From Lactobacillus sp. W8174 (lineage in GTDB: Bacteria; Bacillota; Bacilli; Lactobacillales; Lactobacillaceae): a stretch of 64,000 nt of DNA. Position numbers and translations under genes: made by a program. This document shows positions 1 to 64,000 of the stretch, piece by piece. How positions within the stretch are numbered: position 1 is the stretch's first letter; each line of letters opens with the position of its first letter. The stretch lies in assembly GCF_016100975.1 (NCBI RefSeq), contig NZ_JACFRN010000001.1:1-64000 (forward strand), given 5' to 3'. The notes under the pieces were generated by a model. It was given only the letters and a program-made list of their open reading frames with translations. It was not told the origin of the DNA and ran no database searches.

Positions 1-1578
<1,578 letters not shown>

Positions 1579-1652
1579 GCAGCGCCAAGGCAATCAAGGT
1601 TTTTTCAAGCAGAGGATTATATTTAGTTTTGAGTGTAAAAGCTCACAAGGAA

Positions 1653-1772
1653 AGTACGGTGGCAAGAGCAAGAAGGAAACACCTGTAACCATGCCGAACA
1701 CAGCAGTTAAGCTTCTTCACGCCGAGAGTAGTTGGTGGGAGACTGCCTGCGAGGGTAGGACGCTGCCGTGCT
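1653..1772 (+). rRNA. 5S ribosomal RNA
   Basis: The sequence begins with AGTACGGTGGC and ends with the complementary GCTGCCGTGCT (helix I). The conserved CCGAACACAGCAGTTAAGC block lies in between. It sits about 75 nt after the 23S 3' end and directly before tRNA-Asn, the usual Lactobacillus rrn order. The ends are estimated from helix I pairing. Confidence 0.95.
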
Positions 1773-1781
1773 TTTTAGTAT

Positions 1782-1854
1782 TCCGGCTTAGCTCAGTTGG
1801 TAGAGCGCTTGACTGTTAATCAAGATGTCGTCAGTTCGAGTCTGACAGCCGGAG
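1782..1854 (+). tRNA. tRNA-Asn (anticodon GTT)
   Basis: A full cloverleaf is visible: acceptor TCCGGCT/AGCCGGA, D-arm AGCTCAGTTGGTAGAGC, anticodon loop CTGTTAA (GTT) and T-loop TTCGAGT. It is 73 nt long with discriminator G; CCA is not encoded. It lies between 5S rRNA and tRNA-Ser, probably cotranscribed. Confidence 0.96.
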
Positions 1855-1862
1855 TTTAAACT

Positions 1863-1952
1863 GGAGTGTTGTCCGAGTGGCTTAAGGAGCATGATTGGAA
1901 ATCATGTATATGGGTTAATCCTGTATCGAGAGTTCAAATCTCTCACACTCCG
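1863..1952 (+). tRNA. tRNA-Ser (anticodon GGA); prophage attachment target
   Basis: A class II tRNA of 90 nt with acceptor GGAGTGT/ACACTCC, anticodon loop TTGGAAA (GGA), a long variable arm and T-loop TTCAAAT. Its last 11 bases (CTCACACTCCG) recur at 44740-44750. The prophage therefore integrated here and its end restores an intact tRNA 3' end. Confidence 0.95.
1942..1952 (+). other. attL core (prophage left junction)
   Basis: CTCACACTCCG is the 3' end of tRNA-Ser and is repeated exactly at 44740-44750. The integrase gene lies 73 bp inside this junction. An 11-bp identity is short but typical for tRNA 3'-end sites. The true core could be longer with mismatches. Confidence 0.85.
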
Positions 1953-1958
1953 TAAATA

Positions 1959-1991
1959 AAAGCTCATAACAATTGATGTTATGAGCTTTTT
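1959..1991. terminator. Bidirectional intrinsic terminator inside attL
   Basis: A 12-bp perfect stem (AAAGCTCATAAC / GTTATGAGCTTT) is followed by T on both strands. On the + strand it ends the rRNA-tRNA transcript; on the - strand it ends the integrase transcript. Because it lies inside the prophage, the phage supplies a replacement for the host terminator now displaced to 44764-44797. Confidence 0.8.
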
Positions 1992-2001
1992 ACTTATCTA
2001 T

Positions 2002-2020
2002 GTTCGCCAAAAGTTCGCCA
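2002..2020 (+). promoter_or_regulatory. Candidate integrase arm-type sites (left pair)
   Basis: Two direct copies of GTTCGCCA(A) start at 2002 and 2013, 11 bp apart. A matching pair (GTTCGCTAA at 44618, GTTCGCCAA at 44629), also 11 bp apart and in the same orientation, sits at the other prophage end. Paired short repeats near both att sites fit arm-type binding by the N-terminal domain of a Tn916-like integrase. This role is inferred. Confidence 0.55.
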
Positions 2021-2025
2021 TGCTT

Positions 2026-3138
2026 CTAAATTTCATCAAGTATCTTTACAATTTGTTGATCAGATTTTTGTTTCAGCTCATCAAGCATGTATGCATAAAC
2101 ACCTGCCGTAATACTCATATTTGCGTGCCCTAAGCGTTTAGAAATAGAATATAGGTCAACTCCCTTAAATAATAATAAAGCCACGTGAGTGTGCCGTAAG
2201 CTGTGAAAATGGAAGCCTTTTTTATTTATACCGATTTTTGCTAAATGTTGTCGCAAAGTTTTATTTACGGCATTTGAAGTAGGAATGGTTCCTCTATTGT
2301 CGATAAAAATTCTTTCATGATTATTTACTTTTAATTTGCTTAAAATATCGAGTAATTTTTGATCAACTTTAATTATTCTGGTTGAAGAAATATTTTTTGT
2401 GCTCTTGTTAATTTCATTTGAGTCATAATTTACAATATTTTTATTATCGTAATCCCATGACTTATTTATTGTTATTGTTTTATTTTTAAAATCAATATCA
2501 TGCCATGTTAAGACTTTTATTTCACCAGGACGCATTCCAGTATAGATAATGGTTAATAACATGTATCTGCTGGTGTAACGAGTATTTAAACCGTTTAGTA
2601 ATGACTCTTTTAATTTTTGAACTTGCTTAAAGTTTAGATAGTCTATTTTACGTGTACGTTCAGAATTCCACGTTAGGTTAATTCTATCTGTAAAATTGGC
2701 TGATATTAATCCTTCACTGATTGCATCTTTGACACAGCTACGAATTGTACCATTTGTTTTTTGAACAGTTACTTTAGCATGTGTTTTTCCATATGAGTTA
2801 AAAAAGTCTTGATAACGTGCCCTGGTCATTTTAGACAGCTTTATATTGCCAAAATTTTCTTTAATAAGATCATAGGCTCTACGATAACGCCTTTTAGTGC
2901 TATTAGATTTTCCAGGCGCTTTATAGCGGTTATACCACTCGTCAAAGTAATCAGCAAAAGTTGGATCTTGATCCGATATTAAATTTTTATCTTTGGCTAC
3001 TTCAAATTCATTAGCCCATTTTTTAGCCTGCATTTTGGTAGCAAAGCCGCTTTTAGTCTTATATTTACGATTATTTTGCTCATCATACCAAGATACCTGA
3101 GCTTGCCAAGATTTACCACGCTTTTTTATATAAGCCAT
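2026..3138 (-). CDS. int: Phage integrase, tyrosine recombinase
   Basis: This 370-residue enzyme catalyses site-specific integration and excision at tRNA-Ser. The N-terminal part (about 1-55) looks like an AP2-like arm-binding domain with KKRGKSWQAQVSWYD. A SAM-like core-binding domain spans about 60-155 and the catalytic domain about 165-360. Visible catalytic residues are R203 (TGMRPGE), H312 and R315 (HSLRHTH), H338 (GHANMSIT) and nucleophile Y348. The length is normal for the Tn916/lambda Int class. It is transcribed leftward toward attL and ends 73 bp from the tRNA. AGGAG lies 10 bases upstream of the ATG. The gene appears intact. Confidence 0.96.
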   Translation of the reverse strand: MAYIKKRGKSWQAQVSWYDEQNNRKYKTKSGFATKMQAKKWANEFEVAKDKNLISDQDPTFADYFDEWYNRYKAPGKSNSTKRRYRRAYDLIKENFGNIKLSKMTRARYQDFFNSYGKTHAKVTVQKTNGTIRSCVKDAISEGLISANFTDRINLTWNSERTRKIDYLNFKQVQKLKESLLNGLNTRYTSRYMLLTIIYTGMRPGEIKVLTWHDIDFKNKTITINKSWDYDNKNIVNYDSNEINKSTKNISSTRIIKVDQKLLDILSKLKVNNHERIFIDNRGTIPTSNAVNKTLRQHLAKIGINKKGFHFHSLRHTHVALLLFKGVDLYSISKRLGHANMSITAGVYAYMLDELKQKSDQQIVKILDEI

Positions 3139-3159
3139 TTTAAATTTTATCTCCTATGC

Positions 3160-3252
3160 TATAATAGGGTATGCAAAAGGGCATAACCCTGTTGTATTTG
3201 TGATACTTCTAAGAAATTACTATTCGAACTGAAATTTCTTAGAAGTTTTTTG
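3160..3252 (+). ncRNA. Candidate small RNA unit antisense to the int leader
   Basis: On the + strand a TATAAT box (3160-3165) is followed about 40 nt later by a perfect 14-bp hairpin (3205-3218 / 3233-3246) and a T6 run. This would give an RNA of roughly 80 nt. No + strand gene lies near it, and both neighbours are on the - strand, so the T-tract is on the wrong side to end them. The RNA would be antisense to the 5' leader of int. The -35 box is poor and no toxin-like ORF was found, so the function is unknown. Confidence 0.4.
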
Positions 3253-3270
3253 TTTCCAAATATTTAAATT

Positions 3271-4113
3271 TTATTTTTTTGTCAAGCCTATTAATTCTAA
3301 ATTAGATAATATAACTTCTCCAGCAGTTAAATCAGCCGTTACTTTGCTGACTTGGCCGCTTTCAGTGTCTGTGCCTAATATTTCGTTCAAATCATCATCT
3401 GATCCATCAGAAATCAAATTACCACTTCCTTTTATGGGCCTTATGACATATCTGCCAGGTTTAATATCACGTCCTACTAGCCATATGCCAGCACTAATTT
3501 GTGTTTTATAAGTATATTTATCTGGAGTTGGGGTGAAGCTTGTAGACTCTATCCCGTCTAAATTAATTTTGTCACCCTTTACCAAGTTTGTAGTAAATGA
3601 AGTTACCTGGTCGCTATCCACATCGTTGCCCAAAATAACGTTAATTGTAGCATCACTATTAGATAGATTGCCACTTCCTTGAATAGCTTTTATAACGTAT
3701 CTGCCAGGTTTAATATCTCTACCCACCTTATATTTACCTGCGCTTAAAGTAACTGCTTTAGCTGTGTTTTTTTCAGGTTCGGGTTTGGAAGCCTTTTTGG
3801 TATTGGAAACTGAAATCTTTTTCTTCTTTTTTTTAACAGATTTTCTAACATTTTTTGGTTTTTTTGAATGATGAGCGGTAGTATTGTATGCTTCATCATG
3901 TTTTTCGGCATCATTTGAAGCTGATACAAAGAAACCGCAAATTAAAACTAGTATTAAACCCCATACCCACCAACGTTTCACTAATAGTTTCTTTGGTGGC
4001 TTTTTGCTTTGTCTTAATGCCTCTTTATAATCTTTGCTTTTTTTTAACTTTCTGTCACTAATAATCATGTAAATAATAAATATTATTAGTGCAATTATCC
4101 ATAATAATTCCAT
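3271..4113 (-). CDS. Two-TM protein with duplicated VGRDIKPGRY domain (lysogeny module)
   Basis: I do not recognise a characterised family. The frame opens at 4119, but AGGAG is properly spaced (8 nt) for the ATG at 4113, giving 280 residues. Two membrane helices (about 3-20 and 50-67) flank a strongly basic loop, so by the positive-inside rule the C-terminus faces outward. After a Lys-rich linker come two copies of a ~68-residue domain (about 126-193 and 209-278), each with VGRDIKPGRYVI and GSGNL. Its position between int and the repressor is where temperate phages keep lysogenic-conversion and superinfection-exclusion genes. A cell-surface exclusion or wall-binding role is inference. Confidence 0.75.
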   Translation of the reverse strand: MELLWIIALIIFIIYMIISDRKLKKSKDYKEALRQSKKPPKKLLVKRWWVWGLILVLICGFFVSASNDAEKHDEAYNTTAHHSKKPKNVRKSVKKKKKKISVSNTKKASKPEPEKNTAKAVTLSAGKYKVGRDIKPGRYVIKAIQGSGNLSNSDATINVILGNDVDSDQVTSFTTNLVKGDKINLDGIESTSFTPTPDKYTYKTQISAGIWLVGRDIKPGRYVIRPIKGSGNLISDGSDDDLNEILGTDTESGQVSKVTADLTAGEVILSNLELIGLTKK

Positions 4114-4206
4114 TTGCATTCTCCTATTATACTTTTAACAATACATTTACAATTTACCATTTTTATAAACGACTTAAAAGATTAAAATGGCATATGTTTT
4201 TCATTC

Positions 4207-4953
4207 CTACTTAACATCGTATTCCACATGGACAACTTTACCTAGAATTTTTCCAGGCTTATCTTTATTTAAAACGATCGGATCATAGGCATTATTTTCA
4301 GGAATTAATATTACTTCATTACCAGCAAATTTAACTCGTTTAATCGTTGCTTCATCATCTATTAGAACAGCTGCTAAATCACCATTTTCAACAGTAGGTT
4401 GTCTTACCAATGTTACTAATGATCCGTCTGGAATTAAAGGCTGCATGGAATTTCCTTGGCAATATAGCATAAATAACTTATTAGAAGGGACATGGTCAAA
4501 TGTCAGATCACGATAGCCTACAACATTTTGTTCTGCAAAAATTGGCTCACCACAGGCAATATTGCCCAAAATTGGTACTCTAACTTGATAATTATGTGGT
4601 TTGGCTTGAGTATGCTTTTTAAATTCCTGATCGTTAGCTGGCTGAAGTGGACTTTCGCCTATTGGATAAGAGTGCAAAATTTTAGATAGAGCATCCTTTG
4701 TATTCTCATGAACTGTATATTGCGCTTCGTGAAAATTATTAATAGTTTTATTAACTTTGTCAGTCGGATCATTAATTAGATCATCTACAGAGCAATGTAA
4801 TACACTTGCTACTTTTTCCAAATTTTCAACACTTGGACGCTGCTTTTTCCATTTATAAATGGCATTTTTCCCTAAATGAGCTTGGTCATTTAATTGCAAA
4901 AGGCTTAATCCGTGTTGTTTAGCCAACATTTTAATATTATCTATAAGCGACAT
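4207..4953 (-). CDS. CI-like repressor: XRE HTH plus S24 peptidase domain
   Basis: This 248-residue protein maintains lysogeny and is probably inactivated by RecA-stimulated self-cleavage. An XRE-type helix-turn-helix spans about 3-62. The LexA/CI S24 domain spans about 125-245, with a likely cleavage bond C134-G135 (IACGEP), nucleophile S169 (GNSMQP) and general base K205 (TIKRVKF). It is divergent from the cro-like gene. TAGACAATTGTCTA-type palindromes lie between them and are its likely operators. It is complete, and one of these sites overlaps its own promoter region. Confidence 0.93.
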   Translation of the reverse strand: MSLIDNIKMLAKQHGLSLLQLNDQAHLGKNAIYKWKKQRPSVENLEKVASVLHCSVDDLINDPTDKVNKTINNFHEAQYTVHENTKDALSKILHSYPIGESPLQPANDQEFKKHTQAKPHNYQVRVPILGNIACGEPIFAEQNVVGYRDLTFDHVPSNKLFMLYCQGNSMQPLIPDGSLVTLVRQPTVENGDLAAVLIDDEATIKRVKFAGNEVILIPENNAYDPIVLNKDKPGKILGKVVHVEYDVK

Positions 4954-4971
4954 GTTTATCTCTCCAAAATC

Positions 4972-4985
4972 TAGACAATCGTCTT
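4972..4985. promoter_or_regulatory. Repressor operator site 1 (cI side)
   Basis: TAGACAATCGTCTT differs at two positions from the perfect palindrome at 5118-5131. It lies 19 bp upstream of the repressor ATG. A related half-site with TAGACAA occurs at 4994-5000. The set fits autoregulation of the repressor, inferred from position and sequence. Confidence 0.65.
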
Positions 4986-5117
4986 GACATATTTAGACAA
5001 ATGGCTTATTATTAAATCATCAAGTAATTAAGCAAGAAAAAACAAGCCTATCAATTTATATTTTTGGCCTTTAATTGATAAAGCGAAATTTTTCTTTTAT
5101 TTGTCATACGTTAATTA

Positions 5118-5131
5118 TAGACAATTGTCTA
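5118..5131. promoter_or_regulatory. Repressor operator (cro side), perfect palindrome
   Basis: TAGACAATTGTCTA is a perfect 14-bp palindrome. It overlaps the AT-rich likely -10 region (TTATAG near 5115) of the rightward early promoter, 52 bp before the cro-like start. Similar sites at 4972 and 4994 complete a three-site switch region. Confidence 0.7.
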
Positions 5132-5182
5132 AATTAATGCAAGAACTTGATGAAGAAATAACAAAAAAAGAAGGTGAAATGG

Positions 5183-5392
5183 ATGTTTGATCAGTCTTTA
5201 GAAGAAAACGCTAAAAAGTGTGAAATTAGATTTAAAGTTGCCTTATTAGAGCATCAGATTAATCAACGCGAGATGGCTACTAAGCTAGGCACCGGACCGC
5301 AACAGATTAATCGAGCTATTAAGGGCGATACCTCTCCTATGTCTAAAAAGCTTAGAAAAAAGATGCAAAAAATCTTAGGTATCACTGACTAA
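5183..5392 (+). CDS. Cro-like XRE DNA-binding protein
   Basis: This is the first rightward gene after the operator region. A GTG at 5174 is possible, but AAGG at 5171-5174 is spaced 8 nt from the ATG at 5183, which I prefer (69 residues). A helix-turn-helix is visible in QREMATKLGTGPQQINRAIKG, and the C-terminus is basic. By position it is the Cro-type antagonist that favours lytic growth. The assignment to Cro rests on context and the fold, not on a specific match. Confidence 0.8.
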   Translation: MFDQSLEENAKKCEIRFKVALLEHQINQREMATKLGTGPQQINRAIKGDTSPMSKKLRKKMQKILGITD

Positions 5393-5413
5393 ATGAAAGG
5401 AAGTGATTATGTA

Positions 5414-5755
5414 ATGGCAAATGTAATAGATTTACCAATACCAGTTGAAACTTTGGCTGGCGTAGTTGACCAAATAATGGAAAAACGGGGTTACGTTCCC
5501 GAAAAATCTCTAGTTGGAAGAACAATAAAAATGAAAGAGTTTTCCGAAAAATACTGCGGTAAAAAAGCTCCAAACTGGATCAGATTATTTATTTTTGACG
5601 AGTTTCCAGAAGTTAACGTTAAAAACGGTGGTTGGGTTGTTAATCCAAGAAGAACGGAAGAGGGTAGCAAAACTATTATTTTTGAAAAGCCAGCTGCTGA
5701 GTGGATGGAAAAGCATCGAAATGACATTGACTGGAATGCAAAGCTACCACAGTAA
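5414..5755 (+). CDS. DUF771-like phage protein
   Basis: About 113 residues from the ATG at 5414 (AAAGGAAG upstream; an in-frame ATG at 5393 is less well placed). The sequence resembles the DUF771 family common just after cro in Gram-positive siphophages and myophages, which may contribute a DNA-binding or excision role. The resemblance lies in a C-terminal region with WIRLFIFDEFPEV and WVVNPRR. No catalytic motif is seen. The first 20 bases after the cro stop hold its ribosome-binding site, so the two are probably cotranscribed. Confidence 0.65.
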   Translation: MANVIDLPIPVETLAGVVDQIMEKRGYVPEKSLVGRTIKMKEFSEKYCGKKAPNWIRLFIFDEFPEVNVKNGGWVVNPRRTEEGSKTIIFEKPAAEWMEKHRNDIDWNAKLPQ

Positions 5756-5918
5756 GTAGATTAAACAAAAAGAAAAGCCACCCTAAAGGATGACTAGTAG
5801 ATTGAATTACCATGAGATACAAATCCAGATTGCTTATTAAATATAGTTGAAGAAGATGGTTTAGTTGCAGAAATTAAACGCTTGTAATTTTGTAACGTTG
5901 TTGTATGAGGAAAAAAAT

Positions 5919-6083
5919 ATGGAAAGGATATTAGAAGTATGGCAGCACATATTATACGCAGGTTTTGGCACGTATCCGAAAAGCAAAGGCTTGTTAATCG
6001 CATCATTGCTAGTAGCAATTGCTGGGCTGGTATCAACGATTTACGTCCTAAGTTTACCGCCCTTTCTGCCAGGGACGATTTGA
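5919..6083 (+). CDS. Small single-TM protein
   Basis: A 54-residue reading frame starts at the ATG preceded by GAGG (8-nt spacing). One hydrophobic helix covers about residues 23-45, in LLIASLLVAIAGLVSTIYVL. No family is recognised. It stands alone between DUF771 and the next early genes. A weak hairpin (AAAGCCCGA / TCGGACTTT with one mismatch) follows at 6090-6115. Small membrane proteins at this position are common in phages, but no function can be given. A longer start at 5865 lacks a ribosome-binding site. Confidence 0.5.
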   Translation: MERILEVWQHILYAGFGTYPKSKGLLIASLLVAIAGLVSTIYVLSLPPFLPGTI

Positions 6084-6160
6084 AACACAAAAAAGCCCGA
6101 CTGCAATCGGACTTTAACCAATGAAAAATTGTAAAGAATACTAAGGAGATTATAACACAA

Positions 6161-6451
6161 ATGGAATGTGTAGGTACAGAGGCAAATGGTGGCTTAGCTA
6201 CCTATGGCGAACCTGACTGTGATTACGAAACTGCACGTGACTTTGTCGTCGCACAAGCATTTTTAATGAATGACTTAAAAAAATACATGGAACAATTAGA
6301 CTACTCTCCAGATCGCTGGTCTTTCGAAGACTTAATTAATGATTTTGAAGTTTGGTGGGATGACCCGAATGGTGAAGAATGGTACGACCTAGCTAAGTTT
6401 TACTTTGATGGGCACGAATTAAAAGAAGGTAACAAAAATGAAACTATTTGA
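6161..6451 (+). CDS. Hypothetical acidic early protein
   Basis: 96 residues, rich in Asp, Glu and aromatic residues (for example WWDDPNGEEWYDLAKFYF). AAGGAG lies 12 nt before the ATG. It overlaps the next gene by 14 bp, which indicates coupling in the early operon. No family is recognised. Small acidic early proteins sometimes mimic DNA or inhibit host enzymes, but nothing here shows that. Confidence 0.7.
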   Translation: MECVGTEANGGLATYGEPDCDYETARDFVVAQAFLMNDLKKYMEQLDYSPDRWSFEDLINDFEVWWDDPNGEEWYDLAKFYFDGHELKEGNKNETI

Positions 6452-6917
6452 AATTAACAACGCAATTAAAGAAATAGTAGATAAAGATAACATAGATCCA
6501 GAAACTTTAAAAGATACTATGGATGCTTTAACACTTACCAGAGAGGCAAAACTTGATGGATTAGCAGGTCTTATTGAACGCGACAGTGCTGATATAGATT
6601 TTTTATCAAACAAAATTAAGCAACTGACAGAACAAAAACGTCATTATGAAAATCAAAAAAATAACCTTCAAAATTATATGACTGAAGTGATTGATGATGC
6701 TGGGATTAAAGAGCTGCATACAGAGCACTACATTTTAAAGCCACGTAATTTTATGCAAAAGACCATTATTTCAGATGAACGCAAAATACCTAAGGACTAT
6801 GTCATTACAAAAGAAGTTTCAAAAATTGATAAAAAGAAGCTGTACAGCGATATGAAAGATGGGAAACAAATACCAGGAGCTTATTTAGAGCCTAATAGGA
6901 AAACAACGATTAATTAG
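6438..6917 (+). CDS. Gp157-family phage protein
   Basis: 159 residues matching the Sipho_Gp157 pattern: an N-terminal helical segment, a central coiled coil (about 45-85) and a C-terminal part with DKKKLYSDMKDGKQIPGAYLE. In Streptococcus thermophilus phages this family has been linked to phage resistance when expressed from a plasmid. Its molecular role is not established. It lies directly upstream of the recombination and replication genes. The start ATG has an AAGGTAAC ribosome-binding site. Confidence 0.82.
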   Translation: MKLFEINNAIKEIVDKDNIDPETLKDTMDALTLTREAKLDGLAGLIERDSADIDFLSNKIKQLTEQKRHYENQKNNLQNYMTEVIDDAGIKELHTEHYILKPRNFMQKTIISDERKIPKDYVITKEVSKIDKKKLYSDMKDGKQIPGAYLEPNRKTTIN

Positions 6918-6928
6918 GAGATTACTTA

Positions 6929-7648
6929 ATGGTTGAAAATAGCAAAGACAAAAAAAGTGTGTACGAAACTCTTTCAAAAATCAACGTTAAACCGATGCTT
7001 GAAAAGAAAGGGAAACTCGACTATCTAAGCTGGGCAATGGCTTGGGGCATGGTTAAGCAGGCATATCCAGATGCTAATTATAAAATTACCGAATTTCCTG
7101 AATATGTCCAAACAAAAAATGGCTGGGAGGCGACTGGCAGAGATGTTGATTATCGTCAAACTGCAGCAGGTGTTGAAGTAGAGGCAGTTGTAAATATCAG
7201 TGGCGAAAGCTATAGCTCCAAGCTGTTTGTAATGGACTATCGCAATAAGCCAATGCTAAACCCAAACTATTTTGATATTAACAAAACTCAACAGAGAGCG
7301 TTGGTAAAAGCCTTAGCAATAGCTGGTCTAGGTTTAAATGTTTACGCAGGTGAAGACCTACCCAGTCCTGATGATGGCAAAGCTAAGCCTAAAGAAAAGG
7401 CCACGAGAAAAGCTAAACCACAAGCTATTAAACAATTTACTGACAAGCAATTGCTTGAATATGAGATTACTGATTCAAAGGGTCCAGTAAAGCTAGTACA
7501 AGTAGTAGCAGAGGCAACTGCAGGTAACAATGAAAGTGCAGCTACCTTACATAGTCTTAGCGGTGAAAGTAAAGAAGCATATTCTCAAATTTACCATCGA
7601 AAATTGTACAAGAACTGGCTTGGCTCGCCTTCTGAAGTAGGGAAGTGA
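6929..7648 (+). CDS. Sak/DUF1071 single-strand annealing protein
   Basis: 239 residues. The N-terminal two-thirds carries the DUF1071 pattern with YLSWAMAWGMVKQAYPDA, GVEVEAVVNI and TQQRALVKALAIAGLGL. That is a Rad52-like/Sak single-strand annealing protein, which pairs complementary strands during phage recombination. The C-terminal third is a charged, probably flexible tail. It lies just before the initiator and loader genes, as in related phages. AGGAG precedes the ATG. It presumably works with the SSB at 13235. Confidence 0.87.
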   Translation: MVENSKDKKSVYETLSKINVKPMLEKKGKLDYLSWAMAWGMVKQAYPDANYKITEFPEYVQTKNGWEATGRDVDYRQTAAGVEVEAVVNISGESYSSKLFVMDYRNKPMLNPNYFDINKTQQRALVKALAIAGLGLNVYAGEDLPSPDDGKAKPKEKATRKAKPQAIKQFTDKQLLEYEITDSKGPVKLVQVVAEATAGNNESAATLHSLSGESKEAYSQIYHRKLYKNWLGSPSEVGK

Positions 7649-7652
7649 TTGC

Positions 7653-8462
7653 ATGAAAGCAACATGGCTATACAGTAAGCATCCAATCATTGTTGACATG
7701 AAATTAGCGAGTGCAATTGGTCTGAATGAGTCAATTGTCGCTCAACAATTAAATTATTGGCTGAATACGAAATCGGCAAAAATAATTAATGGCAAAAGGT
7801 GGATCTATAACACATACAAAAATTGGAGAAAAGATAGTTTTCCCTTCTGGTCTGAGGTAACAATTCGCAGAACTTTTACTAATTTGGAAGAAATGGGAAT
7901 AGTCGAAACAGGCAACTTTAATAAAGCAGGATTTGATAAGACCAAATGGTATTCAATTAATTCCGATAAGTTAGATGAATTGATGAACAGACGATGTGAT
8001 CAAAATGAGCAGACGAACTGCTCAAAAAGATCAGATGGAGCTGATCAAAATGAGCAAACCAATACCAGAGATTACACAGATAATACTACAGATAAAGATA
8101 TAGATAGTTCAGCTGACGCAGAACCTAGCCCTATTCATAAAGATGTCATTGATTATCTAAACGAAAAGATTGGTGCTAGATACAAGGCCAGCTCTGCTAT
8201 CAACAAACGACTAATTGATGCACGAGTGAAAGAGGGCTACACATTAGACGATTTCAAACGAGTAATAGACAACAAGGTGGCTTCGTGGGCACAAGACCAG
8301 AAGATGAGCAAGTACCTGCGACCACAGACGTTATTCGGCACCAAGTTTGAGAGTTACTTAAACGAGCGAGCGCCCAGTGTGCCACAACATGCTGACTTCG
8401 GGGAAGAAGCTTACGCTAACGGCAAAATCGAAGGTGTGAACGAAGATGACCTACCCTTTTAG
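7653..8462 (+). CDS. Phage replication initiator with conserved phage C-terminal domain
   Basis: 269 residues. The N-terminal ~105 residues form a winged-helix replication-initiator region (WLYSKHPIIVDMKLAS, FPFWSEVTIRRTFTNLEEMG). A polar linker follows, then the conserved phage C-terminal domain (about 160-250: VIDYLNEKIGARYK, FKRVIDNKVASWAQD, YLRPQTLFGTKFESYLN). It should bind the phage origin and recruit the helicase loader encoded next. The DNA coding for the linker holds repeats that may be the origin. The protein ends in EDDLPF, which looks like an SSB C-terminal tip. Confidence 0.88.
   Translation: MKATWLYSKHPIIVDMKLASAIGLNESIVAQQLNYWLNTKSAKIINGKRWIYNTYKNWRKDSFPFWSEVTIRRTFTNLEEMGIVETGNFNKAGFDKTKWYSINSDKLDELMNRRCDQNEQTNCSKRSDGADQNEQTNTRDYTDNTTDKDIDSSADAEPSPIHKDVIDYLNEKIGARYKASSAINKRLIDARVKEGYTLDDFKRVIDNKVASWAQDQKMSKYLRPQTLFGTKFESYLNERAPSVPQHADFGEEAYANGKIEGVNEDDLPF
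7997..8062 (+). repeat. Candidate replication origin repeats inside the initiator gene
   Basis: A direct repeat of about 20 bp (TGATCAAAATGAGCA plus similar flank) starts at 7997 and 8042, 45 bp apart. Between and within the copies are two inverted repeats: TGAGCAG/CTGCTCA at 8006-8024 and GATCAG/CTGATC at 8029-8046. Iterons in the linker region of an initiator gene are a known phage origin design, as in lambda O. That this is the origin is inferred. Confidence 0.5.
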
Positions 8463-8474
8463 ACAGGAGGAGCT

Positions 8475-9275
8475 ATGAAAATAAATGGCAAAGCAGTAAA
8501 TATAATTGCGCATCGAACAAAGGTAACTAATCAGATATGTCCTAAACATCATGAACATTTAGTTTACTTAGAAGGTTTTAAAAAAATGAAGCCGTTCTGT
8601 GAGTTATGCCAAGCCGAAAAAAAGCAATCGGAAATAAAAAAGATGGCTGAAAACTTGAGGATTAGACAGACTAGAGGCTATCTTAAACGGCAATCGTTGG
8701 TCGATCGGGGTGAAGTATTTGATTATACATTTGATAATTTCAAGACTAAAGCTGATTCCGTTGAGCGCCAAGCTAAGCAAGGCGCAAGAATGATTGCTGG
8801 CGAATATCTCAAATACCCAGATAAGAAGGGCAACAGCCTGCTGTATGGCAATGCAGGTGCAGGAAAAACGCATCTGGCTATGGCTATCCTTAACGCAGTT
8901 AACGACAATGCAGACCCAATGGTGAGATGTCTGTTCATCAGCGTCAACAAGCTAATCCGTGAGATGAAGAACTGGTTCCAGGACAAAACAGGAATATGGT
9001 CACCTAAACATGTAACAGATGTTGTCAGCAAGGCTAATCTAGTTGTCCTAGACGACCTGGGAGCAGAGAGTGCCAACAACATGGCTACCAGCTTTGTGCA
9101 AGACACAATTTTCGATATATACGAGAGCAATCAGCGAATTATTACAACGACCAATTTAAGTTTGGACGAGTTGTACAGAACTTATCACTCACGGCTAGTA
9201 AGCAGAATGCAGGAAAGTGATAGACGGAAGGTTATTGACTTTTCAAAAATACAAGATAAAAGACCGAAAATTTAG
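8475..9275 (+). CDS. DnaC-like helicase loader ATPase
   Basis: 266 residues. The N-terminus has a zinc-finger-like CPKH...CELC pair (C22, H25, C42, C45). The AAA+ core shows Walker A (GNAGAGKTH, about 125-133), Walker B (LVVLDDLGAE, about 189-198) and a sensor segment ITTTNLSLDEL. It belongs to the DnaC/IstB-like loaders, which place the host replicative helicase at the phage origin. It follows the initiator directly with an AGGAGG ribosome-binding site. The final Arg-rich segment with SRLVSRMQES contains the likely arginine finger. Confidence 0.92.
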   Translation: MKINGKAVNIIAHRTKVTNQICPKHHEHLVYLEGFKKMKPFCELCQAEKKQSEIKKMAENLRIRQTRGYLKRQSLVDRGEVFDYTFDNFKTKADSVERQAKQGARMIAGEYLKYPDKKGNSLLYGNAGAGKTHLAMAILNAVNDNADPMVRCLFISVNKLIREMKNWFQDKTGIWSPKHVTDVVSKANLVVLDDLGAESANNMATSFVQDTIFDIYESNQRIITTTNLSLDELYRTYHSRLVSRMQESDRRKVIDFSKIQDKRPKI

Positions 9276-9287
9276 GAGAAAAACAAA

Positions 9288-9503
9288 ATGGAAGAAACTA
9301 CTAATTTAAATTTAAACGCTGATATAACTGGCATGCTTGATATTGTAATTAGCGATTTAAAAGAAATCAAAAGTGATATTGAAAGCGGGAGAGATCAGGA
9401 TATACCTCGCTTATTAGAAAGGTCAAAAGGAATACTGAATTCCTTAAAACTTGAAGATGATGAATCAGATGAAAAACACAGAAAAAGCTACCGATTGGAA
9501 TAG
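9288..9503 (+). CDS. Small hypothetical early protein
   Basis: 71 residues, mostly helical and acidic, with an alternating Leu/Ile pattern (MLDIVISDLKEIKSDIE) that suggests a short coiled coil. TAGGAGAAA gives a good ribosome-binding site before the ATG. It sits 12 bp after the loader gene, so it is part of the replication operon. No family is recognised. Confidence 0.65.
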   Translation: MEETTNLNLNADITGMLDIVISDLKEIKSDIESGRDQDIPRLLERSKGILNSLKLEDDESDEKHRKSYRLE

Positions 9504-9681
9504 CATCTACAACAGGATGTTCCAGGAGCGAGCGCTAGATAGATTTAATTATGACTGTACCCACGGCATAGGTGCTTATGACAGAAAAGAAAAAGAAAAA
9601 CTAGAGGAATTACATCAATTCTTCGTAAAGATTGAGAAAGACAGTGATAACAATGCAAGACGTTCAGTTATTTACATTTGA
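9457..9681 (+). CDS. Small hypothetical early protein, start uncertain
   Basis: The frame overlaps the previous gene by about 45 bp and the next by about 29 bp. Candidate ATG starts are at 9457, 9460 and 9469, none with a clear ribosome-binding site, so translational coupling is likely. The product is about 70 residues, charged, with TDWNSIYNRMFQERALDRFNY. No family is recognised. It could be dispensable or even spurious, but without it there would be a 149-bp gap in a dense operon. Confidence 0.45.
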   Translation: MMNQMKNTEKATDWNSIYNRMFQERALDRFNYDCTHGIGAYDRKEKEKLEELHQFFVKIEKDSDNNARRSVIYI

Positions 9682-10426
9682 AAGTCAAAAAGTCAGAACG
9701 CTAACTATTGATGATGAGCCTTACTTCGTGGCCAAAGATGTAGCAACCATTCTTGGCTATAAAAAATCAAGAAATGCTATTGCTAGCCATGTTGACGACT
9801 ATGACAAAAGGCACGCCCCAATTAAGGGCCCCCTTGGTGGAACTCAAAAAGTAACGATTATTAATGAGTCAGGACTATATAGCCTAATCCTCAGTAGTAA
9901 GTTGCCAAACGCTAAGAAATTTAAACGGTGGGTAACTAGCGAAGTGCTACCTGCAATTAGAAGACATGGCGCTTACCTGACAGACCAAAAAGCCATTGAC
10001 ATTACCACGAATAAAGAAGGATTGGCTAGTCTGCTAAAGCAAGCAGCCAATCAGCTTGAGCAAAAGGACATTCAAATCCAAAAAATGCAGCCGAAAGCCT
10101 TGTTCGCCGATACAGTGTCAGCAAGTGACGACACAATTCTAATTGGTGAATTGGCAAAGATATTAAGAGGCAAGGGTGTTCAGATCGGACAAAACAGGTT
10201 ATTCCAATGGCTAAGAGAGAACGGCTACTTAATTACTCGCAGAGGCAGTGACCGTAATATGCCAACTCAACGCTCAATGGAGCTTGGCCTTTTCCAAATT
10301 AAGGAAACAGTGATTAACCACTCGGATGGTAATCCTTCAATTAAAAAGACACCTAAAGTTACAGGAATTGGGCAACAATACTTTATTGACAAGTTCATGA
10401 ATAGTTCAGAACAAGTTGAGGCGTAA
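9653..10426 (+). CDS. Phage antirepressor: BRO-N plus KilAC domains
   Basis: About 257 residues from the ATG at 9653. The N-terminal BRO domain (about 1-105) shows VRTLTIDDEPYFVAKDVA, LGYKKSRNAI and SGLYSLILSSKLPNAKKFKRW. The C-terminal KilAC/ANT domain (about 135-250) shows IGELAKILRGKGVQIGQNRL and WLRENGYLI. Such proteins counteract the lysogenic repressor or bind DNA in early regulation. It lies well downstream of cro and directly before an XRE regulator. The longer start at 9632 has no better support. Confidence 0.88.
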   Translation: MQDVQLFTFESQKVRTLTIDDEPYFVAKDVATILGYKKSRNAIASHVDDYDKRHAPIKGPLGGTQKVTIINESGLYSLILSSKLPNAKKFKRWVTSEVLPAIRRHGAYLTDQKAIDITTNKEGLASLLKQAANQLEQKDIQIQKMQPKALFADTVSASDDTILIGELAKILRGKGVQIGQNRLFQWLRENGYLITRRGSDRNMPTQRSMELGLFQIKETVINHSDGNPSIKKTPKVTGIGQQYFIDKFMNSSEQVEA

Positions 10427-10428
10427 AA

Positions 10429-11103
10429 ATGAACAGAATTAAAGAATTGCGACAAAGTAAAGGACTAACTCAAGCTGAACTGGCAACTAAACTTGGTGTG
10501 ACAAGACAAGCCGTTAGTTTATATGAAAAAGGCCAAATAAAGCCTAAGATTGAAACGTTGAAAAAGCTAGCTGAATACTTCGGTGTATCTGTACCTTATT
10601 TGCAGAACTTTAATGTTCCAAAGAAAGATTATGGTAATCAAAAGAATAATAAAATTTGGTTTAAAGATGTATTTGAAAAAGAGCATATTGTCAGCATAGA
10701 AGAGATTACTCAAGTTACCGTTGACAAGATTTATCTTGATATGTATGAAATTACACTTTGGAATAAATTTAAGCTGATAGGTAAATATCGAATAACTCCT
10801 GTGACTATGGACATTATTAATGAAAAGCTAAATAAGTTTTTTAAAAGAAAGAAAATTATTAAGCCACAAAAATTCGAAAAAACAATGTTGAAATTTTCAG
10901 AAATAAATGGTGTTGTTCATGAAAAACCACTGGATGAGCTTAAATGCTTATTTGTTGAAATAGGAGAGTTGGAAACCAAAAAATTTTCAGTTCAATTTAA
11001 AAATGGAGCACCTTTTTACATAGATAAACAAACATATAATTTTTTTAAAAATATATTTACTAAGAGGAGGACTAAAAATGAACGGCAAGAAAATAACATT
11101 TAG
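10429..11103 (+). CDS. XRE regulator with two copies of a new repeat domain
   Basis: 224 residues. Residues 1-60 form a clear XRE helix-turn-helix (LTQAELATKLGVTRQAVSLYE). The rest is not a known effector domain, but I see two diverged copies of a ~62-residue unit at about 75-139 and 152-212. Each begins with a hydrophobic-x-F-acidic motif (IWFKDV, LKFSEI) and ends with a helix (IINEKLNKFF, TYNFFKNIF). The same unit occurs three times in the protein at 12535. It starts 2 bp after the antirepressor stop and overlaps the next gene by 26 bp. The repeats may sense a ligand or partner protein; this is inference. Confidence 0.85.
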   Translation: MNRIKELRQSKGLTQAELATKLGVTRQAVSLYEKGQIKPKIETLKKLAEYFGVSVPYLQNFNVPKKDYGNQKNNKIWFKDVFEKEHIVSIEEITQVTVDKIYLDMYEITLWNKFKLIGKYRITPVTMDIINEKLNKFFKRKKIIKPQKFEKTMLKFSEINGVVHEKPLDELKCLFVEIGELETKKFSVQFKNGAPFYIDKQTYNFFKNIFTKRRTKNERQENNI

Positions 11104-11566
11104 TGGAGATTTAGACAACTTCAAAACTAAGGATAAGGGCGTCACAATTCAGATTAAAACAACGACAGACAACCTATCGTTAGACAAGCTTAACGACATT
11201 GCAGACGGCAAGATTACTGTATATCTCGAGTCAAGTCAACTTGAATTAATCGAAGAACTAGACGGAGAGTTTGAAGTTAGCGATATAGCAATGTTAGACA
11301 AGCTACACAGGATAGATGCTAATGGTCAACGAGAGACCAAATATACGGCTACAACTAAAGATGGCAGTGTCTATGGCTTGGCTGAGGACTTATACGAAGT
11401 CCTTAAACAAAAGATGCCCGAAGAGCCAGAAGAACCAGTTGATATTGATGATGATAATGTTCCAGAAGATAACGATAGTGATGCTAAAGACGATAACGAC
11501 AACGATGGAATAGATCTTTTTGGAATTAACGCTGAAACCAAAAAAGTAGAGCAAGTCTCAGAATAG
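11078..11566 (+). CDS. Hypothetical early protein with acidic tail
   Basis: 162 residues behind a very strong AAGAGGAGG ribosome-binding site, starting inside the previous gene. The N-terminal ~110 residues appear beta-rich (KITFSGDLDNF, GVTIQIKTTTDNL). Residues 113-145 are an extremely Asp/Glu-rich tail, followed by a neutral end. Proteins of this look occur in replication operons of Lactobacillus phages, but I cannot name a family. The strong ribosome-binding site suggests high expression. Confidence 0.7.
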   Translation: MNGKKITFSGDLDNFKTKDKGVTIQIKTTTDNLSLDKLNDIADGKITVYLESSQLELIEELDGEFEVSDIAMLDKLHRIDANGQRETKYTATTKDGSVYGLAEDLYEVLKQKMPEEPEEPVDIDDDNVPEDNDSDAKDDNDNDGIDLFGINAETKKVEQVSE

Positions 11567-11578
11567 GAGGAACCAAAA

Positions 11579-11764
11579 TTGGATTTTCGGTGCGATTATT
11601 GCCATAAAAAAATGAAGTTGAGCGATAAGGCAATATACTCTGATCGGTTTGATAGTTACTATTGCAGTCTTAAGTGCCTGTTTGATGAACTAGATTTGAA
11701 AGTAGATACAGTTAATGAGTTTATTGCTGATGAAGCAAGGGACTTTTACCAGGGCAGAAATTGA
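11579..11764 (+). CDS. Small zinc-finger-like protein (TTG start)
   Basis: 61 residues from a TTG start preceded by AGGAGG. It carries CDYC near the N-terminus (C5, C8) and a second C-x3-C pair (CSLKC, C29 and C33), the layout of a treble-clef or MYM-type zinc finger. It is one of three tiny genes in a row with metal-binding or basic character. The function is unknown. Confidence 0.65.
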   Translation: MDFRCDYCHKKMKLSDKAIYSDRFDSYYCSLKCLFDELDLKVDTVNEFIADEARDFYQGRN

Positions 11765-11780
11765 ATTAGGGAGTATAGGT

Positions 11781-11999
11781 ATGTGTAAATATTGCGAAGG
11801 GGAATATGGCACAGAGCTACTTATCAGAAACGAAAAATCAGTTGGAATTTATGCGGCAGAAAGTCAGCTAGAACTACTTAAAGACGCGGGAGACGGAAGA
11901 TGGCAAATTGTTATCGACAGTAAAAAGATTAACTATTGCCCAGTGTGTGGCAGAAAGTTGGAGGAGCAAAGTGGCAAGAGCAGTATTTCGGAAAAATAA
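11781..11999 (+). CDS. Small zinc-ribbon protein
   Basis: 72 residues from the ATG at 11781 (AGGGAG upstream). A CKYC pair at the N-terminus and CPVCGRK near the C-terminus form a two-knuckle zinc ribbon around a small beta domain. Proteins with the ending CPxCGRKL are frequent in Gram-positive phage early regions, and their role is not established. A longer in-frame start at 11715 lies inside the previous gene without a ribosome-binding site. Confidence 0.72.
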   Translation: MCKYCEGEYGTELLIRNEKSVGIYAAESQLELLKDAGDGRWQIVIDSKKINYCPVCGRKLEEQSGKSSISEK

Positions 12000-12102
12000 G
12001 GATGGCAAGGTTACCTACTTGGGGCATGTGCCACCTGAGTATCAGCTGAAGGACAATGAGTTCTTTCAAAAATTGCCAAATGAAAATGGAAGGCACAATT
12101 GA
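11971..12102 (+). CDS. 43-residue hypothetical protein (GTG start)
   Basis: The GTG at 11971 is preceded by GGAGGAG and overlaps the zinc-ribbon gene by 29 bp. The product begins VARAVFRKNKDGKV and includes LGHVPPEYQLKDNEFF. No family is recognised. The excellent ribosome-binding site and the TGATG overlap with the next gene support it as real, although it is very short. Confidence 0.55.
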   Translation: MARAVFRKNKDGKVTYLGHVPPEYQLKDNEFFQKLPNENGRHN

Positions 12103-12296
12103 TGAAAGTAATATATTTTTTATTTGAAATATTAGGTCTTATATTCGGTGTTATTGGCTATATACTTTTAAATCTCAAATCTGAAAGTAAATTACTGCTA
12201 GTAATTGCAATAGCATTAGTTGCAATTGGTTTAATTCTAATATTTGGAACAATTGTTCTAGAAAAATATATGTGGTGGACAAGTTTAGGGTGGTAA
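12102..12296 (+). CDS. Small two-TM membrane protein
   Basis: 64 residues from the ATG that overlaps the preceding TGA stop by one base. Two hydrophobic helices (about 4-25 and 32-53) are separated by a short polar turn (LKSESK). It ends in WWTSLGW. No family is recognised. In this setting it could be an early membrane protein of unknown role. A holin function is unlikely because a separate lysis module exists at 40.8-42.6 kb. Confidence 0.65.
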   Translation: MKVIYFLFEILGLIFGVIGYILLNLKSESKLLLVIAIALVAIGLILIFGTIVLEKYMWWTSLGW

Positions 12297-12298
12297 AG

Positions 12299-12538
12299 TT
12301 GAAAACGATTATAAAAATGGATGACGGGCGAACACAGTATGATGTGTCAGGTGACATCGCACTCGATTTAATTAAAAGCAAAGAACCATATGCAAAAGTT
12401 GATGAGAGTGAACTAGGTGAGATTTATATAAACAAATATCATATTCTTTCCATTCAGCAAAAAAGAGAATATACGGATGATGGCAGGGTAATGACTATAG
12501 ATCAGGCACTTGGTGAGCAAAAGGAAAGCAAAAAATGA
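12299..12538 (+). CDS. Small hypothetical protein (TTG start)
   Basis: 79 residues from the TTG at 12299, preceded by AGGGTGG. An earlier in-frame ATG at 12272 lies inside the previous gene. The sequence (KTIIKMDDGRTQYDVSG, GEIYINKYHILSIQ) resembles the small beta-barrel-like proteins often seen in Lactobacillus phage early operons. No named family is assigned. It overlaps the next gene by 4 bp (ATGA). Confidence 0.62.
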   Translation: MKTIIKMDDGRTQYDVSGDIALDLIKSKEPYAKVDESELGEIYINKYHILSIQQKREYTDDGRVMTIDQALGEQKESKK

Positions 12539-13245
12539 AAGCAGAAGTAATTAATGCTAAAGCTATCAAGTTTACAGACACTGATAACGAAGAACACACA
12601 GTGTTAATAAGCGGTATTGAAGAATTACGAATTGAAAGGTATGGCAAAAGATTAGTCTACTGTATAGGTTTACCAGATTGCCCTTGCTTAATTGAAATTG
12701 ATAAAGATACCTACAAGGTATTTTTCAAATCAATAGAAAAGTGTCTAGGCAACGCTACCGAAAACATTGAAATGGAGACAGAAAGAGACATTTCTAAGAA
12801 AATTAAATTTGATGATCTAGGTGGTTGGCAACAAACAGTTCTACCAGAAAACATTGAGGGATTAAGCGTTGAACAATATGATGGGAAGCTCGAATATTAT
12901 GTGAACATATCAAATAAAGGCTATTCAACTAAAGTAGATTTTAAAACATTTAACATACTTCTTGTAGCCCTAAAAGCAGTTGCACATGTTAAGGAGCAAG
13001 CTAATGAAAAGAATGTAATTGAGTTTGACGATGTAAATGGTGTAGGATGTGCGATTAACCTTGATGATTTTGATTATGCAGAAATTGTTCAAATTAAAAC
13101 AAGCGATATTTTTACAGTTGATATCTGGGATGCTCAGGACGCATTAATTGGCAATTACATAGTTACAGTTGACGTTGCACAAAAGCTCGGTAAAGCATTT
13201 GAAAAAACTAGAAAGGAAAGAGGTGCAACTAAAAATGATAAATAG
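12535..13245 (+). CDS. Three-copy repeat-domain protein, partner of the XRE regulator by homology
   Basis: 236 residues made almost entirely of three diverged ~62-residue repeats at about 9-70, 88-150 and 158-225. Each starts with I-x-F-[TD]-D (IKFTDT, IKFDDL, IEFDDV), has a middle strand pair and ends with a short helix ([30 protein letters not shown]). The third copy is closest to the first repeat of the XRE protein at 10429 (shared pattern IGNY/IGKY followed by a Thr-Val strand). I know of no named family. It could be a partner, decoy or inhibitor of that regulator. It overlaps SSB by 11 bp. Confidence 0.72.
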
Positions 13246-13705
13246 AGCAGTTTTAACTGGTCGATTAACTAAAGACGCTGAACTAAGAACAACACAGAGT
13301 GGCTTGTCAGTTGCTACATTCACGTTGGCTGTTAACAGACATTCAAAAGCCAAAGGGGATGCAGATTTTATTAATTGTGTCATTTGGCGCAAAGCTGCAG
13401 AAAACTTCTGTAATTTCACGTCTAAAGGTTCACTTGTTGGTATAGATGGCCGAATTCAAACCAGAAATTACGATGACAAAGATGGCAAAAAAGTATATGT
13501 AACAGAGGTAGTTGTTGATAACTTTGCATTGCTTGAGTCAAAAAAAGACCGCCAGAATAACAATACTGGCAGTTATGCAAACAACAGTACCAACGGAAAT
13601 TACAGTAAAGGCAATAATGGAGCGAACTACGATAACAATAGTCAGGACCCATTTAATTCCACAGGCGACACCATAGACATATCGGATGACGACTTGCCAT
13701 TTTAG
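13235..13705 (+). CDS. ssb: Single-stranded DNA-binding protein
   Basis: 156 residues from the ATG at 13235 ([17 protein letters not shown]). The OB-fold spans about 1-105, with typical SSB motifs ([42 protein letters not shown]). An Asn/Gly-rich linker follows, and it ends in the acidic tip DDDLPF. It protects ssDNA during phage replication and recombination and recruits partner proteins through the tip. AGAGGTG gives the ribosome-binding site. The frame extends upstream to 13169 but homology begins at 13235. Confidence 0.96.
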
Positions 13706-13713
13706 GAGAAAAA

Positions 13714-14061
13714 ATGAAAGCATACAGAGTGATATATCAAGGACAGTTTTTCCCATATGGGGCCAGCGAAGACGTTGTTTTTGCTAATACTAGAAAAAGA
13801 GCAAAATCAAAATTTTTAGCAAATAAAAGTGTTTTTGGCGGTGTAGAAGAGTGCGAAGACAATGAGACCATCGAGTTATATAGGCTGAAAGAATTAGATA
13901 ATTGCGAAAAACTCTCACTAATGAAAATGACTGAGAAATTAATTTATGATGTCTCGGAATCAGACTTGGTTTCTGAAATTGGTGAAAAAGAATTCAATAA
14001 AAGCAATTCTGATAAAGCTGAGTTTGAAAGAGCTTGGAGAAATGAATATGGTAAAGAATAA
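13714..14061 (+). CDS. Hypothetical early protein
   Basis: 115 residues with a clear ribosome-binding site (AGGAG) 8 bp after the SSB stop. The N-terminal half is probably alpha/beta (MKAYRVIYQGQFFPYGASED, NTRKRAKSKFLA) and the C-terminal half is acidic and helical. No family is recognised. The gene is followed by a 91-bp AT-rich gap, with no obvious terminator, before rusA. Confidence 0.65.
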   Translation: MKAYRVIYQGQFFPYGASEDVVFANTRKRAKSKFLANKSVFGGVEECEDNETIELYRLKELDNCEKLSLMKMTEKLIYDVSESDLVSEIGEKEFNKSNSDKAEFERAWRNEYGKE

Positions 14062-14152
14062 TAAGCACCTAATTCAGAAGTTATAGTCATACGTTATACA
14101 TAATTAATATTACTGGACATTTGACGGCTATGAAGTAAAAGGAGGCTAATTA

Positions 14153-14662
14153 ATGCAGAATGACAAGCAAAAATATCACAGCTTGGTATTTGGCATCCTA
14201 GGCGATCCGCAAGGTAAGGCTAGGCCGAGGTTTGCTCGCAGGGGAGAGCTTGTCAGTACATACACTCCACAAGCAACTCAAAAGTATGAAGAACTAATTA
14301 GATATTGTGCGCTAAAAGTAAGGCAGAAAAACGGCATTACTAAGCCTATCTCAGCTGACATTAGCTTGGGTATCAGAGCTTATTTCAAGATTCCCAAACA
14401 CTATTCTAAAAAGCGTAAAAAAAGGTGCCTTAATGGCGAAGAAAGGCCTAGTAAGAAGCCTGACAGCGACAATATCGCTAAGATAGTTCTGGATGGTTTA
14501 AACCCCAAAATGAAAGTGGATCATGCACAGCACAAAGCAGTATGTGTTCATGAGGGACTATATCGGGATGACAAGCAGGTGGTGTCACTCAAGGTGGATA
14601 AGTATTACTCAGAAAAACCAAGGGTAGAAATTACAGCGATATGGAGTGATGAAAGTGGCTGA
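14153..14662 (+). CDS. rusA: RusA-family Holliday junction resolvase
   Basis: 169 residues. RusA cuts four-way junctions produced by recombination or replication. The core motifs are clear: DPQGKARPRF near the N-terminus, KPDSDNIAKIVLDGLN and YRDDKQVVSLKVDKYY. These contain the conserved Asp residues that bind magnesium in the dimeric nuclease. AAAGGAGG gives the ribosome-binding site. It ends the recombination set together with the Sak protein and SSB. The gene appears complete. Confidence 0.92.
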   Translation: MQNDKQKYHSLVFGILGDPQGKARPRFARRGELVSTYTPQATQKYEELIRYCALKVRQKNGITKPISADISLGIRAYFKIPKHYSKKRKKRCLNGEERPSKKPDSDNIAKIVLDGLNPKMKVDHAQHKAVCVHEGLYRDDKQVVSLKVDKYYSEKPRVEITAIWSDESG

Positions 14663-15152
14663 GATACCTTATGACATAATTCATAAAATAGAAGCCAAAT
14701 ATGGCACACTGGCAATATCCGATGATAATCCGCTGATGATAAAACTGCACAAAGCAACAGGGGCAGAGCCTCGGCTAAAAATGAAGACAAGTGCCACTGG
14801 TAAGCATTTTACGCCACATTATTATGATGATGAAGTTATCAGGCTGACTAAGATGGGCTATTCTGTAGGTGAGATTGCTACAAAATTAGGCCACACTAGA
14901 TCAACAATAAACAAGATATTGCTTTACTATAAAATTAAGCCTAGGGATATATTTAAGGGCAAATACGATGATGTTTATATCGTTAATTTAAGCAATTTAA
15001 AATATTGGGGAATTGTAGCAAAGAATACTGAAGTAGCTAAAAGGAAAACTCACCATGAGTTTATCGTTAAGAAATATCATTGGTGTGATATAAAGCCCGG
15101 TGAAAAGTACATGGTAGCTGGCAATGATACTGAAGTTTTTGTAAAAAAGTAA
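14655..15152 (+). CDS. HTH-containing phage protein
   Basis: About 165 residues from the GTG at 14655 (GGAG 8 nt upstream). The ATG at 14649 is too close to that ribosome-binding site. A helix-turn-helix of homeodomain/resolvase type lies near the middle (MGYSVGEIATKLGHTRSTIN). The flanking segments are basic. The C-terminal region has IVKKYHWCDIKPGEKYMVAG, possibly a small beta domain. Proteins like this lie before ArpU in several Lactobacillus phages. A regulatory role is plausible but unproven. Confidence 0.68.
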   Translation: MAEIPYDIIHKIEAKYGTLAISDDNPLMIKLHKATGAEPRLKMKTSATGKHFTPHYYDDEVIRLTKMGYSVGEIATKLGHTRSTINKILLYYKIKPRDIFKGKYDDVYIVNLSNLKYWGIVAKNTEVAKRKTHHEFIVKKYHWCDIKPGEKYMVAGNDTEVFVKK

Positions 15153-15160
15153 GGTTGTAG

Positions 15161-15652
15161 ATGATGATTGGAGTTGTCGAATTGAGTTTGTTTAAAAAAT
15201 CAAAAATCAATAAAACAAAAACGATACAGAACGTTAGGGAGTTTTTTGAAGATGACTTCAAGCATTATCTTAACCTTGCTAATAAGCATTTAAGTGATAT
15301 CTCTAGTCCCACTTTAGATGATAGTGGCATTGCAGTGCATGATGGGCTTAATCATCAAGATGAACGCATAACTATTAACATTGATGCTCAAAATGTTGTG
15401 AGGGCTGTAGACCATACTATCAGTAGCTGTAGCTACCCCAGCAATATTATTTTGTATCTCTATTTCATTCAGAAAATTTCAAACGATAATATTGCTAAAA
15501 GGCTTGGATATCAGAATACAAGATTTCATGAAATAAAAAATGATGCGCTAGTCGAGTTTGCCGAAAGGTTCGATTTCTGGAGGCAGGAAGATAGTACGGA
15601 TATAGAAGACTTACGCAGTTTCGAAGATTCTGAAACTGTGACCGATAAATAA
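15161..15652 (+). CDS. ArpU-type late transcriptional regulator
   Basis: About 163 residues; a TTG start at 15182 is also possible. The C-terminal half looks like a sigma region 4/ArpU helix-turn-helix (IILYLYFIQKISNDNIAKRLG, FHEIKNDALVEFAERF). The N-terminal part is helical (VREFFEDDFKHYLNLANKHL). ArpU/RinA-like proteins stand at the end of the early region and activate late genes. The GCGGA array with 11-bp spacing directly downstream is the natural candidate for its binding site. The family call is from pattern and position. Confidence 0.78.
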   Translation: MMIGVVELSLFKKSKINKTKTIQNVREFFEDDFKHYLNLANKHLSDISSPTLDDSGIAVHDGLNHQDERITINIDAQNVVRAVDHTISSCSYPSNIILYLYFIQKISNDNIAKRLGYQNTRFHEIKNDALVEFAERFDFWRQEDSTDIEDLRSFEDSETVTDK

Positions 15653-15655
15653 AAA

Positions 15656-15716
15656 AGCGGAGTTTTAGCGGACACTTAGCGGAGTAAAAGCGGACAAAGA
15701 GCGGAGGTCAGGCGGA
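15656..15716 (+). repeat. Six GCGGA repeats at exact 11-bp spacing
   Basis: AGCGGA occurs at 15656, 15667, 15678, 15689 and 15700, and GGCGGA at 15711. All are in the same orientation and each is exactly 11 bp from the last. This phases them on one DNA face. The array starts 4 bp after the ArpU-type gene and ends 10 bp before a TATATT box. A binding array for the late activator is the simplest reading, but it is inferred. Confidence 0.85.
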
Positions 15717-15726
15717 GTGTTTTCGT

Positions 15727-15732
15727 TATATT
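15727..15732 (+). promoter_or_regulatory. Candidate late promoter -10 box
   Basis: TATATT (or the overlapping TATTAT at 15729) lies 10 bp after the last GCGGA copy. The place where a -35 box would be is inside the array and has no TTGACA-like sequence. This fits a promoter that depends on an activator bound at the array. The transcript would begin just before the gene at 15766. Confidence 0.5.
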
Positions 15733-15765
15733 ATGGTAGTGTCGAAAGATTAGGAGAAATAAGCT

Positions 15766-16062
15766 ATGGAAAATTATAGTGATGAATTAGTTAGAAATTT
15801 GACAGATCTAATCAAAGAACATGACAGGAAAGTATTAATTTCAAGTATTGCGGAAAAGCAAAAGAAGGAAAAAGAAAAATCCAACGAAATGATGAATACG
15901 GATGAAATTTCTAAAAAAGTTGTTGATTTCTCTGGCATAGCAATGGATTTTTGCAAGAAAACTTTAGAAGCACAAATGGAAAATCCAGAAAGCATTGATC
16001 CTTCTAGATTGTCAGCAATAACAAATCTTTATAAAGCTGTTTACAGTGCATGGTTTAATTAA
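15766..16062 (+). CDS. Hypothetical protein, first gene after the GCGGA array
   Basis: 98 residues behind TTAGGAGAAA. Highly charged and helical, with a Lys/Glu-rich stretch (EKQKKEKEKSNEMMN) that probably forms a coiled coil and a C-terminal helix (AITNLYKAVYSAWF). No family is recognised. Its position between the late activator and terminase means it may be the first late transcript product. Confidence 0.65.
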   Translation: MENYSDELVRNLTDLIKEHDRKVLISSIAEKQKKEKEKSNEMMNTDEISKKVVDFSGIAMDFCKKTLEAQMENPESIDPSRLSAITNLYKAVYSAWFN

Positions 16063-16135
16063 TAATCGTCCGGAACGACGTTAAACTATTGTCAACAATT
16101 CTTAAGTTTTTTCATTAATAACCTTTTCAAAAAAG

Positions 16136-16178
16136 TTGCGGTAATGGTTGTAGCCTGGTTCGATTCCAGACATCGCAA
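16136..16178 (+). ncRNA. tRNA-like element 1 (truncated)
   Basis: TTGCGGT pairs with ATCGCAA over 7 bp as an acceptor-like stem. A T-arm-like hairpin with a canonical TTCGATT loop lies between them. D and anticodon arms are missing; only 11 nt remain there. It looks like a collapsed tRNA or a minimal tRNA-like fold. Confidence 0.4.
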
Positions 16179-16181
16179 TAT

Positions 16182-16264
16182 AGGGACGTGGCAGTAAGTA
16201 ACTGCATGTGGCGATCGTATAAACACAAGAAACACAAGTTTCAGGTGCAACTCCTGACGTTCCT
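16182..16264 (+). ncRNA. tRNA-like element 2 (irregular anticodon region)
   Basis: Acceptor AGGGACG/CGTTCCT (7 bp with one GU pair), a perfect D-stem (GCAG/CTGC at 16191-16205) and a perfect 5-bp T-stem (TCAGG/CCTGA at 16241-16257) are spaced as in a tRNA. The 35 nt between them do not form a normal anticodon arm and contain a tandem duplication of AAACACAAG. The T-loop (TGCAACT) is unusual. It is a degenerate or specialised tRNA-like RNA. Confidence 0.42.
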
Positions 16265-16365
16265 CTAGACACGCCAAGACCTTAATGCATGTTTATTTTT
16301 CAGGAATATCCATAATTATGTTTTTAGAGTTTAGTGATTGAATATTAAGTGAGCGTGTCAAATCA

Positions 16366-16434
16366 AATATGGATTAATTGATATGGTAATCAAATTATTT
16401 AATGCAAGGGTTAGACCTATCAGTAATCCATATT
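16366..16434 (+). ncRNA. tRNA-like element 3
   Basis: An 11-bp perfect terminal stem (AATATGGATTA/TAATCCATATT) encloses a D-arm-like hairpin (TTGAT-ATGGTA-ATCAA, 16378-16393, with GG in the loop). A short AGG/CCT hairpin lies where a T-arm would be. The anticodon arm is not evident. The T-run after the stem means it could instead be a terminator with a large loop. Confidence 0.35.
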
Positions 16435-16438
16435 TTTT

Positions 16439-16509
16439 ATGTCCTTAATGTAAAAGTAGCATGGCGGTCTCGAAAATCGCAGATGATGGTTCAAGCCCTG
16501 CAGGACATT
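16439..16509 (+). ncRNA. tRNA-like element 4 (near-complete cloverleaf, anticodon CGA)
   Basis: Acceptor ATGTCCT/AGGACAT (7 bp), D-stem ATG/CAT, anticodon stem GCGGT/ATCGC around loop CTCGAAA, and a T-loop TTCAAGC. The T-stem has two mismatches and the D-loop lacks GG. The anticodon would be CGA, yet the long variable arm expected for tRNA-Ser is absent. It is probably a decayed or non-canonical phage tRNA. Confidence 0.45.
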
Positions 16510-16546
16510 TTTGACTAAATAAAGAGATTGGAAGGAAATATATGCA

Positions 16547-16705
16547 ATGCTTAATAAAAAAAGACTAAAAGCTATAGCAAATAAGCTTGGGATTAAAGTT
16601 ACTTTTGATTCGGATAATCCCGGCTTTTTCTCGGAAAATGACAAGAAAAATTATAACTTTTCTGATTTAGATAGGGTAATTGATAAAACATTACGATTGT
16701 TTTAA
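16547..16705 (+). CDS. 52-residue hypothetical protein
   Basis: A short frame starting MLNKKRLKAIANKLG, with GAAGGA 10 nt upstream, and ending DRVIDKTLRLF. It is polar with a helical N-terminus. No family is recognised. It follows the tRNA-like cluster and is followed by another short gene of similar spacing, so the two probably form a small unit ended by the terminator at 16889. Confidence 0.5.
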   Translation: MLNKKRLKAIANKLGIKVTFDSDNPGFFSENDKKNYNFSDLDRVIDKTLRLF

Positions 16706-16725
16706 ATCAAAGGAAGGCAAAGTAA

Positions 16726-16866
16726 ATGAAGATAACAGTAGAAGTGACTCCTAATGAAATTATTGAATTAACAAGGAAAAGAAAGTCACTTGATGGCAAA
16801 AAATATGCAGATATTATAACAAATAGCCTAAATAAGGCTTTTCAGGAAGCAATGAAAAATTTGTAG
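16726..16866 (+). CDS. 46-residue hypothetical protein, possibly ribbon-helix-helix
   Basis: ATG preceded by AAGGAAGG. The sequence starts MKITVEVTPNEIIELTRKR and continues with a helix ADIITNSLNKAFQEAMKN. The beta strand-helix-helix pattern resembles a minimal ribbon-helix-helix fold, but this is only a visual impression. A terminator follows 23 bp after the stop. Confidence 0.5.
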   Translation: MKITVEVTPNEIIELTRKRKSLDGKKYADIITNSLNKAFQEAMKNL

Positions 16867-16888
16867 TAATAACCAGTGTAAAAAATTT

Positions 16889-16914
16889 AGCACCTATAGT
16901 TAGGCGCTTTTTTT
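16889..16914 (+). terminator. Intrinsic terminator before terminase
   Basis: AGCACCTA pairs with TAGGCGCT (one A/C mismatch) around a 4-nt loop, followed by T7. It separates the two short genes from the terminase operon. Confidence 0.7.
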
Positions 16915-16945
16915 GTACCTAAAAATAGAAAGAAGGTGATAAGTA

Positions 16946-17476
16946 TTGAAGGATAAGCTTACGGTTAAACAGCGCAAATTTGCAGACGAATATATGATTT
17001 CGGGTAACGCGACAGAAGCGGCTATTAAAGCTGGTTATAAGAAAAAATCAGCATATTCAATCGCCGGGCAAAACTTGAAAAAACATGAAGTCATCGCCTA
17101 CATCCAAAAAAGGCGGAAGTCAATTGATAGTAAGAAAGTTGCAGACCAGAAAGAGATCTTTGAATACTTATCATCAATTATGAGGGGCGAGGAAAAAGAA
17201 AAGGTGATGACATCTAAGGGTATAGTTGAAGTTCCGATCCCTGTTAAAACGAGATTGAATGCAGCCAAAGAACTGCTAAAACGCAATCCAGGCGATCCGT
17301 TAATCAAAGCACAGACGGAAAAAGCAATTGCTGAAGCTAAACTTGCAACGGCACAGGCAGAGGAAGTAGACAAGATAGTTGATTCATCGGCTAAAAAGTT
17401 TGAAAAATTGTCTGTTGATGACCTTAAAAAACTAGCACATATAGGGGATGATATTGATGAAGTACAGCCACAGTGA
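16946..17476 (+). CDS. Terminase small subunit
   Basis: 176 residues from a TTG start with AGAAGGTGAT upstream. The N-terminus carries the Terminase_2-type DNA-recognition helix-turn-helix (LTVKQRKFADEYMISGNATEAAIKAGY). A basic segment and a long Ala/Glu-rich coiled coil (about 115-145) for oligomerisation follow. It recognises phage DNA and hands it to the large subunit encoded next, which it overlaps by 20 bp. Confidence 0.92.
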   Translation: MKDKLTVKQRKFADEYMISGNATEAAIKAGYKKKSAYSIAGQNLKKHEVIAYIQKRRKSIDSKKVADQKEIFEYLSSIMRGEEKEKVMTSKGIVEVPIPVKTRLNAAKELLKRNPGDPLIKAQTEKAIAEAKLATAQAEEVDKIVDSSAKKFEKLSVDDLKKLAHIGDDIDEVQPQ

Positions 17477-18905
17477 GATACGTGCAATTGAGCGTGGCGC
17501 GCAGGAAGAACTAGCAAGGCGTGAGTATCAATATTTTTTCGAGCTAGCTAACCCTAAATTGAAACTTTATCCTCACATAAAGTATATTTGCCAAAAAATG
17601 CAGAAGATCATGAATGGGGAGCAGAAGTTCTATATCGTAGAAATGCCTCCGCAACACGGTAAATCGACAACGATTACCGAAACTTTTGCTAGTTACTTCT
17701 TAATGAAGAATCCAGATAAGCATGTCATGATAACCACCTATTCAGAGTATCTATATACTCAGTTTGCCGAAGCCAATAGAAAAATTTTTAGCAAATGGGC
17801 ACCAAGGCTTTTTGGCTTAAAGATGAGTAAAAACACGTCAAAAACATTCAATATCCTTAATCACGATGGTGGTTTCTATGCAACATCAATGTTAGGTGGT
17901 GCTTCTGGTATGTCAGCAGACTTGTTAATTATCGATGATCCAAACAAGAATGCTGAGGAAGCGTCTTCAGCAACAATCAGGAAAAAGATATGGGATGAGT
18001 GGACGATGACCTTTTATCCTAGACTCCAAAAAGGTGGCTCCGTTATTGTCATTATGACAAGATGGCACACAGAAGATCTTGCTGGTCAATTGCTTAAGAA
18101 CAAAGCTTTACCGTGGGAAGAAATAAAGCTTCCAGCAATTGCAGAAAACATCCCTCCTGGTGAGACAGATGCAATAGGCAGACACAATGGGGATGCACTA
18201 TGTCCTGAATTGCATTCTTTGGAAGAACTGGAAACGCATAAGCTTGACATGGGGAGCCATAAGTTTGAGGCAATGTACCAACAGTCACCAACGATAGAAG
18301 GTGGCAACATCTTTAAACGTGAATGGGTTAAATTCTATGTTCCTAATAGACAAAAGATGACAGAGCTAGGACTAACTGAAAGAGATGTGGAGATACCAGA
18401 AAGGCACTTCGATGAACAGGTTCAAGCTTGGGATGCAACTTTTAAGAGCAAAGAGAATGATGACTTTGTAGCAGGTCAGACATGGGCTAGACGTGGTGCC
18501 AGGTTATATCTATTACCGCACTGGTGTCATAAGCGCTTATCTTTTACACAAACACTAGATGCCATTAGATCAATGACGCAACGTTATCCACATGCCACAG
18601 CAAAACTTGTGGAAGACAAGGCTAATGGTCCAGCTATTATCGATACCCTGAAGAAAGAGATACCTGGTATTGTTCCAGTATCACCTGGAGCGGACAGCAA
18701 AGAGGCACGTGCTAGTTCTGTCAGTCCAATATGGGAGGCAGGACAGATATACGTACCGCATCCCTTATGGATACCAGAAATCGATGATTGGCTAGAAGAG
18801 ATATTCGGATTCCCTAATATGCCACACGATGACAATGTGGATTCGATGGTCTATGCAGTGAGACGGTTAAACAAGAAATCAAATGGTCCATTTATCAGAT
18901 TTTAG
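17457..18905 (+). CDS. Terminase large subunit (ATPase and nuclease)
   Basis: 482 residues from the ATG at 17457 (AGGGGATG upstream). The packaging ATPase shows Walker A-like MPPQHGKST (about 63-71), Walker B LLIIDDP (about 156-162) and the coupling segment TRWHTEDL. The RNase H-like nuclease domain shows QAWDATFK, VEDKANGPAIIDTLK and DDNVDSMVYA with its acidic metal ligands. This is the motor that pumps DNA through the portal and makes the cut. The length is normal and the gene is complete. Confidence 0.95.
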   Translation: MKYSHSEIRAIERGAQEELARREYQYFFELANPKLKLYPHIKYICQKMQKIMNGEQKFYIVEMPPQHGKSTTITETFASYFLMKNPDKHVMITTYSEYLYTQFAEANRKIFSKWAPRLFGLKMSKNTSKTFNILNHDGGFYATSMLGGASGMSADLLIIDDPNKNAEEASSATIRKKIWDEWTMTFYPRLQKGGSVIVIMTRWHTEDLAGQLLKNKALPWEEIKLPAIAENIPPGETDAIGRHNGDALCPELHSLEELETHKLDMGSHKFEAMYQQSPTIEGGNIFKREWVKFYVPNRQKMTELGLTERDVEIPERHFDEQVQAWDATFKSKENDDFVAGQTWARRGARLYLLPHWCHKRLSFTQTLDAIRSMTQRYPHATAKLVEDKANGPAIIDTLKKEIPGIVPVSPGADSKEARASSVSPIWEAGQIYVPHPLWIPEIDDWLEEIFGFPNMPHDDNVDSMVYAVRRLNKKSNGPFIRF

Positions 18906-18920
18906 AAAGGAGGCAGATCA

Positions 18921-20333
18921 TTGTTTGGAATAGGTAAAAAAGAAAAGAAAGAAAAGAGAAATAAGACTATCCGCTCTGATGGGATAGATATGAATTCACA
19001 CCTACCGTATGCAATGCTACATTGGCGATATAGTTGGGATGAGCAAGACTATGACAAGCTCAATAACCAATATAAACATGATGCTATTGCACGTAGAGTG
19101 GTGGCCAAACCTGCAGAAGATGCTACACGTAATGGCTGGCGGTTGGTTATTGCAGATGATCCAGATAAACAGGAGACTTACCAGGACGCGCTAGACAAGT
19201 TAAGACTAAATGACGTGCTAACTCAACAGCTGATATATCAGCGACTGCATGGTGATGGCTATATTAATGTTGGCGTGAAGGAGATCAACAACGGGAGTTC
19301 TGATTTAAGCAAGCCTCTAATACCTGAGAATGTTAAAGACGTAGCATTCGTTCATGCTTTCGGGCAGAATCACATTGAACAATATCAATACAATGATGAT
19401 CCAACAAGCGACAACTACAAGAAAGAGCAGTCTATTACTATAAGACCTACACAAGCAGGATATAAAACAAATGAGCAAGGGATGCAGATTCCTAATCCAG
19501 TCAATTCTAAACCGATCGTGCTAGACAAGAGCCGTTATTTTCACATTACGCTTGATAAATTTGAGGATGATGCCACAGGTACGTCAATAATTACCAGATG
19601 CTCTGAACAGTTAAAAGCGATGAACATAGCGCTTGAATCAACGGGCAAAATGTTACGTGAATTCACATTCAAAGTTGTCAAAAGTGACGAATTAGCTAAT
19701 GAAAATGATGAAGATTTCGATCGTGACTTTAGAAGGCTAACACAGGTTATGGATACTGAGGCAACAGCAGTTATCCACCAAGGCGATGAAATAGTAAAGG
19801 TAGCAACACCAGTTAATGGATATGACACATTGCTCAACTTTGTTTGGCAAGAACTAAGTGCTGCATGCAACATCCCTAAGTCAGTGCTGACTGGAGAACA
19901 AGCAGGATCTCTGGCAGGAGCAAGCCAAGATGTAGTCAACTACTATGACACAGTCAAATCGATGCAAGAGTCACTACTTAAACCTGAAATAGAGTACATT
20001 GTCAGGTTGCTGATGTATGCTGACGATATCGGAAACGGTCAAGAAGATCCAGACGAATTGGATTGGCACATTGAGTTTAACCCATTGTGGTCACCTGATG
20101 ACAAGACGCAGTCTGAGACGTTCAACAACAATGCAAACGCTGCTTCCACCCTGGTTGGCTCTGCTATTTATGATCCTGATGAGGCAAAGCAGATACTGAA
20201 TGGTATGAGCAATAATGCTATTCAAGGGATGCAGAACGTTACAAAAAATGACAGCTCTGACAAGCTAACACCAGATCAGGTCAAGCAGTATCTCGATGAC
20301 ATGAAGAAGGCAACTCATGGTAAAAAGACGTAA
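18921..20333 (+). CDS. Portal protein (DUF1073-like)
   Basis: 470 residues from a TTG start behind AGGAGG. The pattern (HWRYSWDEQDYDKLNNQYKH, ARRVVAKPAEDATRNGW, LHGDGYINVG, IPKSVLTGEQAGSLAGA) matches DUF1073-type portal proteins of Gram-positive myophages. It forms the dodecameric DNA channel at the head vertex and binds the terminase. The neighbouring terminase and gp7-like genes agree. The C-terminus is polar and overlaps the next gene by 17 bp. Confidence 0.9.
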   Translation: MFGIGKKEKKEKRNKTIRSDGIDMNSHLPYAMLHWRYSWDEQDYDKLNNQYKHDAIARRVVAKPAEDATRNGWRLVIADDPDKQETYQDALDKLRLNDVLTQQLIYQRLHGDGYINVGVKEINNGSSDLSKPLIPENVKDVAFVHAFGQNHIEQYQYNDDPTSDNYKKEQSITIRPTQAGYKTNEQGMQIPNPVNSKPIVLDKSRYFHITLDKFEDDATGTSIITRCSEQLKAMNIALESTGKMLREFTFKVVKSDELANENDEDFDRDFRRLTQVMDTEATAVIHQGDEIVKVATPVNGYDTLLNFVWQELSAACNIPKSVLTGEQAGSLAGASQDVVNYYDTVKSMQESLLKPEIEYIVRLLMYADDIGNGQEDPDELDWHIEFNPLWSPDDKTQSETFNNNANAASTLVGSAIYDPDEAKQILNGMSNNAIQGMQNVTKNDSSDKLTPDQVKQYLDDMKKATHGKKT

Positions 20334-21108
20334 TGGCTATCCGCTAAAATTGGAACGCTGGTATGAACGGAAGATGGATCAGCTAATTAGGAAGTGGCAA
20401 AAGCAGGCTAATCAGTTCGTTGATTTACATCTAAAGCAATATGTGACTGGTGGAACCAAAGTATTGCATGATGCTGCTAATGATGATCCTAACTGGGCTA
20501 ATTCTATTCAGCAATCCTTAAAACTGTTTTCTCTAGCAATGGATGACACACAGGAAGAAAGGACTATTGAGTCGCTGGTTACTAGGTGGCTTATATCGAT
20601 CAATAACTTCAGCTTGCAGAAAGCTAAGAAGTATACGGTCACTGTGGGCAAAGAAGAAGGCACAATAGCTCTTAATCCTTTGATGGGCGAAACTGTATTG
20701 AGCAATTACACTAAGGGCAAAATAGCTGAAAATACAGCCTTAATTAAAACAATGAAGCACAGATATATTGATCAACTGAAAACAGACATATATCAAAACA
20801 TCAATCATGGAGGTGGTGTTACTGATATTTCACATGCAATTAATTATCGAACAGGGATGACATTACGGCATGCAACATTGATAGCTAACGACCAGACAGG
20901 CAAGGCATTGTCACAGCTAGACGCTTACCGAAGTCAGAAGGCTGGCTATAGCAAGTACGTTTGGCGGTCGATGGAAGATGGACGAGTAAGACCTAAGCAT
21001 CAGAACCTAGATGGCAAGACATTTAACTATAACGATCCTAATGGTGGCGATAATGGACTACTGCCAGGAGAGCCAATACGATGTCGTTGCTATGCCGAAC
21101 CAGTATAG
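20317..21108 (+). CDS. Head morphogenesis protein, SPP1 gp7 / Mu F type
   Basis: 263 residues. The C-terminal Phage_Mu_F domain is clear: LRHATLIANDQTGKALSQLD, KYVWRSMEDGRVRPKHQNLD and PGEPIRCRCYAEPV. The N-terminal part is helical. It is a minor head protein associated with the portal and DNA injection in SPP1-like systems. It overlaps the portal gene and is followed at once by a terminator hairpin at 21111. Confidence 0.9.
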   Translation: MVKRRNGYPLKLERWYERKMDQLIRKWQKQANQFVDLHLKQYVTGGTKVLHDAANDDPNWANSIQQSLKLFSLAMDDTQEERTIESLVTRWLISINNFSLQKAKKYTVTVGKEEGTIALNPLMGETVLSNYTKGKIAENTALIKTMKHRYIDQLKTDIYQNINHGGGVTDISHAINYRTGMTLRHATLIANDQTGKALSQLDAYRSQKAGYSKYVWRSMEDGRVRPKHQNLDGKTFNYNDPNGGDNGLLPGEPIRCRCYAEPV

Positions 21109-21110
21109 AT

Positions 21111-21135
21111 GACACTCACTCGAGTGTCTTTTTTT
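21111..21135 (+). terminator. Intrinsic terminator within the head operon
   Basis: GACACTC/GAGTGTC, a perfect 7-bp stem with a 4-nt loop, is followed by T7 three bases after the gp7-like stop. It would attenuate transcription into the LysM/capsid genes. Confidence 0.8.
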
Positions 21136-21154
21136 ATGCCAAAGGAGGGCAAAA

Positions 21155-21568
21155 ATGGCAGATGATAACAAGAAAACTGATAAGAGTAATAACAATAATG
21201 GCAGTACAGGTAGCAATACTGTTAAGCCAAGTGGCACGGCAGTAGCAAGCTCAAATAATGGCAGTGCTAGCACAACTCCAACATGGACTAAGCCAGCTAC
21301 TGCAAGTGCAGATACCAAGCCAGCACCAACAGCAAATAAAGGAGGTGAGAAGATGGCAAAAGACCCAGAAGGGATGTTTGACTACTCAAAATGTCAGACA
21401 TACACAGTTAAAAAGGGCGATACATTGTTTGATGTAGCTCAGAAGTTCGAAGTAGTATTGCAACAGCTACGCTATTTTAACCATTTAGACAAGGCAACAT
21501 GGCGTATTAAAGAGGGACAGACATTGTATATTCCTGTTAAGCCCGTCCATGTGCCGACAGGTAAATAG
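21155..21568 (+). CDS. LysM-domain protein inside the head gene cluster
   Basis: 137 residues. Residues 1-65 are a Ser/Thr/Asn/Pro-rich, low-complexity linker. A LysM domain spans about 82-127 (YTVKKGDTLFDVAQKFEV, LRYFNHLDKATWRIKEG, LYIPVK), which usually binds N-acetylglucosamine in peptidoglycan. There is no signal peptide or catalytic domain. Its place between the gp7-like gene and the scaffold/capsid genes is unusual, since phage LysM proteins normally sit in tail hubs or lysins. It might be a virion decoration that contacts the wall. AAAGGAGG ribosome-binding site. Confidence 0.85.
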   Translation: MADDNKKTDKSNNNNGSTGSNTVKPSGTAVASSNNGSASTTPTWTKPATASADTKPAPTANKGGEKMAKDPEGMFDYSKCQTYTVKKGDTLFDVAQKFEVVLQQLRYFNHLDKATWRIKEGQTLYIPVKPVHVPTGK

Positions 21569-21570
21569 AG

Positions 21571-22713
21571 ATGCTTACGCGGTATGATACTGCACCTATC
21601 GATAAAGTTACACAGGACGCTCAGACAGGTTTTGTTCACATCACAGATGTGCCAATAGCTCGTGTGGGTGTTTTTCCATATCTCAAGGCAGATAGTTCTA
21701 TTGAAATGGAAGCTAAGCTTCCTGATGAACTATTAAGCGATAGCACAGTTTCTAGTGCTGACAGCAAACCAGTAACTAATGATCATCCCACAGAGTTAGT
21801 TAATCAGCAAAATGCCTCAAAATATATGAAAGGGTTCACAGCTGATAATGCACATGTGGATAATGACACATTGAAGGTCGACATGACGATTACTGATGCA
21901 GACCTTATTTCAGAGATAAATAAGGGCAAGCAGGAGCTGTCTATTGGGTTTGAGACGGAAATTGTGCCCGAAAAAGGTGAATACAAGGGCATTGCTTACG
22001 ATTCGGTGCAGAGAAATATACAAATAAACCATGTGGCTGTCGTTAAACATGGTCGTGCTGGTCATTCAGTACGATTAATAGGCGATAGTGCAGAAATGGT
22101 TCAACAAGATAATGTTGATAAGAAAGGAAAACAGATGGATACAACAAAGGTGCGCTTAGATGGCGCAGATGTAACAGTTGCTACTGGGGATGCTGACAAG
22201 GTTATCAAGTTAGATGCTGACAACTCTGAAAAAGCTAAAAAAATAGCTGAACTTGAAAATGAAATCAAAGAAAAGCAAAAAGAGCTTGATGAACTAAAAG
22301 GAAAATCGGATGAAGACAAGAAAAATGTTGATAAAGCTCAGGCTAAGGCTGATGCAGCTGAAAAAGAGTTAGCAGACCTCAAGAAAAAGTATTCTGGGGA
22401 TGCTATGGACAAGGCTGTTACTGCACGTTTGGAATTGATTAACAAAGTTAAACCTTATGTAGGGGATAGCTACGATTTTGCAGGTAAATCAGAAAAAGAG
22501 TTAAAGCTTGACGCTATTAAAGCACTAGATGATTCAGTTGATTTAACTGATAAGTCTGATGACTATATCGATGCTTATTTTGACTCTATGTGCAAGACAA
22601 ACGACTCAGCACATATTAATGGATACAATGGTCCACAGCCCAATATTGGCAAAGATAGTAATGATTTAGATGAATTAAGAAATAAACGGTACAACTTTAG
22701 TAATCAATTTTAA
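21571..22713 (+). CDS. DUF2213 prohead protease/scaffold-type protein
   Basis: 380 residues. The N-terminal DUF2213 domain (about 1-180) has the His and Ser motifs of prohead proteases (VTNDHPTELV, ELSIGFETEI, INHVAVVKHGRAG). A long Lys/Glu coiled coil (about 215-270) and an acidic C-terminal region are typical of scaffold. It probably shapes the capsid and is then processed. It comes two bases after the LysM gene and just before the capsid genes. Confidence 0.85.
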   Translation: MLTRYDTAPIDKVTQDAQTGFVHITDVPIARVGVFPYLKADSSIEMEAKLPDELLSDSTVSSADSKPVTNDHPTELVNQQNASKYMKGFTADNAHVDNDTLKVDMTITDADLISEINKGKQELSIGFETEIVPEKGEYKGIAYDSVQRNIQINHVAVVKHGRAGHSVRLIGDSAEMVQQDNVDKKGKQMDTTKVRLDGADVTVATGDADKVIKLDADNSEKAKKIAELENEIKEKQKELDELKGKSDEDKKNVDKAQAKADAAEKELADLKKKYSGDAMDKAVTARLELINKVKPYVGDSYDFAGKSEKELKLDAIKALDDSVDLTDKSDDYIDAYFDSMCKTNDSAHINGYNGPQPNIGKDSNDLDELRNKRYNFSNQF

Positions 22714-22727
22714 GGAGGTAAAAAGTA

Positions 22728-23216
22728 ATGAGTTTTGGAATACCAGACGGTAGACTATATCACGATAATCCGCTAAGTGCAGGATCAGTTGCAGCTCCTT
22801 TTGACTCAACAGCAGTTAACACAGAACATGCTGGAGCTGAAATTGCTTTTGGTGACGCAGTTGTGATTCAGGATGGCAAAGTTATACCAGCAACAGCTGG
22901 ACCAATTTATGGTGTTGCTTTAAAGAGAACTTATGTTGATGGTGACAACTTGTTTGAAGAAACTATTGAAAACGATAAATGGAAAGTAGGAGAAACTTTA
23001 GGTGTTATGAGGGATGGAACTATTTGGGTTCCAATCAGTGAAGATGTTGACCGTGGAGAAAATGCTGCAGTTGACTCTACCGGTAAGTTTAAACCAGCGA
23101 CAGGAAACGATGTAGTAGTGGGTGTGTTTACTTCAGATGGGGAAAAGGACTCAACAGCAAAACTGCAGACTAGAATTCAATTCGCACCTGATAAAACAGA
23201 AACTAATAGTAAATAG
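22728..23216 (+). CDS. Capsid cement/decoration-like structural protein
   Basis: 162 residues, predicted beta-rich, with a strong AAGGAGG site. The order scaffold - this gene - major capsid, the size and features such as GDAVVIQDGKVIPATAGPIY, VGETLGVMRDGTIWVP and VVVGVFTSDGEKDS match the structural cement proteins of DUF2184-type heads. It would reinforce the capsid lattice. The assignment rests on synteny and pattern. Confidence 0.75.
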   Translation: MSFGIPDGRLYHDNPLSAGSVAAPFDSTAVNTEHAGAEIAFGDAVVIQDGKVIPATAGPIYGVALKRTYVDGDNLFEETIENDKWKVGETLGVMRDGTIWVPISEDVDRGENAAVDSTGKFKPATGNDVVVGVFTSDGEKDSTAKLQTRIQFAPDKTETNSK

Positions 23217-23226
23217 GAGGAACTAA

Positions 23227-24156
23227 ATGATTAATTCAGGATTAATTAGTAGCCGAGATTTAATTTATCTTGACAAAATCGTATATAACCCGAAGAGCGC
23301 GCCACTAATTGCAGACAGCTTGTTTTCATCAATTCAAATACCAGAAATTTTAAAAGAATATCATTTCCTGGTACGTGATGGTAATGCTTCTGCAGCAGAG
23401 TTCACTAATCGTATGACAGACATCCCTGAGGTTGATGAAGGCGTAACAGAGTATTCTGTACCAATCACCAAAAATGTACTGGCACTGTCTTATACAGAAG
23501 ATGAACTTAAAGAGGCTGCCGTGTTAGGTATTGACTTATTGGCAGATAAAGCAAGTCTGGTTAACCGTGGACTTGCTGAACGTAAGGACAAAATCATTTT
23601 TAACGGATTAGAATCCAAAGGCATTATCGGTTTAACAAATACTAATACGGATAAAACAGGCTTCCAACAAATTAATGCAGAACAAACATTTGCCGAATTT
23701 GGCACAGATACTGAAGATGGGGCTCTCAAGTTACGTAATTTCTTGAAAGATGCAATTAGCAAGATTACGCACTTAGTCGGTTATGCTGATTCAAAACCAA
23801 CATTGCTACTTCCGCAGGCAGAAATTGATGAGTTGGAACGTCCTTTCAATAAGTACAATCCAGACAAAACAGTTAGATCAATGATTGAGCCATGGTTGTC
23901 AAAGATTGTTGCTGTGCCAGAACTTGAAGGCAAGTATTGGCATGCAAAGAACTCACATTTGGCTGATAGAAATAAGGATATGGGTATCTTATGTTTAACA
24001 GACCCTGATATTGCTCAAATTCCCGTTGCTTACAAGGTACAACGCCAACCAACAGAATATCATAATATGGTCACTAAAATTCCGTATAAGGAAAAGCATG
24101 GTGGTTTGGCAGTCCGTTATCCTTCAGCATTCGTTCAACTACTGAACATCAACTAG
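23227..24156 (+). CDS. Major capsid protein (DUF2184-like, HK97 fold)
   Basis: 309 residues with TAGGAGG upstream. The sequence (SRDLIYLDKIVYNPKSAP, DGVTEYSVPITKNVLALS-like central strand, LLLPQAEIDELERPFNKYN, GGLAVRYPSAFVQL) fits DUF2184 major capsid proteins of Gram-positive myophages, which adopt the HK97 fold. It lies directly after scaffold and cement genes. No separate delta domain is needed because scaffold is encoded on its own. Confidence 0.9.
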   Translation: MINSGLISSRDLIYLDKIVYNPKSAPLIADSLFSSIQIPEILKEYHFLVRDGNASAAEFTNRMTDIPEVDEGVTEYSVPITKNVLALSYTEDELKEAAVLGIDLLADKASLVNRGLAERKDKIIFNGLESKGIIGLTNTNTDKTGFQQINAEQTFAEFGTDTEDGALKLRNFLKDAISKITHLVGYADSKPTLLLPQAEIDELERPFNKYNPDKTVRSMIEPWLSKIVAVPELEGKYWHAKNSHLADRNKDMGILCLTDPDIAQIPVAYKVQRQPTEYHNMVTKIPYKEKHGGLAVRYPSAFVQLLNIN

Positions 24157-24165
24157 AGGTGTTTT

Positions 24166-24552
24166 ATGAATGCCGATGTTAAGCCAGATGATTTAAAAAA
24201 GCTGGCACCAAGCTTAGTATCAGATATCCCCGAAGAAAGCATTACTGCGTTAATTAGTAATGCTTATTTAATTGCGCTAGGAGATCACTTCCCAAAAAAT
24301 TTGACAATCGATGACGAAGTGATGCCTGTGCGGAAGATGGCAACAGAATACATGGCTCTGCACCTGGTGTCGACAGAGGGTAAGTCCGGTCAGGGAATTG
24401 TCTCTGAGAAAGTCGGTTCTCTGGAGCGACATTATAGTGCAGCAGTTAACACAGACTGGCTTAATGGCTCTCCTTGGGGGCAGGCTTATCTGCGACTATA
24501 CAAGCAGTATGGTGGCAGTAGGAAAAGCAGATATGCGGTGATTCAGCATTGA
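24166..24552 (+). CDS. DUF4054-like head-tail adaptor
   Basis: 128 residues, helical, with LVSDIPEESITALISNAYLIALG, YMALHLVSTEG and SPWGQAYLRLYKQYGG. These match the DUF4054 head-completion/adaptor proteins that bind beneath the portal. AGAGGTG is the ribosome-binding site. It overlaps the next gene by 4 bp. Confidence 0.8.
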   Translation: MNADVKPDDLKKLAPSLVSDIPEESITALISNAYLIALGDHFPKNLTIDDEVMPVRKMATEYMALHLVSTEGKSGQGIVSEKVGSLERHYSAAVNTDWLNGSPWGQAYLRLYKQYGGSRKSRYAVIQH

Positions 24553-25181
24553 CATTAGAAAAAAAGGGAGACTTCGGCTTTGAGAAAATCGAAAAGGAAC
24601 TGAGCTACCTGAAACAGAACCAAGTAGCTGTTGGCTTTTTTGGCGAAGATGACAGTCTCCTATTAACGGTGGTAAGAGCTAACGAGTATGGAGCGCACAT
24701 AGTTCCTAAGAACACTAAGTATCTTTGGGTACCTTCAAGTAATGCAATCCATCGCTATGGCAAAACTGTCCGTGCGAGGGATGTTAAAGGGCTGTTTGTG
24801 CCTAAGGGCAAGCATGTTGCATGTGTCCTTGAAAACGGCAAGCCAGTAGTTTATTTCTACCTGATGTCAAAATCCGACATACCAGCACGTCCTTTCTTGC
24901 GCAAATCGTTAGATGAAAACAAGAAAAAGTACGGTGAAATCATTAAAGCGGGCATCGAAGATATTCTTTACAACAATGGCACAGGCAAAAAACTGTTATC
25001 TAAGCTAGGCATTACTGGTGTGGCAGATATTAGGCGGACATTGACCAGGTGGACCAAGCCAGGCAACGCCCCATTGACCATTGCCAATAAAAAGGGGCAG
25101 AACGATCCATTGACAGACACTGGTGACTTGCCAAAACGAGTTACCTGGAAGATTATCCCGATAGGAGGCAAGGATGAGTAG
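24549..25181 (+). CDS. Tail completion/head closure protein
   Basis: 210 residues from a TTG overlapping the preceding stop. The central part (VVRANEYGAHIVPKNTKYLW, DIPARPFLRKSLDENKKKYG) and C-terminal part (LTDTGDLPKRVTWKI) resemble the HK97 gp10/Mu virion-morphogenesis type proteins that close the connector or join the tail. The exact role is inferred from position between the adaptor and tail terminator genes. Confidence 0.75.
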   Translation: MTLEKKGDFGFEKIEKELSYLKQNQVAVGFFGEDDSLLLTVVRANEYGAHIVPKNTKYLWVPSSNAIHRYGKTVRARDVKGLFVPKGKHVACVLENGKPVVYFYLMSKSDIPARPFLRKSLDENKKKYGEIIKAGIEDILYNNGTGKKLLSKLGITGVADIRRTLTRWTKPGNAPLTIANKKGQNDPLTDTGDLPKRVTWKIIPIGGKDE

Positions 25182-25575
25182 TTTTTATTTGTCATTTAAA
25201 GACATGCTGAAAGACTTCGGAGTAGACATTAAAGTCTACCCCTATAAAAGCCCAGCAGATAAGCCCCATTACCACTATGTGGGAGGGATAAAAGTTCCTG
25301 ATTCCGATGGTGAAGAAGTCGAACCTGAACTGCGTCATGAGCCTGTATTGCCTGTCAGCGATATGACAGCTATGATGCCTCAGTTCTTGCCAGGAGGAAT
25401 AATGCAACAGGGAGACCTGGTGTGGTATTCAACAGGAGTTTATCCAGAAAATACCAGGGTTGAAGTACCCTCACAAGGAGGGATGTTTAGAGTTATGCCT
25501 TTCTCGAATTACAAGGATTACTCAGATGTCATTATCTACGAACTAAAAGGGGATGATAAGCATTCAGGAGACTAA
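25174..25575 (+). CDS. Head-tail junction protein, unassigned
   Basis: 133 residues starting inside the previous gene behind AGGAGG. Beta-rich with GVDIKVYPYKSPADKPHYHY and LVWYSTGVYPENTRVEVPSQ. No family is recognised. By position in the connector block it is probably a stopper or tail-completion protein. It overlaps the next gene by 23 bp. Confidence 0.7.
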   Translation: MSSFYLSFKDMLKDFGVDIKVYPYKSPADKPHYHYVGGIKVPDSDGEEVEPELRHEPVLPVSDMTAMMPQFLPGGIMQQGDLVWYSTGVYPENTRVEVPSQGGMFRVMPFSNYKDYSDVIIYELKGDDKHSGD

Positions 25576-26101
25576 ACTACCAGAATTAAGGGATCACTAT
25601 TTAGTCCAATATATTCTGGGCAAGATAGTAAACCATGTGTGCAACTGTGAGCTAGTTGAACAGAACAATATTGACGAGATGGAAGATTATCCTTTTGCTA
25701 CATTTAATTGGATTACGCTTAATAATCCGACAACAAGCGACTGGCTGAGAGATCATCCCCAGTATGTCTGCACTATGCAGGTTGACATCCATGCTACGAC
25801 TTCAATTGAAGCATTAGAGTTAGCTGGCAAGCTTTACACTGCACTACATGAAAGCCCTTATGCTAGGGCATTTAAACAGGCACAGATCGTGCCACAGAAA
25901 ATAACTAATACGAGCAATCGTACCACATTGTCAGGTATCAATTACGACAATGACTATGGCTTTGATTGCTCGTTTTTAGTTAACGGAAATTTCACATTTC
26001 AAGAAGAAGACTTGCAGTTTGACTTTGACGAACAAGATATCGAGTCAATTAATGCTGCAGGTAACGCTAAATTGACAGACGGAACTGTCACAAACAAATA
26101 A
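25553..26101 (+). CDS. Tail terminator-like protein (LIC_12616 type)
   Basis: 182 residues. The region LPELRDHYLVQYILGKIVNHV, YPFATFNWITLNN, VCTMQVDIHATTSIEALELA and YGFDCSFLVNGNFTF fits the LIC_12616/neck-terminator proteins placed just before the sheath in contractile phages. The only available start codon lies directly against AAAGGGG, so translation may rely on coupling to the upstream gene. A polar C-terminal extension follows residue 150. Confidence 0.75.
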   Translation: MISIQETKLPELRDHYLVQYILGKIVNHVCNCELVEQNNIDEMEDYPFATFNWITLNNPTTSDWLRDHPQYVCTMQVDIHATTSIEALELAGKLYTALHESPYARAFKQAQIVPQKITNTSNRTTLSGINYDNDYGFDCSFLVNGNFTFQEEDLQFDFDEQDIESINAAGNAKLTDGTVTNK

Positions 26102-26112
26102 AGGAGGAAAAC

Positions 26113-27267
26113 ATGGCAAACACAATAGTAGCCTACGATAGACCGAACGATATTGACGTTGTGATGTCTATTGTGAGACCTAAGCCTACAGTTGGTTTAG
26201 GCAATTTGTTAATCATTAATCAATTATCAAGTGCGCCAGCACAAAGTGGCTCTGGCAATACCAGCGCACCAACGGATCAAGCAGAAACACCATCGGACAG
26301 TATTTCAGAAGAGGAAAGACTGGATGGTTTGCTATCACGCAAAACTGATACAGCCACTGGTGCTGTGTACCGTGAATATGCGTCATTAGACGCAGTAAAA
26401 GTCGATTACTCAGAAAACGAAGATGTTATGGCTAAGGCAGAAGCATATTTTGCACAAGAATACCACTCAGATCGGGTAGCGATTTTGGATATACCTAGTG
26501 GAAAAGAGCTGGATGCATTAGGTGCATTCTGGTTCTTCAATTGGACATTTGCAGTAAGAGCTAAAAGCGATGATCAACAATCTGAATTGACTTTGCTTTC
26601 TAACATTTTCGAAGCTAACAAAGATCATTTTTTGGTTATCCAAACCAATGATGTATCGGCTTTAGTTGCTTTACAAGGTCAAAACTACACTATTGGCTTA
26701 AAACATGACACAGCTGAGGCAATGGATGCAGCTTTTGTTGGCGAAATTGCCACACTGCCAGTTGGCTCAGTTACATGGAAGTTTAAGACTCTTAATGGCA
26801 TTACGCCTGAAAGCCTAACAGCCACAGAGCTAGTTGGTATCAACAAGGTCAATGCTGTCGCTTATACAACTGTATTTGGCAAAGACCAAACTACCGAAGG
26901 CAAGACGCTGTCTGGAGAATACATTGATACAGTGCATGGCATTATCTGGGTTAAGAACAACATGGAATCAGCAATGGAAAAATTGTTGCAGAACAATGGC
27001 AAAGTTCCATATAGCCAAGTTGGCATCAATTTGGTGCTGGGTGCAGCAACTCAAGTTTTAAACAAGGCGTATGAGCAAGGCATAATTCAAGCCGATGCTA
27101 ATGGCAAGGCAGACTTCTCAATTAGTGCAACACCTAGAGAACAACAATCTGCACAAGACCTTTCTAATCGTCATTATGGTGGTTTGAGTTTCACCTACCA
27201 TGCATCAGGTGCAATTCATACCCTAACAGTTCACGGAACAATTGATTCAGACACTATTTTGCAATAA
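26113..27267 (+). CDS. Contractile tail sheath protein (DUF3383-like)
   Basis: 384 residues behind AAGGAGG. N-terminal VVMSIVRPKPTVGLGNLLII and later AILDIPSGKELDALGAFWFF, YTTVFGKDQTTEGKTLSGEY, WVKNNMESAMEKLLQNNGKVP and LTVHGTIDSDTIL match DUF3383, the sheath protein of Gram-positive myophages. Its presence marks the phage as contractile-tailed. A Ser/Thr/Pro-rich insert near residue 40-65 may be surface exposed. Confidence 0.87.
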   Translation: MANTIVAYDRPNDIDVVMSIVRPKPTVGLGNLLIINQLSSAPAQSGSGNTSAPTDQAETPSDSISEEERLDGLLSRKTDTATGAVYREYASLDAVKVDYSENEDVMAKAEAYFAQEYHSDRVAILDIPSGKELDALGAFWFFNWTFAVRAKSDDQQSELTLLSNIFEANKDHFLVIQTNDVSALVALQGQNYTIGLKHDTAEAMDAAFVGEIATLPVGSVTWKFKTLNGITPESLTATELVGINKVNAVAYTTVFGKDQTTEGKTLSGEYIDTVHGIIWVKNNMESAMEKLLQNNGKVPYSQVGINLVLGAATQVLNKAYEQGIIQADANGKADFSISATPREQQSAQDLSNRHYGGLSFTYHASGAIHTLTVHGTIDSDTILQ

Positions 27268-27280
27268 AGGAGGATAAAAC

Positions 27281-27712
27281 ATGTCACAAAATTCAGTATT
27301 AACAGGTTTAGCCACTAAAACTTATAATGCGGCTGATACCGTTGTTATGGTAGATGGCCATCAATTGTACGCTTATGGCGAAGACACAATGTATACGGCA
27401 GACTATGATAACGACACTATTACCGTTAAACAAGACGCACAGGGCAACGGTTTTGCCTCAAAAAATGCAAAGCATGGCGGAACAATAACGCTTAATATGG
27501 TGGAAACATCACCAGCAGCTAAACTCCTGCATGAATTAGCAGAGACCGGAAACTTCCCAGTCGATATTGTAACCTCATCAATTCATATATCTGCAATGCA
27601 CTGTTGGATTGCCAAAAAGCCAACCTCAACTGGTGGCGCTGAAGCGTCCAATCAAGCTTGGCAGATAAAGGCTCTGTACATGGATGAAACACCACTCGTT
27701 GATGAAATGTAA
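27281..27712 (+). CDS. Tail tube protein (DUF3277-like)
   Basis: 143 residues directly after the sheath gene, with AAAGGAGG upstream. Beta-rich with ADTVVMVDGHQLYAYGEDTM, KQDAQGNGFASKNAKHGGTI and LNMVETSPAAKLLHELA, consistent with DUF3277-type tail tube proteins. It forms the inner tube through which DNA passes. The sheath-tube order is standard. Confidence 0.85.
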   Translation: MSQNSVLTGLATKTYNAADTVVMVDGHQLYAYGEDTMYTADYDNDTITVKQDAQGNGFASKNAKHGGTITLNMVETSPAAKLLHELAETGNFPVDIVTSSIHISAMHCWIAKKPTSTGGAEASNQAWQIKALYMDETPLVDEM

Positions 27713-27771
27713 GGATTGTTAGTTAATATAAGCCCTGATGGGATGCACAGTAACAAAGGAGATAAATTTAA

Positions 27772-28179
27772 ATGGCAACTACAAAAAAATCAGAAACCAA
27801 AAAGACTAATTCGGAACTAGCACTTGAAGCTCATGCTAAACAGAATTCGGCAAAGAAGAAGGCAGAGTCTTCAACAATTGCAAATATGATGGGAAAGACA
27901 CAAGATTTTGTTATCTGTGAAGGTACCTCAAAAGAATATACAATTACACTACAGTATCCAGGTGCTGCTAGGGCACTAGAAATCGAGGACATTGCTGGAA
28001 CAGGAAAATCAGTTGGAGATATTGCTTACAGCACTTTGATGGAGGAGGCTATTAAAGACGTAATCGTTATGCCTAAAGTCCAATCTATTGACAGTTACTG
28101 GAATTCCCACGCTGGCTTAGCTGAAGTTGCAATAACGGTATTATCCTTTCTTAACGCAGGGATTGAAGGCAACTTATAG
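27772..28179 (+). CDS. Tail assembly chaperone, first frame
   Basis: 135 residues with AAAGGAGAT upstream. Position between tube and tape measure, the Lys-rich N-terminus and a compact domain (FVICEGTSKEYTITLQYPGAARALEIE) fit the G-type chaperone that coats the tape measure during assembly. The stop lies 17 bp inside the following frame, as in phages that make a fused G-T product by frameshifting. Confidence 0.75.
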   Translation: MATTKKSETKKTNSELALEAHAKQNSAKKKAESSTIANMMGKTQDFVICEGTSKEYTITLQYPGAARALEIEDIAGTGKSVGDIAYSTLMEEAIKDVIVMPKVQSIDSYWNSHAGLAEVAITVLSFLNAGIEGNL

Positions 28180-28390
28180 TCAAGCCCAAGTTAAGAGAAA
28201 AGCTGATGCACTTGAGCGTCAGCTACGTCTAGTAATGCATGGTGTTCCCCTAGAACTAGTTGATCATGCTACAGGTGATCAATTGTTGGTTATGGAAGAA
28301 ATAGTTAACAGGGATATCGAAATTCAATATAAAATAAAGGAAGCCGCCACAAGCAATGGTATTGGCATTGCATTTGGCGGAAAAAAATAA
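28163..28390 (+). CDS. Tail assembly chaperone, second frame (GT-like)
   Basis: About 75 residues (LERQLRLVMHGVPLELVDHAT). It is open from 28136 in the +1 (or -2) frame relative to the upstream chaperone and overlaps it by 17 bp from a TTG codon. There is no good ribosome-binding site for the TTG, so expression may depend on frameshifting or coupling. Candidate slip positions lie in CCTTTCTT (28145-28152), not proven. A terminator follows at 28408. Confidence 0.65.
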   Translation: MKATYSQAQVKRKADALERQLRLVMHGVPLELVDHATGDQLLVMEEIVNRDIEIQYKIKEAATSNGIGIAFGGKK

Positions 28391-28407
28391 ACAGAATGAG
28401 GGATGAG

Positions 28408-28437
28408 GCCATTCAATAAATGATGGCTTTTTATTTT
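28408..28437 (+). terminator. Weak intrinsic terminator before tape measure
   Basis: GCCAT/ATGGC stem with an internal TCA/TGA pairing and one bulge, followed by TTTTTATTTT. It probably reduces read-through from the structural genes into the tape measure gene. Confidence 0.6.
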
Positions 28438-28467
28438 GCAAAAATTTAGAAGAAAGGAGGATGGTTA

Positions 28468-31400
28468 ATGGCTAGTAATCACGAAGGATATAGCTTAGAT
28501 GTTAATGTTGATTTTAGTGAACTTGAAAAAGCTAATAAGGCCACAGGTGCATTATATGAAGCTCTCGGTAAAGTTAATCAAAAGTTCTCTGGGATGCACG
28601 TCCCTGACGGTATTCCCAGAGAAATCAATAATATTAACAGTGCCACTGCTTCATATGTCAAAAGACTGGAGTCAGAGGGCAGAATTCATCAAGCTAATAC
28701 CGAGCGTGTTAAAGCTTATCAAGCAGCTGTTTCTAGCCTCACTTCTAAGCAAAAAAGTTTAGAAATTCAGTTAAGCAAAATTGCTGAAAAATCAGGTGTA
28801 GCAAGTAGTGCTTATCAAAAACAGCAAATTAGAATTAATGAGACCGCAACAGCTGTTAATAATCTTAATTCTAAAATTCAAAATCTACGCCCAACAGGAT
28901 TTAACAGACTAGTCAGTGCTACTAAAAAGGTAGATGATGCTACTGAAAAAATGAAGTCCAAGCTGCATAGTGTATGGGCTGATATCAAAGGTGGTGCAAC
29001 TGTAGCCGCAGGCGCAATTGGTGCAGTTGGTGCAGCTACTATCTCTGGTGCAAAAAAAGCTGGTGATCTGCAACAGACCTACAAAGAAATAACTAACCTA
29101 GCTACTCTAGGCGGTGAAAAAGCTAAAGAGGTTACTAAATCCGTAATGACCATGCAATCACAGGGTCGTGACATGTCTATAAAGTATGGTAAATCTCAGT
29201 CAGCTATTGCAGAAGGTTATGAAGATTTAGTAAAACGTGGCTACACCACAAAGCAAGCAATTGGAGCCATGGAAAGTGAGTTACAGGCATCTGTAGCTTC
29301 TGGTGACAAGTTTGCGGATGTAACTACGGTTTCTTCACAAGTTATAGATTCATTTGGATTAAGAGCTAAAAATACGACCAAAATGCTTAAAAATACCAAA
29401 ATGGCAGTTAACGAGCTGGCATATTCAGCTGATGCAACGTCAACCGGGTTTTCAACAATTGGTATTGGTATGTCATATGTTGGTGCCGCAGCTAAAGCTC
29501 TTAATGTTTCGTTAGCAGAAACAGCGTCCGCAATGGGCGTTCTTTCTAACAATGGATTAGAAAGCGATAAAGCAGGTACTGGACTTAGATCAGTAATTAA
29601 TGGTATTGGTAATCAAGTAAACCTAATTGGCAGCAAAAAATCTATTTTTGATCGAATAGGTGTAAAAAGATCAGATATAGTAGATGCTCGTGGAAAAATT
29701 AAGCCACTATCTCATGACCTTTCAGTAATTTATAAACAAATAAAAGCTCATAGTAAAGATACTGTTCAATCAAATGGATTTTTTAAATCTATTTTTGGAG
29801 CGACAGGACAGCAAGCAGCAATAATTCTTGCGAAAAACACAAAAGAATTAAAAGAGTTAACCAATAGTACGCAAAAAGCAGGTAGTAAAGGTAACTATGT
29901 TGCACGTCTTGCAGCTAAGAATGGACAAACTGCAAAAATGCAGGTTGCTAAGGCTAAGCAAGCAATATCCGCCTTCCAAGTTGAAATGGGAGCTAAGTTC
30001 TTGCCTGTTATAAACAAAGCGGGAAATAAGCTGGCCAAATTTTTAACGACAAAAGATGGCAAAAAATTTGAGAAAAATGTGGCTGGTGGAATTAGCAAAG
30101 TTTCTGACGCTTTGATTAATTTTATGGATTGGTCAACTAAGCACACTGGCACACTTAAAACTATAGGTGGAGCTATATTAGCCGGATATTCGGTAAGCAA
30201 AGGCATCAAATTTATCAATTTTTTAGGTGATGCTAAGAAAGCGTTAGAAAAAATCAGTACTGCTAAAGGCCTAGTTGGCAATGGCTCTAACTTTACTCCG
30301 CTGAATGGGATGATGAAATCGGCTCATTCAGCTGGAGGGTTTAAAGGTCTTACCACAGCAGGAAAAATTGGAACTGGTTTAGCAGGAGCAGGTGTCGCAA
30401 TAGATGCAGGCTCTGAATTTGTCAATGCTTTTAACGATCGTCATTCAGCTGACAAGCGTAGCCAAGATATCGGCAAGGGCATTGGCTCTGGCATTGGTGG
30501 TGGTATTGGTCTCTGGTTTGGCGGACCCTTAGGCGCAGCCGTTGGCTCCCAAATTGGCAAAGTTGTCGGTGGCTGGGGTGGCCAAGCGGTTAACAAGTTC
30601 ACCAAAGGCTGGCAGGCTAATAAACCACCTAAAAAGTTTTGGAGCCTAGAAAACTTAGGCTGGTCAACTCATGACATGGTCAAAAAGACTGGCAAGGCAG
30701 CAGGTCAAGCTGTTAACAGTCTTAAAAAAGGTTGGCAATCTAAAAAGCCACCTAAGAAGTTCTGGTCTCTAGAAAACCTAGGGTGGACTTCACATAATTT
30801 GTGGAACAGGACAGTCTATGGTACAGCAATTAATGCTGGAAAAGCTCTAACCAAGGGATGGCTGGCTAAGAAGCCACCAAAGAAGTTCTGGTCACTTGAA
30901 AACCTCGGCTGGTCAACCAAAAACATGTTTAATGGCTTTATGAAAGGAGTAAAAAGTGTCATTGGTTGGTTTAAAGACCAATGGCATGGACTTACTTCTT
31001 GGTTCGATGACAAGAAACAAGGCTTTGACAAATGGGCTGGTGGTGTTGGCAAAGCTATTGGGAATTTCACTAAGCCAGCTACTAAGTCAGTTAAAGCACA
31101 TGCTCGAGGTGGGCAGATTAGGTCTACCCACACTGCCCTTGTTGGAGAAGGTGGAGCAGAGCTGGCATATACCGTTAATGGTGGCCATGCTCGTATTCTA
31201 GGCGCTAATGGTCCTGAAATAGCCAAAGTTCATGCTAATGAGCATATCCTTAATGCCAAAGATACCCACAAGGTATTGCATGGTGGCTTAGGTCAAGGAT
31301 ATGTTCTTAAAGGATATGCTAACGGGAATACTAATCTCAATAAAGTAGCTAAAAATACTACTTCCTCATGGGCAAAGATAACAGCAGAAACTGGCAAAGA

Positions 31401-33276
31401 GACTAAAAAGACACGTGTACGTACAGTTAAGGACTACACCACTATGCGCAAAGGTGTCCACTCTCAGATGGACAACCTGCACGATGGCACCATTAGTTTA
31501 GCTAAATCAACATCTAAAGGCTTTGGCAAAGCACTTGACAAGATGAAAGGCTATGCCAAAGATGCCATGCAAGACACGATTGATCAGATTAACCGTGGTA
31601 TTAGTGGTATTGACAAGGTCCTAAGTCAATTTGGCGGTAACGCCAGCGTCATTAAGCCTGTTAAGTTTGCAGCAGGTTCAAATGGACGCTTAACGCACAA
31701 CACGCTGGCTATGGTTAACGATGCCCAGTCAGGTCCACGTCAAGAGGCAATTGTCAAAGGTTCTGGCGATATCTGGATTCCTCGTGGCAATAACCGTATT
31801 CTTCCACTTGAGAAGAACGATGCTGTCCTAAATGGTACGCAAACACAAAGCCTAGCTAATAGCTGGGGGATGCCACACTTTGCTAAAGGTAGTGGAGTGT
31901 CCACCAGCTTTTTGAAAAAGTTAGTTTCAAGAGGCAAAGCAAACCCTGCTAAGAGCTTTGCCAATATGTTCTCAAGCAAGCTTAATCGAGGAAAGATTGA
32001 CATAACGGCTGGCACAGTTGACCTAGCTAAAAATTCAGGTACAAAATATGGTGTGCCGTGGACTAATGCAATGTGGACTGTTATTGACAATGCTATTGGC
32101 GCAGGAAATGGGCATGGCGGTAGTCGTGAAGCATTTCTGAAATACGCAGAAGCAACATTCAGCGGTGTAAGATACGTCATGGGTGCTGCTTCAAAAATGG
32201 CAAGCGACTGCTCAGGCATGGTAATGCAGGCATTGCGTCACTTCAACGTCAATATTGGTCGGTCAACGGTCGATATGCAACACTCAGGTGGTACTGAATA
32301 TTTAGGTAAGTCATTGTCTAAGACAGTACCTGGTGATCTTGTTATCTTTGGTCATGGAACTGGAGCAGCAGGACACGTGGGTATTATTAAGAACCCACAA
32401 ACTGGCACCATGTTCAACGAGACGCCACCTAGTGCACGTGTATCACGGATATCAGACGATACCTCAATGGGCTATGGTTTCTACCGTGTCAAAGGTCTGC
32501 ATGATGCTTCTGCCAAGTCTAATAATGCAAAGCCGTCAGGAAGACTGATGAGTTTAGCTAAGAGTCAGCTTGGTGCAGGTGCAATTAAGTGGATCAAGGA
32601 TAAGCTTGGCGATGAAGGAGCGCTCGGAGCTAACATTGGCGGTGAGGGTGTTCAACGTTGGGCAGGTACAGTTAAACGTATCTTAGGGATGCTTAACTTG
32701 TCTACATCAAAAGGCATGGTCGACAAAGTTTTGCGCCAAATTCAGACAGAATCAGGAGGCAATCCTGCAGCCAAACAGCCAGGAGCTGATCCTGACGGTG
32801 ATGGTTCAGGTCCAGCACTGGGACTGATGCAAACTAAGCGTGCTACGTTTAATGCATACAAGCGCAAAGGTGCAGGCAATATCTTTAACGGTCCCGACAA
32901 TATCTATGCAGGTTTAAATTATGCAAAACATAAGTATGGCTCTGATCTTTCAGCATTAGGCAATGGCCACGGTTATGCTGAAGGTGGTAATCCTCCTGTT
33001 GGACAGAACGTGCTTGTTGGTGAAAAAGGACCAGAAATTGCAAGATTTAAAGAGCCGGTTCACGTCTACTCTAACAAACAATCCAAGAATTTTGGCTTAG
33101 ACCGAGTTTTGCAAAAAGTTAAAATCAAAAAGCCTAAATCTGTGGGAATGTCACCTAATGTCACTATTAACATTAACGGCAATATTTCATCAGAAAGTGA
33201 TGCCAGAAAGTATGCTGATATCATTGATAGAAAGATTGCACAGTATTTCGAAAATATCGGTTTAGACTTTGGATAG
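28468..33276 (+). CDS. Tape measure protein with NlpC/P60 and SLT hydrolase domains
   Basis: 1602 residues behind AAAGGAGG. After an N-terminal coiled coil, a TP901-type tape-measure core lies at about 315-385 (ADATSTGFSTIGIGMSYVG). Three tandem 41-42-residue repeats begin at about 713, 754 and 796, each with KPPKKFWSLENLGW. An NlpC/P60-like cysteine peptidase follows (C1248 in SDCSG, H1303 in GHVGI). The C-terminus carries an SLT lytic transglycosylase domain (E1428 in QTESGGNP, then GLMQTK). The protein sets tail length and probably opens the cell wall during DNA entry. At 33276 it ends 8 bp before a terminator. Confidence 0.95.
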   Translation: MASNHEGYSLDVNVDFSELEKANKATGALYEALGKVNQKFSGMHVPDGIPREINNINSATASYVKRLESEGRIHQANTERVKAYQAAVSSLTSKQKSLEIQLSKIAEKSGVASSAYQKQQIRINETATAVNNLNSKIQNLRPTGFNRLVSATKKVDDATEKMKSKLHSVWADIKGGATVAAGAIGAVGAATISGAKKAGDLQQTYKEITNLATLGGEKAKEVTKSVMTMQSQGRDMSIKYGKSQSAIAEGYEDLVKRGYTTKQAIGAMESELQASVASGDKFADVTTVSSQVIDSFGLRAKNTTKMLKNTKMAVNELAYSADATSTGFSTIGIGMSYVGAAAKALNVSLAETASAMGVLSNNGLESDKAGTGLRSVINGIGNQVNLIGSKKSIFDRIGVKRSDIVDARGKIKPLSHDLSVIYKQIKAHSKDTVQSNGFFKSIFGATGQQAAIILAKNTKELKELTNSTQKAGSKGNYVARLAAKNGQTAKMQVAKAKQAISAFQVEMGAKFLPVINKAGNKLAKFLTTKDGKKFEKNVAGGISKVSDALINFMDWSTKHTGTLKTIGGAILAGYSVSKGIKFINFLGDAKKALEKISTAKGLVGNGSNFTPLNGMMKSAHSAGGFKGLTTAGKIGTGLAGAGVAIDAGSEFVNAFNDRHSADKRSQDIGKGIGSGIGGGIGLWFGGPLGAAVGSQIGKVVGGWGGQAVNKFTKGWQANKPPKKFWSLENLGWSTHDMVKKTGKAAGQAVNSLKKGWQSKKPPKKFWSLENLGWTSHNLWNRTVYGTAINAGKALTKGWLAKKPPKKFWSLENLGWSTKNMFNGFMKGVKSVIGWFKDQWHGLTSWFDDKKQGFDKWAGGVGKAIGNFTKPATKSVKAHARGGQIRSTHTALVGEGGAELAYTVNGGHARILGANGPEIAKVHANEHILNAKDTHKVLHGGLGQGYVLKGYANGNTNLNKVAKNTTSSWAKITAETGKETKKTRVRTVKDYTTMRKGVHSQMDNLHDGTISLAKSTSKGFGKALDKMKGYAKDAMQDTIDQINRGISGIDKVLSQFGGNASVIKPVKFAAGSNGRLTHNTLAMVNDAQSGPRQEAIVKGSGDIWIPRGNNRILPLEKNDAVLNGTQTQSLANSWGMPHFAKGSGVSTSFLKKLVSRGKANPAKSFANMFSSKLNRGKIDITAGTVDLAKNSGTKYGVPWTNAMWTVIDNAIGAGNGHGGSREAFLKYAEATFSGVRYVMGAASKMASDCSGMVMQALRHFNVNIGRSTVDMQHSGGTEYLGKSLSKTVPGDLVIFGHGTGAAGHVGIIKNPQTGTMFNETPPSARVSRISDDTSMGYGFYRVKGLHDASAKSNNAKPSGRLMSLAKSQLGAGAIKWIKDKLGDEGALGANIGGEGVQRWAGTVKRILGMLNLSTSKGMVDKVLRQIQTESGGNPAAKQPGADPDGDGSGPALGLMQTKRATFNAYKRKGAGNIFNGPDNIYAGLNYAKHKYGSDLSALGNGHGYAEGGNPPVGQNVLVGEKGPEIARFKEPVHVYSNKQSKNFGLDRVLQKVKIKKPKSVGMSPNVTININGNISSESDARKYADIIDRKIAQYFENIGLDFG
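30604..30960 (+). repeat. Three tandem 123-126-bp coding repeats in the tape measure gene
   Basis: Units start at 30604, 30727 and 30853. Each codes KGW-x3-KPPKKFWSLENLGW plus a variable helix. DNA identity is highest across the KPPKKFW segment, with synonymous differences, so the duplication is old. Whole-repeat gain or loss would change tail length by a fixed step. Confidence 0.85.
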
Positions 33277-33283
33277 TTCAAAT

Positions 33284-33311
33284 AGAGGTGGCTTAAGTGC
33301 TGCCTCTTTTT
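33284..33311 (+). terminator. Intrinsic terminator after tape measure
   Basis: AGAGGTGGC pairs with GCTGCCTCT (two GU pairs) around TTAAGT and is followed by T5. Confidence 0.7.
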
Positions 33312-33335
33312 GGATGAATGGAAAGGAGTTTGAAT

Positions 33336-34310
33336 GTGTCCTATAAATACAAGCTAGTTACTGTTAAATCTTCAACTTCGACCAAAAAAGCTAAAAAAGC
33401 AGAAAGTAAAGCTAAAGCAGCCTTGAAAAAAGCTGAAAAGAAGAAAAGCAAGTCTGACAAGGCAGTCAGAGAGCTAAAAAAAGTTCCGAAAAATGAGTCT
33501 GCTGGAGCTAAGGCTACACGCTTGGCAAAGCTAAAAAAAGCTGAGAAGCGTAAAAACGCTGATGACAAGAATTATCAACGCAAGAAAAGTGCGCACACAA
33601 AGGCATCTTCTAAGCTTTCAAAGCTGAACAAGAAAAAGAAGCAGAAAAAGTATGATGACAAGATCGCATCTAAGTTGGAAAAGCACGATAGCAAATGGAC
33701 TAATGAGGGCAAGTGCGCCATTTATCCCACCAATGCAACCAAGCATGGTACTAAGATTATCTATATTTTGCCTTCTGATAATGAGAATGAGAGCAATTCA
33801 GTAAACGTTACCTCATGGCCAGTAGACAAAGGCACTCCAAGATCTAGCTATGCGAGGATGTCTGATCGTGGGATAACAGTTGAAGGTATTTTAAAAGGCA
33901 AAAATGGTGATAATGCGCACGACAAGTACGTTACTTTAAGAAAATGGGCAGAAGACTGCGTGGAGCTGTCATATCGTGGAGGCATTGTTTATTACACGCA
34001 TCTTATAATATCGGGATTAAATAAAGATAACCCGGGGTTAAAAGATGACCTGCACGTGTCTATTACTTTTAAATATGTCACTGCAGCCTCCATTTCCACA
34101 AAGTCAGGGAAAAGCAAAAAGTCGGCTAAGGCTTCCAAGTCCAAATCGGGCAAGCGTACTAAGAAGTATACTGCGTTGACTATTAAGCCAGGAGATACGT
34201 TGTGGGCTTTGTCTAAAAAATATGGCAAGTCAGTCAAATGGCTCGCTAAGGTTAACAAGATCAAGGATCCTAATAAGATCTATGCAGGTAAGAAGATAAG
34301 GGTTAGGTAG
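33336..34310 (+). CDS. Baseplate/tail hub protein with C-terminal LysM
   Basis: 324 residues from the GTG at 33336 (AAGGAG 9 nt upstream; the ATG at 33318 overlaps that site). Residues 10-120 are extremely Lys/Ala-rich and likely helical. A central domain (IYILPSDNENESNSVNVTSW, DRGITVEGILKG) precedes a Lys/Ser linker and a LysM domain (LTIKPGDTLWALSKKYGKSV to YAGKKIRVR). The layout recalls XkdP/gp53-type proteins that follow the tape measure and anchor the baseplate. LysM may bind the peptidoglycan at infection. Confidence 0.85.
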   Translation: MSYKYKLVTVKSSTSTKKAKKAESKAKAALKKAEKKKSKSDKAVRELKKVPKNESAGAKATRLAKLKKAEKRKNADDKNYQRKKSAHTKASSKLSKLNKKKKQKKYDDKIASKLEKHDSKWTNEGKCAIYPTNATKHGTKIIYILPSDNENESNSVNVTSWPVDKGTPRSSYARMSDRGITVEGILKGKNGDNAHDKYVTLRKWAEDCVELSYRGGIVYYTHLIISGLNKDNPGLKDDLHVSITFKYVTAASISTKSGKSKKSAKASKSKSGKRTKKYTALTIKPGDTLWALSKKYGKSVKWLAKVNKIKDPNKIYAGKKIRVR

Positions 34311-34316
34311 AAAAAT

Positions 34317-34727
34317 ATGAGAGATTACATTGATATAGATGTCGATGATCTGCCTGATATCTTTGACATTAATATAGTTGATGAAGAGTACGTTATGCGT
34401 GTCGATTATAATCGCTTTGCTGATTTCTACACCATAACAATCCAGAAGAATGGCGAAACACTGGTTGAGCAGGAGCCGTTAATATTAGGTCAGCTTGTTG
34501 GCATCGATATTCCCGATCCACGCTTGCCTCGTGTTGACATTAGAGTAATGGATGAGACAGGACAGGCAGCAGATGCAGGTAGGGGAAGCTTTGGCGAAAA
34601 CGTCAGGCTCTACTTTGATGTGGTTGATCCTAATGGGTCTGAAACAGTTGATCCTACAATTGAACCCTTAGGTTATGATCCTGATGAAACAGCTGATGAT
34701 GAGACGGATGAGGAAGTGTCATATTAA
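34317..34727 (+). CDS. Baseplate plug-like protein
   Basis: 136 residues, acidic, beta-rich (YVMRVDYNRFADFYTITIQKNG, LILGQLVGIDIPDPRLPRVDI) with an Asp/Glu-rich C-terminal tail. It resembles the phage baseplate plug family found between the LysM hub protein and the gpD-like hub in Gram-positive myophages. It overlaps the next gene by one base (TAATG). Confidence 0.75.
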   Translation: MRDYIDIDVDDLPDIFDINIVDEEYVMRVDYNRFADFYTITIQKNGETLVEQEPLILGQLVGIDIPDPRLPRVDIRVMDETGQAADAGRGSFGENVRLYFDVVDPNGSETVDPTIEPLGYDPDETADDETDEEVSY

Positions 34728-35716
34728 TGGCTATAGTTACGAAAAACCCTCACATGTGGTTTGTTGTTGAAAACAGTAGTGGTGAAAAACAAACATTGCT
34801 CAACGAGCAGAAGTTCGAAAAAAATTATCCGTTTATTTTTACTGCTCCTTTTTCGGATACACCAAGCCCGCAAGACAATACCGTAACTATTTACAATATG
34901 AGCAAAGAACACGATGCTTTTTACAAAAAAAAGCAAAAGGCTTTGCTCTATTTTAATTGGGGTACCAGCAAAAAGCTAATTGCCGAAGGTTTTATTTCTA
35001 AAGTAGAAAAAGGTCAAAGCGATGGTGTGACAACATCTAAGATTGTTACTTTCACAGAGGGTAAAGATTACAACAATCTACAAGCCCGAAAGTTAAGACT
35101 TAAAAAGACGAAAAAAATAAACAAATATAAAACGGTAAAAACCAATGTTCCGGGACATTATAAAACTTATAAGAGCGGTAAGAAAAAATGGATTAAAGCA
35201 ACTGTTAAGAAAAAGCGTATAAAAACACGTGCGACTAAAACAGTTATGGTTAATAAGACCTATCGTAAGGGTACTAGTTATAAGAAACTGATCCAAGGTG
35301 TTGCTGCACAGGCTAACGTAAAGCTTGCCAAGATTGAGCTGGCCAAGAACCCAACTATTAAGAAGTCATACACAGCAAAGGGCAAACCTTTGACACTCTT
35401 GAAGCAACTCGTTAAGAAAACTGGTTCAAAAATGACTTATGTCAGAGGCAATCTTGAAATTGTGAATCCTAAAAGCAAAAAACGTTCGTGGATTGTGATT
35501 GATGATGATGATCTGATACAGCCACCAACTCTTAGCGAAGATACAGACAAGGATAATGCGTGGGAAATTATTACGCCACTTATTCCAGAAGTAACTACCA
35601 ATGTGGGTGTCAAGATGAAGAGCAGGTTTCTTAAAGGTTCGTTTTACGTAAAATCAGGGGAGCACTCTTTTGATGGAGACAATCCCCAGACGCAGATGTC
35701 AATTATTAAAATATAG
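34727..35716 (+). CDS. Tail hub protein, XkdQ/gpD-like
   Basis: 329 residues. N-terminal NTVTIYNMSKEHDAFYKKKQ and IAEGFISKVEKGQSDGVT, and the C-terminal LTLLKQLVKKTGSKMTYVRG and SGEHSFDGDNPQTQMSIIK, are typical of XkdQ/late-control-D-type hubs (gp27 fold) in contractile tails. A Lys/Thr-rich insert around 125-180 is unusual and may be a surface loop. It connects the tube to the spike encoded next. Confidence 0.82.
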   Translation: MAIVTKNPHMWFVVENSSGEKQTLLNEQKFEKNYPFIFTAPFSDTPSPQDNTVTIYNMSKEHDAFYKKKQKALLYFNWGTSKKLIAEGFISKVEKGQSDGVTTSKIVTFTEGKDYNNLQARKLRLKKTKKINKYKTVKTNVPGHYKTYKSGKKKWIKATVKKKRIKTRATKTVMVNKTYRKGTSYKKLIQGVAAQANVKLAKIELAKNPTIKKSYTAKGKPLTLLKQLVKKTGSKMTYVRGNLEIVNPKSKKRSWIVIDDDDLIQPPTLSEDTDKDNAWEIITPLIPEVTTNVGVKMKSRFLKGSFYVKSGEHSFDGDNPQTQMSIIKI

Positions 35717-35727
35717 GAGGAGCAAGT

Positions 35728-36180
35728 ATGGCTAATGCACACATAGCAGCTAAGGATGCAGTTTACCAAGGGATGCGCAACTTTAAAGAAGCAATTATGT
35801 CTGAAATAGAGTGCGCTCAGATTGCCAGGGTAATCAGCTATGATGATAAAAAGCATGTGGCAGACATACAGCCCTTAGCTGTTGGTCTAGACGGTCAACA
35901 GTCCGCACAATATCTTGACGTGCCAGTGTCTGCCAATTGCTACTTGATGGACGAGTTTATTGACAGTCTTAAATCAGGAGAAGCTTGGCTTAAGCAGAAC
36001 GGTATAAGTTTACCTAAGAAAAAGGTGATGAAAAAAGGAGCCATTGTCGTGACAGTAGTGCTAGACAACGATAGCACCAACTGGGATGGCTCGGGCAATG
36101 CCTTTGATACAGATACCTCAAGATCACATGATGCCAATGACGCTATTGTCATTGGTGTTTTAGGGGGCGATATTTTTTGA
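35728..36180 (+). CDS. Gp138-family membrane-puncturing spike, N-terminal domain type
   Basis: 150 residues with TAGGAGGAG upstream. The OB-fold-like region IECAQIARVISYDDKKHVADI, QYLDVPVSANCYLMD and KKGAIVVTVVLDND matches Gp138_N, the central spike at the baseplate tip. No long beta-helix tail is present, so the tip is short. It overlaps the next gene by 4 bp. Confidence 0.83.
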   Translation: MANAHIAAKDAVYQGMRNFKEAIMSEIECAQIARVISYDDKKHVADIQPLAVGLDGQQSAQYLDVPVSANCYLMDEFIDSLKSGEAWLKQNGISLPKKKVMKKGAIVVTVVLDNDSTNWDGSGNAFDTDTSRSHDANDAIVIGVLGGDIF

Positions 36181-36557
36181 GAGATTTGAAAGTTGACGAC
36201 CATGGGGATTTGGTCATTGATCCTGTCACTCACGATTTACAAACAGTTGATGGGATAGATGAAGTCTCACAAAGAATAAAGGCTACTCTATCTATTCATC
36301 TAGGGGAGATGGTTAATTTAGATCCCGATCAGGGAACTGAATACACTAACTTTTTTGTTAAAAATTTCAAAAAAAATATCGCCCAGACTGATATTGCTGA
36401 TGCGATTGAGCGGAACGTTCCCGAAGTTAATGAGTTAACAGATGTTACTTTTGAGAAACTACCAGAACGTGGGTTAAAAGTTGAGTTTAAAGCTAATGTA
36501 ACTTTGGATGATGGTACAAACGAAACAGCAGAAGGGGGTTTAAATATTGGCGATTAA
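36177..36557 (+). CDS. Baseplate wedge protein, gp25/DUF2634-like
   Basis: 126 residues from a TTG overlapping the previous stop. GDLVIDPVTHDLQTVDGIDE, VSQRIKATLSIHLGEMVNLD and YTNFFVKNFKKNIAQTDIAD match the gp25-like/DUF2634 wedge proteins required for sheath assembly. It overlaps the next gene by 11 bp. Confidence 0.86.
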   Translation: MRDLKVDDHGDLVIDPVTHDLQTVDGIDEVSQRIKATLSIHLGEMVNLDPDQGTEYTNFFVKNFKKNIAQTDIADAIERNVPEVNELTDVTFEKLPERGLKVEFKANVTLDDGTNETAEGGLNIGD

Positions 36558-37725
36558 ATTTGGAATAACCGATAAGGGCTTCATTTCTCCAACCTATGAA
36601 GAGTGGCTAGATTCAATCAAAGACGATTTTAAATCGAGGTTCGGGGATGATATTGCATTGTCTTCAAACTCAAATTTTGGCATAATTGCTGAAATGTTTG
36701 CCTGGAGACTAACCGAGATAGCACAACAGCTTGAGCTGGTATATTATTCAGGCTTTTTTTCAACCGCTAGTGATACGGCTTTGGACAGATTAGGAGCAAA
36801 TATCGGAGTTGCCAGGAAGATTGCAACCAAGTCGCACGTCCAAATAGTTATTCAAACTGATGGCGAATATCTCATACAATCTGGCGAAGAGTTCGAAACA
36901 GATGATGGTATCATTTTTGAATTAACCGATGATGTAATTACGGTAAAGGACAAAGATGGCAATTGGACTGGCACAGGAAACCTAGAATCAGAAGAAACAG
37001 GCAAGATGAACAACGTACTGGCTAACACAGTTACCATTGTTTCCAATCCAGATGATACTATTCTTGATGTTACTAATCCTGAACCAGCAACAGATGGTGA
37101 AGATGATGAAACTGATGAGGACTTCCGTAAACGGTTGATAATGGAGAACGCTGCAAAAGAAGGTCCAACGAGAAATGGTATTAGGTCTGCATTGCTCAAT
37201 TTGCCAGGTGTTAGGGATGCAGACGCAGTAGATAACGATAAGGATGAAGTTGACGAGTATGGCAACCCACCATACACTGTTCATGTTTATGTACTAGGTG
37301 GTAACGACCATGATATAGCTCAGGCTTTAAACGACCATGTTGCAGCTGGTACTACTTTAACTGGGTCAAAAGCCATTAACATTGCGGACGAAAGTGGCGT
37401 GGTTAAGACAATTAAATTTGATAGTGCCACTGAAAAGCCAATATTCGTTAGGGTAAATGTTAAAACCAATATATCTTGGAATAGTGACGATAATATTGCT
37501 GATATTAAGGCTGATATTGCAGAAAAGATTAATAGCCTAGAAATGGGACAGACAGTCTACTTAACCAAGTTATATTCAAACGTCTATGACAAATCAGGGG
37601 TTGAAGAAGCCACTATTCAGATAGGGACATCAAAGGACAGCTTAGGCATTTCAGATATTAACACTAAGCGCTTTGAGGTACCCGTCTGTGACGCTGACCA
37701 TGTGGAGGTGGTAGTTGATGGTTGA
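36547..37725 (+). CDS. Baseplate J-like protein
   Basis: 392 residues from a TTG start. N-terminal SPTYEEWLDSIKDDFKSRFG, the core TASDTALDRLGANIGVARK and the characteristic TDEDFRKRLIMENAAKEGPT followed by LLNLPGVRDADAVDND identify gpJ/XkdT-type baseplate protein. It builds the wedge periphery that holds the fibres. The length is normal. It overlaps the next gene by 8 bp. Confidence 0.93.
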   Translation: MAIKFGITDKGFISPTYEEWLDSIKDDFKSRFGDDIALSSNSNFGIIAEMFAWRLTEIAQQLELVYYSGFFSTASDTALDRLGANIGVARKIATKSHVQIVIQTDGEYLIQSGEEFETDDGIIFELTDDVITVKDKDGNWTGTGNLESEETGKMNNVLANTVTIVSNPDDTILDVTNPEPATDGEDDETDEDFRKRLIMENAAKEGPTRNGIRSALLNLPGVRDADAVDNDKDEVDEYGNPPYTVHVYVLGGNDHDIAQALNDHVAAGTTLTGSKAINIADESGVVKTIKFDSATEKPIFVRVNVKTNISWNSDDNIADIKADIAEKINSLEMGQTVYLTKLYSNVYDKSGVEEATIQIGTSKDSLGISDINTKRFEVPVCDADHVEVVVDG

Positions 37726-38296
37726 TGATACCAATGCAATTTCTCCTACCAGTACTGATGAACTATTAGCAGAAGTATCTCAGTATTGGGCTAACTACAA
37801 TGGCTCTAACCTGTGGCAGCTAATAGATGTTTTAAATAAGCCAATGACTGACATCAGTGCAACGGCTCAGCAAGTTGAAAATTACCGTGAAATAAATGTT
37901 GCCAGTGGTTCAACTTTGGATTTGTTTGGTGAAGACTTTAAAGCTAGCAGGGTAAATCATGATGACGAACTCTACCGCTTTTTAATTTATATCAAATCTT
38001 TAGTTGCAAAATCTCAAGGTACTGTACCTAGTATTGTTAACATTTCTGAAACAGCTTTGCAAAAAAAGCAAGGAGTCAAAGTGTTTCAGAATGGAGTACG
38101 TCACATAATTATTCAGATACCACTTAGCAAAGTCGATAGTCTAAAAACTGAACGCTTAATATTGGAAAACCTCAAGGAGCTAGTCGCTCTGGGCATCTGG
38201 TTAGATAAAATCAGCTTTGATACAAGAACTGACGCATTGCAATACCTGGGGGCAACTACAACAATTACTGAAAAAGTTAATTTAGTAGCAGAATAG
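37718..38296 (+). CDS. Baseplate/tail protein, gpI-like position
   Basis: 192 residues from the ATG at 37718 (GGAGGTGG upstream). ATAQQVENYREINVASGSTLDLFGEDF and a later FDTRTDALQYLG resemble the proteins that follow gpJ in contractile Gram-positive phages (gpI/DUF2612-like). It should link the wedge to the fibre encoded next. The family call is tentative. Confidence 0.72.
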   Translation: MVDDTNAISPTSTDELLAEVSQYWANYNGSNLWQLIDVLNKPMTDISATAQQVENYREINVASGSTLDLFGEDFKASRVNHDDELYRFLIYIKSLVAKSQGTVPSIVNISETALQKKQGVKVFQNGVRHIIIQIPLSKVDSLKTERLILENLKELVALGIWLDKISFDTRTDALQYLGATTTITEKVNLVAE

Positions 38297-38309
38297 AAAG
38301 GAGATATAA

Positions 38310-39827
38310 ATGCAAGGATATGGACACACTTTATTTACTGCTGAAGGTAGTAAAATGCTAACAGCAGTGGATGGCGCTAAGGGAAAAATAACCTACACAA
38401 AGGCAATCCTTTATGCTCAAGACATAAAAGGGATGTCCGATGATGAACAGCGAGCATTAACATCGATTGATGACGAGCAGATGTCGACTCCAGTAGTAGT
38501 TACCGATATCAATGACAACACGGTTACTGTTTCGGCAAGTTTTAATAATGCAAAATTAACTAAAGATATTACATTTAATTCTATTGGTTGGTTTGCTAAA
38601 ACAAGCGTAGACGACCAGGAGAGACTCTTAGCTGTCACACCAAGCGATGCTGAACAGACTATAGTAGCTGGTTCCAGTGGTGCTTCAACTTCAGCATTGG
38701 ACATTAACATGGCATTTGCACGTAGTGACAATGCAACAGTCGTTATCAAGCCAACAGAAACAGGTTTAATCAGCCAAACGCAGCTGGATGCAGCAATTAA
38801 CCAGGTTAAAATCAATCTTGAGGCTGAATTTCCTACTGTGATAAAAGATGCGGTTAGTCAAATTAGCAATGACATTAAAAGCCTTACCGCGCTCAATAGC
38901 GATAGTGGCAATAATATTTACAATACGAAAATTAACCTTGATACCTTTTCTACTGTAGGGATAAGCAAGTTTCTTGGGTGCCAATTACAGTCTGATGGCG
39001 CAATGGCAGACTTTGACTCAACACAAGGCAATTTATATGGTTGGATATTTGACGTGCCAAAGTGGAATGGTGCTCAAACGTACGAGCAAATTGTCTACAT
39101 CAGCGACTACGGTCAAGGGAGCCTAACATACGTGCGCACCAAAGCTGATGCGACCAGTAAGGAAGACTTTCTCAAAATTGCATCTGACAAAGATTTAGGC
39201 AAAATCCATACCATTTCAAATCCAATTTTAGAAGATAATAAAATTAACCCTGATTCGCTCACTGAACCAGGGATTTATTTTTCAAAAAATGGTTTAAATT
39301 TTGATAAATCAAAAATACCAGATGGCTATCGTATTGATGGCAAAACTTATGTAGCTGTCCTTGAGGGTGATAATCCTGACAACTCTATTAACTATTATCA
39401 GCAATTCATGTTTCAGGCAACTAAATTTAATTTTGAATGCTGGTACAGAGCTGGTTATCAATATGGCACTAATGCCTATTACACTGTCAGCTTTACCAAT
39501 CTTAAAAACATCTACAGCCCGTTAAAGCAAATTAGCGTTAATGGCGGTACAGCAGTTGGTCCTGACGATAAGGGCATTGCTAATATTACTGTACCTGATC
39601 CTGATTTAAGTGGATATGAAACAAAAGCCGATGCTAAATCAGCACATGATAGCTTGCAGACTACTATTAATAAGCTACCAATATCATCGATGCAGAGTGA
39701 TATTAGTACAGCTTTAAACAGAATTTCAGCGCTCGAAAATAAAGAAACTTATCATTATTCAAACTCGATAAGCGATGCAAAAACTTATTCAGCAAATAAT
39801 CCAGATGTTTTAGTTAGCTCGAATTAA
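38310..39827 (+). CDS. Tail fibre / receptor-binding protein
   Basis: 505 residues behind AAAGGAG. The N-terminal ~150 residues look like a tail-collar attachment domain (QGYGHTLFTAEGSKMLTA, LTKDITFNSIGWFAKTS). A helical connector (ISQTQLDAAINQVKINLEAE) precedes a beta-rich middle with a pyocin-knob-like segment (LTEPGIYFSKNG, NYYQQFMFQATK, CWYRAGYQYGTNAYY). A C-terminal coiled coil ends the chain. It most likely recognises the host surface. Variable middle segments are expected in this gene. Confidence 0.82.
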   Translation: MQGYGHTLFTAEGSKMLTAVDGAKGKITYTKAILYAQDIKGMSDDEQRALTSIDDEQMSTPVVVTDINDNTVTVSASFNNAKLTKDITFNSIGWFAKTSVDDQERLLAVTPSDAEQTIVAGSSGASTSALDINMAFARSDNATVVIKPTETGLISQTQLDAAINQVKINLEAEFPTVIKDAVSQISNDIKSLTALNSDSGNNIYNTKINLDTFSTVGISKFLGCQLQSDGAMADFDSTQGNLYGWIFDVPKWNGAQTYEQIVYISDYGQGSLTYVRTKADATSKEDFLKIASDKDLGKIHTISNPILEDNKINPDSLTEPGIYFSKNGLNFDKSKIPDGYRIDGKTYVAVLEGDNPDNSINYYQQFMFQATKFNFECWYRAGYQYGTNAYYTVSFTNLKNIYSPLKQISVNGGTAVGPDDKGIANITVPDPDLSGYETKADAKSAHDSLQTTINKLPISSMQSDISTALNRISALENKETYHYSNSISDAKTYSANNPDVLVSSN

Positions 39828-39839
39828 GGAAGTGATGAA

Positions 39840-40193
39840 ATGTTAGATGAAATGAATGATGGTAATGGTCACCTAATCAACCATTTATTTTTCAGAGGTC
39901 GGCAATTTGACCTTAACCACGATGGGCTAGTTGGCAAAAGTATGGTTATGAACAATGGCAATATTTCTAGTTATTATACCATTACATTAAAAAATGATGA
40001 TGGTACTGTTTCGCAAGAATATCCATATAGCACACAGAATGATCCTACACAGACAGTCAAAATTATTGCTTTCCGTATAGGAAGTGCTAATGATACTTTT
40101 CCAAGCTTATGGTTAAAAGGAAACGTTATAACTCAACATAATGCTACAGGGGCACCATATTGGGTTGAGGCTAAATTGATAACAATTTTATAA
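39840..40193 (+). CDS. Fibre-associated hypothetical protein
   Basis: 117 residues behind AAGGAAGTGA. Beta-rich (QFDLNHDGLVGKSMVMNN, YYTITLKNDDGTVSQEYP, IIAFRIGSANDTF). No family is recognised. It lies between the fibre and a coiled-coil tail protein, and may be a small receptor-binding head or fibre tip. Confidence 0.68.
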   Translation: MLDEMNDGNGHLINHLFFRGRQFDLNHDGLVGKSMVMNNGNISSYYTITLKNDDGTVSQEYPYSTQNDPTQTVKIIAFRIGSANDTFPSLWLKGNVITQHNATGAPYWVEAKLITIL

Positions 40194-40205
40194 AAGGAGA
40201 AAATT

Positions 40206-40694
40206 ATGGCAGACGAAACAACTAATACTAATAATAGCGAAAATACAGAGAAAAATTGGCAAGATGTGTCTAATGCTCTAAAACAGCGTATTGACAAGAA
40301 CAGCCTGTGGGTGCAGGTTGGATATATTTCTAATGACAAAATCGACTGTGAACCGATCTTGCTTTCAGAAAAACATAATGATAATTTCTGGCCAGTAATC
40401 GTTGAAGAGCCACCAGTTAATCTAGTACATCCAAAATGGGATTATTCAAACCATAGATGGGTTGAGCTAGAAGCTGAAAGCAATAGCTCACGATTAACTG
40501 ACGTTGAAAAATCGATTCAAGATTTAAAACAATCAGACAAGCAGGTAACTAAGGATAACACTGATATTAAGGATGCACTTAGCGGTATTGCTAAGGGACA
40601 GGCTGAAATGCTGAAACTAATCGGCAGTGCAACGAGCCCTAAGGCTCCAACTACTACCGATAGCAAACAGAATGGAGGCACTACTAATGCTTAA
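40206..40694 (+). CDS. Tail-associated protein with C-terminal coiled coil
   Basis: 162 residues behind AAAGGAG. The N-terminus is Asn/Thr-rich, the middle includes HPKWDYSNHRWVELEAES (a short segment often seen in phage tail accessory proteins), and residues about 95-140 form a coiled coil. No named family is assigned. It overlaps the XkdX-like gene by 8 bp. Confidence 0.68.
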   Translation: MADETTNTNNSENTEKNWQDVSNALKQRIDKNSLWVQVGYISNDKIDCEPILLSEKHNDNFWPVIVEEPPVNLVHPKWDYSNHRWVELEAESNSSRLTDVEKSIQDLKQSDKQVTKDNTDIKDALSGIAKGQAEMLKLIGSATSPKAPTTTDSKQNGGTTNA

Positions 40695-40845
40695 TGATAT
40701 TTATAGAGCGCTAGTCACACAGTTTTATGAGGCTAAAATGTATGGTAAAGCTGATGTGGCTTATTTTGTGCAGTTAGGTTGGTTAACAGATAAAGATTAC
40801 CAAAAAATAACGGGTGATAACTATGTTGCGCCGACTTTGTCATAA
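40687..40845 (+). CDS. XkdX-family small protein
   Basis: 52 residues from the ATG at 40687 (GGAGG upstream). The pattern YEAKMYGKADVAYFVQLGWLT followed by DKDYQKITGDNY is the XkdX signature seen after tail fibre genes in Firmicutes prophages. The role is unknown. It overlaps the next membrane protein gene by 23 bp. Confidence 0.85.
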   Translation: MLNDIYRALVTQFYEAKMYGKADVAYFVQLGWLTDKDYQKITGDNYVAPTLS

Positions 40846-41206
40846 TATTGATAATAATTTTGAACAGTTTCTAGGTGCAACAGGTATTATTGCGATTGGA
40901 GTTTCTTTATGGGTCGATCGCAATTATTTTTTCTGGCCACCAGAATTAACACAAGCAATGAATGACCAAAGATTAGACCTTATTATCACCATTTTAGGAT
41001 TTGGACTATTAGTAATGGCCATAACTGGCAATCGAAGTAAGGCTTGGGTACAAATATTTTTAATATTATGTGGATCAGTAATATGCATGTTAGCATTTAC
41101 GCAAATTTGGCATGCTAATTTAGCTGGTCAGACGCAAATGGCACATACTGTTATTGGCGATGTGTTGATTTTTATCCTCATAATTAGAGCAGCTTGGAAA
41201 AGTTAA
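40823..41206 (+). CDS. Membrane protein of the lysis module
   Basis: 127 residues from the ATG at 40823 (GGGTGAT upstream). Four hydrophobic segments are visible (around IIAIGVSLWV, LIITILGFGLLVMAI, IFLILCGSVICMLAF and VLIFILIIRAAW). It precedes the holin and may be a holin partner or pinholin. No named family is assigned. Confidence 0.65.
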   Translation: MLRRLCHNIDNNFEQFLGATGIIAIGVSLWVDRNYFFWPPELTQAMNDQRLDLIITILGFGLLVMAITGNRSKAWVQIFLILCGSVICMLAFTQIWHANLAGQTQMAHTVIGDVLIFILIIRAAWKS

Positions 41207-41218
41207 AGGGGTGGTTTG

Positions 41219-41449
41219 GTGAACTTTTTTGTCAGCGCAGTGAGTGTAATAACTGCTCTGATTGGAGCTATAACTACATTGCTTGCGTCACTTCATACCA
41301 CACACCATGAAAACTATGGAGATAAATTTAAAACGCTGCAACAAGAACGGGATAATCTTGCTGAAGATTATGAAAACGAGCGAAAAAGACGCATAGAACT
41401 TGAAGAAAAATACGAAAGATTAAAGAAAAAGTTAGAGGACACTAAGTAG
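41219..41449 (+). CDS. Small one-TM protein with coiled coil
   Basis: 76 residues from the GTG at 41219 (a TTG at 41216 is adjacent; GGGGTGG upstream). One N-terminal helix (FFVSAVSVITALIGAITTLL) is followed by a charged coiled coil (about 35-75). The shape recalls phage spanin-like or hemolysin XhlA-type lysis accessory proteins. A terminator follows at once. Confidence 0.65.
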   Translation: MNFFVSAVSVITALIGAITTLLASLHTTHHENYGDKFKTLQQERDNLAEDYENERKRRIELEEKYERLKKKLEDTK

Positions 41450-41461
41450 TGTTCTTTTTTT
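41436..41461 (+). terminator. Intrinsic terminator before holin
   Basis: AGGACACT/AGTGTTCT stem with loop AAGT and T7, overlapping the stop region of the coiled-coil protein. Confidence 0.8.
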
Positions 41462-41480
41462 ATTGAAAGGATTTAAAAAA

Positions 41481-41840
41481 ATGAGTATTAGTGAAGTTTT
41501 AAATTTAGGATATTATGGTCTAATTGCCTTAGCTATTGTTGTTTGGATTGGTTTTAAACTTTACAGCCTAAAACACACTATTAAGAATAAGTGGCTGGCA
41601 CAGATACCTGATTTAGCTGCAGCATTTGTTCATCAAGCCGAAACTACCAATAATAATGGCCCTGCCAAAATGAATATTGTTGTAACTAGTGTAGCAAACG
41701 TTTTACGCAAATATGGTATTAATATTACTCCCGAACTTGAAGAAGCAATCAAAGCCTATGCTGAAAAAGAGCTAGCCGAGACGATCAATGCCGACAAAGC
41801 TAAAGCTGACAAGGAAGTGATCAATAATGAAGCTAAATAA
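41481..41840 (+). CDS. LLH-family phage holin
   Basis: 119 residues from the ATG at 41481 (GAAAGGA upstream). One N-terminal membrane helix (YYGLIALAIVVWIGFKLY) is followed by an amphipathic region (LAQIPDLAAAFVHQAETT, VVTSVANVLRKYGINITPELEE) typical of LLH-type holins of Lactobacillus phages. It makes membrane lesions so that the signal-less endolysin encoded next reaches the wall. It overlaps that gene by 14 bp. Confidence 0.88.
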   Translation: MSISEVLNLGYYGLIALAIVVWIGFKLYSLKHTIKNKWLAQIPDLAAAFVHQAETTNNNGPAKMNIVVTSVANVLRKYGINITPELEEAIKAYAEKELAETINADKAKADKEVINNEAK

Positions 41841-42624
41841 AAAATACGCATTATCTGCCAATGAGGGTGCATCTGCTCTTGCTAAAAGAGATATTATTGT
41901 AGCTCATTCAACTGCAACGCCAAATGGTGAAGCGTGGGCTATTGCCCATAACATGAAGGCTGGCATTAACACTGCACAAACCTACGTGCATTTAGTCGTT
42001 GATGACAAAGAATGCTACCTAGTTGGCGGCTTAGGCTATGTAGCCTGGGGCTGTGGCTATTATGGAAATCAAAGATCGCCAATGCAAATAGAGCTGTGCG
42101 AGTTCTCTGATAAAGCAAGGGCTAAGAAGGCCTACCGTAACTATATTGGCTTGATTCGTGAATATGCTCAAAAGTATGGCATTCCTTTAACTCTTGATAC
42201 TTCTGCCAAACGTGGCGTTAAAACGCACAACTGGGTAACGCATAATTTGGGCAATACAGACCACAGCGATCCTTATGGCTATCTATCCAGTATCGGTATC
42301 AGCAAGGAACAGTTCGCCCATGATATTGCTAATGGAGTTGGCGGTAAAGTAGTGTTATCAAAGAAACCAGCTAAAAGTTCAGGTAAAAAATCAAGCTGGG
42401 TTAAGAAACCAGGAACTTTTATTTTAGGCAAAGCACTTAAGCTGCACACGTCACCACATATAAACGCACCAGCGATTGCTAAATTGCCAAAGGGCAGTGC
42501 AATTAAATACGATGCAGTTCTGCAAGGACCAAAACGACTATGGTTAAGACAGCCACGAGCTAAAGCCTACGGCTATATTGTTGGCAAAGACAAGTATGGT
42601 AAAGCAATGGGACAATTTAAATAA
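41827..42624 (+). CDS. Endolysin: N-acetylmuramoyl-L-alanine amidase with SH3-like domain
   Basis: 265 residues. The Amidase_2 domain (about 15-160) has H27 (IVAHST), the segment YVHLVVDDKECYLVGGLG, and THNLGNTDHSDPYGYL near 138-152 with the remaining zinc ligands. A Lys/Ser linker leads to an SH3_5-like wall-binding domain (about 195-262: GTFILGKALKLHTSPHI, LWLRQPRAKAYGYI). It cleaves peptidoglycan at the end of the lytic cycle. It has no signal peptide, so it needs the holin. Confidence 0.93.
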   Translation: MKLNKKYALSANEGASALAKRDIIVAHSTATPNGEAWAIAHNMKAGINTAQTYVHLVVDDKECYLVGGLGYVAWGCGYYGNQRSPMQIELCEFSDKARAKKAYRNYIGLIREYAQKYGIPLTLDTSAKRGVKTHNWVTHNLGNTDHSDPYGYLSSIGISKEQFAHDIANGVGGKVVLSKKPAKSSGKKSSWVKKPGTFILGKALKLHTSPHINAPAIAKLPKGSAIKYDAVLQGPKRLWLRQPRAKAYGYIVGKDKYGKAMGQFK

Positions 42625-42632
42625 TATTAATT

Positions 42633-42670
42633 AAGCCATTCAGATTAATTTCTGGGTGGCTTATTTTTTG
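42633..42670 (+). terminator. Intrinsic terminator after endolysin
   Basis: AAGCCATTCAGA pairs fully with TCTGGGTGGCTT (two GU pairs) around TTAATT, followed by TATTTTTT. It ends the late operon. Confidence 0.85.
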
Positions 42671-42673
42671 TGC

Positions 42674-42696
42674 AAAAAAAAACTCCCAAATGGGAG
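42674..42696 (-). terminator. Leftward terminator facing the late operon
   Basis: On the - strand CTCCC/GGGAG with loop ATTT is followed by T9. No annotated - strand gene lies upstream of it. It would block antisense transcription into the lysis genes, or its A-rich + strand side is coincidental. Confidence 0.5.
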
Positions 42697-42771
42697 CTAT
42701 AAAGTCAAAGAAGTTTGAAAGGAACTTCTGAAATAATAATAACTTTTTTTGAAAAAAATAGCAAAAATTAG

Positions 42772-42799
42772 TTGACATGTACCCTTTTAGGTGTATAAT
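42772..42799 (+). promoter_or_regulatory. Strong moron promoter, copy 1
   Basis: A perfect TTGACA at 42772 and TATAAT at 42794 with a 16-bp spacer. The spacer holds an imperfect inverted repeat (TACCC TTTT AGGTGTA). The 63-bp block 42768-42830 recurs at 43461-43523 with one mismatch. It drives the gene at 42839 independently of the late operon. Confidence 0.9.
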
Positions 42800-42838
42800 A
42801 TAATTATAAAGTTAAGGAAACAAGAAAGGATTTTCAAA

Positions 42839-43255
42839 ATGTCTACTACAAGTTTTAATCAATACAGATTTAAAGGTTTTAAATTTCAAGATCAATCACA
42901 GAAATATTGGGATTTCAAGGATCAGGTTAATGATGATGAAAGCAAAGTCTTAATCAGAATTAACCGTGACAATGTTTTCAGCTACGTCAACTATAATAAT
43001 GGCTGGAGAAACTACGTACTAAAACTAGATCGTAACCACTGCATGTTTCTTAAGAATTGGCAATACTTCGATGGCTACTATGGCACTTATGTTGTTTTAG
43101 ATAAAAAATACTTCAAAGTTGCAGATGCTAGAGAACCGTTTGACGATATGGCAAGTGATGGTGATATGGAAACTTGGGATGATGCATTAAAAATAGCTAA
43201 AGCACAACAAAAAATGATCAGCGAAGATAATTTAGTTTTAGTAGTTAAAAATTAG
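42839..43255 (+). CDS. Hypothetical moron protein
   Basis: 138 residues starting MSTTSFNQYRFKGF, with AAGAAAGGA upstream. Aromatic-rich and charged (SYVNYNNGWRNYVLKLDR, NWQYFDGYYGTYVVLDKKYF). No family is recognised. It has its own consensus promoter and lies after the lysis module, which is typical of genes expressed from the prophage (lysogenic conversion). Confidence 0.7.
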   Translation: MSTTSFNQYRFKGFKFQDQSQKYWDFKDQVNDDESKVLIRINRDNVFSYVNYNNGWRNYVLKLDRNHCMFLKNWQYFDGYYGTYVVLDKKYFKVADAREPFDDMASDGDMETWDDALKIAKAQQKMISEDNLVLVVKN

Positions 43256-43266
43256 GAGATGACTTA

Positions 43267-43458
43267 ATGGGCAAATTAAGCGAGGCAAGAATTAAGGCTA
43301 ATAAGAAATGGGACGCTAATCACCGCGAGAGAGCAGCTTATATTAATAAGAGGTCTGCTGCTAAAAACTTTATTCTTAAATTAGCCACTCAAGAAGATCT
43401 GAATAGTATGGGAGAATATATCGAAGAAAGAAAAAAATATCTTCAAAAAAGAGAATAA
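43267..43458 (+). CDS. Small RHH-like regulator candidate
   Basis: 63 residues with TTAGGAG upstream, 11 bp after the previous stop. SEARIKANKKWDANHRERA followed by YINKRSAAKNFILKLATQED and a C-terminal helix resembles short ribbon-helix-helix-like DNA-binding proteins common in Firmicutes phages and plasmids. As it lies between two nearly identical promoters, autoregulation of both is a reasonable guess. A toxin-antitoxin pairing with the upstream gene is also conceivable but unsupported. Confidence 0.6.
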   Translation: MGKLSEARIKANKKWDANHRERAAYINKRSAAKNFILKLATQEDLNSMGEYIEERKKYLQKRE

Positions 43459-43464
43459 TTTTAG

Positions 43465-43492
43465 TTGACATGTACCCTTTTAGGTGTATAAT
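43465..43492 (+). promoter_or_regulatory. Strong moron promoter, copy 2
   Basis: TTGACA at 43465 and TATAAT at 43487 with the same 16-bp spacer as the copy at 42772. The surrounding 63 bp (43461-43523) match copy 1 except for one base. It drives the broken gene at 43533 and the gene at 43832. Confidence 0.9.
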
Positions 43493-43532
43493 ATAATTAT
43501 AAAGTTAAGGAAATAAGAAAGGAAATTTTAAA

Positions 43533-43826
43533 ATGAAAAATTAAGAATTAAGAACAATTAGTAAGAAATACGCAGATGAGATTAATGAATATGTTGCTGA
43601 CTACGGTTTAAATGATGCCGATCAGAGAGATGTAATAACCATTTTCGATGATGACTCTAAAAACTATCCTTCAGGTCAGCGTGTTGATGTTACCTTCAAG
43701 ATGAACACTGAAGGCGATGGCTTACCTCAAGAATTTGATATGAGCGAGATTGGGACACGTGACCTGAATTTGAAGAATAATAATTTATCAGCACTAATTG
43801 ACGAATACACAGATACTATCAGGTAA
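43533..43826 (+). pseudogene. Moron gene with a TAA stop at codon 4
   Basis: Behind AAGAAAGGA the ATG at 43533 reads M-K-N then TAA (43542-43544). The same frame then stays open for 93 codons (ELRTISKKYADEINEYVADY to DEYTDTIR) and ends at 43826. A single change from CAA to TAA would explain it. No suitable in-frame start codon follows early on. The conserved frame, promoter and ribosome-binding site indicate a recent loss, or a sequencing error. No family is recognised. Confidence 0.8.
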
Positions 43827-43831
43827 TATCA

Positions 43832-44119
43832 ATGTACTACTCTTTCGACTCCAACAGCTTGATTAACGAAATAGAAAAAGATATTGCTGAATTCGGCAAT
43901 ACTGATGTTTGGGCATATTGGAAGGTAATGGAGAATGGTCAGGAAATATATTTCGACTATTTTCCAGTCAACGAACCTGACGAAATAGGAAATCCTGAGT
44001 ACATGTCAATTGAAAACTTTGATAAAGAAGTCGCAAAAACTTATCCTAATTTTTTAAGAAAGAAGATTAAGGCAAAAGATCTTCTGGAGATTTTTAAAAA
44101 AGAAAACGAAACCATATAA
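43832..44119 (+). CDS. Hypothetical moron protein
   Basis: 95 residues starting 5 bp after the broken gene (MYYSFDSNSLINEIEKDIAE). Acidic, with WAYWKVMENGQEIYFDYFPV. There is no strong ribosome-binding site, so it probably depended on coupling with the upstream gene, which is now interrupted. No family is recognised. A terminator follows at 44122. Confidence 0.65.
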   Translation: MYYSFDSNSLINEIEKDIAEFGNTDVWAYWKVMENGQEIYFDYFPVNEPDEIGNPEYMSIENFDKEVAKTYPNFLRKKIKAKDLLEIFKKENETI

Positions 44120-44121
44120 AG

Positions 44122-44156
44122 CCGTCCTACTTAACCGCTAGGACGGTTATTTATTT
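44122..44156 (+). terminator. Intrinsic terminator after moron block
   Basis: CCGTCCTA/TAGGACGG, a perfect 8-bp stem, is followed by TTATTTATTT. Confidence 0.75.
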
Positions 44157-44241
44157 GTCTAAAAAATATTTAAAGCCTTTAGAATTGCGCTCTCAGCACT
44201 ATCATTTTATAATAAAAGCAAACAAATGTTTGGTGGTCAAA

Positions 44242-44600
44242 ATGAAAAATAATTTTAACGATACGGTCAACAATTTTTTTAAGAACTATCAAGACAGAGG
44301 TATGAAAAAGTGGCAAGGATTCATGCTTAGTGACCACATAGCTGCTCTTAATCGTGACAAAGAAAACAATGCCAAAGTATATACCGAAAAAGAAACTATG
44401 TCTGAGGTAGAGATTAGCCAGGTATTGTTGCAGGCATTTGCAAATAATAAGGTGGTTTCTGTACAGCTCAAGGAAAAACTCTGGACAAGAAGATACAGCC
44501 CGACATTGTGGGGTTGGTAAAAAGATACAATGGTGATAAAATAGTTATAGGTGATACAGAAGTTGAGCTAAGTAATATTAACAATATTGAGATAAGGTAA
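44242..44600 (+). pseudogene. YolD-like gene with a one-base frameshift
   Basis: The ATG at 44242 (GGTGG upstream) opens a YolD-like protein: DRGMKKWQGFMLSDHIAALN is the family's hallmark. The frame then runs into KEKLWTRRYSPTLWGW and stops at 44520. Shifting by one base at the A5 run (44474-44478) restores a sensible C-terminus (KTLDKKIQPDIVGLVKRYNG, then EVELSNINNIEIR) ending at 44600. Loss of one A from an A6 run explains this. YolD-like genes often accompany Y-family polymerases, but none is present here. Confidence 0.8.
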
Positions 44601-44617
44601 CTTGATATTTGGCAATG

Positions 44618-44637
44618 TTCGCTAAAATGTTCGCCAA
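44618..44637 (+). promoter_or_regulatory. Candidate integrase arm-type sites (right pair)
   Basis: GTTCGCTAA at 44618 and GTTCGCCAA at 44629 are 11 bp apart in the same orientation as the pair at 2002/2013 beside attL. They lie about 103 bp inside attR. The arm-site role is inferred. Confidence 0.55.
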
Positions 44638-44739
44638 CTTCATATTTAACAGTTTTTATCATCTTAAAAATTATGGAACATTACTAATAAATAGGGAAAT
44701 AAATTCTATAATTTCCAACAATTTTAGCTATTTGCGCCC

Positions 44740-44750
44740 TCACACTCCGC
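44740..44750 (+). other. attR core (prophage right junction)
   Basis: CTCACACTCCG repeats the 3' end of tRNA-Ser (1942-1952). The sequence before it is not tRNA-like, so this is the bacterial half-site left after integration. It is followed by the host hairpin terminator at 44764. Confidence 0.85.
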
Positions 44751-44763
44751 TAATAGTAATAAG

Positions 44764-44797
44764 AAGCTTGTAATATCAATTGTTACAAGCTTTTATT
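44764..44797 (+). terminator. Displaced host terminator of the rrn-tRNA operon
   Basis: AAGCTTGTAA/TTACAAGCTT, a perfect 10-bp stem, is followed by TTATT. It lies 14 bp after attR, where the tRNA-Ser operon terminator would sit in an unlysogenised chromosome. Confidence 0.75.
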
Positions 44798-44835
44798 ATG
44801 CTTTCGCACGGCATAAAAGTATAAAAAATAAAAAG

Positions 44836-44967
44836 CTAAATATTTAATTCCCTAATTGAATTAGTGACATCAATTTTATTTTGATCATTTAGATGAGTAT
44901 AAATGTCTAAAGTCATCTTAATATCTTCATGTCCCATTAGCATTTGAACTGTTTTTGGTTTTATGTC
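44836..44967 (-). pseudogene. C-terminal remnant of a second tyrosine recombinase
   Basis: On the - strand 43 codons read DIKPKTVQMLMGHEDIKMTL, then DIYTHLND, ending at the TAG at 44836. This is the end of an integrase catalytic domain with the GH and the tyrosine nucleophile (Y in DIYTHL). It is cut off upstream where IS30-like sequence begins. It is not a copy of the prophage integrase (GHANMSIT), so it records an earlier element at the same tRNA. Confidence 0.85.
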
Positions 44968-45438
44968 CTAAAACTAAGTCGAACTCCCAGTGGCCGAATT
45001 TGCGCCGCTGGCTAAGGCTCGACCTGCACAGGCATCAAGCGAGCAGCCTTGCTTGAAGAAGTGCGTTTCAACGTACTTAATGAAGCGGGTTTTAGCTAGA
45101 AAAGCTTGTTTACGGTCGCAGTTTAAGCGCCTTATCTGGTAGCGTCTTTGCGCTGCCTGGGCATCGTAGCGGTACCGTTTGCCGTGATACAAAGAAATTT
45201 GGCCGCGTTCAAGCTCGTACTTGACCCTGGTGGGCGAACAGTTGAGGGCACGGGCAATTTGACGCAGGGACTGGCCTTGGCTGCGTAAAACTTGGATAAT
45301 TACGCGGTCTTGCAAAGCAAGATGTTGGCCCTTTTGGTGACTAGATATGGAAGAATTAAGCGAGTTCATTGGAGACTTCTTTCTAGAATTAGGTTGGTAA
45401 TTACATTCTATCAGAGAAGTCCAATGGACTTTTTTCAT
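44968..45438 (-). pseudogene. IS30-family transposase remnant with internal deletion
   Basis: The N-terminal helix-turn-helix half is present (LALQDRVIIQVLRSQGQSLR, QIARALNCSPTRVKYELERG, then CSLDACAGRAL). After that the frame breaks. In another frame RRKFGHWEFDLVLG, the first DDE motif of IS30 transposases, follows directly and then stops at the integrase remnant. About a hundred codons between these motifs and the whole C-terminus are missing. The stretch looks richer in G+C than its surroundings, suggesting transfer from another lactobacillus. The right IS end is not certain. Confidence 0.8.
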
Positions 45439-45540
45439 TTTCTAATCAGCGCAAGTGTTCAACTTCATTTTACAATTTACCTTCAAGAAAAATAATAACT
45501 ATGATTATGCAACACGAAGTAGGAAGGAAGCGGAGTAAAA

Positions 45541-45804
45541 TTGAAGGCTAGTGAGAAAGAAGCAATTAATGTTTTAAAGAGAGCATTTAAATCTAAAGAT
45601 CTTTATATATATACATTTACCATTCAAGATTATTTTGCAGATGAAACAGATCAACTAGCAATAGATAATCCTAGTATGGAAGACGATTTAAATGACGTAA
45701 TTCCTGAATTTACAGAAGCATACGATGAGACGAAAAAAGATATCTGGCTCAACGATTTGAAAAAGATTATTAAAAAAGCAGAATTATTGATAAAAAATGA
45801 GTAG
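45541..45804 (+). CDS. Hypothetical acidic protein
   Basis: 87 residues from a TTG start with AAGGAAGCGGAG upstream. Helical and acidic (YTFTIQDYFADETDQLAIDN, NDVIPEFTEAYDETKKDIW). No family is recognised. It stands alone between the IS remnant and a non-coding stretch, possibly cargo of the earlier integrated element. Confidence 0.6.
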   Translation: MKASEKEAINVLKRAFKSKDLYIYTFTIQDYFADETDQLAIDNPSMEDDLNDVIPEFTEAYDETKKDIWLNDLKKIIKKAELLIKNE

Positions 45805-46463
45805 CAAATTTAATATTGCTATTAAAAGAATACAGATTTCAATTCTTCTGTGAATATTGAGTAAAATTGGTATTTTATTACAAGAAAATAATAGGAATAT
45901 TTTTTCATTTAAAAACCTGGTAGCAGCTTTTCGATTAGATAAATTAGAGAGCATTGAGATTGCAAAACTTAAAACCAATTTTTTATAAAAAGGCTTGTTG
46001 ATTTTTATTATTGCTTAATTTCATGTCCTTTAATTCCTACTTTTTCAAAAGGTAAAAAAGTATCACATATTAACAGATTTAGCTTTTGCCTAAACACTAT
46101 ATACTTGTTCCGTCCAAATAAACGGCATACATTTTGTGACATAGGCTGGAAATTTTATTTTATAAAAAGAAAAAAATTTTCTATCTATAAAATAAGCTAA
46201 CAAGAAAGAATATAGATGCAGATTAAAATATTGTATTTTTTGCATAAACTGTATAAAAAATTCTATCGCAAATTTAACTAAATATTTCATGGAAAGTCTC
46301 TTTTGGGAGGAGCTATTTCATATTGAGTCTATTCAGAAATAACGTTATTCTGTGAATTTTTAAAAACGAAAATTGCAATTTTAAGTTGCACTTTCTTGCT
46401 TGTTTGACAGATTTCAAAAGAAAATAGAACTAAAATTATATAAAATCAATATGGAGGTTAATC
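45805..46463. other. Gene-poor AT-rich stretch
   Basis: No convincing gene is seen. A 66-codon - strand frame (46090-46290) is hydrophobic but lacks a ribosome-binding site. A good GGGAGGAG site at 46311 precedes only a 10-codon frame. The stretch looks like decayed mobile-element DNA. Confidence 0.5.
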
Positions 46464-46676
46464 ATGGATCCGCACAAAATGACTTTACCAGAAATAATTG
46501 CCAATTTTCGTGCAAGAAATGTTACATTTACACTTAAAGATGGGAGTAAGAAAACTATTTTTGTTGAAGAAATCGAGAATGAAGATGATGACCAGCCGGA
46601 ACTGATCTTTATGGCTGCAGGTGATAATCCTCAAGATATATGGATTTCAGATGTAGTAAGTGCAGAGCCGGAGTAG
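46464..46676 (+). CDS. Hypothetical small protein
   Basis: 70 residues with ATGGAGG upstream (MDPHKMTLPEIIANFRARNV). The middle, TFTLKDGSKKTIFVEEIENE, suggests a small beta barrel of the kind seen in plasmid and phage accessory proteins. No family is recognised. It is the last gene before the tRNA block. Confidence 0.62.
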   Translation: MDPHKMTLPEIIANFRARNVTFTLKDGSKKTIFVEEIENEDDDQPELIFMAAGDNPQDIWISDVVSAEPE

Positions 46677-46978
46677 ACTAAACATATAGTAACTGATTTG
46701 GATGAAATTAAATAATTTAAGTAAACCGTATTTGGTTTTATAGTGAGCTAAAGGAATTAAATCTTTTTAGGATAAAGTGAAGCCTTGCTTTAATAATAAA
46801 AATTAAATTACAGATAGTTGTTATTAAGTTCAAACTAATAAACCATTTTTAAATAACATATTTATAGGTATTAAAATTTTAATTATTGAACTAATCAAGC
46901 AAAAATTTCAAAAAAATGTAGACATAAATAGAAACTTATGCTAAATTATTAAGAGTGGTCGAGAGATGACAACAAAAT
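46677..46978. other. Intergenic stretch before tRNA-Val with a likely promoter
   Basis: No gene is seen in these 302 bases. A promoter-like pair TAGACA (46919-46924) and TAAATT (46942-46947) with a 17-bp spacer lies just ahead of tRNA-Val and is the probable tRNA promoter. Confidence 0.55.
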
Positions 46979-47051
46979 GGAGGATTAGCTCAGCTGGGAG
47001 AGCATCTGCCTTACAAGCAGGAGGTCACAGGTTCGAGCCCTGTATCCTCCA
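46979..47051 (+). tRNA. tRNA-Val (anticodon TAC), copy 1
   Basis: 73 nt with acceptor GGAGGAT/ATCCTCC, D-arm AGCTCAGCTGGGAGAGC, anticodon loop CTTACAA and T-loop TTCGAGC. Identical to the copy at 47247. It has its own terminator directly after. Confidence 0.96.
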
Positions 47052-47052
47052 T

Positions 47053-47096
47053 AATGATGGTGGTGTGAAGGGAAGTTCGCGCCGCCATTATTTATT
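47053..47096 (+). terminator. Terminator after tRNA-Val copy 1
   Basis: A 17-bp helix rich in GU pairs (AATGATGGTGGTGTGAA with TTCGCGCCGCCATTATT) is followed by TATTG. It separates the first tRNA-Val from the tRNA-Glu/Val pair. Confidence 0.7.
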
Positions 47097-47170
47097 GATT
47101 TAATAAATTGAATCCTTGCATTTTCTTTCAGAATAGGTATACTATTGAATGTGCTTTGATTCAGAATAAT

Positions 47171-47242
47171 GACCCGTTGGTCAAGTGGTTAAGACATCGC
47201 CCTTTCACGGCGGTAACATGGGTTCAAATCCCGTACGGGTCA
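47171..47242 (+). tRNA. tRNA-Glu (anticodon TTC)
   Basis: 72 nt with acceptor GACCCGT/ACGGGTC, anticodon loop CTTTCAC and T-loop TTCAAAT. It sits 4 bp before the second tRNA-Val, so the two are cotranscribed. Confidence 0.96.
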
Positions 47243-47246
47243 CTTT

Positions 47247-47319
47247 GGAGGATTAGCTCAGCTGGGAGAGCATCTGCCTTACAAGCAGGAGGTCACAGGT
47301 TCGAGCCCTGTATCCTCCA
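47247..47319 (+). tRNA. tRNA-Val (anticodon TAC), copy 2
   Basis: Identical over all 73 nt to the copy at 46979. It is followed by a GCTACCG/CGGTAGC terminator at 47330. Confidence 0.96.
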
Positions 47320-47329
47320 TCGTTCTATG

Positions 47330-47357
47330 GCTACCGAACATGCGGTAGCTTTTTTTA
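47330..47357 (+). terminator. Terminator after tRNA-Glu/tRNA-Val
   Basis: GCTACCG/CGGTAGC, a perfect 7-bp stem, is followed by T7. Confidence 0.85.
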
Positions 47358-47400
47358 TTATCAATGTATATATAAGAACATAGAACGAAAATTTTAAAAA

Positions 47401-47475
47401 ATCGGTTCAAGTCCTGAGAGGATCCTTAAGTGGAGATGCCTTGTAACCGAATAGCTATTGTCTATAGGGGGACTA
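47401..47475 (+). promoter_or_regulatory. SAM-III (SMK box) riboswitch upstream of metK
   Basis: TCGGTTCAAG pairs with CTTGTAACCGA around an inner TCCT/AGGA hairpin, and the conserved GATGCCTTGTAACCGA block is present. The metK Shine-Dalgarno (GGGGG at 47467-47471) lies at the 3' end. In known SMK boxes SAM binding hides this site and blocks metK translation. The class is typical of Lactobacillales metK leaders. Confidence 0.88.
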
Positions 47476-47477
47476 AT

Positions 47478-48677
47478 ATGGAAAAACGTTTGTTTACTTC
47501 AGAATCTGTTTCTGAAGGTCATCCAGACAAGATTGCTGATCAGATTTCTGATGCAATTTTGGATGCTATTATTGCCAAAGACCCTCAAGCTCATGTAGCT
47601 TGTGAGACCATCGTCAATACTGGTATTGTCTATGTCTTTGGTGAAATATCAACTAGTGCTTATGTTGATATTCAAGGAATTGTTCGCAAGACAGTTTTGA
47701 GAATTGGCTATGATAAACCAGAACTTGGCTTTGATGGCAATAATTGCGCTGTCTTAATTGATATTGATGAACAATCACCTGATATTGCTCAAGGCGTTGA
47801 TCATTCTCTTGAAACGCGTGAAAATCAATCTGACGAAGATCAGCTTGATCAAATCGGGGCGGGAGATCAAGGCTTAATGTTTGGTTTTGCAATCAATGAA
47901 ACGCCTGAATTAATGCCTCTGCCTATTTCGCTTGCTCATCGCTTGATGAGACAGGTTGCTAAGCTACGCAAAGATGGTACTTTAACTTGGCTTAGACCCG
48001 ATGCTAAGGCAGAAGTGACTGTTGAATATGATGAAAAACAAAAACCAACACGTGTAGATACCGTTGTTATTTCAACACAGACCGATGATCAGGTTTCAAA
48101 CGAAGAGATTCGCCAAGCTATGATAGATTTGGCAATTAAAAAGGTAATACCTGCTAAATACCTTGATGAAAAGACCAAGTTTCTGATTAACCCATCAGGT
48201 CGCTTTGTTATTGGTGGACCTAAGGGTGATTCAGGACTGACTGGACGTAAAATTATTGTTGATACTTACGGTGGCTATGCTCGCCACGGTGGTGGTGCAT
48301 TTTCTGGAAAGGATCCGACAAAGGTTGACCGCAGTGCCAGTTATGCTGCCAGATATGTGGCTAAAAATATTGTTGCTGCAGGCTTGGCTGATCGCTGTGA
48401 AGTTCAATTAGCTTATGCAATTGGTGTTGCTCATCCAGTTTCAGTTATGGTTGATACTGCCGGAACAGGTAAAGCAAGTGACGAACTCTTAACAAAAGCA
48501 GTACGTAAAGTCTTTGACTTGCGCCCCGCGGGAATAATTAAAATGCTTAATTTAAGGCGGCCAATTTATGAGCAAACAGCAGCTTACGGACACTTTGGCA
48601 GAACAGATATTGATTTACCATGGGAGAAAACTGATAAAGTTCAAGATCTTTTAAATTTTGTTCATGAAAATAAATAA
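47478..48677 (+). CDS. metK: S-adenosylmethionine synthetase
   Basis: 399 residues from the ATG at 47478, 6 nt after GGGGG. The frame extends upstream to 47430, but that part lies in the riboswitch. Motifs [27 protein letters not shown] and [13 protein letters not shown] identify MetK, which makes SAM from methionine and ATP with release of phosphate and pyrophosphate. Its product feeds back on the leader. The length and ending ([16 protein letters not shown]) are normal. Confidence 0.98.
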
Positions 48678-48706
48678 TTTTAGCAGCTAATGAAGGAGTT
48701 GTAATT

Positions 48707-50161
48707 GTGAAGAAGACAAATGTACGAGTAGTGATGATTGCGATTTTTATGACGACATTTATGACTGCCATCGAAGGTACAATCGTTTCTACTGCAATGC
48801 CGACAATTGTTTCTGATCTGAACGGATTGGAAATTATGAATTGGGTTGTTTCCATTTTTTTGTTTATGACTGCTGTATCAACTCCTTTATATGGCAAATT
48901 AGCTGACAGCTTTGGGCGTAAACCAATTTTTCTATTTGGAATAGCTCTTTTTGTGATTGGATCTGCTCTTTGCGGTCAGGCTCAGAATATGGTTGAATTA
49001 ATTTTATTCCGTGTTATTCAGGGTCTGGGTTCTGGAGCCGTTCAACCGGTGGCTATGACCATAATTGCAGATTTATACAGTCTGGAAAAAAGAACAAAAA
49101 TGCTGGGTCTAAATTCTGGTTTTTGGGGCGTAGCTTCAGTCATTGCTCCATTACTCGGTGGCTTTATCGTACAAAATCTTTCTTGGCATTGGGTTTTCTA
49201 CATTAATGTGCCAATTGGTATCATTGCACTTTTATTAGTTGTCTTTTTCTTAAATGAACCAAAGAATAAGCAAAAGACAAAGCTTGATGTTAAAGGAACA
49301 TTTTGGTTAGTTGTTTTGCTTTTAACCTTAATGTTTACACTACAAGATTTAGGTACTCTTAATCCTTTTATGCTTATTGCTTTAATTGTACTAATCATAG
49401 TCAGCGCAATTATCTTTTATCATGAAGAAAAGCGCGCGGATGATCCGATTATGCCACTGTCAATGCTCAAGGGCAAAGAGTTCTTGGCTGTTAATATGAT
49501 TACCCTGCTTGTTGCCGGAGTAGTTATTGGCTTTGAATTTTATATTCCAACCTGGATGCAGGGGATTAATGGTACTTCTGCTACTATTGCAGGTTTTGCC
49601 GTAACTCCAAGCTCTGTTATGTGGGTTGTGGGTTCATTTTTGATCGGTGGCATGTTGAGTCGCTGGGGTGTAAGAAAAACCTTCTTTGGATTGCTTACAA
49701 TCCTGCTGATTGCTGACTGCATGTTATTGCTTGTTCCTATTCATACTCCGTTTTGGGTCTTTTGTGTCATAGCAACTCTTAATGGCTTTTCCTTTGGTGG
49801 AGTTCTAACCGCTTCGCAAGTCAGGTCACAGGTTTTAGTTTCTAAAGAAAATATTGGTGTTGCCACTTCCTTTAACACTCTAATGAGGTATTTAGGTCAA
49901 ACTATGATGGTTTCCATTTTTGGTATTACTTTTAATACTGTCGTGGCACATCAACTTGCAAAACATCCGAATTTGACACAAGGCATGATGAACAAAATAG
50001 TTTCATCAGCTAAAGCCCAAGAACTATCTGCGAACTTAATTCCACAATTGAGACAAGTACTTTTTAGTGCTTTAAAAGGCGTTTACTTCGTTTCGCTTGT
50101 TGCTATAATAATATCTGTTATTTTTAACTGTATTTATAAAAGCAAAGAGAATACTAATTAA
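48707..50161 (+). CDS. MFS drug exporter, DHA2 (EmrB/QacA) type
   Basis: 484 residues from a GTG start with AAGGAG upstream. About 14 membrane helices are visible. Family motifs are TAIEGTIVSTAMPTIVSDL in helix 1, LADSFGRKPIFLFG (motif A) after helix 2 and FRVIQGLGSGAVQP (motif B). It probably expels drugs or metabolites by proton antiport; the substrate cannot be read from sequence. It is monocistronic with a terminator at 50180. Confidence 0.9.
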   Translation: MKKTNVRVVMIAIFMTTFMTAIEGTIVSTAMPTIVSDLNGLEIMNWVVSIFLFMTAVSTPLYGKLADSFGRKPIFLFGIALFVIGSALCGQAQNMVELILFRVIQGLGSGAVQPVAMTIIADLYSLEKRTKMLGLNSGFWGVASVIAPLLGGFIVQNLSWHWVFYINVPIGIIALLLVVFFLNEPKNKQKTKLDVKGTFWLVVLLLTLMFTLQDLGTLNPFMLIALIVLIIVSAIIFYHEEKRADDPIMPLSMLKGKEFLAVNMITLLVAGVVIGFEFYIPTWMQGINGTSATIAGFAVTPSSVMWVVGSFLIGGMLSRWGVRKTFFGLLTILLIADCMLLLVPIHTPFWVFCVIATLNGFSFGGVLTASQVRSQVLVSKENIGVATSFNTLMRYLGQTMMVSIFGITFNTVVAHQLAKHPNLTQGMMNKIVSSAKAQELSANLIPQLRQVLFSALKGVYFVSLVAIIISVIFNCIYKSKENTN

Positions 50162-50179
50162 TATTTAAATTTATAACAG

Positions 50180-50210
50180 ACCTGCCGGTTTATTTGCCAG
50201 CAGGTTTTTT
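50180..50210 (+). terminator. Terminator after MFS gene
   Basis: ACCTGCCGG/CCAGCAGGT (one mismatch) is followed by T6. Confidence 0.8.
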
Positions 50211-50298
50211 ATTTTAAAAATTTTTCATTAGTAGAAATATTTTGCCTTAAAAATTATAATAAGCAATATTAAACTTAATAAATAACTGGAGTAGAAAA

Positions 50299-51045
50299 AT
50301 GGCAAGGGAAATTACTAATTGGCGTTCCTTAGGTGGTTACACTGGATTTGCAGAAAGAAAAGTAAAAGACGGTTTACTTTTTCGCTGTGGGCAATTGTAT
50401 AACTTGACTCCTTATCAAAAAGAACAAGTACAAGATAAATATCAAATTAAGAGAGTTTTTGATTTTAGGGGCGAGGAAGAAAGAAAACAATTTCCGGATT
50501 ATTTATGGTCCGGATTAGATTACGTTGTAATTGATGTTTTAAAAGATGCTCAGGTTAATCAAGCCAGTGTTGATGAAATTGTTTCTGGTAATAATCAGGC
50601 TGAAGAAGATATGCTTACCACCTATGAAGAATTAGCATTACAGAAATCTGCTCAAAATGGCTACCATCAATTTTTAATGACTATCGTAGATGATCCGGTT
50701 CCGACAGCATTTCATTGTTTTGCAGGCAAAGATCGCACAGGAGTGGCAGCAGCTTTAATTTTGAAAAGCCTGGGAGTAAGTAATGATCAAATCTTAACGG
50801 ATTATCTAAAAACTATTGAAGCGCGCAAGCAGGAAAATCAGGAAATTTTGGACTACCTAAGAGACCAATTAACAAGTTCACAATTAAAAGATGTTGCTGT
50901 AGCTTTAACGGTTCAAAAGTCATATTTAGAACGGTATTTTTCTGCCATTAGGCAAAATTATGGGGATTTTGATAATTACCTGATTAATGGACTGAATTTA
51001 CAGAGTGATTTTAAGAGCAAAATGAGGCAAATTTATTTAGTCTAA
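50299..51045 (+). CDS. Tyrosine-protein phosphatase (Y_phosphatase3 type)
   Basis: 248 residues. The signature HCFAGKDRTG holds the catalytic C140 and R146, and VFDFRG holds the family's conserved D55. N-terminal NWRSLGGY is also typical. Such enzymes hydrolyse phosphotyrosine or phosphoinositides in bacteria; the substrate is unknown here. It has its own upstream region, with GGAG before the ATG. Confidence 0.92.
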   Translation: MAREITNWRSLGGYTGFAERKVKDGLLFRCGQLYNLTPYQKEQVQDKYQIKRVFDFRGEEERKQFPDYLWSGLDYVVIDVLKDAQVNQASVDEIVSGNNQAEEDMLTTYEELALQKSAQNGYHQFLMTIVDDPVPTAFHCFAGKDRTGVAAALILKSLGVSNDQILTDYLKTIEARKQENQEILDYLRDQLTSSQLKDVAVALTVQKSYLERYFSAIRQNYGDFDNYLINGLNLQSDFKSKMRQIYLV

Positions 51046-51293
51046 AATTTAAATAAACAAAAAGATGATATGTTCCTTGAATTTTGGCACCATACCACTT
51101 TTTAAGTTTTAGACTTCCTTCACTACTAATTTTGAATAATAGTTTCATACCAATATAAAGAATGTACAATATTAGTTTCAATAGAGATTGTTTACGTATA
51201 AAAAATTTTAGCTGACAAGCTGACAATAAAGACAAAGTGAGCTAAATTTATAATAAAGGAATTTAATTATTCGACATTTATTAAGGAGAAAAA

Positions 51294-51782
51294 ATGCAAA
51301 GAGACGACTATATCAAAAATTTAAATCTTGAACCTCATCAAGAAGGTGGCTGGTTCAGGCAAGTTTATACTAGTGATGAACAGTTTTATGATGAAGACAG
51401 CAATGGGAATCGATTTTATTACACTTCAATATACTTTTTGCTTGATGATACGAGTTGTTCTCATTTTCACCGACTGAACCATGATGAAATGTGGTATTAC
51501 CACGATGGAGAAGCGATTACTATTCATTGTATTTCTCCAGATGGTAAATATTCAGCTGTTAAGTTAGGCAAAAATGTTTCAGCTGGAGAATGTATGCAGT
51601 TTAAAGTTCCCAAACACACCATTTTTGCATCTGAAGTTACTAAACCAAACAGTTTTTGTTTAGTAAGTTGTGTTGTTTCACCAGGATTTGATTATCATGA
51701 CTTTGAGATGCTTAAAAAAGCAGACTTATTAAAACAGTACCCCGGATATCAAGAGGTCATTGATCGCTTAGCAATTGACTGA
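51294..51782 (+). CDS. Cupin, DUF985 family
   Basis: 162 residues behind AAGGAG. DUF985 features are the N-terminal LEPHQEGGWFRQVY, the cupin motif SHFHRLNHDEMWYYHDGEA with its metal-binding His residues, and GFDYHDFEM near the end. The family is a small beta-barrel of uncertain role, related to sugar epimerase-type cupins. It converges with the PAP2 gene at a shared terminator. Confidence 0.9.
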   Translation: MQRDDYIKNLNLEPHQEGGWFRQVYTSDEQFYDEDSNGNRFYYTSIYFLLDDTSCSHFHRLNHDEMWYYHDGEAITIHCISPDGKYSAVKLGKNVSAGECMQFKVPKHTIFASEVTKPNSFCLVSCVVSPGFDYHDFEMLKKADLLKQYPGYQEVIDRLAID

Positions 51783-51805
51783 GCTAAATTCTAAATTGAG
51801 GTAGC

Positions 51806-51849
51806 AAAAAAGAGTTCGAATTATCACTAATTGATAAGAACTCTTTTTT
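51806..51849. terminator. Bidirectional terminator between cupin and PAP2 genes
   Basis: AAAAAAGAGTTC/GAACTCTTTTTT, a 12-bp perfect stem with an inner TTATCA/TTGATAA hairpin, has T runs on both strands. Confidence 0.9.
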
Positions 51850-51851
51850 AC

Positions 51852-52544
51852 TTAATAAATAGTACTTTGTGCTCTTTGATTTTCTAAATAATAATGGTAA
51901 AGGAAGGAATAGCCAATTAAAAGAAATGCAATTCCTTCTAAAAACCCGCCAACTACGTCAGAGGGGTAGTGAACATGGTTGAAAATCCTTGTATAACCAA
52001 TTAATATTGGAAAGCAGGCCCAAATGATGCACAATACAGTTTTTATGGCTTTATTTTTAATTAATAAAATTGTTAAAACAATTAAAATTCCAAATAATGT
52101 GGCACTGCCAACGGAATGTCCTGATGGAAAACTGTAGCCGTGAGCGGCCACAAGGTGTTGGGTAAGCGGTCTGTGACGAGCTATTGCGTGTTTGATGATC
52201 CAGTTGTAACCATTAGCCGCAATCATTGTTCCAGCAGTAAAAAATGCATAAGCAAATTTTTTGCAAAATGCCAAAACAATTACCAAGATGATCGTTTCAA
52301 TCATAATCACGTTAGTATTACCTAAATTGGTAAATGTAGTTGCAAATTTGATTGCGGCAGGATTGTTGTTGCAAATAATATTTATGACAGTTTGATCAAA
52401 TTTTTGGATAAACTGATTTTCGGAAGCAACCAAAATTGCCCACGCTGCATAAGTAATCAAGAAGATTGTAGCAGGTACTATGGTGTCTCTTTTTGTTTGA
52501 ATTGTTTTGTTCAAAAACTTTCTCCCCTTGTTTTTTTTATTCAT
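51852..52544 (-). CDS. PAP2-family membrane phosphatase
   Basis: 230 residues, about six membrane helices. The three PAP2 motifs are complete: K118-x6-R125-P126 (KHAIARHRP), P140-S-G-H143, and R186-x5-H192-x3-D196 (TRIFNHVHYPSD). It probably dephosphorylates undecaprenyl pyrophosphate or phosphatidylglycerol phosphate at the membrane. It is divergent from leuS. GGGGAG lies upstream of the ATG. Confidence 0.92.
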   Translation of the reverse strand: MNKKNKGRKFLNKTIQTKRDTIVPATIFLITYAAWAILVASENQFIQKFDQTVINIICNNNPAAIKFATTFTNLGNTNVIMIETIILVIVLAFCKKFAYAFFTAGTMIAANGYNWIIKHAIARHRPLTQHLVAAHGYSFPSGHSVGSATLFGILIVLTILLIKNKAIKTVLCIIWACFPILIGYTRIFNHVHYPSDVVGGFLEGIAFLLIGYSFLYHYYLENQRAQSTIY

Positions 52545-52566
52545 TGTGGTAAATTATAATCATTAT

Positions 52567-52790
52567 TGGTCAAAAAATAAAGATCAGGAACTAGTAGCAA
52601 TTTTGTTTTTCTATAGAGAAGAGTCGGAAGGTGCAAGACTTGAAAAATAGATTGTGAACTGAGCCTGGAACAAATCTAACGTTTGCTATCCGCGTTAAGG
52701 GGCAAGAGGTGTCGCATCTTTGGTGCGGAACTTAGGTGGTACCGCGATTATTCGTCCTATGAAAAAAATTTCATAGGACTTTTTTTATGA
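52567..52790 (+). promoter_or_regulatory. T-box leader of leuS
   Basis: The T-box core AGGTGGTACCGCG lies at 52734-52746 and the terminator stem GTCCTATGAAA/TTTCATAGGAC with T7 at 52754-52786. Uncharged leucyl-tRNA should stabilise the antiterminator and let transcription reach leuS. A CTT in the stem I region near 52638 is a candidate specifier, not proven. The 5' end is estimated from the TATAAT box at 52555-52560. Confidence 0.92.
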
Positions 52791-52799
52791 GGTAAAAAT

Positions 52800-55214
52800 A
52801 TGTACAATCACAAAGTTGTTGAAAAGAAATGGCAGGATTACTGGGAAAAAAATCAAACATTTAAAACCGGTAATGACCCGAAAAAGAAAAATTATTATGT
52901 TTTAGATATGTTTCCTTTTCCATCTGGTAAAGGACTGCATGTGGGACACCCAGAAGGATACACAGCAACCGATATTGTTGCACGAATGAAACGTAGTCAA
53001 GGCTATAATGTGCTTCATCCAATGGGCTGGGATGCTTTTGGTCTGCCAACCGAGCAATATGCTCTTCAAACTGGACAAGACCCCGCTGTTGTTACTACTG
53101 AAAATATTGCTAATTTTAAACGGCAGCTCAATACTTTGGGTTTCTCCTATGATTGGAACAGGGAACTTGCCACTTGTGATCCAAAATATTACAAATGGAC
53201 GCAATGGACTTTTGAGCAAATGTATAAAAATGGTTTGGCCTATGAGGCGGAAGCACCGGTTAACTGGTCACCTGATTTAGGTACAGTTGTTGCCAATGAA
53301 GATATTGTTGACGGTAAGACTGAACGTGGCGGCTACCCAATATATCGCCGTAACATGAAACAATGGATGTTGAGAATTACCAAATATGCTGATCGTCTTC
53401 TTGCAGGCTTGGACAATCTTGATTGGCCAGAAAACATTAAGGAAATGCAGCGGAACTGGATTGGTCGTTCAGTAGGTGCACAAATTACTTTTAAGGTTAA
53501 GAATTCCAATGAGACTTTTGACGTCTTTAGTACACGGCCAGACACTTTATTTGGTGCTACCTATGCTGTTTTAGCGCCTGAAAATAAATTAGTTCAGAAA
53601 ATAATGACTGACGGTCATAAAGATGAAGTTAACGCCTATATTAAGCAAATTGAATCTAAGTCCGACCTTGAAAGGACAGATTTAAATAAAACTAAAACTG
53701 GAGTCTTTACAGGTGCCTATGCCATTAACCCTGTAAACAACCAAGAAATTCCTATTTGGATTGCCGATTACGTTCTTGGCAGTTATGGTACTGGTGCCGT
53801 AATGGCTGTTCCAGCTCATGACACTCGTGATTATGAGTTCGCTCAGAAATTCAATTTACCAATTAAGGCTGTAATAAAGGGTGGAGACATCTCAAAAGAG
53901 GCATATACAGGTGATGGTCCACATATTGAATCAGAGTTTTTAAATGGACTCAATATTGCAGATGCTAAAGAGAAAATTGTTGCCTGGCTCACTGAGCATC
54001 ATGCTGGAGAGAAAAAAGTTAATTACAAGTTACGTGATTGGGAATTTAGTCGGCAGCGCTATTGGGGGGAGCCAATTCCAGTAATTCACTGGGAAGATGG
54101 AGAAACTACTTTAGTTCCTGAAGATGAATTGCCACTGGTTTTACCACACGCAACTGATATTAAGCCGTCAGGCACACCTGAAAGTCCTTTAGTAAACTTG
54201 AAAGACTGGGTTAATGTAGTTGATAAAAACGGCCGTAAGGGTAAACGTGAAACTAATACTATGCCTAACTGGGCAGGTTCTTCATGGTACTTCCTGCGCT
54301 TTGTTGACCCGCACAATGATAATAAATTAGCCGATTATGAAATGCTAAAGAAATGGATGCCAGTTGATCTTTATATTGGTGGCGCAGAACATGCTGTGCG
54401 GCATCTGCTTTATGCTAGATTTTGGAATATGGTTCTGTATGACTTAGGCGTTGTTCCAAATGAAGAGCCGTTCCAAAGATTATTCAATCAGGGATTAATC
54501 CTGAAAGATCATGATAAAATGTCCAAGTCGAAGGGTAATGTGGTTAACCCAGATGACGTGATCGATGAATATGGTGCAGACAGTCTAAGAATGTACGAAA
54601 TGTTCATGGGACCTCTTGATGCTTCTATTGACTGGGATGATAATGGCCCTGCTTCAACCAAGAAGTTTTTAGACAGAGTTTGGCGCTTATTTGTTAACGA
54701 TCTGGATCTCAAAGCTATTCCTCAAGAAAACATCGTAGAGGAGAACGACGGTACTTTAGATAAAATTTATAATGAAACTGTTAAAAAAGTAACTGAAGAT
54801 TTTGATGATTTACACTTTAATACCGCAATTTCTCAATTAATGGTCTTTGTTAATGCCGCACAAAAAGCTAAAACTATTCCAAGAAAATATGCAGAAGGTT
54901 TCATTACCCTCTTGGCTCCAATTGCTCCTCATATGATGGAAGAAATTTGGCAAATATTTGGTCATGATGAATCTGTGACGTTTGCAAAATGGCCAGCCTA
55001 TGACCCAGCTAAATTAGTTGAGTCGACTGTTGAAATTATGGTACAAGTTAATGGCAAATTGCGTGGGAATTTCACAGCTGCTGTTGATTTGGATAAAGAT
55101 GAAGTTCAAAAGCAGGCACTGGCTCTGCCACACGTACAGAAGTTTTTGCAAGGCAAAGATGTAAAAAAGGTCATTGTTGTACCGAATAAAATTGTCAATA
55201 TTGTAGCTAAATAA
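52800..55214 (+). CDS. leuS: Leucyl-tRNA synthetase
   Basis: 804 residues with GAGGT upstream. Class I motifs: HIGH-type HVGH (47-50, in [18 protein letters not shown]) and KMSKSKGN near residue 573. The editing (CP1) domain is present with [11 protein letters not shown] and [18 protein letters not shown]. The C-terminal domain ends in the LeuS-type VNGKLRG and [13 protein letters not shown]. It charges tRNA-Leu and removes mischarged isoleucine or norvaline. Complete. Confidence 0.98.
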
Positions 55215-55309
55215 AGTTAATTTTTCCTAAAGTGCAAAGTATATTTGTTGTTAATTGCCTTTTTTCATTCACAATAATATAGTTAGTAAACTAGATTTAG
55301 GGAATATTA

Positions 55310-56953
55310 ATGAGAGAAAATAATTTATCTGAAAAAAATACACAAAATACCTTCATTAAGGGCAGTGCATGGATGACTTTTGGCTCTATTACGTCACGTA
55401 TTTTAGGAGCACTCTATATTATTCCATGGTTTTATTGGATGTCACCTTACGGCAATATTGCCAATGCATTAACTGCTAGAAGTTATAATATCTATAGTAT
55501 TTTTATTTTAATATCTACAGCAGGTATTCCTGGTGCCGTTGCGAAACAGGTGGCAAAATATAATGCGCTTAATGAGTATGGTGTAGGACGTAAACTTTTT
55601 CATCGTGGTCTGATTTTGATGGTAATTTTGGGCATAATTTCTGCGACAATTATGTACTTTGCTTCGCCTTTTTTGGCTTCTAACGGCTCACAGATTGATC
55701 CCAGGCAGGTAAAAGTGATGCGTAGTCTGTCCTATGCTATCTTGATTATTCCTGTGTTAAGCATCATGAGAGGATATTTTCAGGGCTATGAGGATATGAT
55801 GCCATCGGCCATGTCTCAGTTTGTGGAACAGTTGGCGCGAGTTATCTGGATGTTGTTAACTGCTTATGTAATTATGCAGGTGCAACACGGTAACTTTGTT
55901 GATGCTGTTGTGCAGTCAAATTTAGCTGCAGCCATCGGAGCAGTTTTTGGTATAGGTATTCTAGCCTGGTTCTTATTTTCAAGGCGTAACAAGCTTAATG
56001 AATTAGTTGAAAATTCTAATAATGAAATACAAGTTTCAACATCTGCACTTTTTGCAGAAATTATTGCTCAAGCAGTTCCGTTTATTATTATTGATGCTGG
56101 TATCCAGCTTTTTTATCTGGTGGATCAATATACCTTTCATCCTATGATTGCTAATTTAATTAATGCCTCTAATAATACAATTGAGACTTGGTATGCACTT
56201 TTTGCTCTTAATGCTAACAAACTGATTATGATTATTGTTTCTCTTGCCAGCGCGATGGCAGTGACAGCAATTCCTTTATTATCAGCAGCCCACACGAAGC
56301 ACGACTTTAAAGGTATTTCTGATCAAATAGGCAATACTTTAGATCTATTTCTATTTGTCATGATTCCTGCCTCCTTTGGTATGGCAGCAATTTCTACACC
56401 AGTTTATACCATTTTTTATGGTTACGATAAATTAGGTTCAAATGTTTTATACCTTTCATCATTTACAGCAATTAGTTTAGGTTTATTCACTGTATTGATG
56501 GCGATTTTACAAGGCCTATCAGAAAATGGTCTTGCAATTAAATATTTAGTATTAGGACTAATTATTAAAATTTTGATGCAATATCCAATGATCTATTTGT
56601 TTAAGGTTTTTGGGCCCCTGATTGCTACTAATTTAGGGATGTTCGTTATTATCTTTATGGCCTTAAAACACCTTAAAGTTGGCTATAATTTCAACCAAGA
56701 TCGAACAAGAAGACGTTTTATCGGAATTACTGCGTTTTCTGTAACCATGTTTTTAATTGTTTTGGCAGTAGAAAAAGGACTTGAATTGTTCTTGAATCCT
56801 GCAAGTAGTTTGCAGTCGCTAGTAATCGTTATTGTTGCTGTTGTTATAGGCTGTTTGTTCTACGGTTTTGCAGCAATTAAATCTGACCTGGCACAAAAGA
56901 TACTGGGCGATAAAATTATTCCTATCTTAGAAAAATTGCATATTCATGCATAA
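55310..56953 (+). CDS. MurJ/YtgP-like lipid flippase (MOP family)
   Basis: 547 residues with about 14 membrane helices. The start FIKGSAWMTFGSITSRILGA, then ISTAGIPGAVAKQVAKYNAL and MRGYFQGYEDMMPSAMSQFV, match the YtgP/MurJ type of polysaccharide/lipid II flippases in Firmicutes. It likely moves lipid II across the membrane for peptidoglycan synthesis. It is 95 bp after leuS and ends before a strong terminator. Confidence 0.88.
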   Translation: MRENNLSEKNTQNTFIKGSAWMTFGSITSRILGALYIIPWFYWMSPYGNIANALTARSYNIYSIFILISTAGIPGAVAKQVAKYNALNEYGVGRKLFHRGLILMVILGIISATIMYFASPFLASNGSQIDPRQVKVMRSLSYAILIIPVLSIMRGYFQGYEDMMPSAMSQFVEQLARVIWMLLTAYVIMQVQHGNFVDAVVQSNLAAAIGAVFGIGILAWFLFSRRNKLNELVENSNNEIQVSTSALFAEIIAQAVPFIIIDAGIQLFYLVDQYTFHPMIANLINASNNTIETWYALFALNANKLIMIIVSLASAMAVTAIPLLSAAHTKHDFKGISDQIGNTLDLFLFVMIPASFGMAAISTPVYTIFYGYDKLGSNVLYLSSFTAISLGLFTVLMAILQGLSENGLAIKYLVLGLIIKILMQYPMIYLFKVFGPLIATNLGMFVIIFMALKHLKVGYNFNQDRTRRRFIGITAFSVTMFLIVLAVEKGLELFLNPASSLQSLVIVIVAVVIGCLFYGFAAIKSDLAQKILGDKIIPILEKLHIHA

Positions 56954-56971
56954 GCAAAAAGCTAATACTAA

Positions 56972-57010
56972 AACTTGGTACCGTAGTAAAAACGGTATCA
57001 AGTTTTTTCT
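56972..57010 (+). terminator. Terminator after flippase gene
   Basis: AACTTGGTACCGT/ACGGTATCAAGTT, a 13-bp stem with one GU pair, is followed by T6. Confidence 0.9.
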
Positions 57011-57061
57011 TTGGGCAAAATACATTTAGAACAATTTTATTAATGAACTTAAAAGTTAAAT

Positions 57062-57108
57062 AAAAAACTCTTCGCTAACGGAATTAAAACTCAGTAAGCA
57101 AAGAGTTT
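57062..57108 (-). terminator. Terminator after aminotransferase gene
   Basis: On the - strand AAACTCTTTGCT pairs with AGCGAAGAGTTT and is followed by T4-6. It lies 57 bp beyond the aminotransferase stop. Confidence 0.7.
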
Positions 57109-57165
57109 ATTAATTTAAACCTAAATATAATATTTATTTTATTGGCTTGAATTTTAGGCATGCAA

Positions 57166-58269
57166 TTATTTATAATTCAAAGTATAGTCTACACAGTCAA
57201 TAATCTTCTGCATACCTTCAAATAAAGCATCTTTTTCGGTAGATAGGGAAATTCTAAAGTATCTGTCTGAGTATTCCAAATCACTACCTTTGGCGACAAT
57301 TACATGAAAGTGGTCTTCTAATAGCTTATAGTATAAATCAACATCTTTGATTTCATCGGGAATTTTAATAAAGATATACAGGCCTCCCAGATACTTAGAG
57401 GAAGCAAAATACTTACTTGTAGAAAGCAAATTAGTTAGTTTTTTACCTCTTTTTCCAATCTCTTCAATATGACGGGTATATTGATCTGGTTCTTCTAAAA
57501 TTATTTCACCAATGAATTGACTAATAGTTGGGGCACTAAAAGTGATTCCCTCATTATAATAACCGTCACGCTCAATAATATCGGCAGGTGCAATCACATA
57601 GCCTAGACGTATTCCTGGGATAGCAAAAGTCTTGGAAAAACTGCTGACTAATATTTGATGAGAAATGTCAGTTGAGACTGGTTGATATTTGTAGGTGCTC
57701 GGATAGTCGCTATAAACATGATCATCAACTAGAAAAATGTTGTTTTCCTCACATAGTTTATTCAAGAAGTTACGGTCTGATTCTGATAAACTTGCGCCTG
57801 TAGGGTTATTAGGATAGTTAATGATAATAGCCTTGGTATTTCGATTTACTGCGTTTTTGATTTGGTCTTTTGGTAATGCAAAATCGGGAGCCTCTGATTT
57901 GACTATCACTGGCTTTGCTCCCACTCCTGCAATTAAATTTAAGTAAGAAGGGAAAAAGGGCGCAATAACTATAATTTCATCACTTTGAGATTTGATGATT
58001 GACTTTAAGGATAAAAATGCACCATGTAAGCATGACACTGTGATTTGGATGTTATCTACATCAATATCTTTTATGCCATATTTTTCTTTGTAATATGTCA
58101 CAATTTCTTTTCTGAGTTTTGGCAGACCCATACCCGGAGTGTACCCGTTGCCTTCTTTTGCGACTCTTTTTACCAGCTTGTCAATTATTCTTTTGTTTAT
58201 TCCAGAACGAAAATCCCCAATAGATAAGTCAATGTAATCTGATGGGAGTATATTAACGTCTAAGCTCAT
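57166..58269 (-). CDS. PLP-dependent aminotransferase, class I/II
   Basis: 367 residues. Fold type I features are YTPGMGLPKLRKEIVTYY, INYPNNPTGASLSESD, LVDDHVYSDY and the PLP lysine in SSFSKTFAIPGIRLGY. It transfers amino groups between an amino acid and an oxo acid; the substrate (aromatic, aspartate or branched chain) is not decided by sequence reading. It is a single gene on the - strand with an AAGG site upstream. Confidence 0.9.
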   Translation of the reverse strand: MSLDVNILPSDYIDLSIGDFRSGINKRIIDKLVKRVAKEGNGYTPGMGLPKLRKEIVTYYKEKYGIKDIDVDNIQITVSCLHGAFLSLKSIIKSQSDEIIVIAPFFPSYLNLIAGVGAKPVIVKSEAPDFALPKDQIKNAVNRNTKAIIINYPNNPTGASLSESDRNFLNKLCEENNIFLVDDHVYSDYPSTYKYQPVSTDISHQILVSSFSKTFAIPGIRLGYVIAPADIIERDGYYNEGITFSAPTISQFIGEIILEEPDQYTRHIEEIGKRGKKLTNLLSTSKYFASSKYLGGLYIFIKIPDEIKDVDLYYKLLEDHFHVIVAKGSDLEYSDRYFRISLSTEKDALFEGMQKIIDCVDYTLNYK

Positions 58270-58344
58270 TATATATTAACCTTTCTTTAAGTAAATTATT
58301 GTATAAATCATATTATTTAATTCGAAAAAGGTCAAATTGCATAA

Positions 58345-58397
58345 AAAATTCAAGTTTAATTCAGGCACAAATATGTAACAAATTAAACTTGAATTTT
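58345..58397 (-). terminator. Long hairpin terminator after pspC
   Basis: A 17-bp perfect inverted repeat (58345-58361 / 58381-58397) with a 19-nt loop is followed by T6 on the - strand. It ends the pspC transcript and separates it from the aminotransferase gene. Confidence 0.85.
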
Positions 58398-58429
58398 GAA
58401 CAACGCAAATAAATTTATATTTTTAAAAT

Positions 58430-58654
58430 CTAGTACTTATGAAATTCACCGTCAGGAGTGTCATTACCGTGATCCTTTTCAGGCATAACAATTGCAGCAA
58501 TAATATATAAAAGTATACCTGTAAAGAATGAAAACAATATTAAGGCTCCGCCGCCAATTCTGGTCCATGCTTTATCCCAGCCAAAATATTCTGCGACTCC
58601 GCCAAAGACACCGGAGACAATCTTATCCTCCGATTTTGTTAAACGTTTTTGCAT
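58430..58654 (-). CDS. PspC-domain small membrane protein
   Basis: 74 residues. The PspC domain is clear: KRLTKSEDKIVSGVFGGVAE, FGWDKAWTRI and one or two helices ending IAAIVMPE. Such proteins sense or buffer envelope stress in Gram-positive bacteria. AGGAGG precedes the ATG. Monocistronic. Confidence 0.92.
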   Translation of the reverse strand: MQKRLTKSEDKIVSGVFGGVAEYFGWDKAWTRIGGGALILFSFFTGILLYIIAAIVMPEKDHGNDTPDGEFHKY

Positions 58655-59003
58655 GACAATACCTCCTTTTACTATAATTTTAATACAAAAAAATCATTTA
58701 AGTACAACTGAAAACATATTTTTAAAAATAATATGTAGTTAGATCTAAGATTTTTGTAAATCACTTGCATATTATTAAGGCATTTAACAAATTTCTAAAA
58801 AATACCATTGATACTATTTTAATATTAATATAAGCTGTTAATTTTTACTAATTCTTAATTAAATTAGCTGTTGCTGCCAAGAAATCACTGCCAGTGTCAA
58901 TTAGTAAGTTTTGCATAATACACTAGTAATAAGGAAAAATAGAAAACAAAAATCGTAAAATAATTGAACAAGAGGAATTAAATAAATATTTAGGAAAAAG
59001 CAA
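58655..59003. other. AT-rich intergenic stretch
   Basis: No gene, RNA or repeat is evident in about 350 bases between pspC and the tRNA-Leu terminator. It contains the pspC promoter region and poly-A/T tracts only. Confidence 0.5.
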
Positions 59004-59033
59004 AAGAGCTAGATCCTTAATGGACTAGCTCTT
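59004..59033 (-). terminator. Terminator after tRNA-Leu
   Basis: AAGAGCTAG/CTAGCTCTT, a 9-bp perfect stem with a 12-nt loop, is followed by a short T run on the - strand. Confidence 0.65.
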
Positions 59034-59048
59034 ACTATCTTAATATGA

Positions 59049-59132
59049 TGCCCCGAAAAAGATTCGAACTTTCACTTAGTTACCTAAACAGCGACCTGAA
59101 CGCTGCGCGTCTGCCAATTCCGCCATCGGGGC
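59049..59132 (-). tRNA. tRNA-Leu (anticodon CAG)
   Basis: 84 nt class II tRNA on the - strand. Acceptor GCCCCGA/TCGGGGC, anticodon stem CAGCG/CGCTG with loop TTCAGGT (CAG), variable arm with TTTAGGTAACTAAG and T-loop TTCGAAT. It reads CUG codons. Confidence 0.94.
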
Positions 59133-59233
59133 TTATTATTTTTAGCACAGTAATAATCATACCAAAAATTTGGTAAAATGTAAGCATAAAACGTAAAATA
59201 ATCCAAAAAATATCAGGGAAGGGAGAATCATAC

Positions 59234-60514
59234 TTGAAAAAGAAAGCAAAAACCATCATTCTATTTTTTATCAGCTTTTTATTACTGGCACTTCCAGTTG
59301 ATGTGAATGCTGCTTCAAAATTGCCTGATAATTTTGATCAAGATAAAGTAGCTATCGATGCTAAAGCAGCAATAGCAATTGATAGTGAGACTGGCCAATT
59401 ATTGTATGGCAAAAATATTAATCAGCCATTGCCCATAGCTTCAATGACAAAGCTGGTAACCGCATATTTAACCCTGAAGGCAATTGATCAGGAAAAAATC
59501 AATTGGAACACTAAGGTTACGCCTACCCGGCAAATTTTTGCCGTTGCCAGTAACAGAGAGTATTCAAACGTTCCCTTGCGTATGAAGCACACGTATACGA
59601 TTAGACAATTGTATCAAGCAACTTTAATTGAATCTGCTAACGGAGCCGCAATGATGTTAGCAGAAGCAATTAGTGGTTCTCAGGTTGCGTTCGTTAAGCA
59701 AATGAGACAGCAGTTGCAAAAATGGGGCATCAAAGATGCTCGTATTTATACGACTTGTGGTTTGCCTAATAAAAGCGTAGGTAAAGATGCTTATCCTGGG
59801 GCAGGTAGAAATGATGAGAACATGTTGTCTGCCAAGGATATGGCTATTGTAGGTCAGAAATTAATACAGGATTATCCTGATGTACTTAAGACGACCAAAA
59901 TTGCTAAAATGGACTTTATTGATCAAAATATGGCAACACCAATGAGCAATTTTAACTGGATGCTAAAAGGGATGCCGCAATATCATAAAAATCTAAAAAT
60001 CGATGGTTTGAAAACAGGAACTACTGACGCTGCAGGTGCTTGTTTTATTGCAACAGCTCCTCACCGTGGTGGAAGAATCATCACTGTAATCATGGGAGCA
60101 AAACATGTTACTAACACTGATCCTGCCCGTTTTATTCAAACAGCTAAACTGCTCAATTATGTTTATCAAAAATACGAGCCCTTAGTTTTTCAGCGTAATG
60201 AAGTAATTATTGGTCACACTAATATGGCAGTTCATAATGGACAAGCAAGGCAGATAAATATTGGCATCAAAAATAAAAGTTTAATTTGGATACCACGAAA
60301 TAGTTCTAAATTTCAGGTGGGTTTAACAGCTGAAACTGTTGAAGCTCCTGTAGAAAAAGGGCAAAAAATTAACTCTTATTACTTTAAGACTGGTAAAAAT
60401 AAAATTATTTCATTGCAAAGTCCTAATGGCCTATTGTTGACCGCCCAGGCTTTAGAATCAACTAATAGAGTAAACATTTTTGTAAGGTTTTGGCGCTGGC
60501 TATTTGGAGGCTAA
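59234..60514 (+). CDS. dacA: D-alanyl-D-alanine carboxypeptidase (PBP5/DacA type)
   Basis: 426 residues from a TTG start with AAGGGAG upstream. A signal peptide ends near residue 26 (VNA-A). The serine peptidase motifs are S70-M-T-K73, S134-A-N136 and K260-T-G262. A C-terminal PBP5-like beta domain and a final amphipathic/membrane helix (VNIFVRFWRWLFGG) anchor it. It trims the terminal D-Ala from peptidoglycan stem peptides. It ends one base before the next gene. Confidence 0.95.
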   Translation: MKKKAKTIILFFISFLLLALPVDVNAASKLPDNFDQDKVAIDAKAAIAIDSETGQLLYGKNINQPLPIASMTKLVTAYLTLKAIDQEKINWNTKVTPTRQIFAVASNREYSNVPLRMKHTYTIRQLYQATLIESANGAAMMLAEAISGSQVAFVKQMRQQLQKWGIKDARIYTTCGLPNKSVGKDAYPGAGRNDENMLSAKDMAIVGQKLIQDYPDVLKTTKIAKMDFIDQNMATPMSNFNWMLKGMPQYHKNLKIDGLKTGTTDAAGACFIATAPHRGGRIITVIMGAKHVTNTDPARFIQTAKLLNYVYQKYEPLVFQRNEVIIGHTNMAVHNGQARQINIGIKNKSLIWIPRNSSKFQVGLTAETVEAPVEKGQKINSYYFKTGKNKIISLQSPNGLLLTAQALESTNRVNIFVRFWRWLFGG

Positions 60515-60515
60515 T

Positions 60516-61358
60516 ATGGCGGTAATTACAGAAGATATTTTGAGAAAAGTAATTAAAAAAAGACCAAGTGACTCCCATAAGGGCAATTACGGCAGGGTCT
60601 TATTAATAGGTGGCAGTGAAAACTACGGTGGTGCAATTATCATGGCAGCCGAGGCTGCACTTAATAGTGGTGCTGGACTTATTTCAGTGGCTACCCATGC
60701 AGTGAACCTTGATGCACTGCATGCTCGTAATCCTGAGATCATGTTTATTGACTGGCGTGACCGGAATTTGGTAGATTTAATGAAAAAGATGGATGTTATT
60801 GTATGTGGACCAGGTTTAGGGACTGGCACTGTTGCTCAGCAATTGTTAGCAACAGTTAGTCAAAATGTTTCTCACAATCAAATCTTAATATTAGATGCAA
60901 GTGCTTTGGACATGATGGGTCAAGATAAAAATTTGATTCCCAAACATGCCAGTTTAGTTATTTTAACTCCGCATCAAATGGAGTGGCAGCGTTTGAGTCA
61001 GATTAGAATCCCATTTCAGACTGACAGTGCGAATTTAGATGCTTTAAAAAAGATTTTCCCTACACAAAATGCTATTTTGGTTTTAAAATCAAATCACACT
61101 CATATTTATACTAGTGCCGATCAGATTTTTGTGAATCCTCTAGGCAATCCTGGCATGGCCACGGGTGGCATGGGAGATACATTAGCAGGTATTATTGGCG
61201 GCTTTACAGCTCAATTTGGTGATAATTTAGATTCTGTTCTGGCTGCGGTTTTTATTCATTCTTTGGCAGGTGATAAAATTGCTGAAAATAATTATGTGGT
61301 GCGACCGACAAAAATTAGCGCTTTGCTACCACAGCTGATGAAAGAATTTGCCAGTTGA
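60516..61358 (+). CDS. nnrD: ADP-dependent NAD(P)H-hydrate dehydratase
   Basis: 280 residues from the ATG at 60516 (TTGGAGG upstream). YjeF C-terminal (ribokinase-like) domain: GNYGRVLLIGGSENYGGAII, CGPGLGTGT, LDASALDMM, LTPHQMEWQRL and NPGMATGGMGDTLAGIIGGF. It repairs hydrated NAD(P)H. The epimerase half (NnrE) is not fused here. It is cotranscribed with dacA. Confidence 0.95.
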   Translation: MAVITEDILRKVIKKRPSDSHKGNYGRVLLIGGSENYGGAIIMAAEAALNSGAGLISVATHAVNLDALHARNPEIMFIDWRDRNLVDLMKKMDVIVCGPGLGTGTVAQQLLATVSQNVSHNQILILDASALDMMGQDKNLIPKHASLVILTPHQMEWQRLSQIRIPFQTDSANLDALKKIFPTQNAILVLKSNHTHIYTSADQIFVNPLGNPGMATGGMGDTLAGIIGGFTAQFGDNLDSVLAAVFIHSLAGDKIAENNYVVRPTKISALLPQLMKEFAS

Positions 61359-61402
61359 TAATTTTTAGTCGAGTTTAAATCTTTTGGGAGAAGAATAATT
61401 TT

Positions 61403-62050
61403 ATGAAAAATAGTTTGTTAAAAACCCTTACTGCTTTTTGTGTTTTATTAATTTGTGCAATCAGTTTAGCGCGGGTTTCTATGCCTTCTCAGCAAAAAGA
61501 AGTGAATAAAACTAAAGATGCTAGAAAAACAGCTGTTATTAAAACAGCTGCTTCATACCGCCCATATCGAGATCCAAAAGATTTGCGCGCTCCTTTTAAT
61601 TGGAAAAAGCCAAGTGAGACAATGCCTTATCCTAAAATTAAGCATCTCGAAAATGACTTAACAATTAGAGTCTCCCTCAAGGGTAATAGAGTTTACATCT
61701 TGCGGGGTAATAAACGAGTGTACACCATGCTGGCAAGTGCTGGTTTGTTTAAAAAAGGCAAGTCATTGACACCAACAGGAAATTATAAAATTAAAAATGG
61801 TCGTGGTGACTCTTTTTATAATCCTGAATTAAATGAAGGTGCTAATAACTGGACTAGCTGGGATCAAGAAAATGTTTATCTTTTCCATTCTGTTCCTACG
61901 AAAGGTAATGGCAAATACAATATTAAAGAGGCTGAAAAGCTAGGCGTCAAGCCTGCCTCTCATGGCTGTATCAGATTAAGCGTACCTGATTCACGCTGGT
62001 TGGCTGAAAATATTCCAGTAGGTACCAAAGTAATTATCAAAAATAACTAA
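61403..62050 (+). CDS. L,D-transpeptidase (YkuD domain), exported
   Basis: 215 residues. An N-terminal signal/anchor helix (about 8-24) and a linker precede the YkuD domain (about 85-213). The catalytic motif is H187-G-C189-I-R191 (ASHGCIRLS), with H162 in LFHSVP. It forms or modifies 3-3 peptidoglycan cross-links or attaches proteins to the wall. It lies next to dacA and so fits a wall-remodelling neighbourhood. Confidence 0.92.
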   Translation: MKNSLLKTLTAFCVLLICAISLARVSMPSQQKEVNKTKDARKTAVIKTAASYRPYRDPKDLRAPFNWKKPSETMPYPKIKHLENDLTIRVSLKGNRVYILRGNKRVYTMLASAGLFKKGKSLTPTGNYKIKNGRGDSFYNPELNEGANNWTSWDQENVYLFHSVPTKGNGKYNIKEAEKLGVKPASHGCIRLSVPDSRWLAENIPVGTKVIIKNN

Positions 62051-62055
62051 AAAAT

Positions 62056-62289
62056 TTGGCTCAGCTTTCATTTCCTGTTATAATCATTTGATGAAAGTGG
62101 TTAGAAGTAGTAAACATTTTTTCAAAAAAGCGAGCTTGAGTTGGTGTAAGTCAGGCTGAAGAAATGGATGAAAGCGTGTCTAACTAAAAATTTAGCAAAT
62201 TTAATAAGCGGATACTTTGTATCAAATAGAGTGGTACCGCGGGTTATAACTCGTCTCTTCTTCAAATAATGAGGAAGAGACTTTTTTTG
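62056..62289 (+). promoter_or_regulatory. Promoter and T-box leader of argS
   Basis: TTGGCT (62056) and TATAAT (62079) with a 17-bp spacer form the promoter. The T-box core GTGGTACCGCGGG lies at 62231-62243, and the terminator GTCTCTTCTTC/GAGGAAGAGAC with T7 at 62253-62288. Uncharged tRNA-Arg should switch on argS. The specifier codon was not determined. Confidence 0.9.
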
Positions 62290-62305
62290 GCATTTAGGAG
62301 GAAAA

Positions 62306-63991
62306 ATGGATTTTAAAGATAAGGTAGTTGACTTAATCGCTAGTCAGGTTGACCTTCCCAAAGATCAAATCAATTCATTAATTGAAAGACCAAAAAATGA
62401 AAAAATGGGTGACTATGCTTTTCCAGCCTTTGCATTGGCAAAAGTGCTGCATCAAAATCCTGTAGTTATTGCGCAAAATATTGCAGACAAACTAAAAAGC
62501 AGCGATTTTGCTTTAATTAAAGCTGTTGGACCCTACGTTAATTTTTCTATTAATCATAGCAAGTTGATTTCACAAACTCTCGCAGAAATCTTGCAACAAA
62601 AAGAACATTATGGTGACCAAAAATTGGGAGAGGGGAATGTTCCTATTGATATGTCTAGCCCCAACATTGCAAAACCAATGTCGATGGGGCACTTAAGGTC
62701 AACAGTAATTGGCAATTCAATTGCCAAGACCCTGCAAAAAGTTGGTTACACACCAATTAAAATCAACTATTTAGGTGATTACGGCACACAATTTGGTAAA
62801 TTAATAGCGGCCTACAAGCACTGGGGTGTGGAAGAAGACGTTAAAAAAGACCCGATCATGAATTTATTTAAATATTACGTCAAGTTCCATAAAGAAGCTG
62901 AAAAGCACCCTGAGCTTGAAGATGAAGGTCGCGCGTGGTTTAAGAAATTAGAAGAGGGTGATCCAGAAGCAGTTAAATTATGGCAATGGTTCCGGGATGT
63001 TTCCTTGGCTGATTTCAACCGTATTTACAAAGAATTGGGTGTCACTTTTGATTCGTATAAAGGTGAGGCTTTCTTTAACGATAAAATGCAACCCGTAATT
63101 GATGAGCTGAAAGAAAAAGGACTTTTGCATGAGTCTCGTGGTGCACAAGTGGTTGACATGGGTGAAGATGAAAATCCAGCTTTGATTGTTAAATCAGATG
63201 GTACTAGCATCTACTTGACACGTGATCTGGCAGCTGCGATTTATCGTATGAAGACTTATCATTTTGTCAAAATGCTTTACGTAGTTGGTAATGAGCAGGC
63301 TCAGCACTTTGTGGAATTAAAAACTGTTTTGAAAAAAATGGGTTATGATTGGGCTGACGAGATTTACCATGTTCCTTTTGGCTTGATTACTCAAAATGGT
63401 AAAAAGCTATCTACTAGAAAAGGCAATGTGGTTTTTCTTGATCAAGTTTTACAAGATGCCGTTAAACTAGCACAAAAACAAATTGAAGAGAAGAATCCTG
63501 ATTTGGCCAATAAAGATCAAGTTGCTCATGACGTTGGTGTTGGTGCAGTTATTTTTCATGATTTAAAGAATGAAAGAACCGAAAACTTTGACTTTGACCT
63601 GGATGAAGTTGTCCGTTTTGAAGGTGACACTGGTCCATATGTGCAGTATACAAATGCACGGGCTCAAAGTGTTTTGCGCAAGGCTGCTGCTCAAGGTCAC
63701 GAACCGCAATTAACAGATATAAATATTGATGATGATTGGTCCTTTGGCGTTGCCAAGTCTTTAGCAGATTTCCCACGGATTATTGCACGCAGTAGTGCTA
63801 AATTCGAACCATCTGTTATTGCAAAGTATGCTCTTGATTTAGCAAAGAAGTTTAATAAATATTATGCTAATGTCAAAGTTTTAGTTGAAGATGATCAAAT
63901 AGGCTCTCGGTTAGCACTAGTCCAAGCAACTTCAATCGTTTTAACCGAGGGTTTGCGACTTTTGGGTGTCAATGCTCCTAAAGAAATGTAA
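62306..63991 (+). CDS. argS: Arginyl-tRNA synthetase
   Basis: 561 residues with AGGAGG upstream. The N-terminal additional domain (about 1-90) contains ERPKNEKMGDYAFPAFALA. The class I HIGH motif appears as SPNIAKPMSMGHLRST (118-133), and the KMSKS loop as GKKLSTRKGN. The C-terminal anticodon-binding domain is complete (DLAKKFNKYYANVKVL to EGLRLLGVNAPKEM). It charges tRNA-Arg. The stop lies 9 bases before the window edge. Confidence 0.97.
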   Translation: MDFKDKVVDLIASQVDLPKDQINSLIERPKNEKMGDYAFPAFALAKVLHQNPVVIAQNIADKLKSSDFALIKAVGPYVNFSINHSKLISQTLAEILQQKEHYGDQKLGEGNVPIDMSSPNIAKPMSMGHLRSTVIGNSIAKTLQKVGYTPIKINYLGDYGTQFGKLIAAYKHWGVEEDVKKDPIMNLFKYYVKFHKEAEKHPELEDEGRAWFKKLEEGDPEAVKLWQWFRDVSLADFNRIYKELGVTFDSYKGEAFFNDKMQPVIDELKEKGLLHESRGAQVVDMGEDENPALIVKSDGTSIYLTRDLAAAIYRMKTYHFVKMLYVVGNEQAQHFVELKTVLKKMGYDWADEIYHVPFGLITQNGKKLSTRKGNVVFLDQVLQDAVKLAQKQIEEKNPDLANKDQVAHDVGVGAVIFHDLKNERTENFDFDLDEVVRFEGDTGPYVQYTNARAQSVLRKAAAQGHEPQLTDINIDDDWSFGVAKSLADFPRIIARSSAKFEPSVIAKYALDLAKKFNKYYANVKVLVEDDQIGSRLALVQATSIVLTEGLRLLGVNAPKEM

Positions 63992-64000
63992 AAATTTTAA

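Follow-up and report, generated by a model that had tools for sequence, protein, structure and literature searches.

To our knowledge, the late promoters of Gram-positive temperate phages have been mapped in few cases. The closest described systems are two activated late promoters with repeated sites: the activator Alt of the Lactococcus phage TP901-1 has four direct repeats at −76 to −32 upstream of the late start, and in the Staphylococcus aureus phage phi13, promoter P23 carries three 18-bp repeats and a 9-bp part, is governed by a regulator of Ltr family IV and loses all reporter activity when the repeats are deleted (both according to PMC13123087). Here we describe a comparable arrangement in a 64-kb stretch of DNA (the window, that is, the whole stretch that was analysed) from a host genome of 2.05 Mb, in which a gene of the ArpU type is followed by six short direct repeats at 11-bp steps. 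Given its position, its relatives and its likeness to the two systems above, we propose, with a probability of about 0.86, that this array is the operator of the phage late promoter, to which ArpU would bind to activate late transcription.

The array and its putative promoter

The genes around the array run from rusA (14153) through a helix-turn-helix (HTH) protein, arpU and a 98-aa open reading frame (ORF) to terS, terL and the portal gene (18921), with the coordinates of the main features given in Table 1. The arpU product scores 71.8 bits against TIGR01637 (ArpU family phage packaging/lysis regulator; cut-off 43.1), which places it in that family, and matches PHROG 248 ('transcriptional activator') at 1e-29, in agreement with the ArpU-type gene that the initial annotation had placed beside the array. 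By family score and position the protein belongs with the ArpU regulators, and its likeness to Ltr and Alt would be one of the mode of working.

Table 1 Features of the regulator gene, the array and the presumed late leader (positions in the window)
Feature	Position	Strand	Evidence
HTH protein upstream of arpU	14646–15152		weak HTH matches, PHROG 11108
ArpU-type late regulator, 163 aa	15161–15652	+	TIGR01637, PHROG 248, AlphaFold2 model, sigma region 4 matches
Proposed ArpU binding sites, six 11-bp units with GCGGA at the end of each	15651–15716	+	core positions, same six-copy array in L034, family-wide period 11 beside arpU
Putative −10 box TATTAT	15729–15734	+	overlaps TATATT; register common in relatives; phase relation to array; no sigma-70 hexamer pair here
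Post-−10 stretch GGTAGTGTCGAAAGATTAGGA, recurrent in relatives	15735–15755	+	recurrence by eye
98-aa ORF, first gene of presumed late transcript	15766–16062	+	ORF list
Mini-tRNA with an acceptor-like stem and a T-arm joined by a 10-nt linker that contains GG; D stem and anticodon arm absent	16136–16178	+	
Terminase small subunit (terS), first recognised late gene	16946–17476	+	PF03592, 1.1e-26
Terminase large subunit (terL)	17448–18905	+	PF03237, PF17289

The GCGGA cores start at 15657, 15668, 15679, 15690, 15701 and 15712, every step being exactly 11 bp, and are followed by a TATATTAT stretch; the near-identical relative locus L034 has the same six-copy array. The initial annotation had counted six copies from 15656, which is correct for the six-letter form (AGCGGA five times, then a final GGCGGA). 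Its account of the borders was borne out as well: the sites begin 4 bp after the arpU stop codon, which ends at 15652, a TATATT lies 10 bases past the last copy (15727–15732) and the −10 element lacks a −35 partner, in that a search for sigma-70 hexamer pairs found none near the array (two occur in 15500–17000, both beyond 16390, with a shuffle mean of 6.3). The suggestion that the sites occupy one face of the DNA stands roughly, as 11-bp steps on DNA of 10.5 bp per turn would by arithmetic drift by about 17 degrees per site and about 86 degrees over the six. When the whole 64 kb was searched for 5-mers repeated at least four times at one exact period of 7–40, the only ones were GCGGA (six copies) and the overlapping AGCGG (five copies), both in this array, and none of 15 Markov sequences of equal dinucleotide make-up contained any such repeat. 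Tandem Repeats Finder assigns a unit of 22 bp to part of the array.

Direct repeats thus lie between the regulator gene and a −10 box without a good −35 element, the arrangement of an activated late promoter of the Ltr/Alt type. If TATTAT is the −10 box, the late transcript would start near 15741, and window cores would begin near −29 and −40, around the place at which sigma region 4 reads a −35 element. The stretch that follows the −10 box, which in many relatives reads G[GA]TATTGTCGAAA... (by eye), probably contains the start of the late transcript.

Arrays and recognition helices across the ArpU family

For a wider view, arpU genes were gathered from three kinds of source: genomes within the same order and family, viral contigs and named phages. 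The first set retained 142 of 170 ORFs after removal of near-identical regions and of ORFs with less than 120 bp downstream (the window being represented by L034), and a fresh set retained 91 of 191 genes (99 near-duplicates and one that was too short were dropped), giving 233 non-redundant arpU genes on 225 loci. Beside the stop codon, self-match at a lag of 11 exceeded a z of 2.5 in 64 of the 142 genes of the first set, compared with two in a control stretch inside arpU; the corresponding counts at a lag of 22 were 30 and zero, and each of the remaining lags from 6 to 30 passed this level in at most nine genes. The initial annotation had proposed a search of ArpU-encoding phages for the same array beside arpU, and this search found period-11 arrays with a score of at least 12 in 93 of the 233 genes (period 10 in two, period 12 in one), with words that differ among lineages. 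GCGGA is used in the window, L034, L004 and L011, and other words include GCGGTC (L032, L033), CATAGG (L003), TGATAG (L005), ACCGGA (L145), TCGG (L006, L014), TGCAG (L113), TTGCA (L029), TTGGCGG (L067, phiFL2A) and TTGTAGG (L068), besides forms such as GCGGT, ATAGG and ACCGG and yet others. An array score of 12 was not reached in 140 of the 233 genes, some of which may be second arpU copies that lie away from the late promoter.

The distance between the last core and the best −10 was 16–19 bp in 22 of the 93 arrays, 26–30 bp in 32 and of other values in 39, a spread that rules out a single fixed distance; we therefore turned to helical phase. Within a 45-bp span we took the hexamer that most resembled a −10 box, with a minimum score that was first set at 5.5, which left 5 of the 93 arrays, and was then reduced to 4.9, at which 24 arrays without a good hexamer were dropped and 69 remained. 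In these 69 arrays the −10 favours a particular helical phase relative to the array (R 0.41 for a period of 11 bp; Rayleigh p of about 1e-5, with related loci treated as independent). R was 0.41 at a period of 10.5, 0.10 at 8 and 0.13 at 13, and hexamers further downstream, of which there were only 11 cases, gave an R of 0.03.

This phase relation bears on the question of what a bound ArpU would do. As the sites adjoin the 3′ end of arpU in the window and start inside it in several relatives, a bound protein would sit on the early transcription unit, and ArpU might therefore act mainly on its own operon or on early read-through, by repression or adjustment, and only secondarily as a late activator. 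We regard this as improbable, given that a −10 without a −35 keeps its preferred phase to the array and that phi13 Ltr and TP901-1 Alt, for which function has been measured and to which ArpU is likened here, are described as activators in PMC13123087.

The HTH of ArpU spans approximately residues 92–144, with a recognition helix from residue 119 (N119 T120 R121 ... H123 E124 ... N127). In the AlphaFold2 model (mean pLDDT 79.8; blocks 91–140 at 92 or above) the last HTH helix begins at 119, and structure searches matched 2h27_A (sigmaE region 4 on −35 DNA; TMt 0.71–0.72, rmsd 1.9) and 3hug_A (sigma region 4; Z 8.2 over 80 residues). Because the best Foldseek E value was only 0.095 and a Z of about 8 is a common level among helical models, the assignment to sigma region 4 also draws on weak matches to sigma-family profiles (at best 17.5 bits, cut-off 42.9); the structural matches mainly span residues 53–148. 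The DNA-binding fold, as predicted, is sigma-region-4-like with a recognition helix of the −35 type, in which we take the recognition positions to correspond to sigma-70 R584, E585, R586 and Q589.

We then compared the array words with the recognition helix as predicted, taking its 11 columns at window residues 117–127. For protein pairs less than 35% identical outside the HTH, helix identity correlated with word similarity (Mantel r 0.218, reached in 0 of 2,000 label permutations), and when the 93 proteins were reduced to one per 40%-identity cluster (40 representatives) r was 0.160 (8 of 5,000 permutations), a value above the highest (0.152) that 300 random draws of 11 columns outside the HTH gave among these representatives. 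A blind scan of 140 usable ArpU columns ranked T120 (z 9.1), R121 (4.7) and N119 (4.0) first to third. After deduplication T120 stayed first, with E124 third, N119 fifth and R121 eighth; non-HTH columns also remained high (I97 second, I22 fourth), and N127 fell to 45th. These comparisons suggest that the array word changes together with the few ArpU residues that would be expected to read it.

Explicit rules gave mixed results. A strict rule (T[RK][FY][HNQ]E..N predicts GCGG[AT]), worded post hoc on the first set, found at least two phased copies in 6 of 8 genes, compared with 8 of the 134 others; its test on the 91 fresh genes is weak, since only one strict case (L248) occurred there, and this case matched. 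Two fresh cases with a relaxed pattern (L271 and L311) lacked a GCGG[AT] array. A looser rule (T[RK]xxE at residues 120–124 predicts at least three phased GCG) held in 5 of 11 genes of the first set, compared with 7 of the 131 others, and in 5 of 7 fresh genes, compared with 6 of the 84 others, and is not a clean prediction because it was worded after the fresh data had been inspected; over all 233 genes, T[RK]xxE goes with phased GCG in 10 of 18 cases and without it in eight. Among the other fresh genes, 11 of 90 had at least two phased GCGG[AT], of which five belong to the TTGGCGG class with the helix SERS and one is a weaker relative, the rest being mixed. As a different helix class thus also uses GCGG, the relation of helix to word is many-to-one at best.

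The claim that regulator and target form a pair that can be read directly from sequence consequently stands at least in part, in that an ArpU-type gene precedes a −10 without a −35 and the word follows the recognition helix across phages. On balance we think it likely that the ArpU proteins and their arrays constitute a readable code, in which a sigma-region-4-like domain would be placed once per helical turn and residues 119–121 and 124 would determine the word of an array of 11-bp period that lies within the regulator's own gene or directly behind it.

The same co-variation weighs on three further explanations. Several of the spacers are A/T-rich (AAAAAA, GTTTTA, GTAAAA) and a step of 11 bp comes close to one helical turn, such that the repeats could form a phased A/T-rich bend or an UP-like element that aids RNA polymerase directly, with GCGGA incidental; that the word is the conserved part and varies with the ArpU recognition helix makes this very unlikely. 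The array also lies upstream of terS, where the packaging sites of many phages are found, and might be a pac site read by the small terminase subunit, but it is 1.2 kb from the start of terS, the named relatives have terS at anything between about 0.5 kb (phiJB) and about 2.5 kb (Lj928) from arpU, phiadh has an annotated cos site near terS at about 0.9 kb from arpU, and the word follows ArpU (a co-variation computed for ArpU alone), so that we give this explanation hardly any credence. Equally implausible is the use of the array by another phage DNA-binding protein such as the HTH protein that adjoins arpU and has weak HTH matches and PHROG 11108 in its favour, given that across the arrays found the word co-varies with the recognition helix of ArpU, for which alone co-variation was computed.

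The family was also approached from the array. A search of viral and genome contigs for four exact GCGGA at 11-bp steps returned at least 120 and at least 119 stretches (at least 239 loci), and an ArpU-like gene ended at the array in 4 of the 239 loci listed (L399, L410, L416 and L452, the last being the gene of L011 again). The equivalents of residues 120–121 are, by eye, TR (L399, with the recognition helix NTRYFEMRN), TK (L410), SK (L416) and TR (L452), and [TS][RK] occurs at these positions in 57 of the 233 ArpU proteins. L410 and L416 are metagenome viral contigs that were found through the array pattern and not through homology, each with the array at the gene end: the former encodes a remote ArpU-like protein (ERTKAYTLCDN; profile E 6e-4) with seven GCGGA copies by eye around 5640, the latter another (ERSKVFELRK; profile E 2e-4) with five copies. 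As an ArpU finder the array pattern alone is unspecific, because 235 of the 239 loci listed showed no ArpU match beside the array; 216 of the 239 have a GC content of at least 45%. One locus without a match (L366) is the contig of L034 with its arpU cut, which explains the absence.

The presumed late leader

The 98-aa ORF had only weak matches in Pfam and PHROG (E 0.01 or worse) and none in NCBIfam. At the corresponding position, right after the −10, four relatives (L005, L016, L030 and L033) have a hairpin of the TGTCGAAAGA...TCTTTCGA type where the late transcript is expected to begin (by eye), in place of which the window has a ribosome-binding site and this ORF. Further on, 16067–16088 (CGTCCGGAACGACGTTAAACTA) comprises a small hairpin and TTAAACTA, and is found again, slightly altered, in the L004, L032 and L602 leaders.

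The presumed leader also contains the mini-tRNA, for which neither ARAGORN nor Rfam made a call at 16136–16178; similar elements with other stem sequences lie downstream of arpU in other Lactobacillales phages. A T-arm motif with a pairable acceptor was found within 1,100 nt downstream of arpU in 99 of 228 genes, compared with 3 of 101 controls from the mostly coding upstream DNA. Some of these elements are full tRNAs, and 39 are mini-tRNA-like (that is, with a 7-bp acceptor-like stem, an 8–16-nt linker and a T-arm), their pair counts leaning toward pairing because pairing served in the selection. The GG of the linker, which was no selection criterion, is present in 36 of the 39, compared with a mean of 10.0 and a maximum of 19 in 1,000 linker shuffles, at positions picked after looking. 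A covariance model built from 10 mini-tRNAs and run on 100 chosen sources, mainly ones in which T-arms had already been seen, recovered 25 elements at E of 0.02 or below, 15 of them outside the model set and all on the arpU strand downstream of arpU; in the window's own genome, its mini-tRNA was the sole significant match among the 150 of 381 candidates that were scored. Possibly the element marks the late mRNA for processing by RNase P/Z.

Other tRNA-like structures occur nearby and elsewhere in the window. By eye, 16183–16263 can be folded into another tRNA-like structure, with GGGACGT paired to ACGTTCC, a stem of CAGG and CCTG and the loop TGCAACT; ARAGORN makes no call there. At 16439–16509, both ARAGORN and Rfam report a 71-nt tRNA, named tRNA-Ser(CGA) by ARAGORN; tRNA-Ser is expected to carry a long variable arm, and since this arm is absent the identity is doubtful. 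ARAGORN also finds three clustered tRNA genes (Val, Glu and Val) at 46978–47321.

The proposed late switch and its known counterparts

In the sequence of events that we envision, the product of arpU, which is the last early gene and directly precedes the array, would bind each 11-bp unit through its sigma-region-4-like HTH, with one monomer or half-dimer per turn. Bound at the window cores whose starts lie roughly 40 and 29 bp upstream of the expected +1, it would occupy the place of the missing −35 element and recruit RNA polymerase to the TATTAT box, with polymerase presumably contacted at the last site as initially suggested, and the late transcript for packaging, structure and lysis would start from this promoter. 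Binding, activation, start site and the extent of the transcript are steps that we infer, and, given the precedents of phi13 Ltr and TP901-1 Alt, the array would work like their late switches. Overall, the family match, the −10 without a −35 and the co-variation of helix and word support the earlier reading of a late switch formed by ArpU and the array.

If this is correct, the late switch may have been retargeted in evolution by changing a few helix residues and the array together, and new regulator–target pairs may be predictable from sequence in many prophages. Were the word readable from the helix, one could propose from sequence where a prophage late operon starts and what its regulator targets, and could test how phages avoid cross-talk between their late switches. 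The ArpU family, in which sigma-region-4-like domains occur with many DNA words, would also serve as a natural collection for studying the way in which this fold recognises DNA.

An activated late-promoter array is in itself of a known sort, as TP901-1 Alt and phi13 Ltr illustrate, and the new part is the helix–word code. A literature search found no ArpU helix–word code in titles or abstract openings among the matches listed; such a table may exist in Quiles-Puchalt et al., who reportedly treat the Ltr families, or in the papers on TP901-1 Alt. The replacement of a −35 element by the box of a phage activator, as proposed here for ArpU, is familiar from the middle promoters of T4, where the MotA box lies near −30, although MotA is not known to be related to ArpU and uses a single box, not a phased array.

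Among named phages, regulators annotated or matched as TIGR01637/PHROG 248 precede the terminase genes in the Enterococcus phage phiFL2A, the Lactobacillus phages phiadh, Lj928 and vB_Lga_AB1, and phiEF-1.1. Arrays of 11-bp period lie beside arpU in phiFL2A (TTGGCGG), vB_Lga_AB1 (CCGG) and phiEF-1.1 (GTCAA), and both the words and the recognition helices of these phages differ from those of the window. In phiadh and phiJB the array score stayed below 12; in phiadh, two copies of ACCGGTA at a distance of 11 bp are visible by eye. Lj928, TMW 1.591 P1 and CR191 were merged with near duplicates in the array count. The likeness to the two systems with which we began is one of layout and, probably, of role. 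According to PMC13123087, the four repeats of TP901-1 between −76 and −32 correspond, by our arithmetic, to about 11 bp each, and the window array would differ from them in having six copies that reach closer to the −10. Compared with phi13 P23 as described in the same source (PMC13123087), the window has six 11-bp units instead of 18-bp repeats in what appears to be a similar layout and role.
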